NCBI RefSeq assembly: GCF_013350005.1
Contig: NZ_JABVWW010000024.1
Span: 1-40,210 of the forward strand
Source: Methylocystis silviterrae
GTDB lineage: Bacteria; Pseudomonadota; Alphaproteobacteria; Rhizobiales; Beijerinckiaceae
Reading direction: 5' to 3'
DNA: 40,210 bases
Part shown: in pieces, positions 1-40,210 of the stretch
How the letters are laid out: every line of letters starts with the position of its first letter
How positions within the stretch are numbered: position 1 is the stretch's first letter
Notes under the pieces: generated by a model
The model's database searches: none
What the model was told of the DNA's origin: nothing
What the model saw: only the letters and a program-made list of their open reading frames with translations
Position numbers and translations under genes: made by a program

Positions 1-650
1 GGGTCGACGAATGTCGCCCGTGCGGGGTCGAAGCTAAAAATATTGGCGGCGTAACTGCTGCCGCCTGTGACATTGACGTTGCGCTGATTCACGAGTTGCG
101 TGGTCAGAAGCCCGGCCATAATCAGCTGGTTCCAAAGCGCGCCAATATTCGATCTCGCTTGACTGTTTTGGTCCCATGCGCCCTGCGCGAGCGGCAGCGC
201 GCCGATCGCCAGCGACGCGTAGCGTTGATCCGACGTGTTCGAGGCCAGCGCTGGCGCCATTTGTTGCAGCGATGAAACCGTTTGCGCCGACGCCTTCAAA
301 TTGAGGGACTGCGGTGTATAGGCGGCGGGCCCACTTGTCGGCTGCGCCGGCGTTAGATTGCTCAGATCCATATTGGAGAGCGAACCACCGGACGCGTCGG
401 ACCGGGAACCCGACACGTCAGCGTCGCCCGCAGGGGGCACGGAGCCGGCCGCCGAACCCGGCGTCTTATGGCTCTTGGTGATCGCTTGCGACGGCTCGAG
501 CGTCTGGTCCTTATAGACCCGCGCCTTCTTCATGCAATCCGCGATGCTCTTTTCCGTCCCCTCGCGTGGCGGATCGATCACAGGCACGGCCGCGCCCGCC
601 GCGGCGGCCCACAAGAAGCCGGCCACGGCGACGCCAAGGCTAAGCCGCAT
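1..650 (-). CDS. Exported protein of the virB cluster, VirB5 position (partial, runs off the window)
   Basis: The reading frame starts at the ATG whose complement is at 648-650 and stays open to the window edge, giving about 216 residues of an incomplete protein. It begins MRLSLGVAVAGFLWAAAAGA, a clear signal peptide, so the product is exported. The mature part starts VPVIDPP, has one early cysteine, and a central Ser/Gly/Pro-rich stretch followed by a helical, Gln/Asn-rich segment. Its start overlaps the end of virB4 by 11 bases, so it is translationally coupled. In VirB operons the gene after virB4 is usually virB5, a periplasmic pilus-tip protein. I see no diagnostic VirB5 motif, so the name rests on position and export signal only. 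Confidence 0.65.
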   Translation of the reverse strand, partial: MRLSLGVAVAGFLWAAAAGAAVPVIDPPREGTEKSIADCMKKARVYKDQTLEPSQAITKSHKTPGSAAGSVPPAGDADVSGSRSDASGGSLSNMDLSNLTPAQPTSGPAAYTPQSLNLKASAQTVSSLQQMAPALASNTSDQRYASLAIGALPLAQGAWDQNSQARSNIGALWNQLIMAGLLTTQLVNQRNVNVTGGSSYAANIFSFDPARATFVD

Positions 651-3075
651 CGGCCACCTCCTTTCGGGCTTCGGTCCAATCGCAGAAGATGGGCACCCAG
701 ATGCGCGGATCATCCCCGACCCGCGCGCGCAATTCCTCGCATTCGGCGACCGTCTCGACATTGCCCGAGAGTACTTTCACAAAATCGGGCATATCCGACA
801 GATCGAGACGCGCGATGACCGAGTCCTGGTCATGCTTGATCAAAAACTGACGGGAGTCGGGGTGGGTGTTGAGAACCCATTCGAACTCGCGTTCCGACAG
901 CTTGAAGCCTTCGACATAGCTCGCGTGATCCGCCTTCGCATTCGGGAAAAAGATATTCGTTGGCGTCTGTTCGAGCAGCGTATGCCCCATGGGCGACTGG
1001 ATAATGTCTTTCGCCGACTGTGTTCCGAATCCAACAATGCCGTTGAGCTTACGGATGGTTTTCAGCTTGTCGTTGAGGAAAGACGCAAATTTGTCGTCGG
1101 TCAGGATTTTCCATCCCTCATCGATGAACAGCATCATGGGTGCGCCATCCATCATCGCTTCAATGCGGTGGAAAATGTAGCCGAGCGCTGCGGTGCGAAT
1201 ATCGTCGTCTTCGAGCACTTTCGTCATGTCGAAGCCGAAGACGCCGTTTGTGGCTGACCAGCGATCGACGTCATTATTGAACAGCCAGCCGCGCGCCTTG
1301 GTCCAGACGTCGAAGCGCGACGCGAGATCGTCCTGCCCCATTCGTTCGGCGCCGCGCAGCAATTGCGCAACGTCGGAAAACCGGCGCTCGCGCGCGGGAA
1401 TCGAGAAAATCTGGTCGACCGCGCATTCGATAATCCTGATTTGCTGCGCCGACAGGTCCGAGCCATCGCGTGGCCGGACCATGAAGCTCAGCAAGTCGTG
1501 GAGAAAGGCGCGGTCTTCGGCAGACCCCGCCAGTTGCAGCGGGTTGAAGCCGGTTGGCACGCCCGGCGCCAGCACCTCATAGGAGCCGCCCATCGCCCGG
1601 ATCAGCGGATCGGCGCCGCGATCCTTGTCGAAGAAGGCGACGCGCGGGCGCGGCGTGACACGCATCGCTTGCGCGAGCAGAAAGCCGAGCCCGACGGTCT
1701 TGCCGGAGCCGGTCGGGCCGACGACGGTAAAATTGCCAACCTGCCGTCGATGGAAGTTGAACCAATAGGGCGTCTGGCTCGTCGTCTCCAGGACCGAGAT
1801 TGCCGGTCCCCAACGATTCCGGTCCTTCTGACCGACCGCGAAATTGTGAAGCGACGCAAAGCCGACGAAATTACGCGAAGAAATCAGCGAGCGGCGCGCG
1901 ATATAACTGAAATTGCCCGGTAACTGCGCCCAGAAGCAAGGCTCAGCGTTCATGTCTTCGCGAACGATGATCGTCCCGAAATTCTGCAGCTCCTGCGTCG
2001 CGGCCTGCACGCAGGATTCCATCTCGCGGATCGTGCGGCCGAGCGCGCAGACCGTCAGATGATGGTAGCCGAGCACCGTCGCGCCGGTGACCAGTTCATT
2101 GCGGGCGATGGTGATCGCCGCCTCGACTTCCGTTCCGGCCTCGTCGGAGGCTTTGATCTGGCGCTCGACCTTCGCAATATGCGTTATCACCGGCGCCCGG
2201 TCTTCGAGCGCGAAGGACTGCGACACGATCAGCTCATGGGGAATGCGGAGCAGCCCGTCGAGCATCCCGGCCCCCGTATAGGCGGGATATTCACGTACCG
2301 AGAGCAGGGCCCCGAAACGCGTATCGGCCGACGCGGCGCCGCGCAGCTCCAGCGCCTTTTTGCCGAAGGTGACGCGCTTTGTCGGCAGATAGGCGTCGAG
2401 AGGCATGCGCGGCAGCGCGAGGCTCAGCGGCGCGCCGCCGTTGATCAACATCGCCAGGAACTCGGCGATTTCGGAGCAGACGACGCCGTTTCGCATCACA
2501 CAGCCGAGTATTCGCGGCGCATAGCTCGCCATCTCCCTGTAATAGTTCGCCGTCGTGTCCTTCAGCTCGCGGATCGCCTCGCGCTCGATTTCCTTTTCTT
2601 CGACGCCGAGGCCCTTGCGAAACAGAGTCGCGGCCCTCTCCGCCATGCCGACCTTGCCGACGAAGCCGCGCCGAATGATCGTCACATAGAGATCATTGAC
2701 AAACATGCGCTTTTTCGCCTGTCCCGCCATGTAGCGGCGATCCAGCTCCTGGCAGAACCAGTTATCGAAAGCGCCGCCAATTTCGGGCACGACCTCCCGG
2801 CGTATCGTGTGACAATAGACGGCGAAGCGGCTGTCGTTCATCGCGCGCAGGAGCGTGTTGCGCGCCGTGAGCCGCATGTCGATGTCGGCTTGATCGGCCG
2901 TCTGGAAGCAGAAGCCGCCGATCTTCACGACCATGAGGAAATGACCGTCTTTGGTTTTGACGATCTGTTCCTCGACGTGGCGTAGATAGGGGATATGCTT
3001 CGCAATCGCGGCCTCTTTCGCCTCGATCGCGCCGAACGTCAAAGACCGCAGAATGTGCTTTGCGAGTTTCGCCAA
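640..3075 (-). CDS. virB4: Type IV secretion ATPase VirB4
   Basis: An 811-residue VirB4/CagE/TrbE family protein, the inner-membrane-associated ATPase that powers pilus assembly and substrate transfer. Residues about 1-430 form the family's N-terminal domain. The ATPase core has Walker A GPTGSGKT at 453-460 and Walker B MMLFIDE at about 647-653, followed by the GFGTQSAKD segment typical of the family. Length is normal for VirB4 (about 790-820). The start codon is TTG, preceded by the AAGGTGG ribosome binding site with a 4-base spacer, and lies 9 bases after virB3 stops, which fits coupled translation. No damage is visible. The identification is firm; the only doubt is the exact start. Confidence 0.95.
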   Translation of the reverse strand: MAKLAKHILRSLTFGAIEAKEAAIAKHIPYLRHVEEQIVKTKDGHFLMVVKIGGFCFQTADQADIDMRLTARNTLLRAMNDSRFAVYCHTIRREVVPEIGGAFDNWFCQELDRRYMAGQAKKRMFVNDLYVTIIRRGFVGKVGMAERAATLFRKGLGVEEKEIEREAIRELKDTTANYYREMASYAPRILGCVMRNGVVCSEIAEFLAMLINGGAPLSLALPRMPLDAYLPTKRVTFGKKALELRGAASADTRFGALLSVREYPAYTGAGMLDGLLRIPHELIVSQSFALEDRAPVITHIAKVERQIKASDEAGTEVEAAITIARNELVTGATVLGYHHLTVCALGRTIREMESCVQAATQELQNFGTIIVREDMNAEPCFWAQLPGNFSYIARRSLISSRNFVGFASLHNFAVGQKDRNRWGPAISVLETTSQTPYWFNFHRRQVGNFTVVGPTGSGKTVGLGFLLAQAMRVTPRPRVAFFDKDRGADPLIRAMGGSYEVLAPGVPTGFNPLQLAGSAEDRAFLHDLLSFMVRPRDGSDLSAQQIRIIECAVDQIFSIPARERRFSDVAQLLRGAERMGQDDLASRFDVWTKARGWLFNNDVDRWSATNGVFGFDMTKVLEDDDIRTAALGYIFHRIEAMMDGAPMMLFIDEGWKILTDDKFASFLNDKLKTIRKLNGIVGFGTQSAKDIIQSPMGHTLLEQTPTNIFFPNAKADHASYVEGFKLSEREFEWVLNTHPDSRQFLIKHDQDSVIARLDLSDMPDFVKVLSGNVETVAECEELRARVGDDPRIWVPIFCDWTEARKEVADAA

Positions 3076-3084
3076 ATCGCCACC

Positions 3085-3375
3085 TTACGGCTGGTAGGAG
3101 TCGCCACCCCAAAATCGGTGATTGCGGGTAATTGGACACTTGCCGAAGCGCGTCAGGATCACATCGACAAAGCGATTGTCCCGGACCGTGAGCACATAGG
3201 CCACGGCGTGGATCGGCGGAAAAAGCAGGAACATCAGCAGATTCTTGGTGTTGATGAAGATCAGCACGACAACGCAGCATTCGAGAACAAACAGCACATA
3301 AGGAACGCCAAGCATCATAGGCGGGCGCGTCAGGCCGCCAACGAGAGGGTCTAGTTTGGGCCTTCTAAAGGCCAT
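3085..3375 (-). CDS. virB3: Type IV secretion inner-membrane protein VirB3
   Basis: A 96-residue protein starting MAFRRPKLDPLVGGLTRPPM, the characteristic VirB3 opening (basic, then LxxGLTRPPM). It is followed by two adjacent hydrophobic segments at about residues 20-40 and 45-63. The C-terminal part (RDNRFVDVILTRFGKC) is cytoplasmic. VirB3 is a small inner-membrane subunit that works with VirB4 in pilus assembly. The ATG overlaps the stop of virB2 by one base (TGATG). A longer reading frame extends upstream to 3909, but it runs antiparallel-free through virB2 in another frame, so the internal ATG is clearly the right start. Confidence 0.93.
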   Translation of the reverse strand: MAFRRPKLDPLVGGLTRPPMMLGVPYVLFVLECCVVVLIFINTKNLLMFLLFPPIHAVAYVLTVRDNRFVDVILTRFGKCPITRNHRFWGGDSYQP

Positions 3376-3692
3376 CAGCGTCCCCCCATCCCGCCGGTGA
3401 GTGACGTGACTACCTGCGCTGCCCCGAAGATCAGCGCGACGCCGATGACGACGGAGAACGCCCATCCCCACGGAATGCGCGATGTGAGCGCGAGATACCC
3501 GACCGCCGCGACGGCAACCGTTGCGGCTGTGGTAGCGAAGGTCCCCGTCATAAAATCGAGAACGCTCGACAGCGCGGTATTGAGCGGCTGAAAGGTTGCG
3601 GAGGAGGCTAGCGCCGGGTCGCTTGCCGCAAAAATCAAAATGCAGATAATCAAACTCGGCAACAGACAATCGCGCCTCCTCCAAAAGTTCAT
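3375..3692 (-). CDS. virB2: Type IV secretion pilin VirB2
   Basis: A 105-residue prepilin. A long basic N-terminus and hydrophobic core end in a signal-peptidase-like site (DPALASS, about residues 25-31). Two further hydrophobic segments follow, AATVAVAAVGYLALTSRIP and WAFSVVIGVALIFGAAQVV, as expected for the VirB2/TrbC pilin, and the chain ends in a short glycine-rich tail. The chosen ATG (3692) lies 8 bases after AGGGAGA and overlaps the virB1 stop as ATGA. The open frame could start 18 codons earlier inside virB1, but that would add a charged stretch before the signal peptide. VirB2 is processed and polymerised into the conjugative pilus. Confidence 0.9.
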   Translation of the reverse strand: MNFWRRRDCLLPSLIICILIFAASDPALASSATFQPLNTALSSVLDFMTGTFATTAATVAVAAVGYLALTSRIPWGWAFSVVIGVALIFGAAQVVTSLTGGMGGR

Positions 3693-4534
3693 TTCTGTTC
3701 TCCCTGATCGTCGCTGCTGACGTAAAGCACCGAACCGCCGATCCATTGCGGTCCTTTGGAATCAGCCTTTGGCTTCTCCGTAGTCTCTTGAACGGACGGC
3801 GCGTGAAATCTCGATTGCTTGGCCACGCCCCCGGGTTGCCGCGTCGAAGCCCCTTCAAGGCCGTAATACTTGTTGGTTGCGTTCGCGACGTAGCGCACCG
3901 TCTCCGCAATCGCGGGCACGCCGCGCGATTGGTAGACCCGCTCGGGCCCGGCGTTATAAGCTGCGGCGATGAGCATCAAATTCCCGCCAAATTGTGCGCT
4001 GAGGTCTCTCAGGAAGAGCATCGCTCCATGCACATTCTCGGCCGGATTGCATATGTCGTGAACGCCATATTGGGCCGCTGTGTCCGGCATCAGCTGCAGG
4101 GGGCCGCGCGCGCCCTTGCGTGAATTTAAGTCCGCTCCGTCATTGGATTCGAGCGAAAGAATCGTGAGGGCTAGTTTTCCATCGACGCCGACGCTTGTCG
4201 CCTCGCGCGCGACGAGATCGCGCAGGCTCGCGTCGTCCATCGCACTTTCACAGCGCTCAGGGAGAGCACCCTCGCCGGTCAGCGCCGCGTCGATCGACGG
4301 CTGACGCATCTTGGCGGGAGGCTGAGCGACGGGGATGTCCGATTGTGCCGCCGCGTCAACGGCGACGAGCCGCCCGAACCTCTCTGGCACAACTTTGGTC
4401 GGCGCATCCTGATGAACACCTTCAGCCCTCGCGATCACCGCGGTCGGCGCGCTTATGCGCGCGCCGTGCTCTTGTGCGTGGGCGTTTAGCGCTGGGAACA
4501 CGCAACACAGGGCAGGCAGCAAAAGTTTCCGCAT
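3689..4534 (-). CDS. virB1: VirB1-type lytic transglycosylase
   Basis: A 281-residue exported wall-cleaving enzyme, first gene of the minus-strand virB operon. The signal peptide is MRKLLLPALCCVFPALNAHA. The SLT (transglycosylase) domain covers about residues 103-225, with the catalytic glutamate in SLES (Glu129), then GPLQLMPDTA (145-154) and AAYNAGPERV (191-200). It opens peptidoglycan locally so the secretion channel can be built. The start at 4534 follows GGGAG by 7 bases; the open frame runs 43 codons further upstream without a signal peptide, so that longer form is unlikely. The C-terminal 50 residues are low-complexity and probably flexible. Confidence 0.92.
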   Translation of the reverse strand: MRKLLLPALCCVFPALNAHAQEHGARISAPTAVIARAEGVHQDAPTKVVPERFGRLVAVDAAAQSDIPVAQPPAKMRQPSIDAALTGEGALPERCESAMDDASLRDLVAREATSVGVDGKLALTILSLESNDGADLNSRKGARGPLQLMPDTAAQYGVHDICNPAENVHGAMLFLRDLSAQFGGNLMLIAAAYNAGPERVYQSRGVPAIAETVRYVANATNKYYGLEGASTRQPGGVAKQSRFHAPSVQETTEKPKADSKGPQWIGGSVLYVSSDDQGEQK

Positions 4535-4683
4535 GGCGAAACTCCCGTGGAGTCGCCCCTCCTGTAACGCGCATCTAATAAAATGGCAATCTCCAAAAAA
4601 GTGCGCTATTAGGCTTTCGAGGCGCGTCATTGCGGCGGGCGCTTTCGTGACCGCGCGCGACAACCAGTCAGGCGGGGCGTTTC
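4535..4683. promoter_or_regulatory. Divergent intergenic region between virB1 and a plus-strand membrane-protein gene
   Basis: About 150 bases separate two divergent transcription units, so promoters for both the virB operon and the plus-strand exported-protein cluster should lie here. The segment around 4570-4610 is distinctly A/T-rich compared with its surroundings (ATCTAATAAAATGGCAATC, then a run of six A). I do not see a convincing -35/-10 pair and give no exact promoter. Confidence 0.4.
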
Positions 4684-5016
4684 ATGTCGAATAGCGAACC
4701 AAACAACCATTATTACGAGCCTGCCGTTCGGTCGTTAGGCCTCATTGAAGGTGCTATCATTGTGATGACCGTCGGCGCGATGGCGGTGGTGCAGTGGCTG
4801 GACGAGCAGCCCTTGCAGGTTTTTGGCTGGTTCCTCTTTCCGATCGAATTTCTGTTGAACGCTGTATTTTTTCCCGGGACGGAAACGCGCGTGCGAAAGA
4901 ATGGCGCCGCGTTGCTTGAAGCTCTCCCGATTTTCTTGCTGAGCTACGTTCTGTATCGCTTTGCAAAAGGGGCGATTTCCGTTCTGCGCCTTATCCTGCC
5001 GAAGCGCCCGCAATGA
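4684..5016 (+). CDS. Small membrane protein of unknown function
   Basis: A 110-residue protein with hydrophobic segments at about residues 18-38, 44-64 and 77-97 and a basic C-terminus (LPKRPQ). It is therefore probably an inner-membrane protein with three helices. Not recognised as a named family. It is the first gene of the plus-strand cluster divergent from virB1. Its stop overlaps the next start as ATGA, so the two are likely co-translated. Placement beside a VirB operon and ahead of several exported proteins suggests a role in surface exclusion or transfer, but that is inference from position only. Confidence 0.7.
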   Translation: MSNSEPNNHYYEPAVRSLGLIEGAIIVMTVGAMAVVQWLDEQPLQVFGWFLFPIEFLLNAVFFPGTETRVRKNGAALLEALPIFLLSYVLYRFAKGAISVLRLILPKRPQ

Positions 5017-5630
5017 ATTGTTGGGAGCTTTTGCGCGCCAAGAGCGCCGCGATCCTTCTTGTTGGCTGTTACTCCGCCGTTGCAATCGCGCAGACCTACA
5101 CGGCGGACCCGGGAACTTGGCGCCCCGTCGCCTATTCGGACCTTACGTTCCCGCGCGGCGAAGCCGAATCATTCGCGTCGCTTTGGCAGGACAGGCTCGA
5201 TGAGAGCAACAGGAAGTCGGCGCCCATCGATCCTGGTGGGCTCAATATGAGCATCGCTGTTGGCAATCGCGGCGCCAGCGAGTGGCACTTCTCGATCAAT
5301 TTCCAGACGAAACTCGTCGCCTTCAGCGTGCTCAGCACGCCCTACCTGTGCACCGACGAGTATCCGTCGCCAACACAAGGTATCCGAATCAAGGTTTGCC
5401 CGTCGCGTCTCGCGACGTTTGAAAACAACAGCTACAGCGCCATCGACGGCGCCGCATGCTTTGTCGAGAAGACGCCTGGCGCGCCGGCTGAGGACTCGAC
5501 CGCGACCGTCACTTATGCCGCTTACGATGTTCCGACGCGCACGATCCGCCTGCGCTACACTGTGTCGCATCAAGAGATCGACCGCTGCGCTCAATCCGTG
5601 CCACTTCACCCGGAGAATGCGGTGCGGTAG
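5013..5630 (+). CDS. Exported protein of unknown function
   Basis: A 205-residue protein with a basic N-terminus, a hydrophobic stretch (SAAILLVGCYSAVAIA) and a likely cleavage site before QTYTADPG, so it is probably periplasmic or secreted. The mature chain is rich in beta-favouring residues and has four cysteines (around residues 113, 124, 149 and 192) that could form disulfides. No family recognised. It is coupled by ATGA overlap to the small membrane protein upstream. Confidence 0.7.
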   Translation: MNCWELLRAKSAAILLVGCYSAVAIAQTYTADPGTWRPVAYSDLTFPRGEAESFASLWQDRLDESNRKSAPIDPGGLNMSIAVGNRGASEWHFSINFQTKLVAFSVLSTPYLCTDEYPSPTQGIRIKVCPSRLATFENNSYSAIDGAACFVEKTPGAPAEDSTATVTYAAYDVPTRTIRLRYTVSHQEIDRCAQSVPLHPENAVR

Positions 5631-5863
5631 CGCGCCGTCAGCGGCTGATGAAAAGGAGCCACGCCATGCAGCACATCACCCTTCCCTCGCGATCAAGGCC
5701 GACCATGCGGATGATAGCGCGAGCGGGCGGCTATGAGCGTCAATCACAAAATCCGTCTCCACAAGCGGACCCTCGGATTTTCTGTCGGCGCTTTGCGCCT
5801 TTGACGCCGCCGCGCGGTCCCGCCGTATCCATGGCATTGACTGGCAATGTGAAGGAGGTCGTC
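5631..5863 (+). other. Spacer with no assignable gene
   Basis: This 233-base stretch separates two exported-protein genes. An AAGGAG ribosome-binding-like sequence sits just before an ATG at 5666, and that frame is continuous with the downstream gene. The encoded leader is Arg/Pro-rich, lacks a signal peptide and would bury the real signal sequence at codon 73, so it is unlikely to be translated as part of that gene. It might be the remnant of a small lost gene. Confidence 0.4.
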
Positions 5864-6403
5864 ATGAGCGCTGCAACCGTCATCGCGCTTCTCATTCCGT
5901 TCACCGCCGGCGCCGCACAAGCTGAATCACATCGCCTTATCGCTCAGGAATTTTCGCTTGTCGGCGCCGGCGACTTGCAAAGCGTCATTTGGGCCGACAA
6001 GCTGCCGCAGCTTCAAGCGAGCCGCAACGCCCTGCAGCGGGCGGCTCCGAGCGCTCACCTAAAATCGATCGCGCAAGTCTGGACGGCGACTTTCTCGGGA
6101 AACGGTCGCTCCTATGTCGTATCTGCGATCAATGACGGCTGCGAATCGAGCTCCGCGGCTGAGAACGCCTTGATTTGCCCGGTCCGCATCGCCGAAGTTG
6201 TCGGTGGAAAGGTGCAGGTTGTCGCCGATACGACGCTGCCGATTTCGTCGGTACGCGGCAATGCCGGCTACGACGCGTCATCCAATGCAAATTCGCAATA
6301 CATGACCATCGCGTCGTTCGACCCCGTGTCGCGCGCAATTTCTTTCACCGACGTTTCCGCCGGTCAGAAGACCGCGCTTTCCGTTCGCGTCAATCTCCGA
6401 TAG
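5864..6403 (+). CDS. Exported protein of unknown function
   Basis: A 179-residue protein beginning MSAATVIALLIPFTAGAAQA, a signal peptide. The start follows an excellent ribosome binding site (GAAGGAGGT, 3-5 bases upstream), which decides it over the longer open frame from 5648. The mature part has two cysteines (DGCESSS and ALICPVR) and a repeating hydrophobic beta-like pattern. It is not recognised as a known family. It lies in a run of five exported or membrane proteins next to the VirB operon, so a role at the cell surface during transfer is plausible but unproven. Confidence 0.72.
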   Translation: MSAATVIALLIPFTAGAAQAESHRLIAQEFSLVGAGDLQSVIWADKLPQLQASRNALQRAAPSAHLKSIAQVWTATFSGNGRSYVVSAINDGCESSSAAENALICPVRIAEVVGGKVQVVADTTLPISSVRGNAGYDASSNANSQYMTIASFDPVSRAISFTDVSAGQKTALSVRVNLR

Positions 6404-6426
6404 CCGTTTCCCGCAAGAGGCCCGAA

Positions 6427-7191
6427 ATGCGACGCCACTCATTCACAATCGCAGCGTTGCTTACCACGGCGGGCGGCTCGCCGGTCGAGGCGTTTTTCGC
6501 GGCGGGCTGCACCAATCAGCATTATTCCGCGTCCGACGTCGCCACTGCAATCCAAAACTGCGACAGCGCCAGTGACACACTGAAAAGCAACGCATGCAAT
6601 TTTGGCGGAGCGGCGATGGCCGAGTCTGGGGGCAATACCTGCGAGTCGAATGGCAACAACTTTGGCGTCCTTCAGCTTACACGCGGGAATCTTCCGCAAG
6701 GCATGACGTCCGATGAATATCTGCGCCTCCCGATGCAACAGCAGGTGTGCACCTGGGCGCAGCAGGTCGGCAATTCCAATACACGCGGCGGCTACACGAC
6801 GCTCGCCAACAATCGCAATATCGACGGAACGCCCGTCACATCAGGTATGTTGATGGCCTGCTTCCAGTTCGGTCAGCTGATCTGCAAAAGCGACATCGCA
6901 TTCATGCAGTCACACGGCGGGGCTTGCCCAACCGCAGGCAATGGCGGCGTGCGGGCAACAAATGCGACTCTCGCGAACGGGTCCGCCAACCTCGACGGAA
7001 ATAACCAGTCGATATGCTCCTGGGGTGGCGCGATCCAGAGCAAGATCAACCAAGCAGCCGCCACCTGCAAACCGGGTAATGGCGGAAACAATGGTGGCAC
7101 TGAGTGCCCCGGCAACGGCACGACGCCGAACGGCGTCATTCCGCCGACGCCGGGCAATGCGCCCGTGCAACTTCCCCCAAATCTGGCTTGA
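6427..7191 (+). CDS. Exported lysozyme-like protein, putative second lytic transglycosylase
   Basis: A 254-residue protein with an N-terminal hydrophobic signal region (FTIAALLTTAGG). Around residues 60-90 it reads AMAESGGNTCE, then NNFGVLQLTRGN. This resembles the lysozyme/SLT pattern of a catalytic glutamate followed by a glycine-rich FGxxQL loop. Multiple cysteines imply an oxidised periplasmic location, and the C-terminus is a Gly/Asn/Pro-rich linker. If active it would cleave peptidoglycan, giving this region two such enzymes (the other is VirB1). The start at 6427 is chosen because it begins the signal sequence and lies 9 bases after AAGAGG. The family call is inferred from the motif and is moderate. 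Confidence 0.65.
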   Translation: MRRHSFTIAALLTTAGGSPVEAFFAAGCTNQHYSASDVATAIQNCDSASDTLKSNACNFGGAAMAESGGNTCESNGNNFGVLQLTRGNLPQGMTSDEYLRLPMQQQVCTWAQQVGNSNTRGGYTTLANNRNIDGTPVTSGMLMACFQFGQLICKSDIAFMQSHGGACPTAGNGGVRATNATLANGSANLDGNNQSICSWGGAIQSKINQAAATCKPGNGGNNGGTECPGNGTTPNGVIPPTPGNAPVQLPPNLA

Positions 7192-7199
7192 TTAAAGTC

Positions 7200-7763
7200 A
7201 TGCGCACCGTAGTACGACTCGCCCTCGTCATCGCATCGACGGCGCTCCCCGCGGTCGGCAGTGCACAGACGCAGACTCCGCCTGCGCTCCCCGTGTTTGA
7301 CTTTCCGCAGTCCGGCGTCACCTTTCAGACGGGAGACAGCTGGTCCACGAACGGACAGGCTTTCCGCCTCTATGGCGTTCAAAGCTGCATTCGGGGGACG
7401 TTTTTCACGAACTCAGCCAAGGTCCGCACCGATTGCGGGGAGGTATCGCTCGCCTATCTCGCTGCGGTCGTTCGCGACGCGACGCCTCGATGCACTGCTA
7501 TTGCGCAGGCTGGCGCGCCACCAGTCATCTTCTCGGTTTGCGCCGTTCATATCGGGAGCAACACACTCGACCTCGGAACCGTGCTTATTACGCAGGGCTT
7601 CGCGTTCGCGGCGACTGACGCCGCCGGCAAGCCGACGAAATTTGAATACGGCGTCGCCGAGAGTGAGGCGTCGAAAGCAAAGCGCGGCCTTTGGGCTGCG
7701 GCCGACCTTCCCCACCCGTCGAAGATCCTCATCGAAGCGGCGCGCGGCGCTCGACCGCGATAG
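7200..7763 (+). CDS. Exported thermonuclease-fold (SNase-like) protein
   Basis: A 187-residue protein with signal peptide MRTVVRLALVIASTALPAVG. The mature part follows the staphylococcal-nuclease fold: FRLYGVQSC, DCGEVSLAYL, a beta strand ending FSVCAV, LDLGTVLITQGFAFA, and a final EASKAKRGLW. In active thermonucleases the first motif continues as GIDxPE and the third strand carries a catalytic arginine; here these positions read VQSC and VIFSV. Phosphodiesterase activity may therefore be lost, leaving a binding role. Four cysteines could form disulfides. Related proteins are often found in plasmid transfer regions. The start at 7200 is chosen over 7104 because of the signal peptide. Confidence 0.8.
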   Translation: MRTVVRLALVIASTALPAVGSAQTQTPPALPVFDFPQSGVTFQTGDSWSTNGQAFRLYGVQSCIRGTFFTNSAKVRTDCGEVSLAYLAAVVRDATPRCTAIAQAGAPPVIFSVCAVHIGSNTLDLGTVLITQGFAFAATDAAGKPTKFEYGVAESEASKAKRGLWAAADLPHPSKILIEAARGARPR

Positions 7764-7765
7764 CG

Positions 7766-8674
7766 ATGCTGGCAAGCGCCCATGCCGTCGCTCAGCTCCT
7801 GGGCGGGCGACGCGAGGGACGTGGCTATCTCTGCCATTGTCCGGTCAAGACTCATGGAAAGCAACGCGGCGATCGACGGCCCTCGCTCAGCGTCAACGAC
7901 GGCGACAAGGGCGTGATCCTGCATTGCTTCGCCGGCTGTGATCCGCGCGATGTTATCGCCTCCATCAACGCCGTTGACCCGAACGCGCGCGCCGAAATCA
8001 CAGATCGACCGCCGCTCAACGACAAGCCGGCGCCGAAAACCACGAGCGTCTATGCGCGCCGAATCTGGCAATCGGCGGTGCCCGTTAAGGGGACGATTGC
8101 CGAGGGCTTCTTAGCGGAGCGCGGTCTACCGACCACGCCGCCGGCGTCAATCCGCTTCCTGCCCTCCTATCGTTACGACAAAGAGCGGCCGCGAAGCGCC
8201 CTGCCCTGTCTTGTCGCCGCCGCCCAGGCGCCGTCGCGCGAAATCGTTGGCGTTCAACTCACCTTGCTGCATCCGCGCGGCCGGCGCAAAGCCGACGTTG
8301 AATTTCCGCGGCGCACGATCGGCCCGCTTGGCGCGTCTATGCTCCGCCTCGCACCGGTCACTCCCTCCCTTGGGATCGCCGAAGGTTTCGAGAAGGCATG
8401 GGCCGCGCAATTGCTATTCAGCGAGCCTGTATGGGCGACGCTTGGCGCCGATCGTTTCGGCGTCGTCAATTGGCCCAGCGACGTGACGAGGCTCACGATC
8501 TATGCCGACAACGATGGACCTGGCCTAAAGGCCGCACGTGAATTTCGCGCCGCGCATCCTGAAATTGGGGTTCGCATCCGCTTTTGCGCCGCCGAGGGGC
8601 AGGACTTTGACAAGCTTTACAAGACCGTCTCTGGGGATCACGGCGAAGCCTTGAAACGCATCATCGAGGAATGA
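7766..8674 (+). CDS. Zinc-finger and Toprim primase-like protein (DUF7146 type)
   Basis: A 302-residue protein related to phage and plasmid primases. The N-terminal zinc-binding region has C23, C25, H30 and then C54 and C58 (HCFAGC), in the pattern seen in CHC2 and P4-type primase fingers. The C-terminal Toprim domain has the glutamate in GIAEGFE (Glu206) and the DxD-like metal site ADNDG (248-250). Such proteins prime DNA synthesis, for example on the transferred single strand; no separate polymerase domain is visible. It starts 2 bases after the thermonuclease-like gene. A paralogue lies at 21649-22653. Confidence 0.82.
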   Translation: MLASAHAVAQLLGGRREGRGYLCHCPVKTHGKQRGDRRPSLSVNDGDKGVILHCFAGCDPRDVIASINAVDPNARAEITDRPPLNDKPAPKTTSVYARRIWQSAVPVKGTIAEGFLAERGLPTTPPASIRFLPSYRYDKERPRSALPCLVAAAQAPSREIVGVQLTLLHPRGRRKADVEFPRRTIGPLGASMLRLAPVTPSLGIAEGFEKAWAAQLLFSEPVWATLGADRFGVVNWPSDVTRLTIYADNDGPGLKAAREFRAAHPEIGVRIRFCAAEGQDFDKLYKTVSGDHGEALKRIIEE

Positions 8675-8925
8675 ACCGCTGCTTGGCGCCAAGTCCGGAC
8701 ATTGCTGAGGGGCCGTGTCTTTCCGGGTTCGACCCGAAAAACCTCGTACATCGAGGCTGACGACGGACTGAGGGGAGCCAATGCAGACGATTCCGATCGA
8801 ATCACAATGTACGCGCGAATTGCTGTGGAGAATGTCGCCGCCGGTTCCTTCGGCGGCGCTACCAAGTGACGGATTGACCAAAATGCGTGACAATCAGATG
8901 TTCCGGAGTTTCGAACCGCACGGGG

Positions 8926-10389
8926 GTGCGATTGTTCACGATTCTACATATTTCTGATTTGCATCGATCGCGTGAAGAACCTGTCGATAATGATTCCTTG
9001 ATTGCCGCGCTACTTGGCGACGGCGATCGCTACCTCGGGGAAATGCCGCCGGTCCCGCGGCCCGGTGCAATCGTGGTCAGCGGCGACCTAGTCCAAGGCG
9101 TCCCAATTGGCGCGAATGGATGGCAGGACTCGATGCGCGACCAGTATCGGGTCGTCGCCGCATTTCTCGAGCAATTGGCAATTCGGTTTCTGGAGGGCGA
9201 TCGGAGCAAGCTTATCATCGTTCCGGGTAACCATGATGTCTGTTGGAACACCTCTTTTGCCGCAATGGAACGCGTCCCAGAGGATCAGTGGCCGACGGAT
9301 GTCCGCCGGGCCCTGGTCGAACCGGACAGCAACTATCGATGGTCGTGGCGTGAGCGGGCTTTGTACCGTGTCCATGATCACAACGCATATGCCATGCGAA
9401 TGGGATTCTACTGGGACTTGGTCGAGAACTTTTACGAGGGCGTATCCCTTGCCGCTGGCATCGATCGAAACCGCGGCTACCAACTCTTTGAATTGCTTGA
9501 TCGCAGCATCATCGTCGCCGCGTTCGATTCGATTCATCGCAACGATTGCTTCAGTTATTCTGGCGCGATACCACGTGGTGCCATCGCCCGATGCAATCTT
9601 CACCTGCGTGACCGCCCGCATCGCTACGGTCTTCGGATTGCCGTCTGGCACCACAGCTTCCAAGGCCCTCCCCAAAGAGAAGACTATATGGAGGCGGGCC
9701 AAGTTCGGGAGATGGTCGGCTTGGGATTTCAGCTGGGCATCCACGGCCACCAGCATGTTGCGGAGGCGACTACCCAGTACATTTATCTTAATGAGACCCA
9801 GTCTATGGGTGTAGCGTCGGCTGGTTCGCTATGCGCCGGGGCGCGGGAACTGCCGCGTGGTGTGAACCGCCAGTACAACCTGATCGTGATCGACGATACG
9901 TTGCGTAGTGCAAGGGTCCATGTTCGCGAAATGACCGATGGCGAGCAGTTTAGCGGCAAACGAAACGGTGCGTTTTTGCAAGGGTTTTCGGAACTGACTT
10001 GGCAGGCGGCGACAGACGTTGCGGGCCGCCCCATCGACGCCGCCGAAACAAATGATCGAGCTTGCGTCATTCGGGCAGAAGAAGCTCTGCGGGCCGGCCG
10101 CTTGCGGGATGCCATTGAATCATTGCGCGATGTCAAACTCACTCCTGGTTCTTATCAGCGTAAGCTTGCCATTGATGCGTTTCGGCGAGCCGAAGATTGG
10201 AAGAGCCTGAGCGACGCGATCGGATCGCCCGAGAACGTCGAGGAAACGGTCCTCCTCATCACCGCCTTAGTTAATCGTGACCAATTCGAAGGAGCCGTGT
10301 CGACGCTTGATGAAGCAACCGACCTGGACCCGGCCACACGCCAAGCACTTCGAGACAAGATAGCCGTAAAACAAGCTATGAGGCGCTGA
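8926..10389 (+). CDS. Calcineurin-like metallophosphoesterase paired with a GHKL ATPase
   Basis: A roughly 487-residue metallophosphoesterase with all family motifs in order: DLH in HISDLH, GD in VVSGDLV, GNHD in VPGNHDVCW, a histidine in VWHHSFQG, and GHQH. All metal ligands are present, so it should be an active nuclease or phosphodiesterase of the Mre11/calcineurin class. The last 120 residues are helical and repeat-like. The start is uncertain: GTG at 8887 (500 residues), GTG at 8926 or TTG at 8932 (after GGGGG); conserved sequence begins at about 8926. The stop overlaps the next start (TGATG). Codon use is less GC-biased than in flanking genes, suggesting acquisition as a unit. Confidence 0.85.
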   Translation: MRLFTILHISDLHRSREEPVDNDSLIAALLGDGDRYLGEMPPVPRPGAIVVSGDLVQGVPIGANGWQDSMRDQYRVVAAFLEQLAIRFLEGDRSKLIIVPGNHDVCWNTSFAAMERVPEDQWPTDVRRALVEPDSNYRWSWRERALYRVHDHNAYAMRMGFYWDLVENFYEGVSLAAGIDRNRGYQLFELLDRSIIVAAFDSIHRNDCFSYSGAIPRGAIARCNLHLRDRPHRYGLRIAVWHHSFQGPPQREDYMEAGQVREMVGLGFQLGIHGHQHVAEATTQYIYLNETQSMGVASAGSLCAGARELPRGVNRQYNLIVIDDTLRSARVHVREMTDGEQFSGKRNGAFLQGFSELTWQAATDVAGRPIDAAETNDRACVIRAEEALRAGRLRDAIESLRDVKLTPGSYQRKLAIDAFRRAEDWKSLSDAIGSPENVEETVLLITALVNRDQFEGAVSTLDEATDLDPATRQALRDKIAVKQAMRR

Positions 10390-12704
10390 TGACCACTGAA
10401 CTAATCCCATTTCAGATCGAGGCGCAGCGCGTTATCCAGCTGTTGGCCAAGCAGATTTACCAGTCACCCCTAGCCCTACTGCGCGAGAACACGCAAAACG
10501 CCTTTGACGCAGTTCGCCAAAGGATCGCTTCCGACGCTGAGTTCACGCCACGCATTGATATCCAGTTGGCGCCGGATCGGGTGACAATTTTCGACAACGG
10601 AATTGGCATGACGCCGGGTGACCTCAAGCAGCACTACTGGACGGCAGGAAGCAGCAGCAAGAACAACGAAGCAGCGCGGGCGGCAGGCGTTGTCGGTACG
10701 TTTGGCATCGGCGCAATGGCCAATTTCGGCATCGCAGATGCACTCACCGTTGAGACTGAAAGCGCCATCACGGGTGAGCGGACGATCTGCCGGGCTGAGA
10801 AGGCCAAGTTGTCGCTGAAAGAAGACTGCATCGAACGCGAGGTTGTCGCAACGAACGGCCAGCCTGGGACAACAATCATCGCTCACATTGCAACGGGCTC
10901 CCACATAAACGTTCAGCAGGCGCGGAACTACATTGCGGAGTTTGTCTCGCTGGTGGCGGTTCCTGTTTATGTCAACGGTGAGCTGGTAAGCCAGAGGTCT
11001 GTCGATGAGGCAGTGCCTGTCGTTCCTGAGGCTTGGCGCCTGAACCGCAAATCTGAAAAGCTCGGGGACAGGCTGACCGCCGATTTGGAGCTTGTTCTCT
11101 CCAATAACGCGGACATCTGGATCAAACTGACCGAGATTATTTGGGCCCAGAAACAAATCCCCGGACGTATTGTCTTGCGCACTGGTCAGTCGACGTTGCG
11201 TACGTTTCGAAGTGGCTTCGGCCTGGCAACAGCTTCAGTTAGCTCGGCCTATCAGTTTGGCGGTGTCGTTGATCTTCTCTTGCTCGAACCCACGGCAGGG
11301 CGCGAAGCAATAACTGTCGACGGAATGCAGTTCCTGCAATCGATGATGACAGAAATAGATGCCTTTGTGTCGCGGTATCTGTCCGAAAGGGACGAGGCGG
11401 ACGTCAGCACCCCGTTTATGAACTGGATAATAGCGCACAACCGCTACGATCTCTGTGGCCATCTCCGGATGACAGTTGTTCCTGGCGACAGGATCGGACT
11501 CCTAGAAGTGAGTGAGCGCTCAAAAAAAGCCCCCATGATGCTCTACGAAGGGGCCGACCAAGGGATGATCAATATGCACGCCAGTGAGGATTCTCCGCTG
11601 CTCGTTCTTGCACGCAATAACCCTCGGCGACGCTGTGAGCAGAATTACCTTCGCTCGCACGCGAAGGTGACGCTGATTTCGGATCATCCGGTCGTCAAGG
11701 AACGCCGTCGGCTCAGTGAGTTGACCATGGCCGAGAGCGGATTGGCGTTTCGTATTCAGACCATATTGGAGTCCGACTATTTTCTTACATGCGATGTCGA
11801 CTTCGGGACAATCAGCCATGGTCTTCCCGTCTTGGTAGAGAAGCGGCATGAGCGGGTCAGGGTCACGCTGAATCCAGATGGTCAAACGGTGAAGCTGCTT
11901 CTTGGTCTTTACGATACCGAGTTCACTGCGTTCCAAAGCATGGCCAAGGATTTTGTGCGTAACGTCATCTTCCCCCGCGTGGCCGACTATGTTCCCAGCA
12001 GCACGCGCCAAGGTGCGGAGGCGTTTCTGAAGGCGATCCGGCGCCCCCGCGAAATGTTTGAGTACGCCGATGACGATCTTGGCAGTCTTCCGACCATCTG
12101 GGATGACTACAACGAAGGGAAGATTTCGCTCGACCAGGCTGTGGAGCGGTCGCGAACAGCAGTGCGGTCCAGCATCCAAGTGGTCGATCACGCTGCGAGT
12201 GCGCGTGACGTTGTCCCAGATGTGATCCAGAATGAACAATTTCTGCAGAATGCCGCGACCGAAGTAGCCCTCGATCTAGAACCTGCGCCTGCTATCACCA
12301 GGCAGGAGGTCGCAACGTCGGCCAAGCTGCTCGTTATCGATGACAATGAACCGGCCTTACGCGGATATCGCTGCTTCTTGGCCATCACGGACAAGGCGCG
12401 AGAGGAAATGGGAGAGTTTTTCTTGCAGCCTCATCGCACGTCGGTCGTCTGGGGCGGACAGAAGACCTTGTTTATTTTTCTGCACCATTCGGGGCAGTTC
12501 GGTCTGTATTATGATCTTCAAACCCGAGAGCCCGTGGAAGCTCCCGCAGGAGGCGGGTCATTTCCGACTGCCACGATCGTTCTAAAGGATCGATTGTTCA
12601 TTCCGATTCCGGATGCAATTCGGGCGAGCTTCATTCCAACACAAGGCGAACGTAAACGATTTGAGGTCAGGGCGGACATCCTGCGGACTGATAGTTCCGA
12701 CTAG
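10389..12704 (+). CDS. GHKL (Hsp90-like) ATPase, partner of the upstream phosphoesterase
   Basis: A 771-residue protein whose first 170 residues form a complete GHKL ATP-binding fold: N-box glutamate and asparagine in LRENTQNAFDA (Glu33, Asn37, Asp40), DNGIGM at 69-74, GTFGIGAM at 103-110 and a distal GTT at about 160. Overall order resembles Hsp90/HtpG, with an ATPase, a middle domain (about 200-400), then a long C-terminal part that does not resemble Hsp90. A separate C-terminal module starts near KLLVIDDNEPALRGYR and is rich in beta strands. It overlaps the upstream gene by one base, so the products are probably made together. Function is unknown to me; an ATP-gated sensor controlling the phosphoesterase is the simplest model. 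Confidence 0.85.
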   Translation: MTTELIPFQIEAQRVIQLLAKQIYQSPLALLRENTQNAFDAVRQRIASDAEFTPRIDIQLAPDRVTIFDNGIGMTPGDLKQHYWTAGSSSKNNEAARAAGVVGTFGIGAMANFGIADALTVETESAITGERTICRAEKAKLSLKEDCIEREVVATNGQPGTTIIAHIATGSHINVQQARNYIAEFVSLVAVPVYVNGELVSQRSVDEAVPVVPEAWRLNRKSEKLGDRLTADLELVLSNNADIWIKLTEIIWAQKQIPGRIVLRTGQSTLRTFRSGFGLATASVSSAYQFGGVVDLLLLEPTAGREAITVDGMQFLQSMMTEIDAFVSRYLSERDEADVSTPFMNWIIAHNRYDLCGHLRMTVVPGDRIGLLEVSERSKKAPMMLYEGADQGMINMHASEDSPLLVLARNNPRRRCEQNYLRSHAKVTLISDHPVVKERRRLSELTMAESGLAFRIQTILESDYFLTCDVDFGTISHGLPVLVEKRHERVRVTLNPDGQTVKLLLGLYDTEFTAFQSMAKDFVRNVIFPRVADYVPSSTRQGAEAFLKAIRRPREMFEYADDDLGSLPTIWDDYNEGKISLDQAVERSRTAVRSSIQVVDHAASARDVVPDVIQNEQFLQNAATEVALDLEPAPAITRQEVATSAKLLVIDDNEPALRGYRCFLAITDKAREEMGEFFLQPHRTSVVWGGQKTLFIFLHHSGQFGLYYDLQTREPVEAPAGGGSFPTATIVLKDRLFIPIPDAIRASFIPTQGERKRFEVRADILRTDSSD

Positions 12705-12997
12705 AGCCGGTCTTAGCGTCAAGATCCTCCGATTGTTCGCCACTGTCGCGAATGACACCATAGCTTCGGAATGCTGTTCGAGGCCAAGACGAAAATTACA
12801 CCGCGACGTGGTTGGGATCAGTGGCGTCGGCGCTGTAGTTGCGTCTGACAGTTTGAGGCCAAGTGCGAAGCTCTAATTGACCGCGTGTCGCCCATGGTGG
12901 CGGCCTTGGGGCCCGACGGGGAATTTCCGCAAATAGTCATTTTGTTACCTTCCTCAGGTAACGAAAAACGAGGAAACTGTCCTTCTGCGTTCTTTCC
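12705..12997. other. Intergenic region with one perfect inverted repeat
   Basis: No gene is visible in these 293 bases between two convergent genes. A perfect 7-base inverted repeat, GTTACCT-TCCTC-AGGTAAC, lies at 12944-12962. The nonamer TTCCTCAGG occurs within it (12950-12958) and again at 12994-13002. The hairpin has no T-run on either side, so it is a poor terminator; a protein-binding site is as likely. Confidence 0.5.
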
Positions 12998-13642
12998 TCA
13001 GGCTCCTCGTTGAGATGGAAGCCGCGCAACTCGCGAAGTTTTTGGGGTCGCCGCGCGTTTGGCGCCGCTCGCCGCTTTGCGTGGCGACTCGACGCCGAGC
13101 AATTCCCACAAGCTGATGTTCAATCGTTCCGCGAGTTCGACCAGCACGAGCAGCGATGGGTTCGATACGCCATCGGTGATGAGGTAGAGCTGCGGCAGGG
13201 AAACGTTCAGAAATTTCGCGAATTCCTGTTTGGTCAGGCCGCTTTTACGGAAGCGCTCGTTCACGACGGTGCCGATCGTCTCGACCATTTTCGGCCCGGA
13301 GGGATTCTTGCGGTCGCGAACCGGCTTGGCTTCAAGCAACTCGTAGAGCGGGACGCGAAGCTTTTTCGAGATTTCCGCCAACATTGTGATGGACGGGTTG
13401 CCGAGCCGCCGACGCACATAGCGAAACTGCGAGCCGGACATGCCGACGAATTCGGCGAATTCCGGCTTCGACAAGCCGCTCTTCGACTGTTCGGCGATCA
13501 GTCGATTCGCAAGGTTTGCGAGATAGGGCGACTCAAGCCGATCAGCGATCGTGACGACCATGAGCCGGCGTCGTCGATCCGCCTCAGCCGTACCCCCCGC
13601 ATTATCCGCCTTACGTGACCGCTTTGGCCCGCCGCCTATCAT
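12998..13642 (-). CDS. Tandem helix-turn-helix (XRE-like) regulator
   Basis: A 214-residue protein with two similar helix-turn-helix modules. The first, at about residues 44-104, contains SGLSKPEFAEFVGMSGSQF; the second, at about 128-186, contains SGLTKQEFAKFLNVSLPQL. Both end in a conserved L(Y/W)ELL. The internal duplication suggests one chain can bind a symmetric operator or two half-sites. The C-terminal tail is Lys/Arg/Ala-rich. The start at 13642 follows GGGG by 6 bases; an alternative methionine at 13561 would drop a basic leader. It is divergent from the gene at 13944, so it may regulate that unit or itself. No ligand domain is seen. Confidence 0.8.
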   Translation of the reverse strand: MIGGGPKRSRKADNAGGTAEADRRRRLMVVTIADRLESPYLANLANRLIAEQSKSGLSKPEFAEFVGMSGSQFRYVRRRLGNPSITMLAEISKKLRVPLYELLEAKPVRDRKNPSGPKMVETIGTVVNERFRKSGLTKQEFAKFLNVSLPQLYLITDGVSNPSLLVLVELAERLNISLWELLGVESPRKAASGAKRAATPKTSRVARLPSQRGA

Positions 13643-13884
13643 CTTGCCCCGGAAAAGTCACGACACCGCCCCCGCACTGTCATAGATTCTCGCGCGACTG
13701 CCAAGGGCAATCCGGGAATTTTTGCCAGTTTATTAGACTTGGCCTGCTTGGCGTCGCGTCGCTGCGCGCCCAAAGCAAGGCTATGGCTCGTCAAGCGACC
13801 AAGGCGAGCGAGACGGCCGCCCCCAGTCGCGGACCGGGCTTTTCGCTGCTGTTTTTGCGAAGAGCGAGAGCGGTGAGCACGTTT
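13643..13884. other. Intergenic region between divergent genes
   Basis: About 240 bases upstream of both the HTH gene (minus) and the leader hairpin of the plus-strand gene. An A/T-richer patch at about 13715-13740 (TTTTTGCCAGTTTATTAG) is the likeliest place for promoters. A 110-codon frame crosses it, but its composition is not gene-like. I cannot fix a promoter. Confidence 0.35.
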
Positions 13885-13931
13885 CACGACGGGATGGAAA
13901 GCGAGAGAGAGGCTCCCGCGCGCCCGTCGTG
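13885..13931 (+). promoter_or_regulatory. Structured 5' leader, copy A
   Basis: A 9-base perfect stem (CACGACGGG at 13885-13893 with CCCGTCGTG at 13923-13931) encloses 29 bases containing GAGAGAGAGGCTC, which can form a shorter inner stem with one mismatch. The outer stem's 3' arm touches the GGAGG ribosome binding site (13931-13935) of the ATG at 13944. The same architecture recurs at 14338-14380 with a compensatory change. It could be an RNA control element or a DNA-binding site. Confidence 0.55.
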
Positions 13932-13943
13932 GAGGTTTCGCGC

Positions 13944-14627
13944 ATGACCAACAACTACGGCGAGACGATCGCCAAGGCCCTCGCCATTGACGGCGGGCAT
14001 CTCTTCATCGGAAGAGGCGGGTTTTCATTGCATTACGAGAGCGGCTGGTTGAGCGGTTATGACTGCGAGCCGGTCAAAGCTGCGGCGGTCGCGGCCGGCT
14101 TGCCCGTGATCGATAGCCGCATGGTCGATTTCGGCAAAGTCGCGGACCTCGCGCTTCTCGGTCCGATGATCGCGGTCGGCAAGCTAGCCGATCCGCCGCC
14201 CTGGCACGCGCTGTCCTATGCGCCGCTCGCCGCGGTCGCCAAAGCTTACGCGCGCGCGGGCGCCGAGGTGCGGAACGTGTCCGGGTGCGGCGGCAGTGAG
14301 GTGGCAGCCCGAGAGCGAGAGAGCCCTTTGGGCTTTTCGACGGAGCAGAGGGTGAGAGAGAGGCTCTCGCCCATCCGTCGCGGAGTTCAGGGACATGTCA
14401 AAGATTGTTTTGACGGCGGCGCGGGATATCGCGCTCGACAAGCTCGTAGCGTCGGACGCGAATGTGCGCCGGATCAAGGCGGGGGTGAGCGTCGAGGATC
14501 TGGCCGAGGATATTTCGTGGCGGGGATTGTTGCAGTCCTTGAGCGTGCGGCCTGTCGTGGACGACCAGGGCGCGGAAACGGGTCAATTCGCGGTCAGCGC
14601 GGGCGGGCGACGTCTCGTGGCGCTTAA
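13944..14627 (+). CDS. Conserved-looking small protein of unknown function, 3' end doubtful
   Basis: The ATG at 13944 follows GGAGG by 8 bases, so translation begins here. The first 115 or so residues (MTNNYGETIAKALAIDGGHL onward, with GKVADLALLGPMIAVGKLA and PPPWHALSYAPLAAVAKAY) look like a real, mostly hydrophobic folded protein. From about 14290 the frame runs without a stop through leader B and 233 bases into the ParB-like gene in another frame. There it becomes Arg/Gly-rich and is clearly not authentic. A TGA in another frame at 14297-14299 suggests that a small frameshift removed the normal stop. I do not recognise the family. Confidence 0.5.
   Translation: MTNNYGETIAKALAIDGGHLFIGRGGFSLHYESGWLSGYDCEPVKAAAVAAGLPVIDSRMVDFGKVADLALLGPMIAVGKLADPPPWHALSYAPLAAVAKAYARAGAEVRNVSGCGGSEVAARERESPLGFSTEQRVRERLSPIRRGVQGHVKDCFDGGAGYRARQARSVGRECAPDQGGGERRGSGRGYFVAGIVAVLERAACRGRPGRGNGSIRGQRGRATSRGA
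14338..14380 (+). promoter_or_regulatory. Structured 5' leader, copy B
   Basis: The outer stem is CGACGGA (14338-14344) with TCCGTCG (14374-14380). The inner stem is GGTGAGAG (14351-14358) with CTCTCGCC (14364-14371). The enclosed length is 29 bases, as in copy A, and GAGAGAGAGGCTC is shared. Relative to copy A the innermost outer-stem pair changes from G-C to A-T on both sides. A GGAG ribosome binding site follows at 14382-14385, 9 bases before the ATG at 14395. AGCCCTTTGGGCTTTT just upstream (14323-14337) is terminator-like, so attenuation is possible. Confidence 0.55.
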
Positions 14628-16458
14628 ACTGCTCGTCAAGCAGAAGCGCCTCGCGAAAAACGCGCCCGTTCCGTGCATCGTGAAAACCGACGGGATCGAG
14701 GAGGAGGATTCGCTCGCCGAGAACACAATGCGCGAGGCGCTGCATCCGCTCGATCAGTTTCGGGCGTTCAAGAGTCTGCAGGATCAGGGCGTCACGATTG
14801 AAGAGATCGCCGCGCGGTTTTTCGTCGGCGCGCCGGTGGTGCGACAGAGACTGAAACTCGCAGCGGCGAGCCAGAAGCTGCTCGACCTTTACGTCGCCGA
14901 AGAATTGAGCCTCGAGCAACTCATGGCCTTTTGCGTCACCGACGACCATGCGCGGCAGGAGGAAGTTTGGAAGACTCTCAACCGTTCTTACATCAAGGAG
15001 CCCTACACGATCCGGCGTCTGCTGACCGAAGGCGCGGTGAAGGCGGGCGACAAGCGCGCGGTCTTCGTCGGCGTTGAAGCCTATGAGGCGGCGGGCGGGG
15101 TCATCCTTCGCGATCTCTTCCAGCAGGATCATGGCGGCTGGCTGCAGGATATGGCGCTGCTTGATCGCCTTGCGCGGGAAAAACTCGCGGAAGCGGCCGA
15201 CGCGCTGCGCGCCGAAGGCTGGAAGTGGTCGGAGATCGCGATCGATTTTCCCTATGGCCACTCGAATGGGCTGCGGCGGCTGCCGGCAAGCTACGCGCCG
15301 ATCTCGGAGGAGCAGCAGGCGCGTTACGACGCCGCGCTCGCCGAATATGACGCTTTGTCGGACGAACACGAGAGCGAAGAAGATCTTCCCGAGGAGGTCG
15401 ACCGCAAGCTCGCGGAACTCGAAAAGGAGATTGCGGCGGTTGACGAGCGACCGGCCATCTACGATCCGACCGAAATCTCGCGCGCCGGAATATTCGTCAG
15501 CATCGACTATGACGGCGCCCTCAAGGTCGAGCGCGGCTTTGTTCGCCCCGAGGATGAGGAGCCCGCAGGTGCGCCCGCTGGCGGCGAATCCACGGGATCG
15601 GGGGGCGCTGCAAAGCGCGTTGGCGACGTCGCAGTCGGCAGTCCCGATGGAGACGCGGCCGACCATGACGAGACGGAAGTCTCGTCAAAACTGTCCGACC
15701 GATTGATGAGCGAACTTACCGCCCATCGCACGCTCGCGCTGCGCGTCGCGCTCGCCAATGAGCCGGAGGCGGCGTTTCTCGCGGCGACCCACGCGCTGGC
15801 GCTGATGAGTTTTTACTCTTCCGGCCGCTTCGACGGCTGCATCGAGATCGACGCCAAATCCGTCCCCCTCGGTCCCTATGCCTCCGGCCTCGCCGATCTC
15901 GCCACTGCGCGGGCGAATGATGAAGCGCTGGGGCATTGGCAATTGCGACTGCCAAAGAAATCGGACGATCTTTGGGACTGGCTGGTGAAAGCGGACCGCG
16001 AATCGACGGCCGGACTTTTCGCCTTCTGCGTCGGCCAGAGCGTCAACGCGCTGCAGCTTCCGCACGAACGCCGCTCAAAGGCGCTGGATCATGCCGATCG
16101 ACTGGCCGAACATGTCGGGCTCGATATGAGCGCGCATTGGACGCCGACTGTTGAGAGCTATTTCGGCAAGGTGACCAAGGCGCGGATTCTAGCGGCGGTG
16201 CGCGAGGCCAAGGGCGAAGCGACCGCGCAGATGATCGACCATCTGAAAAAATCCGACATGGCGGTCGAGGCCCAGCGTCTGCTCCAGGGAACAGGCTGGT
16301 TGCCCGAGCCGCTTCGCGGCTCGACAACGGATGATGCTGACGCGGCAATCGTCCAAAAGCAAGAAAGCGATGCCTTGCCGGATTTCCTGGGCGATGACGA
16401 AGACGCGGCTTTGCTCGACGCCGAGGAAGAGGAGCCGCGCGCCACAGCCGCGGAATGA
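14395..16458 (+). CDS. ParB/RepB/Spo0J-family DNA-binding protein
   Basis: A 687-residue protein with a ParB N-terminal domain at about residues 10-110: NVRR, the AGGRRLVALKLL box, and SLAENTMREALHPLDQFRAF, which matches the ENxxRxxLxPxxxxxAF helix. An HTH follows (EEIAARFFVGAPVVRQRLKLA, about 140-160). It is twice the length of true partition ParB, with a long acidic middle (EEDLPEEVDRKLAELEKEIA) and a helical C-terminal half. This plasmid-backbone type is distinct from RepB at 31944. It may bind or process DNA, or regulate plasmid genes; no ParA partner is adjacent. A hairpin leader precedes it and a strong hairpin follows. Confidence 0.85.
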   Translation: MSKIVLTAARDIALDKLVASDANVRRIKAGVSVEDLAEDISWRGLLQSLSVRPVVDDQGAETGQFAVSAGGRRLVALKLLVKQKRLAKNAPVPCIVKTDGIEEEDSLAENTMREALHPLDQFRAFKSLQDQGVTIEEIAARFFVGAPVVRQRLKLAAASQKLLDLYVAEELSLEQLMAFCVTDDHARQEEVWKTLNRSYIKEPYTIRRLLTEGAVKAGDKRAVFVGVEAYEAAGGVILRDLFQQDHGGWLQDMALLDRLAREKLAEAADALRAEGWKWSEIAIDFPYGHSNGLRRLPASYAPISEEQQARYDAALAEYDALSDEHESEEDLPEEVDRKLAELEKEIAAVDERPAIYDPTEISRAGIFVSIDYDGALKVERGFVRPEDEEPAGAPAGGESTGSGGAAKRVGDVAVGSPDGDAADHDETEVSSKLSDRLMSELTAHRTLALRVALANEPEAAFLAATHALALMSFYSSGRFDGCIEIDAKSVPLGPYASGLADLATARANDEALGHWQLRLPKKSDDLWDWLVKADRESTAGLFAFCVGQSVNALQLPHERRSKALDHADRLAEHVGLDMSAHWTPTVESYFGKVTKARILAAVREAKGEATAQMIDHLKKSDMAVEAQRLLQGTGWLPEPLRGSTTDDADAAIVQKQESDALPDFLGDDEDAALLDAEEEEPRATAAE

Positions 16459-16466
16459 TGCTCAGC

Positions 16467-16495
16467 GGCGGGATGGCGCGCGCCGTCCCGCCTTT
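16467..16495 (+). terminator. Probable rho-independent terminator after the ParB-like gene
   Basis: Arms GGCGGGATGGCG (16467-16478) and CGCCGTCCCGCC (16481-16492) pair over 12 bases with a single T-G wobble, followed by TTTC. The stem begins 9 bases after the ParB-like stop. The T-run is short, so termination may be partial. Confidence 0.6.
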
Positions 16496-16633
16496 CGCCG
16501 CATCTGCCGCGTCGACGCTGACGTTTCGTCGCCCGCTCAAGAAGCGCATTCGTCACTCGCTGAATCTCTGTCTCCCGACACCGTCGCGCGTCCTGAACGC
16601 GCGCATCTTCCCTCTGTTTTGAAAGGCGCCGCC

Positions 16634-17044
16634 ATGGGCTGGCTCTATATGCAATCGCTCGGCGGTCATGCAGGACCGCGTGACTATCTCGACGCGCAAT
16701 TCAGCTTCGAGAATGCGGAAGGCCGATCGAAGATCCTGTGCTCAAAGCTCCTTGGCGACACGTACTACGCCGCCCTCGAGCAGCAGCGCAGCGACGGCGC
16801 ACGTGAGGTCTTCGCGCTTGTCTGCCTCACCTACTACAACCCGCGTGATCCGGAAGGATTCATCTTCGGCTACAAAGATATGACCGAAGCTATGGGGCCC
16901 TGCGCGAGCGACTGCCCCGAGGACATTCTGGATCTGTTGACGCCGACGGATCGGCCTTACGCAATCGCCTGGCGCGCCCGCTGTCGCGAGAACGCCGTTG
17001 CGCGGCGCAGTAAGTCATCACAAAAATCGGCGTCGTCGTTCTGA
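16634..17044 (+). CDS. Small plasmid-backbone protein of unknown function (DUF6927-like)
   Basis: A 136-residue protein beginning MGWLYMQSLGGHAGPRDYL and containing REVFALVCLTYYNPRDPEG and FIFGYKDMTEAMGPCASDC. From memory this matches a family of unknown function (DUF6927-like) common on Rhizobiales plasmids; I cannot check it here. The start at 16634 follows AAAGG by 8 bases. The upstream in-frame extension overlaps the ParB-like gene and crosses the terminator, so it is rejected. It lies between the ParB-like and helicase genes, suggesting a role in the same module. The C-terminus is basic and serine-rich. Confidence 0.75.
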   Translation: MGWLYMQSLGGHAGPRDYLDAQFSFENAEGRSKILCSKLLGDTYYAALEQQRSDGAREVFALVCLTYYNPRDPEGFIFGYKDMTEAMGPCASDCPEDILDLLTPTDRPYAIAWRARCRENAVARRSKSSQKSASSF

Positions 17045-17131
17045 CGGATTGGCGGCGGCGGCGTCACGGCGCTGATCGTCGGCGCGACGGCGGGGGGAGA
17101 GAAGAGGAAAAGGGCTTGGCCGGGAGGGCGA

Positions 17132-17164
17132 GCCCGGGAGGAGCAAAGAGAGAGCGTCCCGGGC
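17132..17164 (+). promoter_or_regulatory. Hairpin leader upstream of the helicase gene
   Basis: A perfect 8-base inverted repeat, GCCCGGGA (17132-17139) and TCCCGGGC (17157-17164), encloses 17 bases containing AGAGAGAG. It resembles leaders A and B in having a GC-rich stem around a GAGAGAG core, followed by a GGAG ribosome binding site (17178-17181) and an ATG at 17189. The stem sequence and loop length differ, so common origin is uncertain. Confidence 0.4.
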
Positions 17165-17188
17165 CGGTCACAATCCCGGAGACAATCG

Positions 17189-20100
17189 ATGAGCCCGATC
17201 CTCGCTGCTACGCCCCGCGAACAATCCGAACTTTCCTTCATTTCGACAGACAAGCCGCATGCGCTGATGATGGCGGCCCAGACACTCGTCACGCATCTTG
17301 CAAAGGGACGCGTCATCGACGCCCCTGCCCTGCGTGCGGCGATGGAAGGCGCGTTCGGCGCGAGCGATGCGCAAGGCGCCTGGAGCTGGAAAGACGCCTA
17401 TGAGGTGGTCGAGGCGGCGCAGGTTCTGTTTCTGCGCCGCTATGGGCCGGCAATGGCCGCGCGGGCTGCCAATGATCCGGCGCGCCTTCTCGCCATGCTC
17501 AAGAAAATCGCCGCGCTGCTGCCGAGCGAAACGCGCCGCTCGGAGGAAGCCCAAGCGCTGCAGCAATTCTCGACGCCGCTGGAATTCGCCTATGTCGCGA
17601 GCATCGCGGCGGGGATCGTTCCGGGCGATGTCGTGCTTGAGCCTTCCGCCGGCACGGGGATGTTGGCCATCCAGGCCGAACGCGCCGGCGCGAAACTCAT
17701 CCTCAATGAATGGGGAGAGACGCGCGCCGATCTCCTGAAACGTCTATTTCCTGAAGCGCCGCTCAGCCGCATCGACGGCGCGCAGCTCCACGATCGTCTC
17801 GACGCCGATCTGGTTCCCAGCGTCGTCTTGATGAACCCGCCCTTCTCCGCGTCGCCCTTGATCGAGGGACGGCACGCCGCGGCGACTTTCGAGCATATCC
17901 GCGCTTCTCTCGCGCGCCTTCGAAATGGCGGACGCCTCGTCGCCATCACGGGTGAGAATTTCTCCCCGACCGTGAACAGCTGGCGTCGAAGCTTCGAACG
18001 CTTGCAGGAACAGGGCCGGCTGGTGTTCACGGCCTCGCTCGCGCGCGGATTTTTCGCGCGGCATGGGACGAGCGTCGAAAGCCGGCTTTCGGTCTTCGAC
18101 AAAACGCCCTCGGAAAACCCGAAAGAATTTGTCGCGGGCTTCGGTCCGGTCGCCGATCTCTCGGAATTGCTCGCGCAGGTGCAGCGCGAAATTCCGCCAC
18201 GCGCGTCTCTTGCTGCCGCGGTTGGCTATAGCGATAAGCCTATCCAGGTAGGCGTCCGTTCGACCGCGAAGCGTTTCACGCCGATCATTGAACCGCGCCG
18301 CGCCGCGCCGCGTCTCGCCTTTGCGGAGTCAGCGCATCGCAACGCCGTCGCTCTTCCCTCCCCTAGCCCGCGCGCGGAGATCGTCGAACTCGCCTGTGAG
18401 TGTCGCGACTGGAAAGCGCCCGAGGGCGGCGCGCTCAGCGCCGGGCTCTATGAGCCCTATGCGGTGCAGTCGATCTCAATTGACGGCGCGAAGCCGCATC
18501 CGACGACGCTCGTTCAATCCGCCGCCATGGCGTCGGTCGCGCCGCCAAAGCCCAGCTATCGACCGCATCTGCCAAAGAGCGTGATCGAGTCTGGGCGCCT
18601 TTCGGACGCGCAGCTTGAGAGCGTCATCTATGCCGGCGGAGCCCATAGCGACCTTCTCGCCGGCGCCTTCCTCGTCACCGAAAGTTTTGACACGGTCTCC
18701 GTCGCGCCGGATGACGCCGAGAAGGCGGTCCGCTTTCGCCGCGGCTATTATCTTGGCGACGGCACCGGCGCCGGTAAAGGACGTCAGGTCGCGGGCGTCG
18801 TCCTCGACAATTGGCTGAAGGGCCGTCGCAAGGCGCTCTGGATCTCGAAATCCGACAAGCTGTGTGAGGACGCGCAGCGCGATTGGTCCGCGCTTGGCCA
18901 GGAGAAGCTGCAGATCGTTCCGCAGTCCCGCTTCAAGCAGGGCGCGCCGATCAAGCTCTCTGAGGGCATTCTCTTTACGACCTATGCAACCCTGCGCTCG
19001 GATGAACGGCAAGGCCGCGATGGCGCGGTTAAGGCGTCGCGTCTGTCACAGATCATCGACTGGTTAGGCGCCGATTTCGACGGCGTCATCGTCTTCGACG
19101 AGGCGCATGCGCTCGCCAATGCGGCGGGCGACAAGGGCGAGCGCGGCGAGAAGACCGCCTCGCAGCAGGGCCGCGCCGGATTGAGATTACAGAACGCCCT
19201 GCCCGGCGCGCGTGTCCTCTATGTCTCGGCGACCGGGGCGACGACCGTCGCCAATCTCGCTTATGCGACGCGTCTCGGCCTCTGGGGCTCGACCGACATG
19301 CCCTTCGCGACGCGCGCCGATTTCGTCGTGGCGATGGAGGCGGGCGGCATCGCCGCCATGGAGGTGCTGGCGCGCGATCTGAAAAGCCTCGGTCTCTATG
19401 CGTCGCGCGCCCTCTCTTATGCGGGGGTCGAGGTCGAGATGCTGGAGCATCCGCTCTCAGTGGAGCAAATCCGTATCTATGACGCCTATGCCGGCGCATT
19501 CGAGATCATTCACAATAATCTGACCGCGGCGCTGGAGGCGGCGAACATCACCGGTGAAGGCGGCAGGGCCTATAATCGTAACGCCAAGGCCGCGGCGCGT
19601 TCGGCTTTCGAATCCAACAAGCAGCGCTTCTTCAATCATCTGATCACGGCGATGAAGGTCCCAAGCCTCATCGCGTCGATCGAGCGCGATTTGGAAGCCG
19701 GCCATAGCGCCGTCATCCAGATCGTCTCGACCAGCGAAGCCTTGATGGAGCGCCGCCTTGCGGAAATCCCGTCCTCGGAATGGGGCGATCTTTCCTGCGA
19801 TATCACCCCGCGCGAATATGTTCTCGACTACCTCGCCCATTCTTTCCCGACACAGCTTTTTGAAGTCTATTCCGACGAGAATGGCGATCTTCACTCGCGC
19901 CCGGTAATCGACGAGCACGGCAATCCGGTCCAGTCGCGCGAGGCGATGGAACGACGGGATCGTCTGATCGAGCATCTCGCGGCGCTGCCCGCCGTGCAGG
20001 GCGCGCTCGACCAGATTGTTCAGCGTTTCGGGACGGATATAGTGGCCGAGGTCACCGGCCGCTCAAGGCGGATCGTGCGCAAGACCAACGCCGATGGCTC

Positions 20101-21634
20101 CGACCGGCTTTGCGTCGAGAACCGGCCGGCCTCCGCCAATCTTGGTGAAACGCAGGCCTTCATGGATGACGAGAAGCGCATCCTCGTTTTTTCCGATGCC
20201 GGCGGCACGGGCCGCTCCTATCACGCCGAGCGGACCGCCAGGAACCAGCGCCTGCGCGTCCACTATCTGCTCGAACCCGGCTGGAAGGCGGATAACGCCA
20301 TTCAGGGCTTAGGGCGCACCAACCGCACCAATCAAGCGCAGCCGCCATTGTTCCGGCCGGTCGCGACCAACGTGAAAGGAGAAAAGCGCTTTCTCTCGAC
20401 GATCGCCCGTCGGCTTGACACGCTCGGCGCCATCACGCGCGGCCAGCGCCAGACAGGAGGTCAGGGCCTGTTCCGGCCGGAGGACAATCTCGAATCCCGT
20501 TACGGTCGCGCGGCGTTGCGCCGGCTGTTTCAGCTCGTCTTCGCCGGCAAGGTCGAAGGCTGCTCGCTGACGGGCTTTACGGAAGCGACCGGCCTCGATC
20601 TCACCGATCAGGACGGCAGCCTCAAGGAGGAGCTGCCGCCGATTTCGACTTTCCTCAACCGCATCCTCGCACTGCCGATCGCGTTGCAGAATCTTCTCTT
20701 CGACGTGTTCGAGGGGCTGATGGCGGCGCAAATCGAGGCGGCGATCGAGGCCGGCGTCTTCGATGTCGGCGTAGAAACGCTGATGGCGGAAAGCCTCGTC
20801 GTCAATAATCGCCAGACCATCGCCGTCCATGGCGGGAGCGGCGCGGAAACGCAGCTCTTGACCATCCTGCGCAAGGATAAGACGCGGATCACGACGCTCG
20901 ACGCGGCGCTCGGCTATGCGACGGCTGCGCAAAAGTCGCGACTGATGATCAACGACCAGTCGGGCCGCGCGGCGGTGAAGCTGCCGGCGTCCGCGTTGAT
21001 GCAGGATGACGGCTCGGTCGTACCACGCGTTCGGCTGCTGCGGCCTGCCCATGCCGATGTGATCACGGTTGAGGCGCTGGAGCGCTCGCATTGGCGCGAT
21101 GCATCTTCAGAAGAATTTCAGCGGGCATGGGAGAGCGAGGCCGCCTCCCTTCCCGAACTGACCGAGAGCACGTTCCATATCGTGACCGGCCTCCTGCTGC
21201 CGGTCTGGAATAGGCTCCCCGACGAGGCCGCGCGGGTCTATCGCCTGCAGACCGATCAGGGCGAACGGGTCATTGGCCGGCTCGTCTCGCCGGCAAGCGC
21301 CGCTATGCTCCTTGAGGCGACGGGCGCCGGCGCGCCTGCCCTCGCGCCACCCGCCGCCATTGCGGCGGTCATGCAAGATGGCGCGAGCCTCGTCCTGACT
21401 GACGGGCTGGTGCTCAAGCGTGCGCTCGTGATGAACCGGCATCGGCTCGAACTCACAGGCTTCTCCGACACGATGGTCGAGCGCCTGAAAGCGCAGGGTC
21501 TCGTCTCCGAGATCATCGCCTGGAAGCTACGGCTCTTCGCTCCGCTGGGCGATGAGGCTTCAAAAATCGTCGAGAGACTTCTTGCCCTCTATCCGCTGCT
21601 CCGCGTCGCGCCCGCGACCCGCGTCAATTCGTAA
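17189..21634 (+). CDS. Fused SAM-dependent methyltransferase and strawberry-notch-like helicase
   Basis: A 1481-residue fusion. Around residues 150-220 is a class I methyltransferase-like domain with LEPSAGTGML (SAM binding) and NPPF (amino-methyltransferase motif IV). From about 520 comes an SF2 helicase of the strawberry-notch type: GDGTGAGKGRQ (modified Walker A), FDEAH (about 636), SATGATT (about 679) and a C-terminal helicase domain with SDAGGTG and GLGRTNRTNQ (about 1041). The two activities suggest marking and remodelling of DNA, for example to protect plasmid DNA or oppose host restriction; that is inference. Similar giant proteins are common on alphaproteobacterial plasmids. All core motifs are intact. 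Confidence 0.9.
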   Translation: MSPILAATPREQSELSFISTDKPHALMMAAQTLVTHLAKGRVIDAPALRAAMEGAFGASDAQGAWSWKDAYEVVEAAQVLFLRRYGPAMAARAANDPARLLAMLKKIAALLPSETRRSEEAQALQQFSTPLEFAYVASIAAGIVPGDVVLEPSAGTGMLAIQAERAGAKLILNEWGETRADLLKRLFPEAPLSRIDGAQLHDRLDADLVPSVVLMNPPFSASPLIEGRHAAATFEHIRASLARLRNGGRLVAITGENFSPTVNSWRRSFERLQEQGRLVFTASLARGFFARHGTSVESRLSVFDKTPSENPKEFVAGFGPVADLSELLAQVQREIPPRASLAAAVGYSDKPIQVGVRSTAKRFTPIIEPRRAAPRLAFAESAHRNAVALPSPSPRAEIVELACECRDWKAPEGGALSAGLYEPYAVQSISIDGAKPHPTTLVQSAAMASVAPPKPSYRPHLPKSVIESGRLSDAQLESVIYAGGAHSDLLAGAFLVTESFDTVSVAPDDAEKAVRFRRGYYLGDGTGAGKGRQVAGVVLDNWLKGRRKALWISKSDKLCEDAQRDWSALGQEKLQIVPQSRFKQGAPIKLSEGILFTTYATLRSDERQGRDGAVKASRLSQIIDWLGADFDGVIVFDEAHALANAAGDKGERGEKTASQQGRAGLRLQNALPGARVLYVSATGATTVANLAYATRLGLWGSTDMPFATRADFVVAMEAGGIAAMEVLARDLKSLGLYASRALSYAGVEVEMLEHPLSVEQIRIYDAYAGAFEIIHNNLTAALEAANITGEGGRAYNRNAKAAARSAFESNKQRFFNHLITAMKVPSLIASIERDLEAGHSAVIQIVSTSEALMERRLAEIPSSEWGDLSCDITPREYVLDYLAHSFPTQLFEVYSDENGDLHSRPVIDEHGNPVQSREAMERRDRLIEHLAALPAVQGALDQIVQRFGTDIVAEVTGRSRRIVRKTNADGSDRLCVENRPASANLGETQAFMDDEKRILVFSDAGGTGRSYHAERTARNQRLRVHYLLEPGWKADNAIQGLGRTNRTNQAQPPLFRPVATNVKGEKRFLSTIARRLDTLGAITRGQRQTGGQGLFRPEDNLESRYGRAALRRLFQLVFAGKVEGCSLTGFTEATGLDLTDQDGSLKEELPPISTFLNRILALPIALQNLLFDVFEGLMAAQIEAAIEAGVFDVGVETLMAESLVVNNRQTIAVHGGSGAETQLLTILRKDKTRITTLDAALGYATAAQKSRLMINDQSGRAAVKLPASALMQDDGSVVPRVRLLRPAHADVITVEALERSHWRDASSEEFQRAWESEAASLPELTESTFHIVTGLLLPVWNRLPDEAARVYRLQTDQGERVIGRLVSPASAAMLLEATGAGAPALAPPAAIAAVMQDGASLVLTDGLVLKRALVMNRHRLELTGFSDTMVERLKAQGLVSEIIAWKLRLFAPLGDEASKIVERLLALYPLLRVAPATRVNS

Positions 21635-21648
21635 TGCGGGAGGCGATG

Positions 21649-22653
21649 ATGGAAAGCCCGGCCCGGACTCTGTCCAGCAGCCTCGCCGAACATGTCGAGG
21701 CCGTTTGCAAACATTATCTGTCGAACGGTCGTCGATGCGGCAATTACTGGATCGTTGGCGACGTCAACAACAATGCGGGCCGCAGTCTGTATGTGCGGCT
21801 CAAAGGGCCGCTCTCCGGCAAGGGCGCGCGTGGAAAGTGGACGGATGGCGCGACGGACCAACATGGCGACCTTCTCGATCTCATCCGGGAACGAGAAGGG
21901 CTTACGTCCTTCCGCGACACGCTCGACGAGGCGCGACGCTTCTTGGTCGCGCCGCGCGAGACGACGACCGAGAGTCGCGGTCGGAATTCAGGTGAATGCG
22001 ACACGATCGCGCTCGCCCGCAAAATCTGGGCGGCTTCGCAGCCGATTATCGGTACAAAAGCCGAGGCGTATTTGCGTTCGCGAAAAATCACCGCTGATTT
22101 GAGTCACGCGCCGCTGCGCTATCACCCGGCGCTGATCTATCGTGAAAGTCGGGACGGGCTCTCACGCAGATTGCCGGCGCTGGTCGCCGCCGTCACTGAC
22201 AATAACGACGAGATCACAGGCATTCATCGGACGTTTTTTGATCCGGCGCGCAACGTCAAAGCGAACGTCGAGTCGCCGCGGCGTTCGCTCGGCGCCATTC
22301 GTGGCAACGGCGTGCGCTTTGGCCCCATCGACGAATTCGCCATCATCGGCGAAGGGATCGAAACCGTGCTTTCGCTCAAGAGCGCTTTTCCCAACAGCCC
22401 AATGGTCGCGGCGGTCTCGGCGGCGCATCTCGCGGCGTGGGAGGTTCCAGCCGGGTTGCGTCGCTTGATCATCGCCGCTGACAATGATGGAGCCGGACGA
22501 AATGCCGCGCGCAAGCTTGCGGAACGCGCTGAGGCTGCTGGCGTCGAAGCTGAAACAATTGTCTCGCAGGGAAACGATTTCAACGACGAACTACGGCATA
22601 TTGCATTGGAATGCCTTCGGCTCCGTTTCGTGAAATTCACTGCCAATGTCTGA
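21649..22653 (+). CDS. Toprim primase-like protein (paralogue of the 7766 gene)
   Basis: A 334-residue Toprim protein coupled to the helicase gene. The Toprim motifs are GEGIET (Glu235) and AADNDGAG (Asp278-Asp280), in the DUF7146 architecture. The zinc-finger region is degenerate compared with its paralogue at 7766: cysteines 20 and 30 remain but the CxC and second pair are absent. Three starts are possible: 21634 overlaps the helicase stop, while ATGs at 21646 and 21649 follow GGGAGG. The last has the best spacing (5 bases) and is used here. It probably works with the helicase in plasmid DNA metabolism. Confidence 0.82.
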   Translation: MESPARTLSSSLAEHVEAVCKHYLSNGRRCGNYWIVGDVNNNAGRSLYVRLKGPLSGKGARGKWTDGATDQHGDLLDLIREREGLTSFRDTLDEARRFLVAPRETTTESRGRNSGECDTIALARKIWAASQPIIGTKAEAYLRSRKITADLSHAPLRYHPALIYRESRDGLSRRLPALVAAVTDNNDEITGIHRTFFDPARNVKANVESPRRSLGAIRGNGVRFGPIDEFAIIGEGIETVLSLKSAFPNSPMVAAVSAAHLAAWEVPAGLRRLIIAADNDGAGRNAARKLAERAEAAGVEAETIVSQGNDFNDELRHIALECLRLRFVKFTANV

Positions 22654-22794
22654 GTTCGAGGAAAGCAGACGCTCCTGGTGCGTGTCACCGAGGGCTTATT
22701 TGACCCGTAGTGGACCTTGGCGGGGTCCGCTTCCGCCATGTAAATCCGATCAATCCGGAAGGAGCGGAAGACGAAGTCTTCGGAGCGGCGATAC
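22654..22794. other. Convergent intergenic region
   Basis: These 141 bases lie between two convergent genes. They hold two small inverted repeats: GGACC/GGTCC near 22722-22738, and GAAGAC-GAA-GTCTTC at 22767-22781. Neither is followed by a T-run, so bidirectional termination is possible but weakly supported. Confidence 0.35.
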
Positions 22795-24753
22795 TTATTG
22801 GTCGCCCCGCGTCGGCCAGTTAAGCGGTATCAGCGCCCGCCCGGACGCGCGGGTCCACCGCTCTCGCGTCGCCGCGACGTAGCGAGGATCGTCCGCGAAA
22901 TAGGCGTGCTCAATTAGAAGCACTTGTAGACCCTTCCGGCATGCCGTTTCGGCGAACAGGAAGTCGATGTGCCTGCGCATCGCCTGCACGTCCTCGTCCT
23001 CCTCGCCGCCGGAGATCTCCGCCTCGTCCTCGTCTTCGCCGCTCTTCGGGAAGTAGGGCCGGCTAATCTGGTCGAGCACTAGCAGGCCTGGGACCGGGGC
23101 GTTGACGGCCTCGAAGTAGCGCTGCAGCGCGAAAGAGAGTGCGATGTGGATCGCAAGGTAATTCTGGTCGGACCCGACGTCAGGTAAGCGCAGCACTGCC
23201 CCGCTGTCTGCCTCGATGACGGTGACCTCCGGCCGGCGAGACGAGAAGTCCAGCTCCGACCCGATGCACGGCGCCACCGTGGGCAAGGCGGCGAGCGCCT
23301 CGGATGCGAACTGCGAGACCTTGCTCTCAGCACGATTTAGCTTGATCTCCTTTGCTTCCCGGTCGACCCGTGCCTCAAGTTCGGCGATCTCCCCGCGCAG
23401 AACGGCGAGATCGCGTGTGGCCTGACGCGGCTCGTCCACGCTCGCCTCCAGGAAGTAGGAGATCCGGCCCAGGAGATGCGCGCGAAGCTGCCCAAGATCG
23501 GCCAGGCGGCGGGTCTCCTCGCTCTGGCGAAGCCAGGTTTGGATCTGGTCGTCGATGCGGCGCAGCTCGGCGTTGAGCCGGCCGATCTCCTCATCAAGCG
23601 CCCGGTCATGTTCGACCAGGCGCGGCCTCACGCGATCGACTGCGACGCTTTCGGCCCGCACGTTGGTCAGCGTCTGTTGCAGAGCTGCTGCCATCTCGCG
23701 ACCACGTTCGGACGGAGCATCGCAGACCGGGCATGACCCAGCGATCCCGTCGAGGTGCAGATGCTCGGCGAGCGTCAGCTTGTCCCGCTGACGAGCGACC
23801 GTCCCTTGAAAGCCTGTAGCTTCACGAAGCGCTGTGCGAGTCGCCTGGGAGCGACGGCGCACGACAACCAGTTCGCTCAGGATCTCCCGACGGCGCCGGT
23901 TCAGCGCGCCAAGCTCGCCCTCGCTGGGATATGCGCTCGCCTGGAGCTGCGTCTCGGAGACCGTCTTCAGCTCCGCCAGTAGCGAAGCTTCCGTCGCCTC
24001 CACCGAAGGCGGCGCGGCGAGCTCAAGGCGACGGGCTTCCTCCAGAAGGCTCGTCGCTCGCTGCTTGAGCATGGTCTCCGCCGCGGCGCGGGAGCGCTGG
24101 CGCGCCTCTTCCTTTTCAAGTGCCCGCTGCAGCTGCCTCAGCCGCCGCTCGTCCATCGCGCTCGCCTCGTCGGTCACCCGCAGGAAGTAGGGAAGGGCGG
24201 CGACGATGTCGCGCGCCTTGTCCGCCTTCTCCAAGCCGTGAAGGAGCGTGGACTCGCTGTAGATCACCTCTTTCGTCACAAACAGGTAGGGCGTAACGAG
24301 GCGCACTGTGGCCCGCCCGCCTGCGCTGGCGACGTCAGGGTCGCCGCCCACATCGCCGATCCCAAATGCCCGCTCGATGAAGGCCTTTGCGGCCTCCAGC
24401 GTTGTTGCTCCGTCGAACCCGTCGACCCCATCGGGCAGAGCCAGGTTCCGGCCGGCCGCGGTGAACATGCGCGTGCTGGTCGCCTGCCCCACGGGCGGGA
24501 TTATGCGTCCCACGATCATCTCGGTATCGCCCGCCACCCACTTCACGCCTACCGCGATGCTGCGCCGCCGCACATGGGCGGGCAGCTCGCATTTGCTGGA
24601 GCCGAGGCAGTAGTCGATGGCCTTGATGAGAGTGGACTTCCCCGTCCCGGACGCGCCCGTGATGATGTTCATGGCGTTGGGCACGAAGCTCACTTCGCGG
24701 CGCTGGCCTGATACGCCGAGGAAGAAGATCGTGGCGATGTTCCAGCGCGTCAT
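22795..24753 (-). CDS. ABC-3C system ATPase (DUF3732-like, Rad50-type)
   Basis: A 652-residue SMC/Rad50-like ABC ATPase. Walker A is GASGTGKS (33-40). A long coiled coil (about 200-470) is broken by a zinc-hook-like CPVC at 341-344. The C-terminal lobe has a signature-like region (VGSDQNYLAIHIALSFALQRYF at about 526-547 in part), Walker B GLLVLDQISRP (556-566) and a histidine in IEHAYF. It is the sensor or motor of an ABC three-component conflict system. The start (24753) overlaps the preceding stop as ATGA; the longer open frame to 25191 is a shadow of the middle component. It is the last gene of a three-gene operon. Confidence 0.88.
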   Translation of the reverse strand: MTRWNIATIFFLGVSGQRREVSFVPNAMNIITGASGTGKSTLIKAIDYCLGSSKCELPAHVRRRSIAVGVKWVAGDTEMIVGRIIPPVGQATSTRMFTAAGRNLALPDGVDGFDGATTLEAAKAFIERAFGIGDVGGDPDVASAGGRATVRLVTPYLFVTKEVIYSESTLLHGLEKADKARDIVAALPYFLRVTDEASAMDERRLRQLQRALEKEEARQRSRAAAETMLKQRATSLLEEARRLELAAPPSVEATEASLLAELKTVSETQLQASAYPSEGELGALNRRRREILSELVVVRRRSQATRTALREATGFQGTVARQRDKLTLAEHLHLDGIAGSCPVCDAPSERGREMAAALQQTLTNVRAESVAVDRVRPRLVEHDRALDEEIGRLNAELRRIDDQIQTWLRQSEETRRLADLGQLRAHLLGRISYFLEASVDEPRQATRDLAVLRGEIAELEARVDREAKEIKLNRAESKVSQFASEALAALPTVAPCIGSELDFSSRRPEVTVIEADSGAVLRLPDVGSDQNYLAIHIALSFALQRYFEAVNAPVPGLLVLDQISRPYFPKSGEDEDEAEISGGEEDEDVQAMRRHIDFLFAETACRKGLQVLLIEHAYFADDPRYVAATRERWTRASGRALIPLNWPTRGDQ

Positions 24754-25235
24754 AACGTAAGACCCATGATGGCGAACACCGACCGCGTCGAGCCGGCGGT
24801 CGCGAACCAGTATCCGAGACGCGCCGCGCGCTTGATCGCCTGTTCCGGCTCGTCGCCGAGCGCGTTGATCGCGCTCCGCTTCAGCGTCTTGTCGCCCAGA
24901 ATGAGGCGGGCACCTTTCCCGATCGCGAGTACGCGTGCGAAGCAGCCGAACCGGATCGCGTCCGTGACAATATCGAGCGAAGCGTTCACACGCTCGCCAA
25001 GCCCGACCTGCACCTGAGGGCTGCGCTCCAGCCATTCGCGCAGGCCGGTATTCTTGTTGGTGCCGTCGAACGCGGTGGCGAACTCCCCGGACAGCGCCAC
25101 CGGCAGCGCCAAGTAAGCGACCGGCGTCTCCGGACCCTCCGGCCGAGCCGATAGGTAGGCCTTCGTGAACTCGACGAGCGCGGCAGCGCAAAACGCCGGA
25201 TTGGTCTCGGCATAAACGTCGTGAGCGACTCTCAT
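24750..25235 (-). CDS. ABC-3C system middle component
   Basis: A 161-residue protein fitting the middle component of ABC three-component systems: small, helical, starting with a short motif around NPAFCAAALVEFTKAYL and including YLALPVALSGEF. It ends GYWFATAGSTRSVFAIMGL. These proteins are thought to bridge the ATPase and effector. Identity rests on size, this pattern and its position between the other two genes, with ATGA-type overlaps on both sides (25232-25235 and 24750-24753). No catalytic residues are seen. Confidence 0.8.
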   Translation of the reverse strand: MRVAHDVYAETNPAFCAAALVEFTKAYLSARPEGPETPVAYLALPVALSGEFATAFDGTNKNTGLREWLERSPQVQVGLGERVNASLDIVTDAIRFGCFARVLAIGKGARLILGDKTLKRSAINALGDEPEQAIKRAARLGYWFATAGSTRSVFAIMGLTL

Positions 25236-26449
25236 TTGTCGCCCCCCAGCCTCGCCTTAAAGTCTGGATGCCAGCCGACCTGCAGGTTTATCGCGAGCAC
25301 CTGGTAGCTGCCGCGGACGTAGTAGGCCGCGCCCCAGCCCTCGGCGATGGGACGGATTGTGATCGGGGCCTCATTGTGAGTCCAACGCAGGAGCTCAAGG
25401 CCCGACGCGCATTTCTTATCGTCTTCGAGCGCGGCGCACGCGTCGGCCATCTCATCGTGGCGATCGGACCAATGCTCCCGTAACACGTGATCGTACGCGG
25501 TGATCTTCGCCTTCATCGCCGGGTTGCCTGCGGCCCAGCGCCCCCTCTGTTCGCGGGCTTTCCACTCCTCTCGGATCGCCCGTTTAAGGTCGAACGACTT
25601 GCCCTTCACCAGCTCGATCTGGCGGGCGAGCATTCCGTCGGGCTGGTAGTCATCGGGCGGCCCAACCTGCTCGAACTCGGGCACGAGCTTCTCCTGCTCA
25701 AGGTCGGCGACAATCGTCATGATCTGGCTCTGCAGCTCGGCCCGCGCGATGACGCGCTCCCGCTCACCACACAGCGAGTAGACGACCTGCCGGTCCCACC
25801 ACTCGACGAGCCGCTTGGCCACCGCTGGGCGATGCTCGGGCAGGACGAGGTAGAAGTAGCTGGCAATCTCCTTCTCAATCTCGGCGACCGTCGGGCTGTC
25901 TGGCCGAATGACGGCACGGCGGAGGAGATTCAGGCGCTCGAGTTTGGATAGGGCGAGGAAAGCTTGACAGCCATCCACGCGGTCTCCGTGGGGCAGCGTT
26001 TTTTTGGCCTTCGCTGCGGCGTCGCGCGTCTCCAGTACGCGCTCAGCCTCCTCGGTCATGGCCGTCACTAGGTCGGCGCGATCAGCCTCGGTGTCGGTCA
26101 ATGCCAAGAGCGGGCTGCCCTCGGGGATCTCGCCCACGGCGACGAGGTGCAGCGAGGTCTCGGCCAAGGTTAGACCGGGCAGCGCGTCGATCCAGACCTT
26201 CATCGTCTGCCACAGCGACCGCGACTTGAGGGTGATTGCGGGCGGGTTAGCGCTGATCGAATGCTTCAGCTGAAACAGCAAGGTCTGGCCGTCGGCTTTC
26301 AGCACCACGTCGTCCAGCTGCTCGATGCCCACCGCCGCGTCGTCTGTGTTGAGTATCACCAGAGCCCGCAGGGCGTAGAAAGCCTGGTACCAGAAGCCCA
26401 GCGCCGACCCCGCGGCCGCGTGCGTTGCGCTCGATTGAACCTGGTCCAT
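25232..26449 (-). CDS. ABC-3C system C-terminal-domain component with nuclease-like N-terminus
   Basis: A 405-residue protein, first in the operon. Its N-terminus has GFWYQAFYALRAL, GIEQLDDVVL and LLFQLKHS: a Y-Q, E43, D46/D47, Q60-x-K62 pattern like the PD-(D/E)xK nucleases of the DUF4297/Cap4 type. The rest is helical and matches ABC-3C effector partners (GWHPDF near the end). The likely job is cutting DNA when the ATPase senses invasion. The start at 26449 is the first methionine; about 470 bases of gene-free DNA lie upstream and should hold the promoter. The nuclease reading is from motif spacing, not a search. Confidence 0.82.
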   Translation of the reverse strand: MDQVQSSATHAAAGSALGFWYQAFYALRALVILNTDDAAVGIEQLDDVVLKADGQTLLFQLKHSISANPPAITLKSRSLWQTMKVWIDALPGLTLAETSLHLVAVGEIPEGSPLLALTDTEADRADLVTAMTEEAERVLETRDAAAKAKKTLPHGDRVDGCQAFLALSKLERLNLLRRAVIRPDSPTVAEIEKEIASYFYLVLPEHRPAVAKRLVEWWDRQVVYSLCGERERVIARAELQSQIMTIVADLEQEKLVPEFEQVGPPDDYQPDGMLARQIELVKGKSFDLKRAIREEWKAREQRGRWAAGNPAMKAKITAYDHVLREHWSDRHDEMADACAALEDDKKCASGLELLRWTHNEAPITIRPIAEGWGAAYYVRGSYQVLAINLQVGWHPDFKARLGGDK

Positions 26450-26919
26450 GCTGTCGAAACCCCAGTTCGGTTTACTCGCCCATTCGAACCGGAGTTGCGC
26501 TTCCGCGCGCTCTGATACTTGCGGTCAGCGCGCGCGACGCCTTGTACACCTTCAATTACCCCGGATTAGCCGATTGGCCTTCGATTTTATCGAGAACTTT
26601 GGATCATGCGAAGCCGCGGAGCAAGGTGGGTTGATCGAGCCTTATTCGCTTGATCCCAGGTTTTATGGCTGTTCGAAAAGCCCTACTCACTTCGAAATAT
26701 CGGGACGCGAAAGGCATTAACATTCTCAGCATTCAGTGAGAGCGGGTTAGACGCCGTGGGAACCCCCGTTGAGCTACCACCAGACTAGCGTGTGCTATCA
26801 GCGTTCATTCGGCGACTGGTTCTGGCGCATTGCTCCCATAGGCGGTCCAGTCTCGGAATGACCGGTTTGCGATCCGATTCCAGACCTCTGCTTTCAGGTT
26901 CGAAGCTGCGCAAGATTTC
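26450..26919. other. 470-base gene-free region upstream of the ABC-3C operon
   Basis: This contains no supported gene; short frames have no ribosome binding site or family likeness. It is richer in A/T than its neighbours, especially 26540-26720. It lies between the end of the DUF6880 gene and the start of the ABC-3C operon, both minus-strand, so the operon promoter must be here. I do not see a clean -35/-10 pair. Confidence 0.4.
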
Positions 26920-28356
26920 TCAGATCACAAGACCCCAGAACGAACTTTTCCTTCCGTGCTTGCCGCGCATCCGCGTTACGAAGGATTCGTGCGGTTCAAA
27001 TTGCCCGAAATCCGCGATCGCCGAAGCGAGACTGGCGCATTCCTGAAAATGACGCGCGGCGTGCTTGTATCGACTGGACCTGGCGTTATCGAGAGAGAAC
27101 TCGATCATTGCGCGCAGCGCCAGCGTCGCCGCCAGGGGATGCTTGCCGGAAAGCGCCTCCGCGACCGGGGTCAACACTTCGTAGCGATCGCCATCCAATT
27201 TTTCGGCGCGCGTGAGTACGAGCTTCGCCGTGCGATCGGGCGCGGGCCAAGCGGCGAGGAACGAAAGCACCGCACTGAAATGCTCGAAATTCTCGGCGAA
27301 ATCGAGCGCGCGATTTTCCGCCTCGATGTCGTCGAAGTCGGACAGACGTTTCAGATGATCACGCAAGTGCCGCGCCGACAGAAATCGTTCGAAGCATGAC
27401 CAGCGCGCCGCCTGTGCGTCATCGCCGCGCTCAAGAGCATCCAGTGCGGCGATGCGCGCGTCCTCCCATTCGAAGTCGGGCCAGCCCGCGCGCCTCTGCT
27501 CCGCCGCTTCGAGCACCTTCAGCGCTTCCGCCGCGCGACCGGCCACAAGGAGCCGCGCGCCGATTTGGGCGGCGATGCCTGGGACCTTTCGTGTTTCGGG
27601 CTCATATTGCGCGACGAAGGCGTCAACGTCGCCCTGCGCATCGGCAATGTCTCTTAACGCCATCTCGATGACGCGGGCGCGGTGGCGATCGACGATTTCG
27701 TCTTCGTAGATCGGACCGCTGGTCGCCCAACCGATTTTTCGGCGCTCGTGTTCGGGCAACTTTCTGATCGGCTCCTTGGACAATGCGACGAAGCGCTGCT
27801 TCAAATGTTGGAGACCTGCATCACCGAGCGCAGGACATAGAGTCGCGATAAGACCGTCGAATTCTCCATAGTCATTGTCGAGCAGCGCCGGAAACGTGCG
27901 GTCGGCCAATTCTTCCGCATCGCCTTTAGCGGCTTCAGCCAGCCGCCCCAGATCGCTTACGCCTCCGTGGAAGATTCCGATCACCGTTCCGCTGCTGTCG
28001 TCGCAACGCGCGAACACCGAAGACGCCAGCGCGAGAAAACGCCACATCAGATCGAGCGCTTCTTTCGGATCGGCCTTTCCGACATGTTCGACAATAGCGC
28101 GTCGCTGCGCCTCGAGATCGTCGACGAGCGCGCGGCGGCTCTGCCAGTCGACGAAGCTCCGGGAGCGCGAAATGGCGATGAGCCGCTTGCGAATTTCGCG
28201 TGCGGCGTCGGCTGGGCTTTGCGCCCCCGCGAGGGCAAGACGCAAGCGTCGCTTTGCCGCGGCGTCGCCGCTGCTGATGTCGATCAGCAGTTCGGCCAGC
28301 CGCTTCGCGCCGAGGGCTTCCAGGTTTTGGGCGTTGAGCGTGTTTTTCGGCGCCAT
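26920..28356 (-). CDS. DUF6880-like helical-repeat protein
   Basis: A 478-residue protein starting MAPKNTLNAQNLEALGAKRL. It is almost entirely helical, with TPR/HEAT-like pairs (AGRAAEALKVLEAAEQRRAG, ALERGDDAQAARWSCFERFL). From memory it matches DUF6880, a family common in Hyphomicrobiales; function is unknown. The start is uncertain: 28356 gives the family N-terminus, while ATG at 28380 adds eight residues. The open frame runs to 28554 but reads as non-coding. It is followed by the gene-free region ahead of the ABC-3C operon, and may be cargo or background rather than part of it. Confidence 0.78.
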   Translation of the reverse strand: MAPKNTLNAQNLEALGAKRLAELLIDISSGDAAAKRRLRLALAGAQSPADAAREIRKRLIAISRSRSFVDWQSRRALVDDLEAQRRAIVEHVGKADPKEALDLMWRFLALASSVFARCDDSSGTVIGIFHGGVSDLGRLAEAAKGDAEELADRTFPALLDNDYGEFDGLIATLCPALGDAGLQHLKQRFVALSKEPIRKLPEHERRKIGWATSGPIYEDEIVDRHRARVIEMALRDIADAQGDVDAFVAQYEPETRKVPGIAAQIGARLLVAGRAAEALKVLEAAEQRRAGWPDFEWEDARIAALDALERGDDAQAARWSCFERFLSARHLRDHLKRLSDFDDIEAENRALDFAENFEHFSAVLSFLAAWPAPDRTAKLVLTRAEKLDGDRYEVLTPVAEALSGKHPLAATLALRAMIEFSLDNARSSRYKHAARHFQECASLASAIADFGQFEPHESFVTRMRGKHGRKSSFWGLVI

Positions 28357-28630
28357 ATCGGATCGAAGTTCGGGAGACATTGAACCCGCTAGGAAAACAT
28401 AGCTCAGAGTTAGTGGCGCGTTTCTCTCGTCCCGTTTGAGGGGTTCTTTCTCCGTAACCAGACGGGTGGCCCTGCAATCATTCACACATCGATGGTGGTG
28501 TGAATTTGAACTGCGGAGCGGATGACGGAACTCGAACGTCGTCGCCGCTTGCACTTCGGGCTTCCCAATTTAAGCAAATTCAGTGACGATCGAATAAGCG
28601 GGCTCAAGCCGATCTTCAATGTTAGCGGCC
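28357..28630. other. Short gene-free region
   Basis: Nothing recognisable in these 274 bases between two minus-strand genes. Presumably it includes the promoter for the DUF6880 gene; no hairpin or repeat stands out. Confidence 0.3.
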
Positions 28631-28912
28631 CTATGCCGCGTCGCGCACATGCATCTCAATATGCAGCCCGGCCGCCGCCGCCATGTTGACGAGGGCGTCC
28701 AGGCCGAACAGGTTGATCTTGCCGCGCATGAGGTCGGAGATGCGCGGCTGCGTGACGCCAAACAGCTTGGCCGCCTGCGACTGACTGAGGCCCGTCCGGG
28801 AAATGTGATCTTTCAGCGCCAGCATCAGGGTCGAGCGAAGCTTCATGTTTTCTGCTTCCTCGGGCGTATCCTCGATGGCGTCCCAAACATTGTCGAAGCG
28901 CTCGTTGCTCAT
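28631..28912 (-). CDS. HigA-like antitoxin (XRE family)
   Basis: A 93-residue protein with an XRE helix-turn-helix in its C-terminal two thirds: SRTGLSQSQAAKLFGVTQPRISDLMRG, followed by LFGLDALVNMAAAAGLHIEM. This is the HigA/antitoxin pattern in which the C-terminus of the HTH contacts DNA. The start at 28912 begins MSNERFDNV, following the partner gene's stop by 5 bases. In this toxin-first order the antitoxin would normally neutralise a RelE/HigB toxin. Here the toxin is broken, leaving an orphan antitoxin that may still repress its own promoter. Confidence 0.85.
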   Translation of the reverse strand: MSNERFDNVWDAIEDTPEEAENMKLRSTLMLALKDHISRTGLSQSQAAKLFGVTQPRISDLMRGKINLFGLDALVNMAAAAGLHIEMHVRDAA

Positions 28913-28917
28913 TGGCC

Positions 28918-29219
28918 TCACTCCTTTGTCAACTCTCGATACCGTTTCTCCGCGAGGTCCAAATCTACCTTGCTGGTCTTCTGCGTCTTCTTTTGAAAGT
29001 AATGCAGCACGTAAACGGCATCGGCGAATCTGGCGACATAGATAATGCGGAACGCGCCGTGCGCCTCTCGAATGCGAATCTCTCGAACACCTCGCCCGAT
29101 CGCCGGCGTAGGCTTCCAATCGTCGGCCTCTCCGCCACGTTGCAGCGGAAAGGCGCGCAGATCGTCGAGGGCGCGCCTCGGAACTCGACCGGGATCGGCG
29201 TGCTCATTGGGCGCAACAT
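28918..29219 (-). pseudogene. Broken HigB/RelE-family toxin
   Basis: The N-terminal segment MLRPMSTPIPVEFRG reads from an ATG at 29219 in one frame, while LDDLRAFP and the entire rest (DDWKP, GVREIRIRE, FRIIYVARFADAVYVLHYF, KKTQKTSK) reads in the next. A single missing base at about 29173-29180 (GGCGCGCCC) explains it. Between LRAFP and LQRGGEADDW about 14 residues typical of the family are also missing. The continuous downstream frame has only a TTG start (29238) and an atypical N-terminus. This was therefore a type II ribosome-dependent mRNase toxin and is probably inactive. Family comparison is from memory. Confidence 0.65.
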
Positions 29220-29446
29220 GTATTGTATAAGCCGGCAACCGGGTCCGATTGCCACTCGGGGGATACCTCGCCTTGAAGCTCGACAGTGCGCGTGCTGCGC
29301 ACGACGCTCTTAGTTGCGGTTGCGGCGGTGCCTGACTTCATCTCTTCTTCGTCGTTTTCGCTGAGAGGGCCGCGCGCCGGCCTGAGAGAGCAGCGATGTC
29401 GCCACAAGCGTCACGCTTGCCGCAACGCTCCCTGCCGACTTCTTTC

Positions 29447-29471
29447 CCCTGCCCTGCCCTGCCCTGCCCTG
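29447..29471 (+). repeat. Tandem CCCTG repeat (five copies)
   Basis: Five perfect head-to-tail copies of CCCTG, followed by one variant copy (CGCTG). They sit in the otherwise gene-free 29239-29624 stretch between the broken toxin gene and the DUF2493 gene. Tandem pentamers are prone to slippage, so copy number may vary. The rest of that 386-base region shows no gene; it must carry the divergent promoters. Confidence 0.85.
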
Positions 29472-29624
29472 CGCTGGCGCTTCGGGCATTCCGCGCGGAT
29501 CAAAGAAGTCGTCGGGGAACGTCCTCCACTGCGTTTCGGCCCTTCGGGTGCGCCGCGAGCCGCCCGTAGCTTTTGATCGCTGTCAGGCTGCGATCGGCGC
29601 GGCCTCAAGCGAAAGCGCAAAGCG

Positions 29625-30575
29625 ATGAACGATGAAATCGCCTCCCAGTCCTTTGACACATTCGCCCTGGATCACGAATCCCAGTCGCCCTCCTCGCACC
29701 TTCTCGATGAACTCGCCTTGCACGGCTATCGCCGGCTCGAGGACGAACCGGATACGCGTCCCCTGCCCTCGTCTGACGACGCATTTTTGGCGCTCGAAGC
29801 CGCCATAGAGGCCCTGTCGGGTCTCTTTCGCGAAACGCGGCTCGAAGCCGATCTTCCCGACCTTCTCTGGTCCTTCGTCAATCTCTTTCATCGCAAGGCG
29901 GATCGTATCGACCGCGATCTGGACGACAATGAAACCGCGCAGCGTCGCCGACAGGCGGAGCAGGACGGCTCGGAAATCCGCTCGGTCGAACTGGAGCGGT
30001 TGATCGCGCAAGGCCTGACGCTGACCGAACGGCGCAACGCCTTCGAATTCTTCCGGGACCATCTCGCCGAACTCTATGCGACGGAGACCGGTTCCGCCTG
30101 GCGTCCGCGCTCAGGCTCAAAGGTCAATCACCGCGCGCTGACCGCTGCAATGATCGACAGCCGGGATTTCCTGAACGCCAAGAAGCTGGCCGAGACGCAA
30201 GCGCTCTTGCCGCCCGGCCCTCGGATCGCCTTCGCGGGCGGCGTCGATTGCAACGACCATCAGCGGATTTGGTCCGCGCTCGACAAAGTCCACGCGAAGC
30301 ATCCCGACATGGTTATTTTCCATGGCGGCGGGGCAAAGGGTGCCGAGCGAATCGCATCCTGCTGGGCGGACAATCGCAAGGTTCCTCAAGTCGCCTTCAA
30401 ACCGGACTGGAGCCATCACAAGAATGCCGCGCCCTTCAAGCGCAATGATGTGATGCTCGAATCATTGCCAATCGGCGTGATCGTCTTCCCCGGTTCAGGG
30501 ATCGTCGAGAACCTTGCCGACAAGGCGCGCAAGATGGGAATTCCGGTGTGGCGGTTTGATACGATCCGCGCGTGA
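29625..30575 (+). CDS. DUF2493 (SLOG superfamily) protein
   Basis: A 316-residue protein. The N-terminal 190 residues are helical and acidic (LERLIAQGLTLTERRNAFEF). The C-terminal 120 form a SLOG/YspA-like Rossmann fold: RIAFAGGVDC, then VIFHGGGAKGAERIASCWA, PDW, PFKRNDVML and VIVFPGSGIVENLADKARK. This fits DUF2493, whose members bind nucleotides or related ligands; no reaction is known. Similar genes are common on plasmids of Hyphomicrobiales. It ends just before a parS site and the repABC operon, so it is probably part of the backbone. Confidence 0.85.
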   Translation: MNDEIASQSFDTFALDHESQSPSSHLLDELALHGYRRLEDEPDTRPLPSSDDAFLALEAAIEALSGLFRETRLEADLPDLLWSFVNLFHRKADRIDRDLDDNETAQRRRQAEQDGSEIRSVELERLIAQGLTLTERRNAFEFFRDHLAELYATETGSAWRPRSGSKVNHRALTAAMIDSRDFLNAKKLAETQALLPPGPRIAFAGGVDCNDHQRIWSALDKVHAKHPDMVIFHGGGAKGAERIASCWADNRKVPQVAFKPDWSHHKNAAPFKRNDVMLESLPIGVIVFPGSGIVENLADKARKMGIPVWRFDTIRA

Positions 30576-30584
30576 ACGCGGCCA

Positions 30585-30600
30585 GTTGGCCGCGGCCAAC
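30585..30600. promoter_or_regulatory. parS: parS site 1 (upstream of repA)
   Basis: A perfect 16-base palindrome, GTTGGCCGCGGCCAAC, within an 18-base palindrome (30584-30601). It matches the repABC parS consensus GTTNNCNGCNGNNAAC and is identical to the copy inside repB. RepB should bind here for partition and possibly for regulation of the operon. Confidence 0.9.
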
Positions 30601-30735
30601 TAATGAAATCTGGTCCCGCCGCGACGGGCGTTAACCAATCGTTTACTCAAAATGCATTGCTCAAGGCGCCGAATCGTGTTCCTGATACGGAAGAAGAGCG
30701 GTTTGCAGATCAAAATCGTATCACGGAATAAAATC

Positions 30736-31947
30736 GTGGCCACGCAGGCAGCCGAGATAGCAACAACATCAGACGCGCGCATTTCCGCGCATGCGCGTCT
30801 CTTGTCCGAACAACTTCAGGCGCTCGGCTCGCGACTCTATCCGCCAGACAGTCAGAAGCTGCTTCGCTCTTTTTCATCCGGGGAAGCCGCGAAGCTCTTG
30901 CATGTGTCGGACGGATATTTACGGCAGCTTTCTCTCGACGGCATTGGGCCGGCACCAGAGATCAGCCCCTCCGGGCGGCGCTCTTACACCCTTGCGCAAA
31001 TTAACGAATTGCGTCGGCACATCGCAACGGTGAAACCACGCGACGCGCTCTCCGTCCTGCCCCACCGCCGCGCCGGCGAGAAGATGCAGACCATCGCCTG
31101 CGTTAATTTCAAGGGCGGCTCCGCAAAAACGACCACCTGTCTCTATCTCGCGCAGTATCTGGCGATGTCCGGATTTCGGGTGCTTGCGGTTGATCTCGAT
31201 CCGCAGGCGTCCCTTTCTGCGATGCTCGGCTTGCAGCCCGAATTTGATCTCAAGGAAGGAGACACGATCTACGGGGCCATCCGATATGACGGCGTCCGAC
31301 GGCCGGTCCGGGATTGTGTCCGCAGAACCTATTTCGACGGGCTCGACCTGCTTCCGGGCAATCTGGAACTCATGGAGTTCGAACATGAAACGCCGCGCGC
31401 CTTGGCACTCGGCACCCGCTTGCCGGGCGGCATGTTCTTCGAACGGGTCGGCAATGCGCTCGCGGAGATCGAAGCTGATTACGACATTGTCGTTATCGAT
31501 TGCCCGCCGCAGCTTGGCTATTTGACGCTGGGCGCACTTTGCGCCGCGACCGCGCTCTTGATTACCATTCATCCGCAGATGGTCGACGTTGCGTCCATGT
31601 CGCAGTTCCTGCTCATGGCCTCCGACCTGATGGCGGTTGTGCGAAAAGCCGGCGGCGACTTACGCCATGATTTCATTCGCTACGTGATCACCCGCCACGA
31701 GCCGCATGACGGGCCGCAGTCGCAGGTGGTTGCGCTGCTCCGCAACCTTTTTGGGGAGGAGGTTCTCGCGGCTTCCGCCTGGAAGTCGACCGCCATCGCG
31801 GATGCGGGGCTGACGAAGCAATCTCTGTACGAGCTCGAACGCGGGGCGATCGGGCGCGCAACCTATGATCGCGCCATCGAGTCGCTGGAAGCCGTCAATG
31901 GCGAAATTCTCGGGCTCATCCTTCGAACATGGGGACGAATTCCATGA
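30736..31947 (+). CDS. repA: Plasmid partition protein RepA (ParA-type ATPase)
   Basis: A 403-residue RepA of repABC plasmids. The N-terminal HTH region carries LRSFSSGEAAKLLHVSDGYL and SGRRSYTLAQINELR, the typical RepA opening. Deviant Walker A is KGGSAKTT (126-133), Walker A-prime DLDPQASL and a DCPPQL box follows. It drives plasmid segregation with RepB and represses the operon. I start at GTG 30736 because it gives the family length; an ATG at 30652 would add 28 basic residues. Direct repeats of AAAATCGT at 30713-30720 and 30731-30738 straddle the start and could be part of the operator. The stop overlaps repB as ATGA. Confidence 0.92.
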   Translation: MATQAAEIATTSDARISAHARLLSEQLQALGSRLYPPDSQKLLRSFSSGEAAKLLHVSDGYLRQLSLDGIGPAPEISPSGRRSYTLAQINELRRHIATVKPRDALSVLPHRRAGEKMQTIACVNFKGGSAKTTTCLYLAQYLAMSGFRVLAVDLDPQASLSAMLGLQPEFDLKEGDTIYGAIRYDGVRRPVRDCVRRTYFDGLDLLPGNLELMEFEHETPRALALGTRLPGGMFFERVGNALAEIEADYDIVVIDCPPQLGYLTLGALCAATALLITIHPQMVDVASMSQFLLMASDLMAVVRKAGGDLRHDFIRYVITRHEPHDGPQSQVVALLRNLFGEEVLAASAWKSTAIADAGLTKQSLYELERGAIGRATYDRAIESLEAVNGEILGLILRTWGRIP

Positions 31948-32927
31948 CCCGACGGAACATTCTGGCCTCACTACTCGAGAGCAAGTTGGCCGCGGCCAAC
32001 TCGCCCGATCGCCCGAACCCGGGAGGTAAGGAACGGGTCCTCGCCGGGCCGGTGAAAACGATGAGCCTCACGCTCGATCGGATGGCGGAAGAGTCCAGAA
32101 CGCTACAAGAAGCGCTGGCGACGGGCGCCGCGGTGGTCGAACTGGACCCCGAATGCATCGACGTGTCCTTTATCAGAGACAGGCTGTCCGGCCCTGACGA
32201 CGCCGAGTTTTTGGTGCTCAAAGAGTCGCTGCGCGCGCATGGCCAGGAAGTGCCGATTCTTGTGCGACCGCACCCAACCCGCAGCGGCGCTTATCAAGCA
32301 GCCTATGGACATCGGCGGCTCAAGGCGGCGCAAGATCTCGGGATCAAGATCAAAGCCGTTGTCCGCAACCTCGATGACCGACAGCTGATTATTGCCCAAG
32401 GCATCGAAAATTCCGCGCGACGCGATCTCACCTTCATCGAGCGCGCTATTTTCGCAAAGTCGCTTGAAGACAGCGGGCATGATCGCAGCGTCATTATGGC
32501 TGCGCTGTCGACGGACAAAACCGAGCTTTCCAAGCTGATCACCGTCGCGCGCGCGCTGCCGGACGCGATCATTCGAGCGATCGGGCCGGCGCCGAAGGCG
32601 GGACGGCGGCGGTGGCTGCAGTTCGCCGACCTCCTGCGCACGCGCAAGACGCTCATTCGTGTCGAAGCCGTGCTCTCCGAGCCAAATCTCCCGGCCGACT
32701 CCGACGCGCGGTTTCTGAAGGCGTTTGCGGCAGCCGGGGAAAAGGGCTCCAAACCCGCCCGGGCGGAAATTTGGAAGCGGCCGGACGGCGCCGCTCTGGC
32801 GCGGATTAGCCGCGATCCCAAAGCGACTGTCCTGCGCTTCGACGAGAAAGCTGAACCCGACTTTGGCGCCTACGTCGTCGAGCGCCTGGCCGATCTCTAC
32901 GAGGAATTCCGCACACGTCGTGCGTAA
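31944..32927 (+). CDS. repB: Plasmid partition protein RepB (parS-binding)
   Basis: A 327-residue RepB, the centromere-binding partner of RepA. ParB-type motifs are present: AAYGHRRLKAAQDLG (GERR-like box), then IAQGIENSARRDLTFIERAIF and an HTH in which SVIMAALSTDKTELSKLI lies. The start at 31944 overlaps the repA stop. Codons 14-19 contain the second parS site (ANSPD region), so RepB can bind inside its own gene. Length and order are normal for repABC. It is distinct from the long ParB-like protein at 14395, which lacks a ParA neighbour. Confidence 0.93.
   Translation: MTRRNILASLLESKLAAANSPDRPNPGGKERVLAGPVKTMSLTLDRMAEESRTLQEALATGAAVVELDPECIDVSFIRDRLSGPDDAEFLVLKESLRAHGQEVPILVRPHPTRSGAYQAAYGHRRLKAAQDLGIKIKAVVRNLDDRQLIIAQGIENSARRDLTFIERAIFAKSLEDSGHDRSVIMAALSTDKTELSKLITVARALPDAIIRAIGPAPKAGRRRWLQFADLLRTRKTLIRVEAVLSEPNLPADSDARFLKAFAAAGEKGSKPARAEIWKRPDGAALARISRDPKATVLRFDEKAEPDFGAYVVERLADLYEEFRTRRA
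31985..32000. promoter_or_regulatory. parS: parS site 2 (within repB)
   Basis: The second identical copy of GTTGGCCGCGGCCAAC, within an 18-base palindrome (31984-32001), inside the 5' end of repB. Matches GTTNNCNGCNGNNAAC. Two copies about 1.4 kb apart bracket repA. Confidence 0.9.
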
Positions 32928-32970
32928 GCGGAGCGTTGCGTCGGAACAACGGAAAGAAAAGGAACGCGCA

Positions 32971-33024
32971 AAAGAAAAAGGCCCCCGAAACGTTTCCGCC
33001 CGGAAGCCCTTCTCAAGATTAAGC
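32971..33024 (-). ncRNA. Antisense RNA controlling repC (incA/ctRNA)
   Basis: repABC plasmids encode a short antisense RNA in the repB-repC gap. Here a minus-strand promoter (33031-33059) would start RNA near 33024. The RNA would end in a hairpin with GGCTTCC (33008-33002) paired to GGGGGCC (32986-32980) and the inner GAAAC/GTTTC, then a T-rich tail (complement of AAAGAAAAA at 32971-32979). The length of about 52 bases fits the family. It should pair with the repC leader and lower RepC, setting copy number and incompatibility. Confidence 0.8.
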
Positions 33025-33030
33025 ACTTAG

Positions 33031-33059
33031 AGAATCACACTTCCGCGAATCGCTGTCAA
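33031..33059 (-). promoter_or_regulatory. Promoter of the antisense RNA
   Basis: On the minus strand, TTGACA (complement at 33054-33059) is followed by a 17-base spacer and GATTCT (33036-33031). The -35 is perfect and the -10 is acceptable. It directs transcription against repC leader RNA. Confidence 0.75.
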
Positions 33060-33090
33060 GAGTCGGCGCCGTTTCGGCGAGCAGATTTCT

Positions 33091-33109
33091 TTTGCCTGAA
33101 CGAGGCAAA
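33091..33109 (+). promoter_or_regulatory. Hairpin burying the repC ribosome binding site
   Basis: TTTGCCT (33091-33097) pairs perfectly with AGGCAAA (33103-33109) over a five-base loop. The 3' arm contains most of the GAGG ribosome binding site that serves the repC ATG at 33115. Together with the antisense RNA this can switch repC translation, as in other repABC leaders. Confidence 0.65.
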
Positions 33110-33114
33110 GAGTC

Positions 33115-34482
33115 ATGCGCACACATTCAACGACGCCCTTTGGGCGGCGGCCGCTGTCGCTCGCCATGGTGGCGGCGCAGGCGGCGACGCGGGATTTCGC
33201 GGCAAAACCGGACGCCTCGGAGACCGTCGTTCATAAATGGCGGCTGTTTCGGGCGCTCACGGAAGCCAAGGGCCCGCTCGGCGTCACCGACCGGGCGCTA
33301 TCGGTCCTGCACGCCTTGCTGAGCTTCCACCAGGAAACTGCGCTGACGTTGCCAGAGGCCGAAGGCAGGGAAGGCGGGGAGAGTGATTCGCCCGGCATCG
33401 TGGTGTTTCCGTCGAACCGGGAGCTCTCGATCCGCGCGCATGGCATGGCGCTGGCGACGCTGCGCCGGCATCTCGCTTCGCTTGTCGAGGCGGGGCTGAT
33501 CATCCGGCGGGACTCGCCGAACGGCAAACGTTTCGCGCGGCGGGGGCAGGGGGGCGAGATCGCGGAAGCCTTCGGCTTCGATCTGGCGCCGCTGATTGCG
33601 CGCGCGGCCGAGATCGAAAACCTCGCCGAAGAGTTGCGCGTCGAGAACCGCGCCATCGCTCTCCTGCGGGAACGCATCACGCTGGTCCGGCGCGACATCG
33701 TCAAGATGATCGAGACCGGCATGGAGGTGGGCGTTCGCTTCACGCCGCTGTCGATCAACGGGCAGGAGATCGGGGAGTGGGAAGGCCTTTACCGACATTC
33801 CCAGGCCCTTTCGGCACGCTATTCGCGCGGCCTCGGGCGCGCGGAACTGGAGGCTTTGGCGGGCGACTTGGCGGTCTTCGCGGCCGAAATCCAGAATCTA
33901 TTGGAAACTCACGTCAAACAGCAAAAAAGAAGCGCCAATGAGTCCCAGACTGAGCGCCATATACAGAATCAAATCACAAACATTCCTGATCTTGAACCTA
34001 GCCTTCCAGAAGGCAGGGCGGAATCGCCCGGGTCAATGCCAGAAGATCCCGAAGCCGAAAGGGCAGGGCCGTCAACAACCGAGGCGTCCCGTACCGGAAC
34101 GGGCGAGCGACAGGGGAGTTCGACACGAACCTATCCGCTCGGCATGGTGCTGCAAGCCTGTCCCGACATCGTCGATTACGGCAAGAACGGCGAGATTGCC
34201 TGCTGGCGCGATCTCATCGACGCTGCGGCGATCGTGCGCTCCGCGCTCGGCGTCTCGCCCGACGCCTGGAAACAGGCGCTCGACGTTTTGGGCGAGCATG
34301 ACAGCTCGATCGTCATTGCCGCAATCCTGCAGCGGGGCGAGGAAATCAAATCCGCCGGCGGCTATTTGCGGGTGCTGACCGGAAAGGCGCGGGCAGGGGA
34401 GTTTTCGCTGGGACCTGTGCTGATGGCGCTGCTGCGCGGCAAGGCCGCAAAGGCCGCGCGTGAACGGCGGCAAGCGGGATGA
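33115..34482 (+). CDS. repC: Replication initiator RepC
   Basis: A 455-residue RepC initiator. The N-terminal domain has WRLFRALTEAKGPLGVTDRA, FPSNRELSIRAHGMALATLRRHL and the winged-helix-like LVEAGLIIRRDSPNGKRF. A low-complexity acidic linker (about 270-340) precedes the C-terminal domain (YPLGMVLQACPDIVDYGKNG, ILQRGEEIKSAGGYLRVLT). RepC binds the origin inside its own gene and starts replication of the plasmid. Length and architecture are normal. The start is set by the weak GAGG site within the leader hairpin, and expression should be limiting. This is the firmest evidence that the element is a plasmid or chromid. Confidence 0.94.
   Translation: MRTHSTTPFGRRPLSLAMVAAQAATRDFAAKPDASETVVHKWRLFRALTEAKGPLGVTDRALSVLHALLSFHQETALTLPEAEGREGGESDSPGIVVFPSNRELSIRAHGMALATLRRHLASLVEAGLIIRRDSPNGKRFARRGQGGEIAEAFGFDLAPLIARAAEIENLAEELRVENRAIALLRERITLVRRDIVKMIETGMEVGVRFTPLSINGQEIGEWEGLYRHSQALSARYSRGLGRAELEALAGDLAVFAAEIQNLLETHVKQQKRSANESQTERHIQNQITNIPDLEPSLPEGRAESPGSMPEDPEAERAGPSTTEASRTGTGERQGSSTRTYPLGMVLQACPDIVDYGKNGEIACWRDLIDAAAIVRSALGVSPDAWKQALDVLGEHDSSIVIAAILQRGEEIKSAGGYLRVLTGKARAGEFSLGPVLMALLRGKAAKAARERRQAG
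33902..33998. other. Putative origin of replication within repC
   Basis: An A/T-rich stretch in an otherwise GC-rich gene, encoding the interdomain linker. In repABC plasmids the origin lies inside repC at such a stretch. No iteron repeats are evident; the call rests on composition and family knowledge. Confidence 0.45.
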
Positions 34483-34551
34483 TCAATTTGACGTGGGGTT
34501 GCTGCCGTGGATTTGGCGATTATCGTAGCCGATCGAGGGAGCGCGGACGCG

Positions 34552-34767
34552 ATGACCGATACGACGACCCAACTCGCCATCCTTTCCGATGCGCTGGTCA
34601 AAATCATCGAGCTTGGCCCGCTGGCGGCGGAGGGGAAAGCGTCGCCCGCCGATCTTTTGACCCGGTCGGGAGACATCGCCGCGCAGGCGCTGACCGCCGC
34701 CGCCACCTATGGTCAGTTGCCGCCATTCGCGGAGGCTTTGGCTCCTCAATCGGCCGACGACAGGTAA
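34552..34767 (+). CDS. Small protein downstream of repC, function unknown
   Basis: A 71-residue, helical, mildly acidic protein (TQLAILSDALVKIIELGPLA). Two starts are possible: ATG at 34552, with GAGGGAG 11 bases upstream, or GTG at 34507 with GGGG 8 bases upstream (86 residues). No family is recognised. It follows repC by 69 bases (24 if GTG is used) on the same strand and may be co-transcribed with the replicon. Confidence 0.5.
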   Translation: MTDTTTQLAILSDALVKIIELGPLAAEGKASPADLLTRSGDIAAQALTAAATYGQLPPFAEALAPQSADDR

Positions 34768-34850
34768 TGACACGCAGGCAGGCCTTGCGCGCGGAATTCG
34801 AGATCGTGATCGACGACGGCGTCATAGATTCCCTGCCGGCCAAGCCGTAA
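34767..34850 (+). CDS. Possible 27-residue protein coupled to the preceding gene
   Basis: An ATG overlapping the preceding stop (TAATG) opens a 27-codon frame beginning MTRRQALRAEFEIVIDDGVI. AGG lies 3 bases upstream. Its basic-then-acidic composition is gene-like but the length is too short to be certain. Nothing else occupies the gap. Confidence 0.3.
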   Translation: MTRRQALRAEFEIVIDDGVIDSLPAKP

Positions 34851-34857
34851 TTTGGGC

Positions 34858-35111
34858 TCAGCCGGGGAGGGGATACGCTTTGGCGAAGTGCACGGCCGCG
34901 GCTAAAGCTTCACGCGGCATATCAGGGTTCTCCGCGGCGATGTCGTCGAGACAGTCGCCGTTCAATAACCGCGCGTCGACGGTAAAAGGGCAGTGATGCG
35001 TATGCCTTTGATGACGGGTGCGCCGCCCTTGATTCCTAGAACGCTTTCGATCCACGCATCGACTTTGTCTGGGCGAACCAATCCTGTAATTTCGTAGGTG
35101 AGTTGGGTCAT
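34858..35111 (-). pseudogene. Frameshifted DUF433-like antitoxin
   Basis: The N-terminal half (MTQLTYEITGLVRPDKVDAW, then GGAPVIKGIRIT) matches the DUF433 family. After KGIRIT the frame stops within nine residues, while another frame continues with ARLLNGDCLDDIAAENPDMP and REALAAAVHFAKAYPLPG, the expected C-terminal half. An insertion or small indel near 34985-34997 (CCCTTTTACC on the minus strand) explains the break. DUF433 proteins are antitoxins for DUF5615 PIN-like toxins; no such toxin is visible downstream. The ATG overlaps the HTH gene's stop as ATGA, so the remnant would still be translated. Confidence 0.65.
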
Positions 35112-35455
35112 GCGGCTTTGTCGGACCGGCTCGAGCGCCGGCGGGTCACGGTCTTCGCAAGACCTGCCTCCTTGATCACCAGGGCCGGATCGCGTGCAAG
35201 AATCCGCACCAACATGCCGGCGGCGCCGGACGGCGAACGTTCGCCACGTTCCCATTTGCGCACGGTCCCCAGAGACGCGCCGGTGACCTTTGCGAATTCT
35301 TCCTGCGTCAGTCCCGCCTTAAGACGGGTTTCCGCGATGAAGGAGCGATCGACCTTGACGCGATGCGCGCGCGCACCGGGGCTTTTACGCCCCTTCGCAT
35401 AGGCCAGAGCATCTTCGAGGCCCGCGATCAGCTTACCGAAATCCTTGTCGTCCAT
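35108..35455 (-). CDS. HigA-like antitoxin (XRE family)
   Basis: A 115-residue protein with the HigA C-terminal HTH: RSFIAETRLKAGLTQEEFAK, then GASLGTVRKWERGERSPSG and AAGMLVRILARDPALVI. The N-terminal 45 residues should bind the toxin encoded 4 bases upstream. The toxin-first order is typical for higBA. It should neutralise the toxin and repress the promoter through the palindrome at 35818-35834. The start at 35455 is decided by the MDDKDFGKLIAGLEDALA segment and by close spacing; the longer frame to 35542 overlaps the toxin gene. Confidence 0.88.
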   Translation of the reverse strand: MDDKDFGKLIAGLEDALAYAKGRKSPGARAHRVKVDRSFIAETRLKAGLTQEEFAKVTGASLGTVRKWERGERSPSGAAGMLVRILARDPALVIKEAGLAKTVTRRRSSRSDKAA

Positions 35456-35459
35456 AGCG

Positions 35460-35807
35460 CTACCTCCCGAACTGAGCGCGAATTGCCGTGGTGAGCGCCG
35501 TCGCCGCCTTGCGTTGCCTGGAGTCGAGATCGCCTTGCACATTCTTGGCGTAGACCGCGATGAGAAACACCGGCATGTCTGCGTCGTGAAAGAAGGTGAT
35601 GAGCCGCGCTCCGCCTCTCTTTCCCCGGCCTTTCAGCGGAATGCGAACTTTTCGCAAGCCGCCGGTGCCTGGGACCACGTCTCCAGCTTGAGGATCGGCA
35701 GCGATCGTGTTGACCACGTCGATCCTTTCGGCTTCGTCCATCAATTGCACCGCGTCGGCCAGATAGGGCGCCGTCTCGACAACGGTGATCAGCGACGCGC
35801 TTTTCAT
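35460..35807 (-). CDS. RelE/HigB-family toxin
   Basis: A 115-residue type II toxin of the RelE/HigB superfamily (COG4737-like). Characteristic features are PGTGGLRKVRIPLKGRGKRG (strand and basic loop), then GARLITFFHDADMPVFLIAVY and AKNVQGDLDSRQRKAA. It would cleave mRNA at the ribosome when the antitoxin is lost, so it stabilises the plasmid. The start at 35807 (MKSASLITVV) is preferred to the TTG at 35816. No frameshift or truncation is visible, unlike the pair at 28.6-29.2 kb. Confidence 0.86.
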   Translation of the reverse strand: MKSASLITVVETAPYLADAVQLMDEAERIDVVNTIAADPQAGDVVPGTGGLRKVRIPLKGRGKRGGARLITFFHDADMPVFLIAVYAKNVQGDLDSRQRKAATALTTAIRAQFGR

Positions 35808-35817
35808 CGGTCGCAAT

Positions 35818-35834
35818 ATACCCCAAAGGGGTAT
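35818..35834 (-). promoter_or_regulatory. Palindromic operator of the toxin-antitoxin pair
   Basis: A perfect 7-base inverted repeat, ATACCCC-AAA-GGGGTAT, lies 10 bases before the toxin start. A/T-rich sequence next to it (TATATT on the minus strand) could be the -10. The likely binder is the HigA-like protein, giving autoregulation. Confidence 0.7.
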
Positions 35835-35905
35835 TTAGACAAGTGGTCGCCGCGGCGATCTTATCGCGGGCGCACCGCAGCGAAGGACGATGCGAACGCC
35901 CTCGG

Positions 35906-36979
35906 TTACAACCCGGCGGCCTTGGTGAGATTGACTCTGAAACGATCGCGTTTGCGCTGGTAGCGCCGAGTCATCTCGGGGGAGGCGTGACCGAGATGTT
36001 TTTGCACATGCGCCTCTTCGATTTGCGCAGACGAGGCAAGCCCGGCCCGCAGCGAATGGCCGCCGAAGGCAAGCCGTCGTTCGCCTTCGGTCAGATCGCC
36101 GCGAATGCCGGCGGCGAGGGCGGTTTTCTGCACCAGTCTGGCGACATGCTTGTCCGTCAGACGGCTGGCGGAAACGCCGCCATTCTTGCGCGCGATCGGG
36201 CGGAAGAGGGGGCCCTGGCTTATTCGGCCGAGCCGCAACCAGGTCTCGAGCAGCGCGACGGGACAGGTCTCGGGACGCGAGCCGCGGCCGATTTCGACCT
36301 CGCGCCAGCCGGTCTTGCCGGAAATCTGCAGCACCGCGCCGCCGTCGTTTTTGCTGGCGCTCGAAACATCGACGCCAGAGGGAAAAATCTCGATCCAGCC
36401 GGTTCCATCTTCGGTTTGGTCGGGGCCGCAATCGAGCCCGACGATCTCGGAGCGGCGCAGACCGCCGGAAAAACCGATCGCCAAAATGGCGCGGTCGCGT
36501 ATCCCGCGCAGATCCATCTCGAGGACGCTGAGCATCGCCAGCAGTTCATCGGCGAAGATCGCTTCTTTTTGGAGAGGGGGGCGGCCATGGGCGCGGCGAA
36601 TGCCGGCGAGCACCGTCGAAATATGCCGGTCGCTCGTGTCGAGCGGCTCGCCGCGCTGGCGGTAATGCCAACAAATGCCAGCGAGCCGCCGCTCTAAAGT
36701 AGCGACTGAAACCGGCTCCCGGCCCCGAACTCCATCCATGCAGGCGGCGAGATAGAGGCCGACGGTTTGCGGGTCCGGGGGCAGGGGGTCGAAGCCTTGC
36801 CGGCGCAGCCAGGCCGAAAATTGCCGCCAATCGCCGTCGTAAGCGCGTCTGGTGTTGTCGGAGCGGGCGTTGCGGGCGTAGTCGCGGGCTTTTTCGGAAA
36901 GCGCAGAGAGATGGGGGGAGGGGGGACGCTCTGTGAGGGGCGCCTGGCCGCTCTCGAACGGGTCGTCGATGTCAGCCAT
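35906..36979 (-). CDS. Tyrosine recombinase/integrase
   Basis: A 357-residue phage-type integrase. The SAM-like N-terminal domain spans about 25-125; the catalytic core has Arg175/176 in SGGLRRSEIVG, His308-x-x-Arg311 in GGHSLRAG, His331 in HLGHASPEMTRRYQR and the nucleophile Tyr340. All catalytic residues are present. It could resolve plasmid multimers or integrate a gene cassette. The start at 36979 (MADIDDPFES) is preferred; an upstream frame to 37093 would begin inside the neighbouring transposon end. It is divergent from tniA and next to the toxin-antitoxin genes, with no partner recombination site recognised. Confidence 0.88.
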   Translation of the reverse strand: MADIDDPFESGQAPLTERPPSPHLSALSEKARDYARNARSDNTRRAYDGDWRQFSAWLRRQGFDPLPPDPQTVGLYLAACMDGVRGREPVSVATLERRLAGICWHYRQRGEPLDTSDRHISTVLAGIRRAHGRPPLQKEAIFADELLAMLSVLEMDLRGIRDRAILAIGFSGGLRRSEIVGLDCGPDQTEDGTGWIEIFPSGVDVSSASKNDGGAVLQISGKTGWREVEIGRGSRPETCPVALLETWLRLGRISQGPLFRPIARKNGGVSASRLTDKHVARLVQKTALAAGIRGDLTEGERRLAFGGHSLRAGLASSAQIEEAHVQKHLGHASPEMTRRYQRKRDRFRVNLTKAAGL

Positions 36980-37190
36980 CTCGTGCTCTTTTGGCTCCCG
37001 GTTTGAGATCCCGCGCCGTTCGAACGGAAAAATCCGACGCCTCGGCAGGCTGGCGGAGGGTGTTTTCGATCTTTTCGCCCTGTCGTTTTGCACAATTTGT
37101 TGGACTCCAAGCCATTGAAATGCCCCGAATCGGCTTGAGCTTTATTGCGTGGATTCTGCCTTATTCGCTGGAATTTTTCACCCTCAATAG

Positions 37191-37679
37191 GTGGACGGCG
37201 TGGCGAAGCGGATCGACAAGCTCGGCGCTGATGACGCGCTCTGGCGCGTCGCGATGGCGCGTGCGGAAACGATCCGCCCACTGATCGCCGCCGGAACGCT
37301 CAAAGCCGGCGTCATTGCTGACGCCTGCAGGAAGCTCGGGGTCCGACGGGCGCGACTCTATGCGCTGATCGAGCAGTTCCGCGAAGCGCCCGTCACCAGT
37401 TCGCTGTTGCCCGCGCGACGCGGTCCGCGGGAAGGATCGAGCCGGCTGACGCCGGAGCAGGACGCCTTGATCGGCGAGGCGATTTTGCAATTCTACCGCA
37501 CGCGCCAAAAGCCGAGCGTGAACGCGTTGCGACGGCATTTACGACAGTTATGCCAGGCGAAAGCGCGCCTGTTCCATCCTGGAATGCGATCAAGGCGCGG
37601 GTGGCGCGCGCCGACGAACGCCTTTTGCTGCGCGACCGGGAGGGGGCGGCGGCGGCCCGCGCCCGTTTCTCGCCGGTGA
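37191..37679 (+). CDS. tniA: TniA transposase, N-terminal part (frame 1 of a split gene)
   Basis: The first 120 residues (about 37191-37555) are the DNA-binding N-terminus of TniA: DALWRVAMARAETIRPLIAA, then GVRRARLYALIEQFR, a helix-turn-helix region, and QKPSVNALRRHLRQL. After LRQLCQ the correct protein continues in another frame (see 37550), and this frame continues as meaningless Arg-rich sequence to its stop at 37679. The start is probably GTG at 37200, preceded by AGGTGG, rather than GTG at 37191. As it stands the gene would not yield a full transposase unless frameshifting occurs. Confidence 0.7.
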   Translation: MDGVAKRIDKLGADDALWRVAMARAETIRPLIAAGTLKAGVIADACRKLGVRRARLYALIEQFREAPVTSSLLPARRGPREGSSRLTPEQDALIGEAILQFYRTRQKPSVNALRRHLRQLCQAKARLFHPGMRSRRGWRAPTNAFCCATGRGRRRPAPVSRR

Positions 37680-38845
37680 TCGGCGAATATCATGCAAACC
37701 ATGCGCTTGAGGTCGTTCAAATCGACCACACCAAAATCGACGTCTTTGTCGTTGACGCCGAGCATCGCCAGCCGCTCCAGCGACCATGGCTGACGCTGGC
37801 GATCGATGTGGCGAGCCGCATGGTGACCGGCTTTTACGTTTCGCTTGAAGCGCCGTCGTCGACATCGGTCGCGTTGGCGATCCAGCACATGACGTTTCCG
37901 AAGGCGTCCTGGCTCACGGCGCGGGAAATCCCCGGGGAATGGCCGGTTTCTGGCCTCCCCGAGGCGATCCATCTCGACAACGCCAAGGAATTCAGAGCGC
38001 GCGCCTTGACGCGCGGCTGCGACGAGCATGGCGTGCGGCTGATTCACCGACCGGTCGCGCGTCCGCATTATGGCGGACATATCGAGCGGCTGATCGGCAC
38101 GATGATGAGCGCCGTTCATCTGCTGCCCGGCACGACATTCTCGAATGTCGCGGATCTCGGCGACTACGACGCCGCCAAGCACGCGACCATGACGCTCGAC
38201 GAACTGGAGCGCTGGCTGGCGTTGGAAGTGATCCGCTATCACGACAGCGTGCACAGCGCATTGAAACTGCCGCCTCGCGCGGGATGGCGGGAAATGCTGG
38301 CGGCGCGGCCGGCGCCGATCGCGCATCCCGCCGATCCGGCCGGCTTCCTCCTCGACTTTCTTCCCTTCGAGGAACGCCTCATTCGGCGCGACGGCGTGCG
38401 ACTGTTTGATCTGCGCTATTGGGATGACGTTCTCAGTCCCTGGGCGGGGCGCCTGCGCCGACGGCTCAGGGTCAAATACGATCCGCGCGATCTCTCGACA
38501 GTCTTCGTCGAGGATCCTGACGGCGGCCATTGGCCGGTGCGCACCGCCAATCTGAGCCGACCACGGATTACGCTGGCGGAACTGAAACTGGCGCAAGGCG
38601 CTCTGAAAGCGCGTGGCCAAGCGCTTGTCGACGAGCAGCTGATTTTCGAAACGGTCGAACAACAACGCGCGCTTGTCGCTTCGGCGTCAGCGGCCACGCG
38701 GTCGGCGCGTCGTCAAGCCGAACGTCGGGCGCGCGCCTTGGCGGCTTCGGGACAGGCGACCGCGTCGACGACAGGGGCAAGCGCCAACCCCGATGCGGAT
38801 AATTTTGACGACGTCCTGCCGCTGGCGATGGAGGAATGGTCATGA
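37550..38845 (+). CDS. tniA: TniA transposase, catalytic part (frame 2 of a split gene)
   Basis: A 431-residue frame carrying the rve/DDE integrase domain: Asp59 in VVQIDHTKID, Asp143 in AIHLDNAKEF and Glu179 in HYGGHIERL. The last two are 35 residues apart (D35E). The C-terminal domain (YWDDVLSPWAGRLRRR, VEDPDGGHWPV) is typical of TniA/Mu-type transposases. The N-terminal DNA-binding part is encoded at 37191 in another frame; only one base separates the two frames at about 37553-37556. The stop overlaps tniB (ATGA). It is an element of the same family as TnsB. Confidence 0.85.
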   Translation: MPGESAPVPSWNAIKARVARADERLLLRDREGAAAARARFSPVIGEYHANHALEVVQIDHTKIDVFVVDAEHRQPLQRPWLTLAIDVASRMVTGFYVSLEAPSSTSVALAIQHMTFPKASWLTAREIPGEWPVSGLPEAIHLDNAKEFRARALTRGCDEHGVRLIHRPVARPHYGGHIERLIGTMMSAVHLLPGTTFSNVADLGDYDAAKHATMTLDELERWLALEVIRYHDSVHSALKLPPRAGWREMLAARPAPIAHPADPAGFLLDFLPFEERLIRRDGVRLFDLRYWDDVLSPWAGRLRRRLRVKYDPRDLSTVFVEDPDGGHWPVRTANLSRPRITLAELKLAQGALKARGQALVDEQLIFETVEQQRALVASASAATRSARRQAERRARALAASGQATASTTGASANPDADNFDDVLPLAMEEWS

Positions 38846-39774
38846 GCGCGATCGGGGAGGGCGATTACGCCCACATTCTACCAGCCTATCGCACGAAGGC
38901 GGCGCTCTCCGACGCCGAGCGGATCGCATGGATCAGGTCGGATCGCTGGATCGAGACGGCCCAGGCGAAGGCCGTGCTCGCGCGGCTCGAGGATTTGCTG
39001 ACCTATCCGCCGCGCGATCGCATGCCTTGCCTACTGATCTATGGCGACACCGGCATGGGAAAGACCAAGATAATCCGCAAATTCCTGCGGGCGCATCCGC
39101 CGCGTTTCGATGGCAAGATTGGCGTGACGGCGACGCCCGTGGCGGCGATGCAAATGCCGGCGGAGCCGATTGAGCGCGACGTCTACGGCGAACTCTTGAG
39201 CACGCTCCAGGCGCCGACTCCGGTCGAGGCGACGACCCACCGGCTGAAAGAAACCTGCCGCGGGCTGCTCAAGACTCTCGGCGTCCGCCTACTGATCATC
39301 GACGAGGTTCACGCCATGCTTGCCGGCACGTTTCGGCAGCAGCGGATTTTCCTGAACGCCATTCGTTTTCTGGCGAATGATCTGCGGGCGCCGCTCGTCT
39401 GCGCCGGAACCGACCTCGCCCGTCAGGCGCTGTTGACCGACCCGCAGCTTGCCGAGCGTTTCGAGGCGTTTCATCTTGATCGCTGGCGGAATGACCGGCA
39501 TTTGGCGGAGCTTCTGATCAGCCTCGCCGGGCTGCTGCCGCTGCGCCGTCCGTCGATGTTGCACACCGCCGAAGTCAGGCGACGGGTGCTCGACATGACC
39601 GATGGCGTGACGGTGCGCATTTTTCGACTCGTTGAGAGCCTGGCGATCGAAGCGATCCGTTCGCAGGAGGAACGGATCACGGCGCAAAGCTTCGACGCTC
39701 CCGACCTCGTTCTGCCGCTCGTGGCGATGACGCGGAATGTCGAGACGCGCCTGATGCGGTCGGCGGGCCGATGA
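38842..39774 (+). CDS. tniB: TniB, ATP-binding transposition regulator
   Basis: A 310-residue AAA+ protein (TnsC/MuB-like) with Walker A GDTGMGKT (68-75) and Walker B LLIIDE (150-155), then VHAMLAGTFRQQRIFLNAI and CAGTD (sensor-like). It activates TniA and selects target DNA. The start at 38842 follows GGAGG by 8 bases and overlaps the tniA stop as ATGA; an ATG two codons upstream is less likely. The stop overlaps tniQ as ATGA. No damage is visible, in contrast with tniA. Confidence 0.9.
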   Translation: MSAIGEGDYAHILPAYRTKAALSDAERIAWIRSDRWIETAQAKAVLARLEDLLTYPPRDRMPCLLIYGDTGMGKTKIIRKFLRAHPPRFDGKIGVTATPVAAMQMPAEPIERDVYGELLSTLQAPTPVEATTHRLKETCRGLLKTLGVRLLIIDEVHAMLAGTFRQQRIFLNAIRFLANDLRAPLVCAGTDLARQALLTDPQLAERFEAFHLDRWRNDRHLAELLISLAGLLPLRRPSMLHTAEVRRRVLDMTDGVTVRIFRLVESLAIEAIRSQEERITAQSFDAPDLVLPLVAMTRNVETRLMRSAGR

Positions 39775-40210
39775 GGCGGCGCCTTCCGATCGCGCCGCGT
39801 CCCTATGCCGACGAGCTCTTGTCGTCGTGGCAGGGACGGGTCGCTTGCCGCTATGGGATAACCCGCGAGGCGCTCGGGCGTTGGGCCGGCCTCTCGCCTC
39901 AGCACGCCGCGCCGGGCGGTTTCGTGGCGGCGGATTATGCGCCGACGGGGGAGGTCCTGGCGGCCTGGTCGCGAGCCTGTCGGCTCGATCCGGCGCGCAT
40001 TGACGATCTCGCTTTGCGCCGATCCGGGCGCACGCTCGACCGCTATGTCTGGCCGCATGAAGCGGGCGGCGTCTTTGTCGGCTACGCGTTTTGTCCGGCT
40101 TGTCTCGAAGAGGATGCGGCGGCCGGCCGCGACCAATATTTTCGGCGGCGCTGGCTGCAGATCGAGGCGCTGCTTTGCGAGCGTCACGACCGCCTTCTCG
40201 TCGAAGCCTG
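39771..40210 (+). CDS. tniQ: TniQ, target-selection protein (partial, runs off the window)
   Basis: The first 146 residues of TniQ: LPIAPRPYADELLSSWQGRV, the signature start of the family, and a zinc-binding region with CPAC, then a tryptophan and C-x-x-H (CERHD). TniQ/TnsD-like proteins direct insertion to preferred sites together with TniB. The ATG overlaps the tniB stop. The frame is open to the window edge. Its missing C-terminus and whatever cargo follows cannot be described. Confidence 0.88.
   Translation, partial: MRRRLPIAPRPYADELLSSWQGRVACRYGITREALGRWAGLSPQHAAPGGFVAADYAPTGEVLAAWSRACRLDPARIDDLALRRSGRTLDRYVWPHEAGGVFVGYAFCPACLEEDAAAGRDQYFRRRWLQIEALLCERHDRLLVEA

Follow-up and report, generated by a model that had tools for sequence, protein, structure and literature searches.

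What might a calcineurin-like metallophosphoesterase (MPE) do when its gene runs into that of an Hsp90-like ATPase on a plasmid backbone of Methylocystis? A first-pass annotation of the window, which denotes the whole stretch of 40,210 nucleotides of Methylocystis silviterrae that was analyzed, had pointed to the two genes as a candidate undescribed two-gene system. We examined the pair with respect to its location, its distribution and the predicted folds of its products.

The gene pair and its plasmid slot

The pair and the elements that surround it are the following.

7691..8674, + strand: DUF7146/Toprim primase-like gene of the backbone, which borders the slot on the left (Pfam DUF7146, E 3e-26; Toprim_3, E 4.4e-10)
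8677..12985, no strand: inserted segment without a match in plasmid 2 of M. rosea BRCS1 (L013, the nearest sister; blastn)
8926..10389, + strand: calcineurin-like metallophosphoesterase with a TPR-like C-terminus, 487 aa from GTG (Metallophos, E 1.7e-9; model pLDDT 91.4)
10389..12704, + strand: Hsp90-like GHKL ATPase, 771 aa, from the ATG at 10389 to the stop at 12704 (HATPase_c_3, E 9.7e-9)
12998..13642, - strand: double-HTH regulator of the backbone, which borders the slot on the right (HTH_3 in two stretches, E 1.3e-11)

As the first-pass annotation had stated, the genes overlap by one base, via TGATG, and all catalytic motifs have been kept: every motif residue is found in the MPE (D11/H13/D54/N102/H103/H242/H243/H275/H277) as well as in the ATPase (E33/N37, DNGIGM 69-74 and GTFGIG 103-108), where the GHKL motif positions are invariant in 83 of 83 alignment rows, except for I107 (82 of 83). 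Given these complete motifs and the lack of internal stops in both genes, the pair is not a broken relic. The GTG at 8926 was used as the start of the MPE; the GTG at 8887 and the TTG at 8932 are alternatives, and the latter is the position that matches the start in homologues. The weaker G/C codon bias that had been noted was found back in the third-position G+C, which is 0.609 and 0.635 for the pair versus 0.675-0.825 for the 14 other selected ORFs in the window.

The pair occupies a slot of 4.3 kb in a plasmid backbone of the Methylocystis type; the slot starts less than 30 bases from the primase stop codon. It indeed interrupts this backbone, as the blastn matches to L013 (1-8676 and 12986-22718) halt at 8676 and restart at 12986. 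The matches break at 8688 and 12936 for the sister plasmid L014 and at 8703 and 13056 for L015; the left break directly follows the primase stop only in the comparison with L013, as the sequence shared with L014 and L015 runs on for another 12 to 27 bases.

The sister set comprised seven of nine Methylocystis records, with H45 and H49 left out as apparent duplicates of the L016/L017 plasmids, judged by same species and near-equal length. All seven sisters carry other cargo in the slot, and in five PADLOC recognized a system: Gabija (GajA/GajB; L017), a short pAgo (short Argonaute) with an REase partner (L014), type I RM (L016; HsdM and HsdS by annotation only), type IIG RM plus AbiEii of AbiE (L050; AbiEi by annotation only) and DISARM (DrmA/B/D; L051). 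The slots of L050 and L051 were read from annotation, not blastn, and that of L050 was defined by ParB only, its primase border not being annotated. The cargo of the other two is not a clear known system, and consists of a match to a DRT-associated exonuclease (3e-92) with ubiquitin-like genes in L013, and of a match to a RecD-like helicase (1.2e-69) with a PLD-like protein without a match in L015. The Methylocystis plasmid slot is also a ready source of more candidates. The conserved cassette takes the place that known anti-virus systems have in sister plasmids. It therefore probably represents a bacterial immune system that has not been described, and a function in defense seems very likely from this genomic association.

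Conservation and spread of the pair

Conserved adjacency in distant genomes, which had been proposed as a check, was observed. In all 14 full-length ATPase relatives that were fetched (L003-L011, L018-L021 and L049) the MPE gene is located directly upstream of the ATPase gene, with the order kept and with the genes overlapping or at most 10 bases apart (a 4-bp junction in 9 of 13). The relatives span Alphaproteobacteria, Cyanobacteria, a Deltaproteobacterium, Pseudomonas and viral contigs, with identities as low as 26% and 33%. The MPE of L006 has an in-frame stop and that of L011 is open. The two proteins also diverged in concert, with r = 0.95 over 13 loci (a value reached by 0 of 10000 permutations), and r = 0.82 and 0.84 within two clades (4 and 37 of 10000 permutations). 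That the MPE and the ATPase form a physical complex is likely.

The pair is rare. In the genus, and in the order, class and phylum samples, it was recovered in 2 of 39, 2 of 397, 1 of 385 and 1 of 398 genomes, respectively, the own genome counted throughout, with E-value cut-offs of 1e-40 for the phylum sample and 1e-80 for the others; the counts for order, class and phylum are lower bounds because at most two first-look candidates were scored per genome. This patchy occurrence, in combination with an identity of 76% to a Deltaproteobacterial MAG versus 36% to its counterpart in a second genome of the own genus, indicates at the sequence level that the pair has spread by horizontal transfer.

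Two of the 14 relatives have phage-like carriers, namely L021 (terminase, late activator, Mu Gam) and L019 (portal, head protease). Four have defense genes nearby: type I RM genes adjoin the pair in L005 and L049 (in the latter with HsdS by annotation only), the Lamassu gene LmuA is found near the pair in L010 (Lamassu partners by annotation only) and an Avs3a-like gene lies about 5 kb off in L018. The other ten showed no clear defense gene alongside in partial neighbor scans, which covered one protein each, by Pfam only, in L003 and L004 (both ordinary) and none in L006 and L011. Several matches were not scored as defense: 'RTasPolA' in L008 (probably DNA polymerase I), a weak mad8 match in L019, PDC-S54 in L049, a GHKL-type REase_II in L007 and nSTAND3 in L021, which was below the cut-off. 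A search of E. coli genomes with the DNA of the Pseudomonas pair gave no match.

The carriage on plasmids and phage-like contigs, the tight gene overlap and the chaperone-type partner would also suit a toxin-antitoxin-like or plasmid-stabilizing module, in which the MPE would be a toxin restrained by its partner and set free by loss of the plasmid or the clamp; moreover, toxin-antitoxin and defense functions overlap. We nevertheless consider such a module improbable. The antitoxin gene comes first in many toxin-antitoxin operons, whereas the enzyme gene comes first here, both genes are large, the ATPase is better conserved than the MPE (76 vs 57% for L003) and some homologues are found on contigs of at least a megabase.

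Predicted folds of the two proteins

The following domains were discerned.

8926..10029, + strand: catalytic phosphodiesterase domain of the MPE, residues 1-368
10033..10386, + strand: C-terminal helical repeats of the MPE, residues 370-487, TPR-like (TPR_14; seven helices in the model)
10389..11018, + strand: GHKL nucleotide-binding domain of the ATPase, residues 1-210, boundary approximate (hhalign to the HtpG-like L002, E 3.1e-12)
11019..11687, + strand: Hsp90-like middle domain, residues 211-433, with an invariant PTAGR (301-305)
11688..12044, + strand: putative Hsp90 C-terminal (dimerization) domain, residues 434-552
12045..12701, + strand: extra conserved C-terminal module, residues 553-771, without an assigned relative

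The ATPase had been described as Hsp90-like at its N-terminus with an unfamiliar C-terminal half. The N-terminal domain was corroborated and the unfamiliarity holds for residues ~553-771, but Hsp90 chains match the structure model across residues 9-552, the full-length ones extending to residue 552 at an rmsd of about 8 A. The ATPase is thus predicted from the model to be Hsp90-like over most of its length (residues 9-552), and not in the GHKL domain alone. At the sequence level the match to Hsp90 is limited to about the first 226 residues, and that to NCBIfam PRK14083 (HSP90 family; E 1.6e-27) covers residues 7-206 and stays below the curated cut-off. The GHKL ATP site is present (ExxxN, DxGxGM, GxxGxG) and a middle domain follows the N domain, in which the PTAGR is a candidate catalytic-arginine loop. 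Since the curated full-length models of HtpG (PRK05218; 57.9 bits vs 371) and PRK14083 (96.2 vs 455) score far below their cut-offs, the protein is an Hsp90 relative and not HtpG. An ordinary HtpG was rejected on these cut-offs and on the presence of a separate HtpG-like gene, L002, on contig C11 of the same genome, a label given by alignment and length. The C-terminal module (residues 553-771) has no match in Pfam and no credible match in a PDB sequence search (best E 0.12), and contains 28 invariant columns over about residues 568-771 (9 rows).

The helical C-terminal extension that had been ascribed to the MPE is seen in the structure model and is TPR-like. The TPR signal is weak, with a single repeat above the cut-off, and this in a scan restricted to the tail (TPR_14, E 1.8e-5, 25.4 bits vs 23.5). 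The best fold matches of the MPE model were YydB, SMPDL3A and Rv0805, with acid sphingomyelinase also among the fold neighbors; PPP phosphatases were not among the 50 matches listed, which need not cover every family. A PDB sequence search yielded weak matches only, and a viral fold library yielded distant phosphoesterases only (best E 7e-9). The MPE is not a common phage gene, as at E 1e-5 it had no match in a set of 50,697 phage records.

Judged by the model, the MPE fold is nearer to SMPDL3A and Rv0805, and to phosphodiesterases of the cyclic-nucleotide/sphingomyelinase type, than to Mre11, and the 'nuclease' of the first-pass annotation is therefore one option and not the default. In a defense system with an Mre11/SbcD-like logic, the MPE would be a nuclease whose targets are DNA or RNA of phages or plasmids. 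Cleavage would set in once nucleic acid is enclosed by the Hsp90-like clamp or the clamp has been loaded on it, in a non-abortive, restriction-like manner. SbcCD and Mre11-Rad50 likewise combine a metallophosphoesterase with an ATPase partner, yet that partner is of the ABC type (Rad50/SbcC) and not GHKL/Hsp90. We regard this variant as rather unlikely, and rank the Mre11-type reading of the MPE lower than the phosphodiesterase reading.

Hsp90, a metallophosphoesterase and TPR repeats are the parts of eukaryotic Hsp90-PP5. The matching parts of the pair could therefore hint at a non-immune, stress-responsive chaperone-phosphatase regulator that dephosphorylates proteins or lipids, a reading that the acid sphingomyelinase among the fold neighbors also fits. 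The Hsp90-PP5 structure 8gae was among the ATPase fold matches listed. The TPR, though, is N-terminal in PP5 and C-terminal in the MPE, with no sign of common descent of the pairing. The pair is rare and patchy, and a housekeeping role leaves the defense slot and the phage-like contigs unexplained, which makes such a regulator very unlikely.

A putative Hsp90-gated effector among known systems

The reading that we favor, with a probability of about 0.62, is that of a mobile two-gene anti-phage system in which an Hsp90-type clamp would control a phosphodiesterase effector; for the control of the phosphodiesterase by the ATPase as such, the balance is modestly in favor. The Hsp90-like protein would be a dimeric clamp, driven by ATP, that detects either infection or a phage protein, with its unique C-terminal module as candidate sensor, and would hold the phosphoesterase via the TPR-like tail of the latter. 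A switch in the ATP cycle would then release or activate the metal-dependent phosphodiesterase. This enzyme may destroy a nucleotide or nucleic acid on which the phage depends and so block infection, for which the cell would probably pay a price.

Elsewhere the Hsp90-type clamp is a general chaperone, and Hsp90 has a role in NLR immunity. A more tentative idea, possible though we would not yet bet on it, is that of a dedicated prokaryotic immune Hsp90, the entire clamp serving as ATP-driven sensor/activator of one TPR-tailed phosphodiesterase effector of the SMPDL3A/cyclic-nucleotide type. If true, a full Hsp90-type machine would be a dedicated bacterial immune switch, and the trio of Hsp90, TPR and metallophosphoesterase, carried across phyla by plasmids and phage-like elements, would have its eukaryotic counterparts, whether through convergence or common descent, in Hsp90-PP5 and in the role of Hsp90 in NLR immunity. 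The two-gene system would then allow one to study the gating of an enzyme by the Hsp90 cycle.

In PADLOC (2023) no single system matches both genes, and a known PADLOC system was rejected as the matches were weak, partial and to unrelated models. The pair was not found described in the literature searched, which was confined to open-licence PMC papers and makes the absence weak, nor in the passages considered of PMC13092281, PMC8195603, PMC12137116 and PMC12287305. The remark in the first-pass annotation that this exact pair is not known from a named defense system agrees with both sources, and together with the adjacency in 14 of 14 relatives and the defense slot this supports the candidate undescribed two-gene system.

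With the Hsp90 family (HtpG, TRAP1; PRK14083) the ATPase has the GHKL motifs and the predicted N-M, and perhaps C, domains in common, to which it adds the conserved C-terminal module of ~200 residues and the operon with an MPE. In Bacillus subtilis YydB (YydB-YydD; 9a6c) has YydD as its partner, an ABC/RecN-type ATPase and not an Hsp90. The BbrUII/HgiDII model of GHKL restriction enzymes matched residues 15-132 only, at 39.5 vs 550 bits, and thus not over the full length. VcSduA, a Shedu phage defense protein, has a GHKL ATPase domain, as in the role proposed here, but is a single protein with a PD-(D/E)xK nuclease, and an Hsp90 middle domain is not mentioned in the passage considered (PMC12137116).

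The closest parallels are DS-8 and DS-9 (DefensePredictor), which are reported to contain metallophosphatase effectors newly validated in defense in 2026, with catalytic residues that are required for defense in both and, as in the pair, an SMPDL3A-like fold (PMC13092281). Their partners are NACHT and HAD, respectively, and Hsp90-like here. DS-8 likewise couples a metallophosphatase to an NTPase, but as a single metallophosphatase-NACHT protein, whereas the pair consists of two proteins, neither matching NACHT at E 0.1, and scores 21.8 vs 790 bits with the DS8 model. In DS-9 the second gene encodes a HAD phosphatase and not an Hsp90-like protein. NCBIfam DS9_1 matches the MPE of the window (E 1.9e-10, 39-40.2 bits vs a curated cut-off of 420) and nine of nine MPEs of set A2 (best 3e-16). 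As evidence of kinship this was rejected, since L054, one of eight other metallophosphoesterases of the genome that were scanned, matches about equally well at 9.2e-10; two more of the eight, L055 (0.0062) and L056 (0.035), match weakly, and L054 also matches DS8 at 6.4e-5. If the proposed reading is true, metallophosphoesterase effectors like those reported for DS-8 and DS-9 (PMC13092281) would have one more kind of ATPase among their partners, and the modular idea of 'one phosphodiesterase effector, many NTPase sensors' would become directly testable.

The gene pair and its active sites

The pair is formed by two genes that share base 10389, which bears out the one-base overlap described in the first-pass annotation:

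8926-10389, + strand, calcineurin-like metallophosphoesterase (MPE), start GTG
10389-12704, + strand, Hsp90-like GHKL ATPase

An alternative MPE start, TTG at 8932, agrees with the homologues and is immediately preceded by G-rich sequence; a start at GTG 8887 would lengthen the protein. The MPE matched the Pfam Metallophos domain (E 1.7e-9) and, weakly, TPR. The ATPase matched HATPase_c_3 (E 9.7e-9), and its best NCBIfam model was the HSP90 family PRK14083 (1.6e-27, residues 7-206), which is below cut-off. The weaker G/C codon bias that had been ascribed to the pair was recovered as a third-position G+C of 0.609 and 0.635, versus 0.675-0.825 for 14 other window ORFs of our choice.

Both genes were said to keep their catalytic motifs, and the alignments of relatives agree. 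Within 83 ATPase rows, E33, N37, D40, D69, G71, G73, M74, the GTFG-G loop and P301-R305 are invariant (I107V occurs once). Within 84 MPE rows the same holds for D54, N102, H103, H242, H243 and H275, while H277 is Tyr in one row and D11 and H13 are gapped in three and two rows, respectively. Given this (near-)invariance, both proteins are probably maintained as active enzymes.

Pairing, distribution and transfer

The ATPase was found at 7 loci in the genome collection and at 7 further loci in plasmid, viral and whole-genome searches (L010, L011, L018-L021 and L049). The proposed adjacency is conserved: the MPE gene immediately precedes that of the ATPase, on the same strand, in 14/14 relatives, with identities to the window down to 33% (ATPase) and 26% (MPE). 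The junction, compared at 13 loci including the window, is a 4-base overlap in 9, a 1-base overlap in 2, exact abutment in 1 and a 10-base gap in 1. The MPE gene of L006 has an in-frame stop; that of L011 (Rhizobium sp. 007, 6532-7992) is a single open frame where the record annotates hypothetical genes. The MPE search of the plasmid collection yielded five records, of which the four good matches all adjoin the ATPase and the weak fifth (Nostoc, 26%) adjoins NACHT genes. MPE and ATPase distances correlate with r 0.954 (0/10000 permutations as high), and within two clades with 0.816 and 0.841 (4 and 37 of 10000 permutations). The two proteins are strictly paired, have diverged together and both have active sites, which argues that they function together.

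Genomes with the ATPase numbered 2/39 in the genus and 2/397, 1/385 and 1/398 in the order, class and phylum samples, the window's own genome being included each time. The sample searches scored only a few candidates in each genome, which makes the three sample counts lower bounds. On these samples the distribution is rare and patchy. The window ATPase shares 76% identity with a Deltaproteobacterial MAG copy and 73% with a cyanobacterial copy but just 36% with the copy in another genome of its own genus; judged by these identities, the pair is spread by horizontal transfer. The MPE had no match among 50,697 phage records, and the Pseudomonas pair DNA none in E. coli genomes; two phage-like contigs bear the pair: L021, which has terminase, late activator and Gam genes, and L019, with a portal and a head maturation protease. 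The L007 pair has upstream of it genes resembling TniQ and TnsB, as well as a second small HATPase gene (1226-5837, - strand), which suggests that this copy is transposon-borne.

The plasmid slot and defence neighbours

The window DNA looks like a Methylocystis-type plasmid, 8.3 kb being 94% identical to the M. rosea plasmid NZ_CP044330. The backbone match to M. rosea BRCS1 plasmid 2 ends at 8676, two bases past the primase stop codon, and restarts at 12986; the breaks are at 8688 and 12936 versus pGW6_2, and at 8703 and 13056 versus pGW6_1. The pair thus interrupts the backbone, as supposed earlier. The slot was compared in 7 of the 9 Methylocystis plasmid records found. The cargo between the DUF7146/Toprim primase-like gene and the HTH/ParB block differs in the window and each of these seven sisters.

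Slot cargo of the sister plasmids, with match values
M. bryophila (L017): Gabija; GajA 1.6e-256, GajB 2.2e-243
pGW6_2 (L014): short Argonaute and REase partner; 7.2e-173, 2.5e-175
M. parvus (L016): type I RM and PD-T4-6-like kinase; 1.6e-175, 3.4e-40
MJC1 (L051): DISARM; DrmA 2.6e-261, DrmD 2.2e-296, DrmB 1.3e-83
BRCS1 plasmid 1 (L050): type IIG RM and AbiEii; 1389 bits, 1.5e-123
BRCS1 plasmid 2 (L013): multiubiquitin/ThiF genes and DEDDh exonuclease; not counted as known system
pGW6_1 (L015): PLD-like protein and RecD-like helicase; not counted as known system

PADLOC-recognised defence occurs at the slot region in 5/7 sisters, a count that includes BRCS1 plasmid 1, whose primase border lacks annotation. 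In Methylocystis plasmids the primase-HTH/ParB interval serves as a hotspot of defence cargo. Multiubiquitin/ThiF cassettes are present in the cargo region of both BRCS1 plasmids (L013 17090-19548; L050 18801-20959, with an annotated E2-like gene). The slot is bordered by:

12998-13642, - strand, protein with two HTH_3 domains

HTH/regulator genes are annotated near the equivalent position in L013, L014 and L015, and the double-HTH_3 protein may therefore be a slot regulator or slot anchor. Upstream of the primase lies a weakly SNase-like protein (7104-7763), and several sister plasmids have a thermonuclease annotated at the equivalent place.

Partial neighbour scans, covering all relatives except L006 and L011, placed clear defence genes near the pair in 4/14. 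L005 (Ensifer) and L049 carry type I RM, the P. aeruginosa plasmid L010 carries LmuA, and L018 has an Avs3a-like gene (2153-5884) ~5 kb from its divergent copy of the pair. The Avs3a-like protein covers the first part of the model alone (positions 5-596 of 2090) and adjoins a transposase-like ORF. Among the neighbour proteins tested of L007, L008, L009, L019, L020 and L021 there was no clear defence system; the one protein tested in each of L003 and L004 was ordinary. Slot, patchiness, transfer and some defence neighbours together point to a role in conflict with mobile elements.

Proposed mechanism and relation to known systems

In the simplest mechanism, the Hsp90-type clamp would sense infection and then switch the phosphodiesterase, which would destroy nucleotides or nucleic acids; which step it senses, on what the MPE acts and whether the cell is killed can at most be inferred. 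A bolder reading that we keep open is that of an Hsp90 dedicated to immunity, with PP5-like logic.

The earlier impression that the pair belongs to no named defence system stands for the sources covered: no PADLOC system matched it, and in the open-access literature, to which the search was confined, no description was found of a full Hsp90-like protein constantly paired with a TPR-tailed phosphodiesterase. Defence by DS-8 and DS-9 requires the metallophosphatase residues (PMC13092281). The partner is NACHT in DS-8 and HAD in DS-9, whereas that of the window MPE is Hsp90-like. Nostoc p057_H (L052, 3391-9455) encodes, beside a NACHT gene, a long protein that distantly matches the metallophosphoesterase, an arrangement that resembles DS-8. 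Since the DS-9 profile match of the window MPE is not specific, the comparison rests on fold and logic and not on membership. The metallophosphatase effector kind has been known since 2026 (PMC13092281), and a GHKL domain occurs in defence in VcSduA (PMC12137116). Effector kind and GHKL in defence are already known; what appears to be new is the constant pairing of a TPR-tailed phosphodiesterase with a complete Hsp90-like protein.
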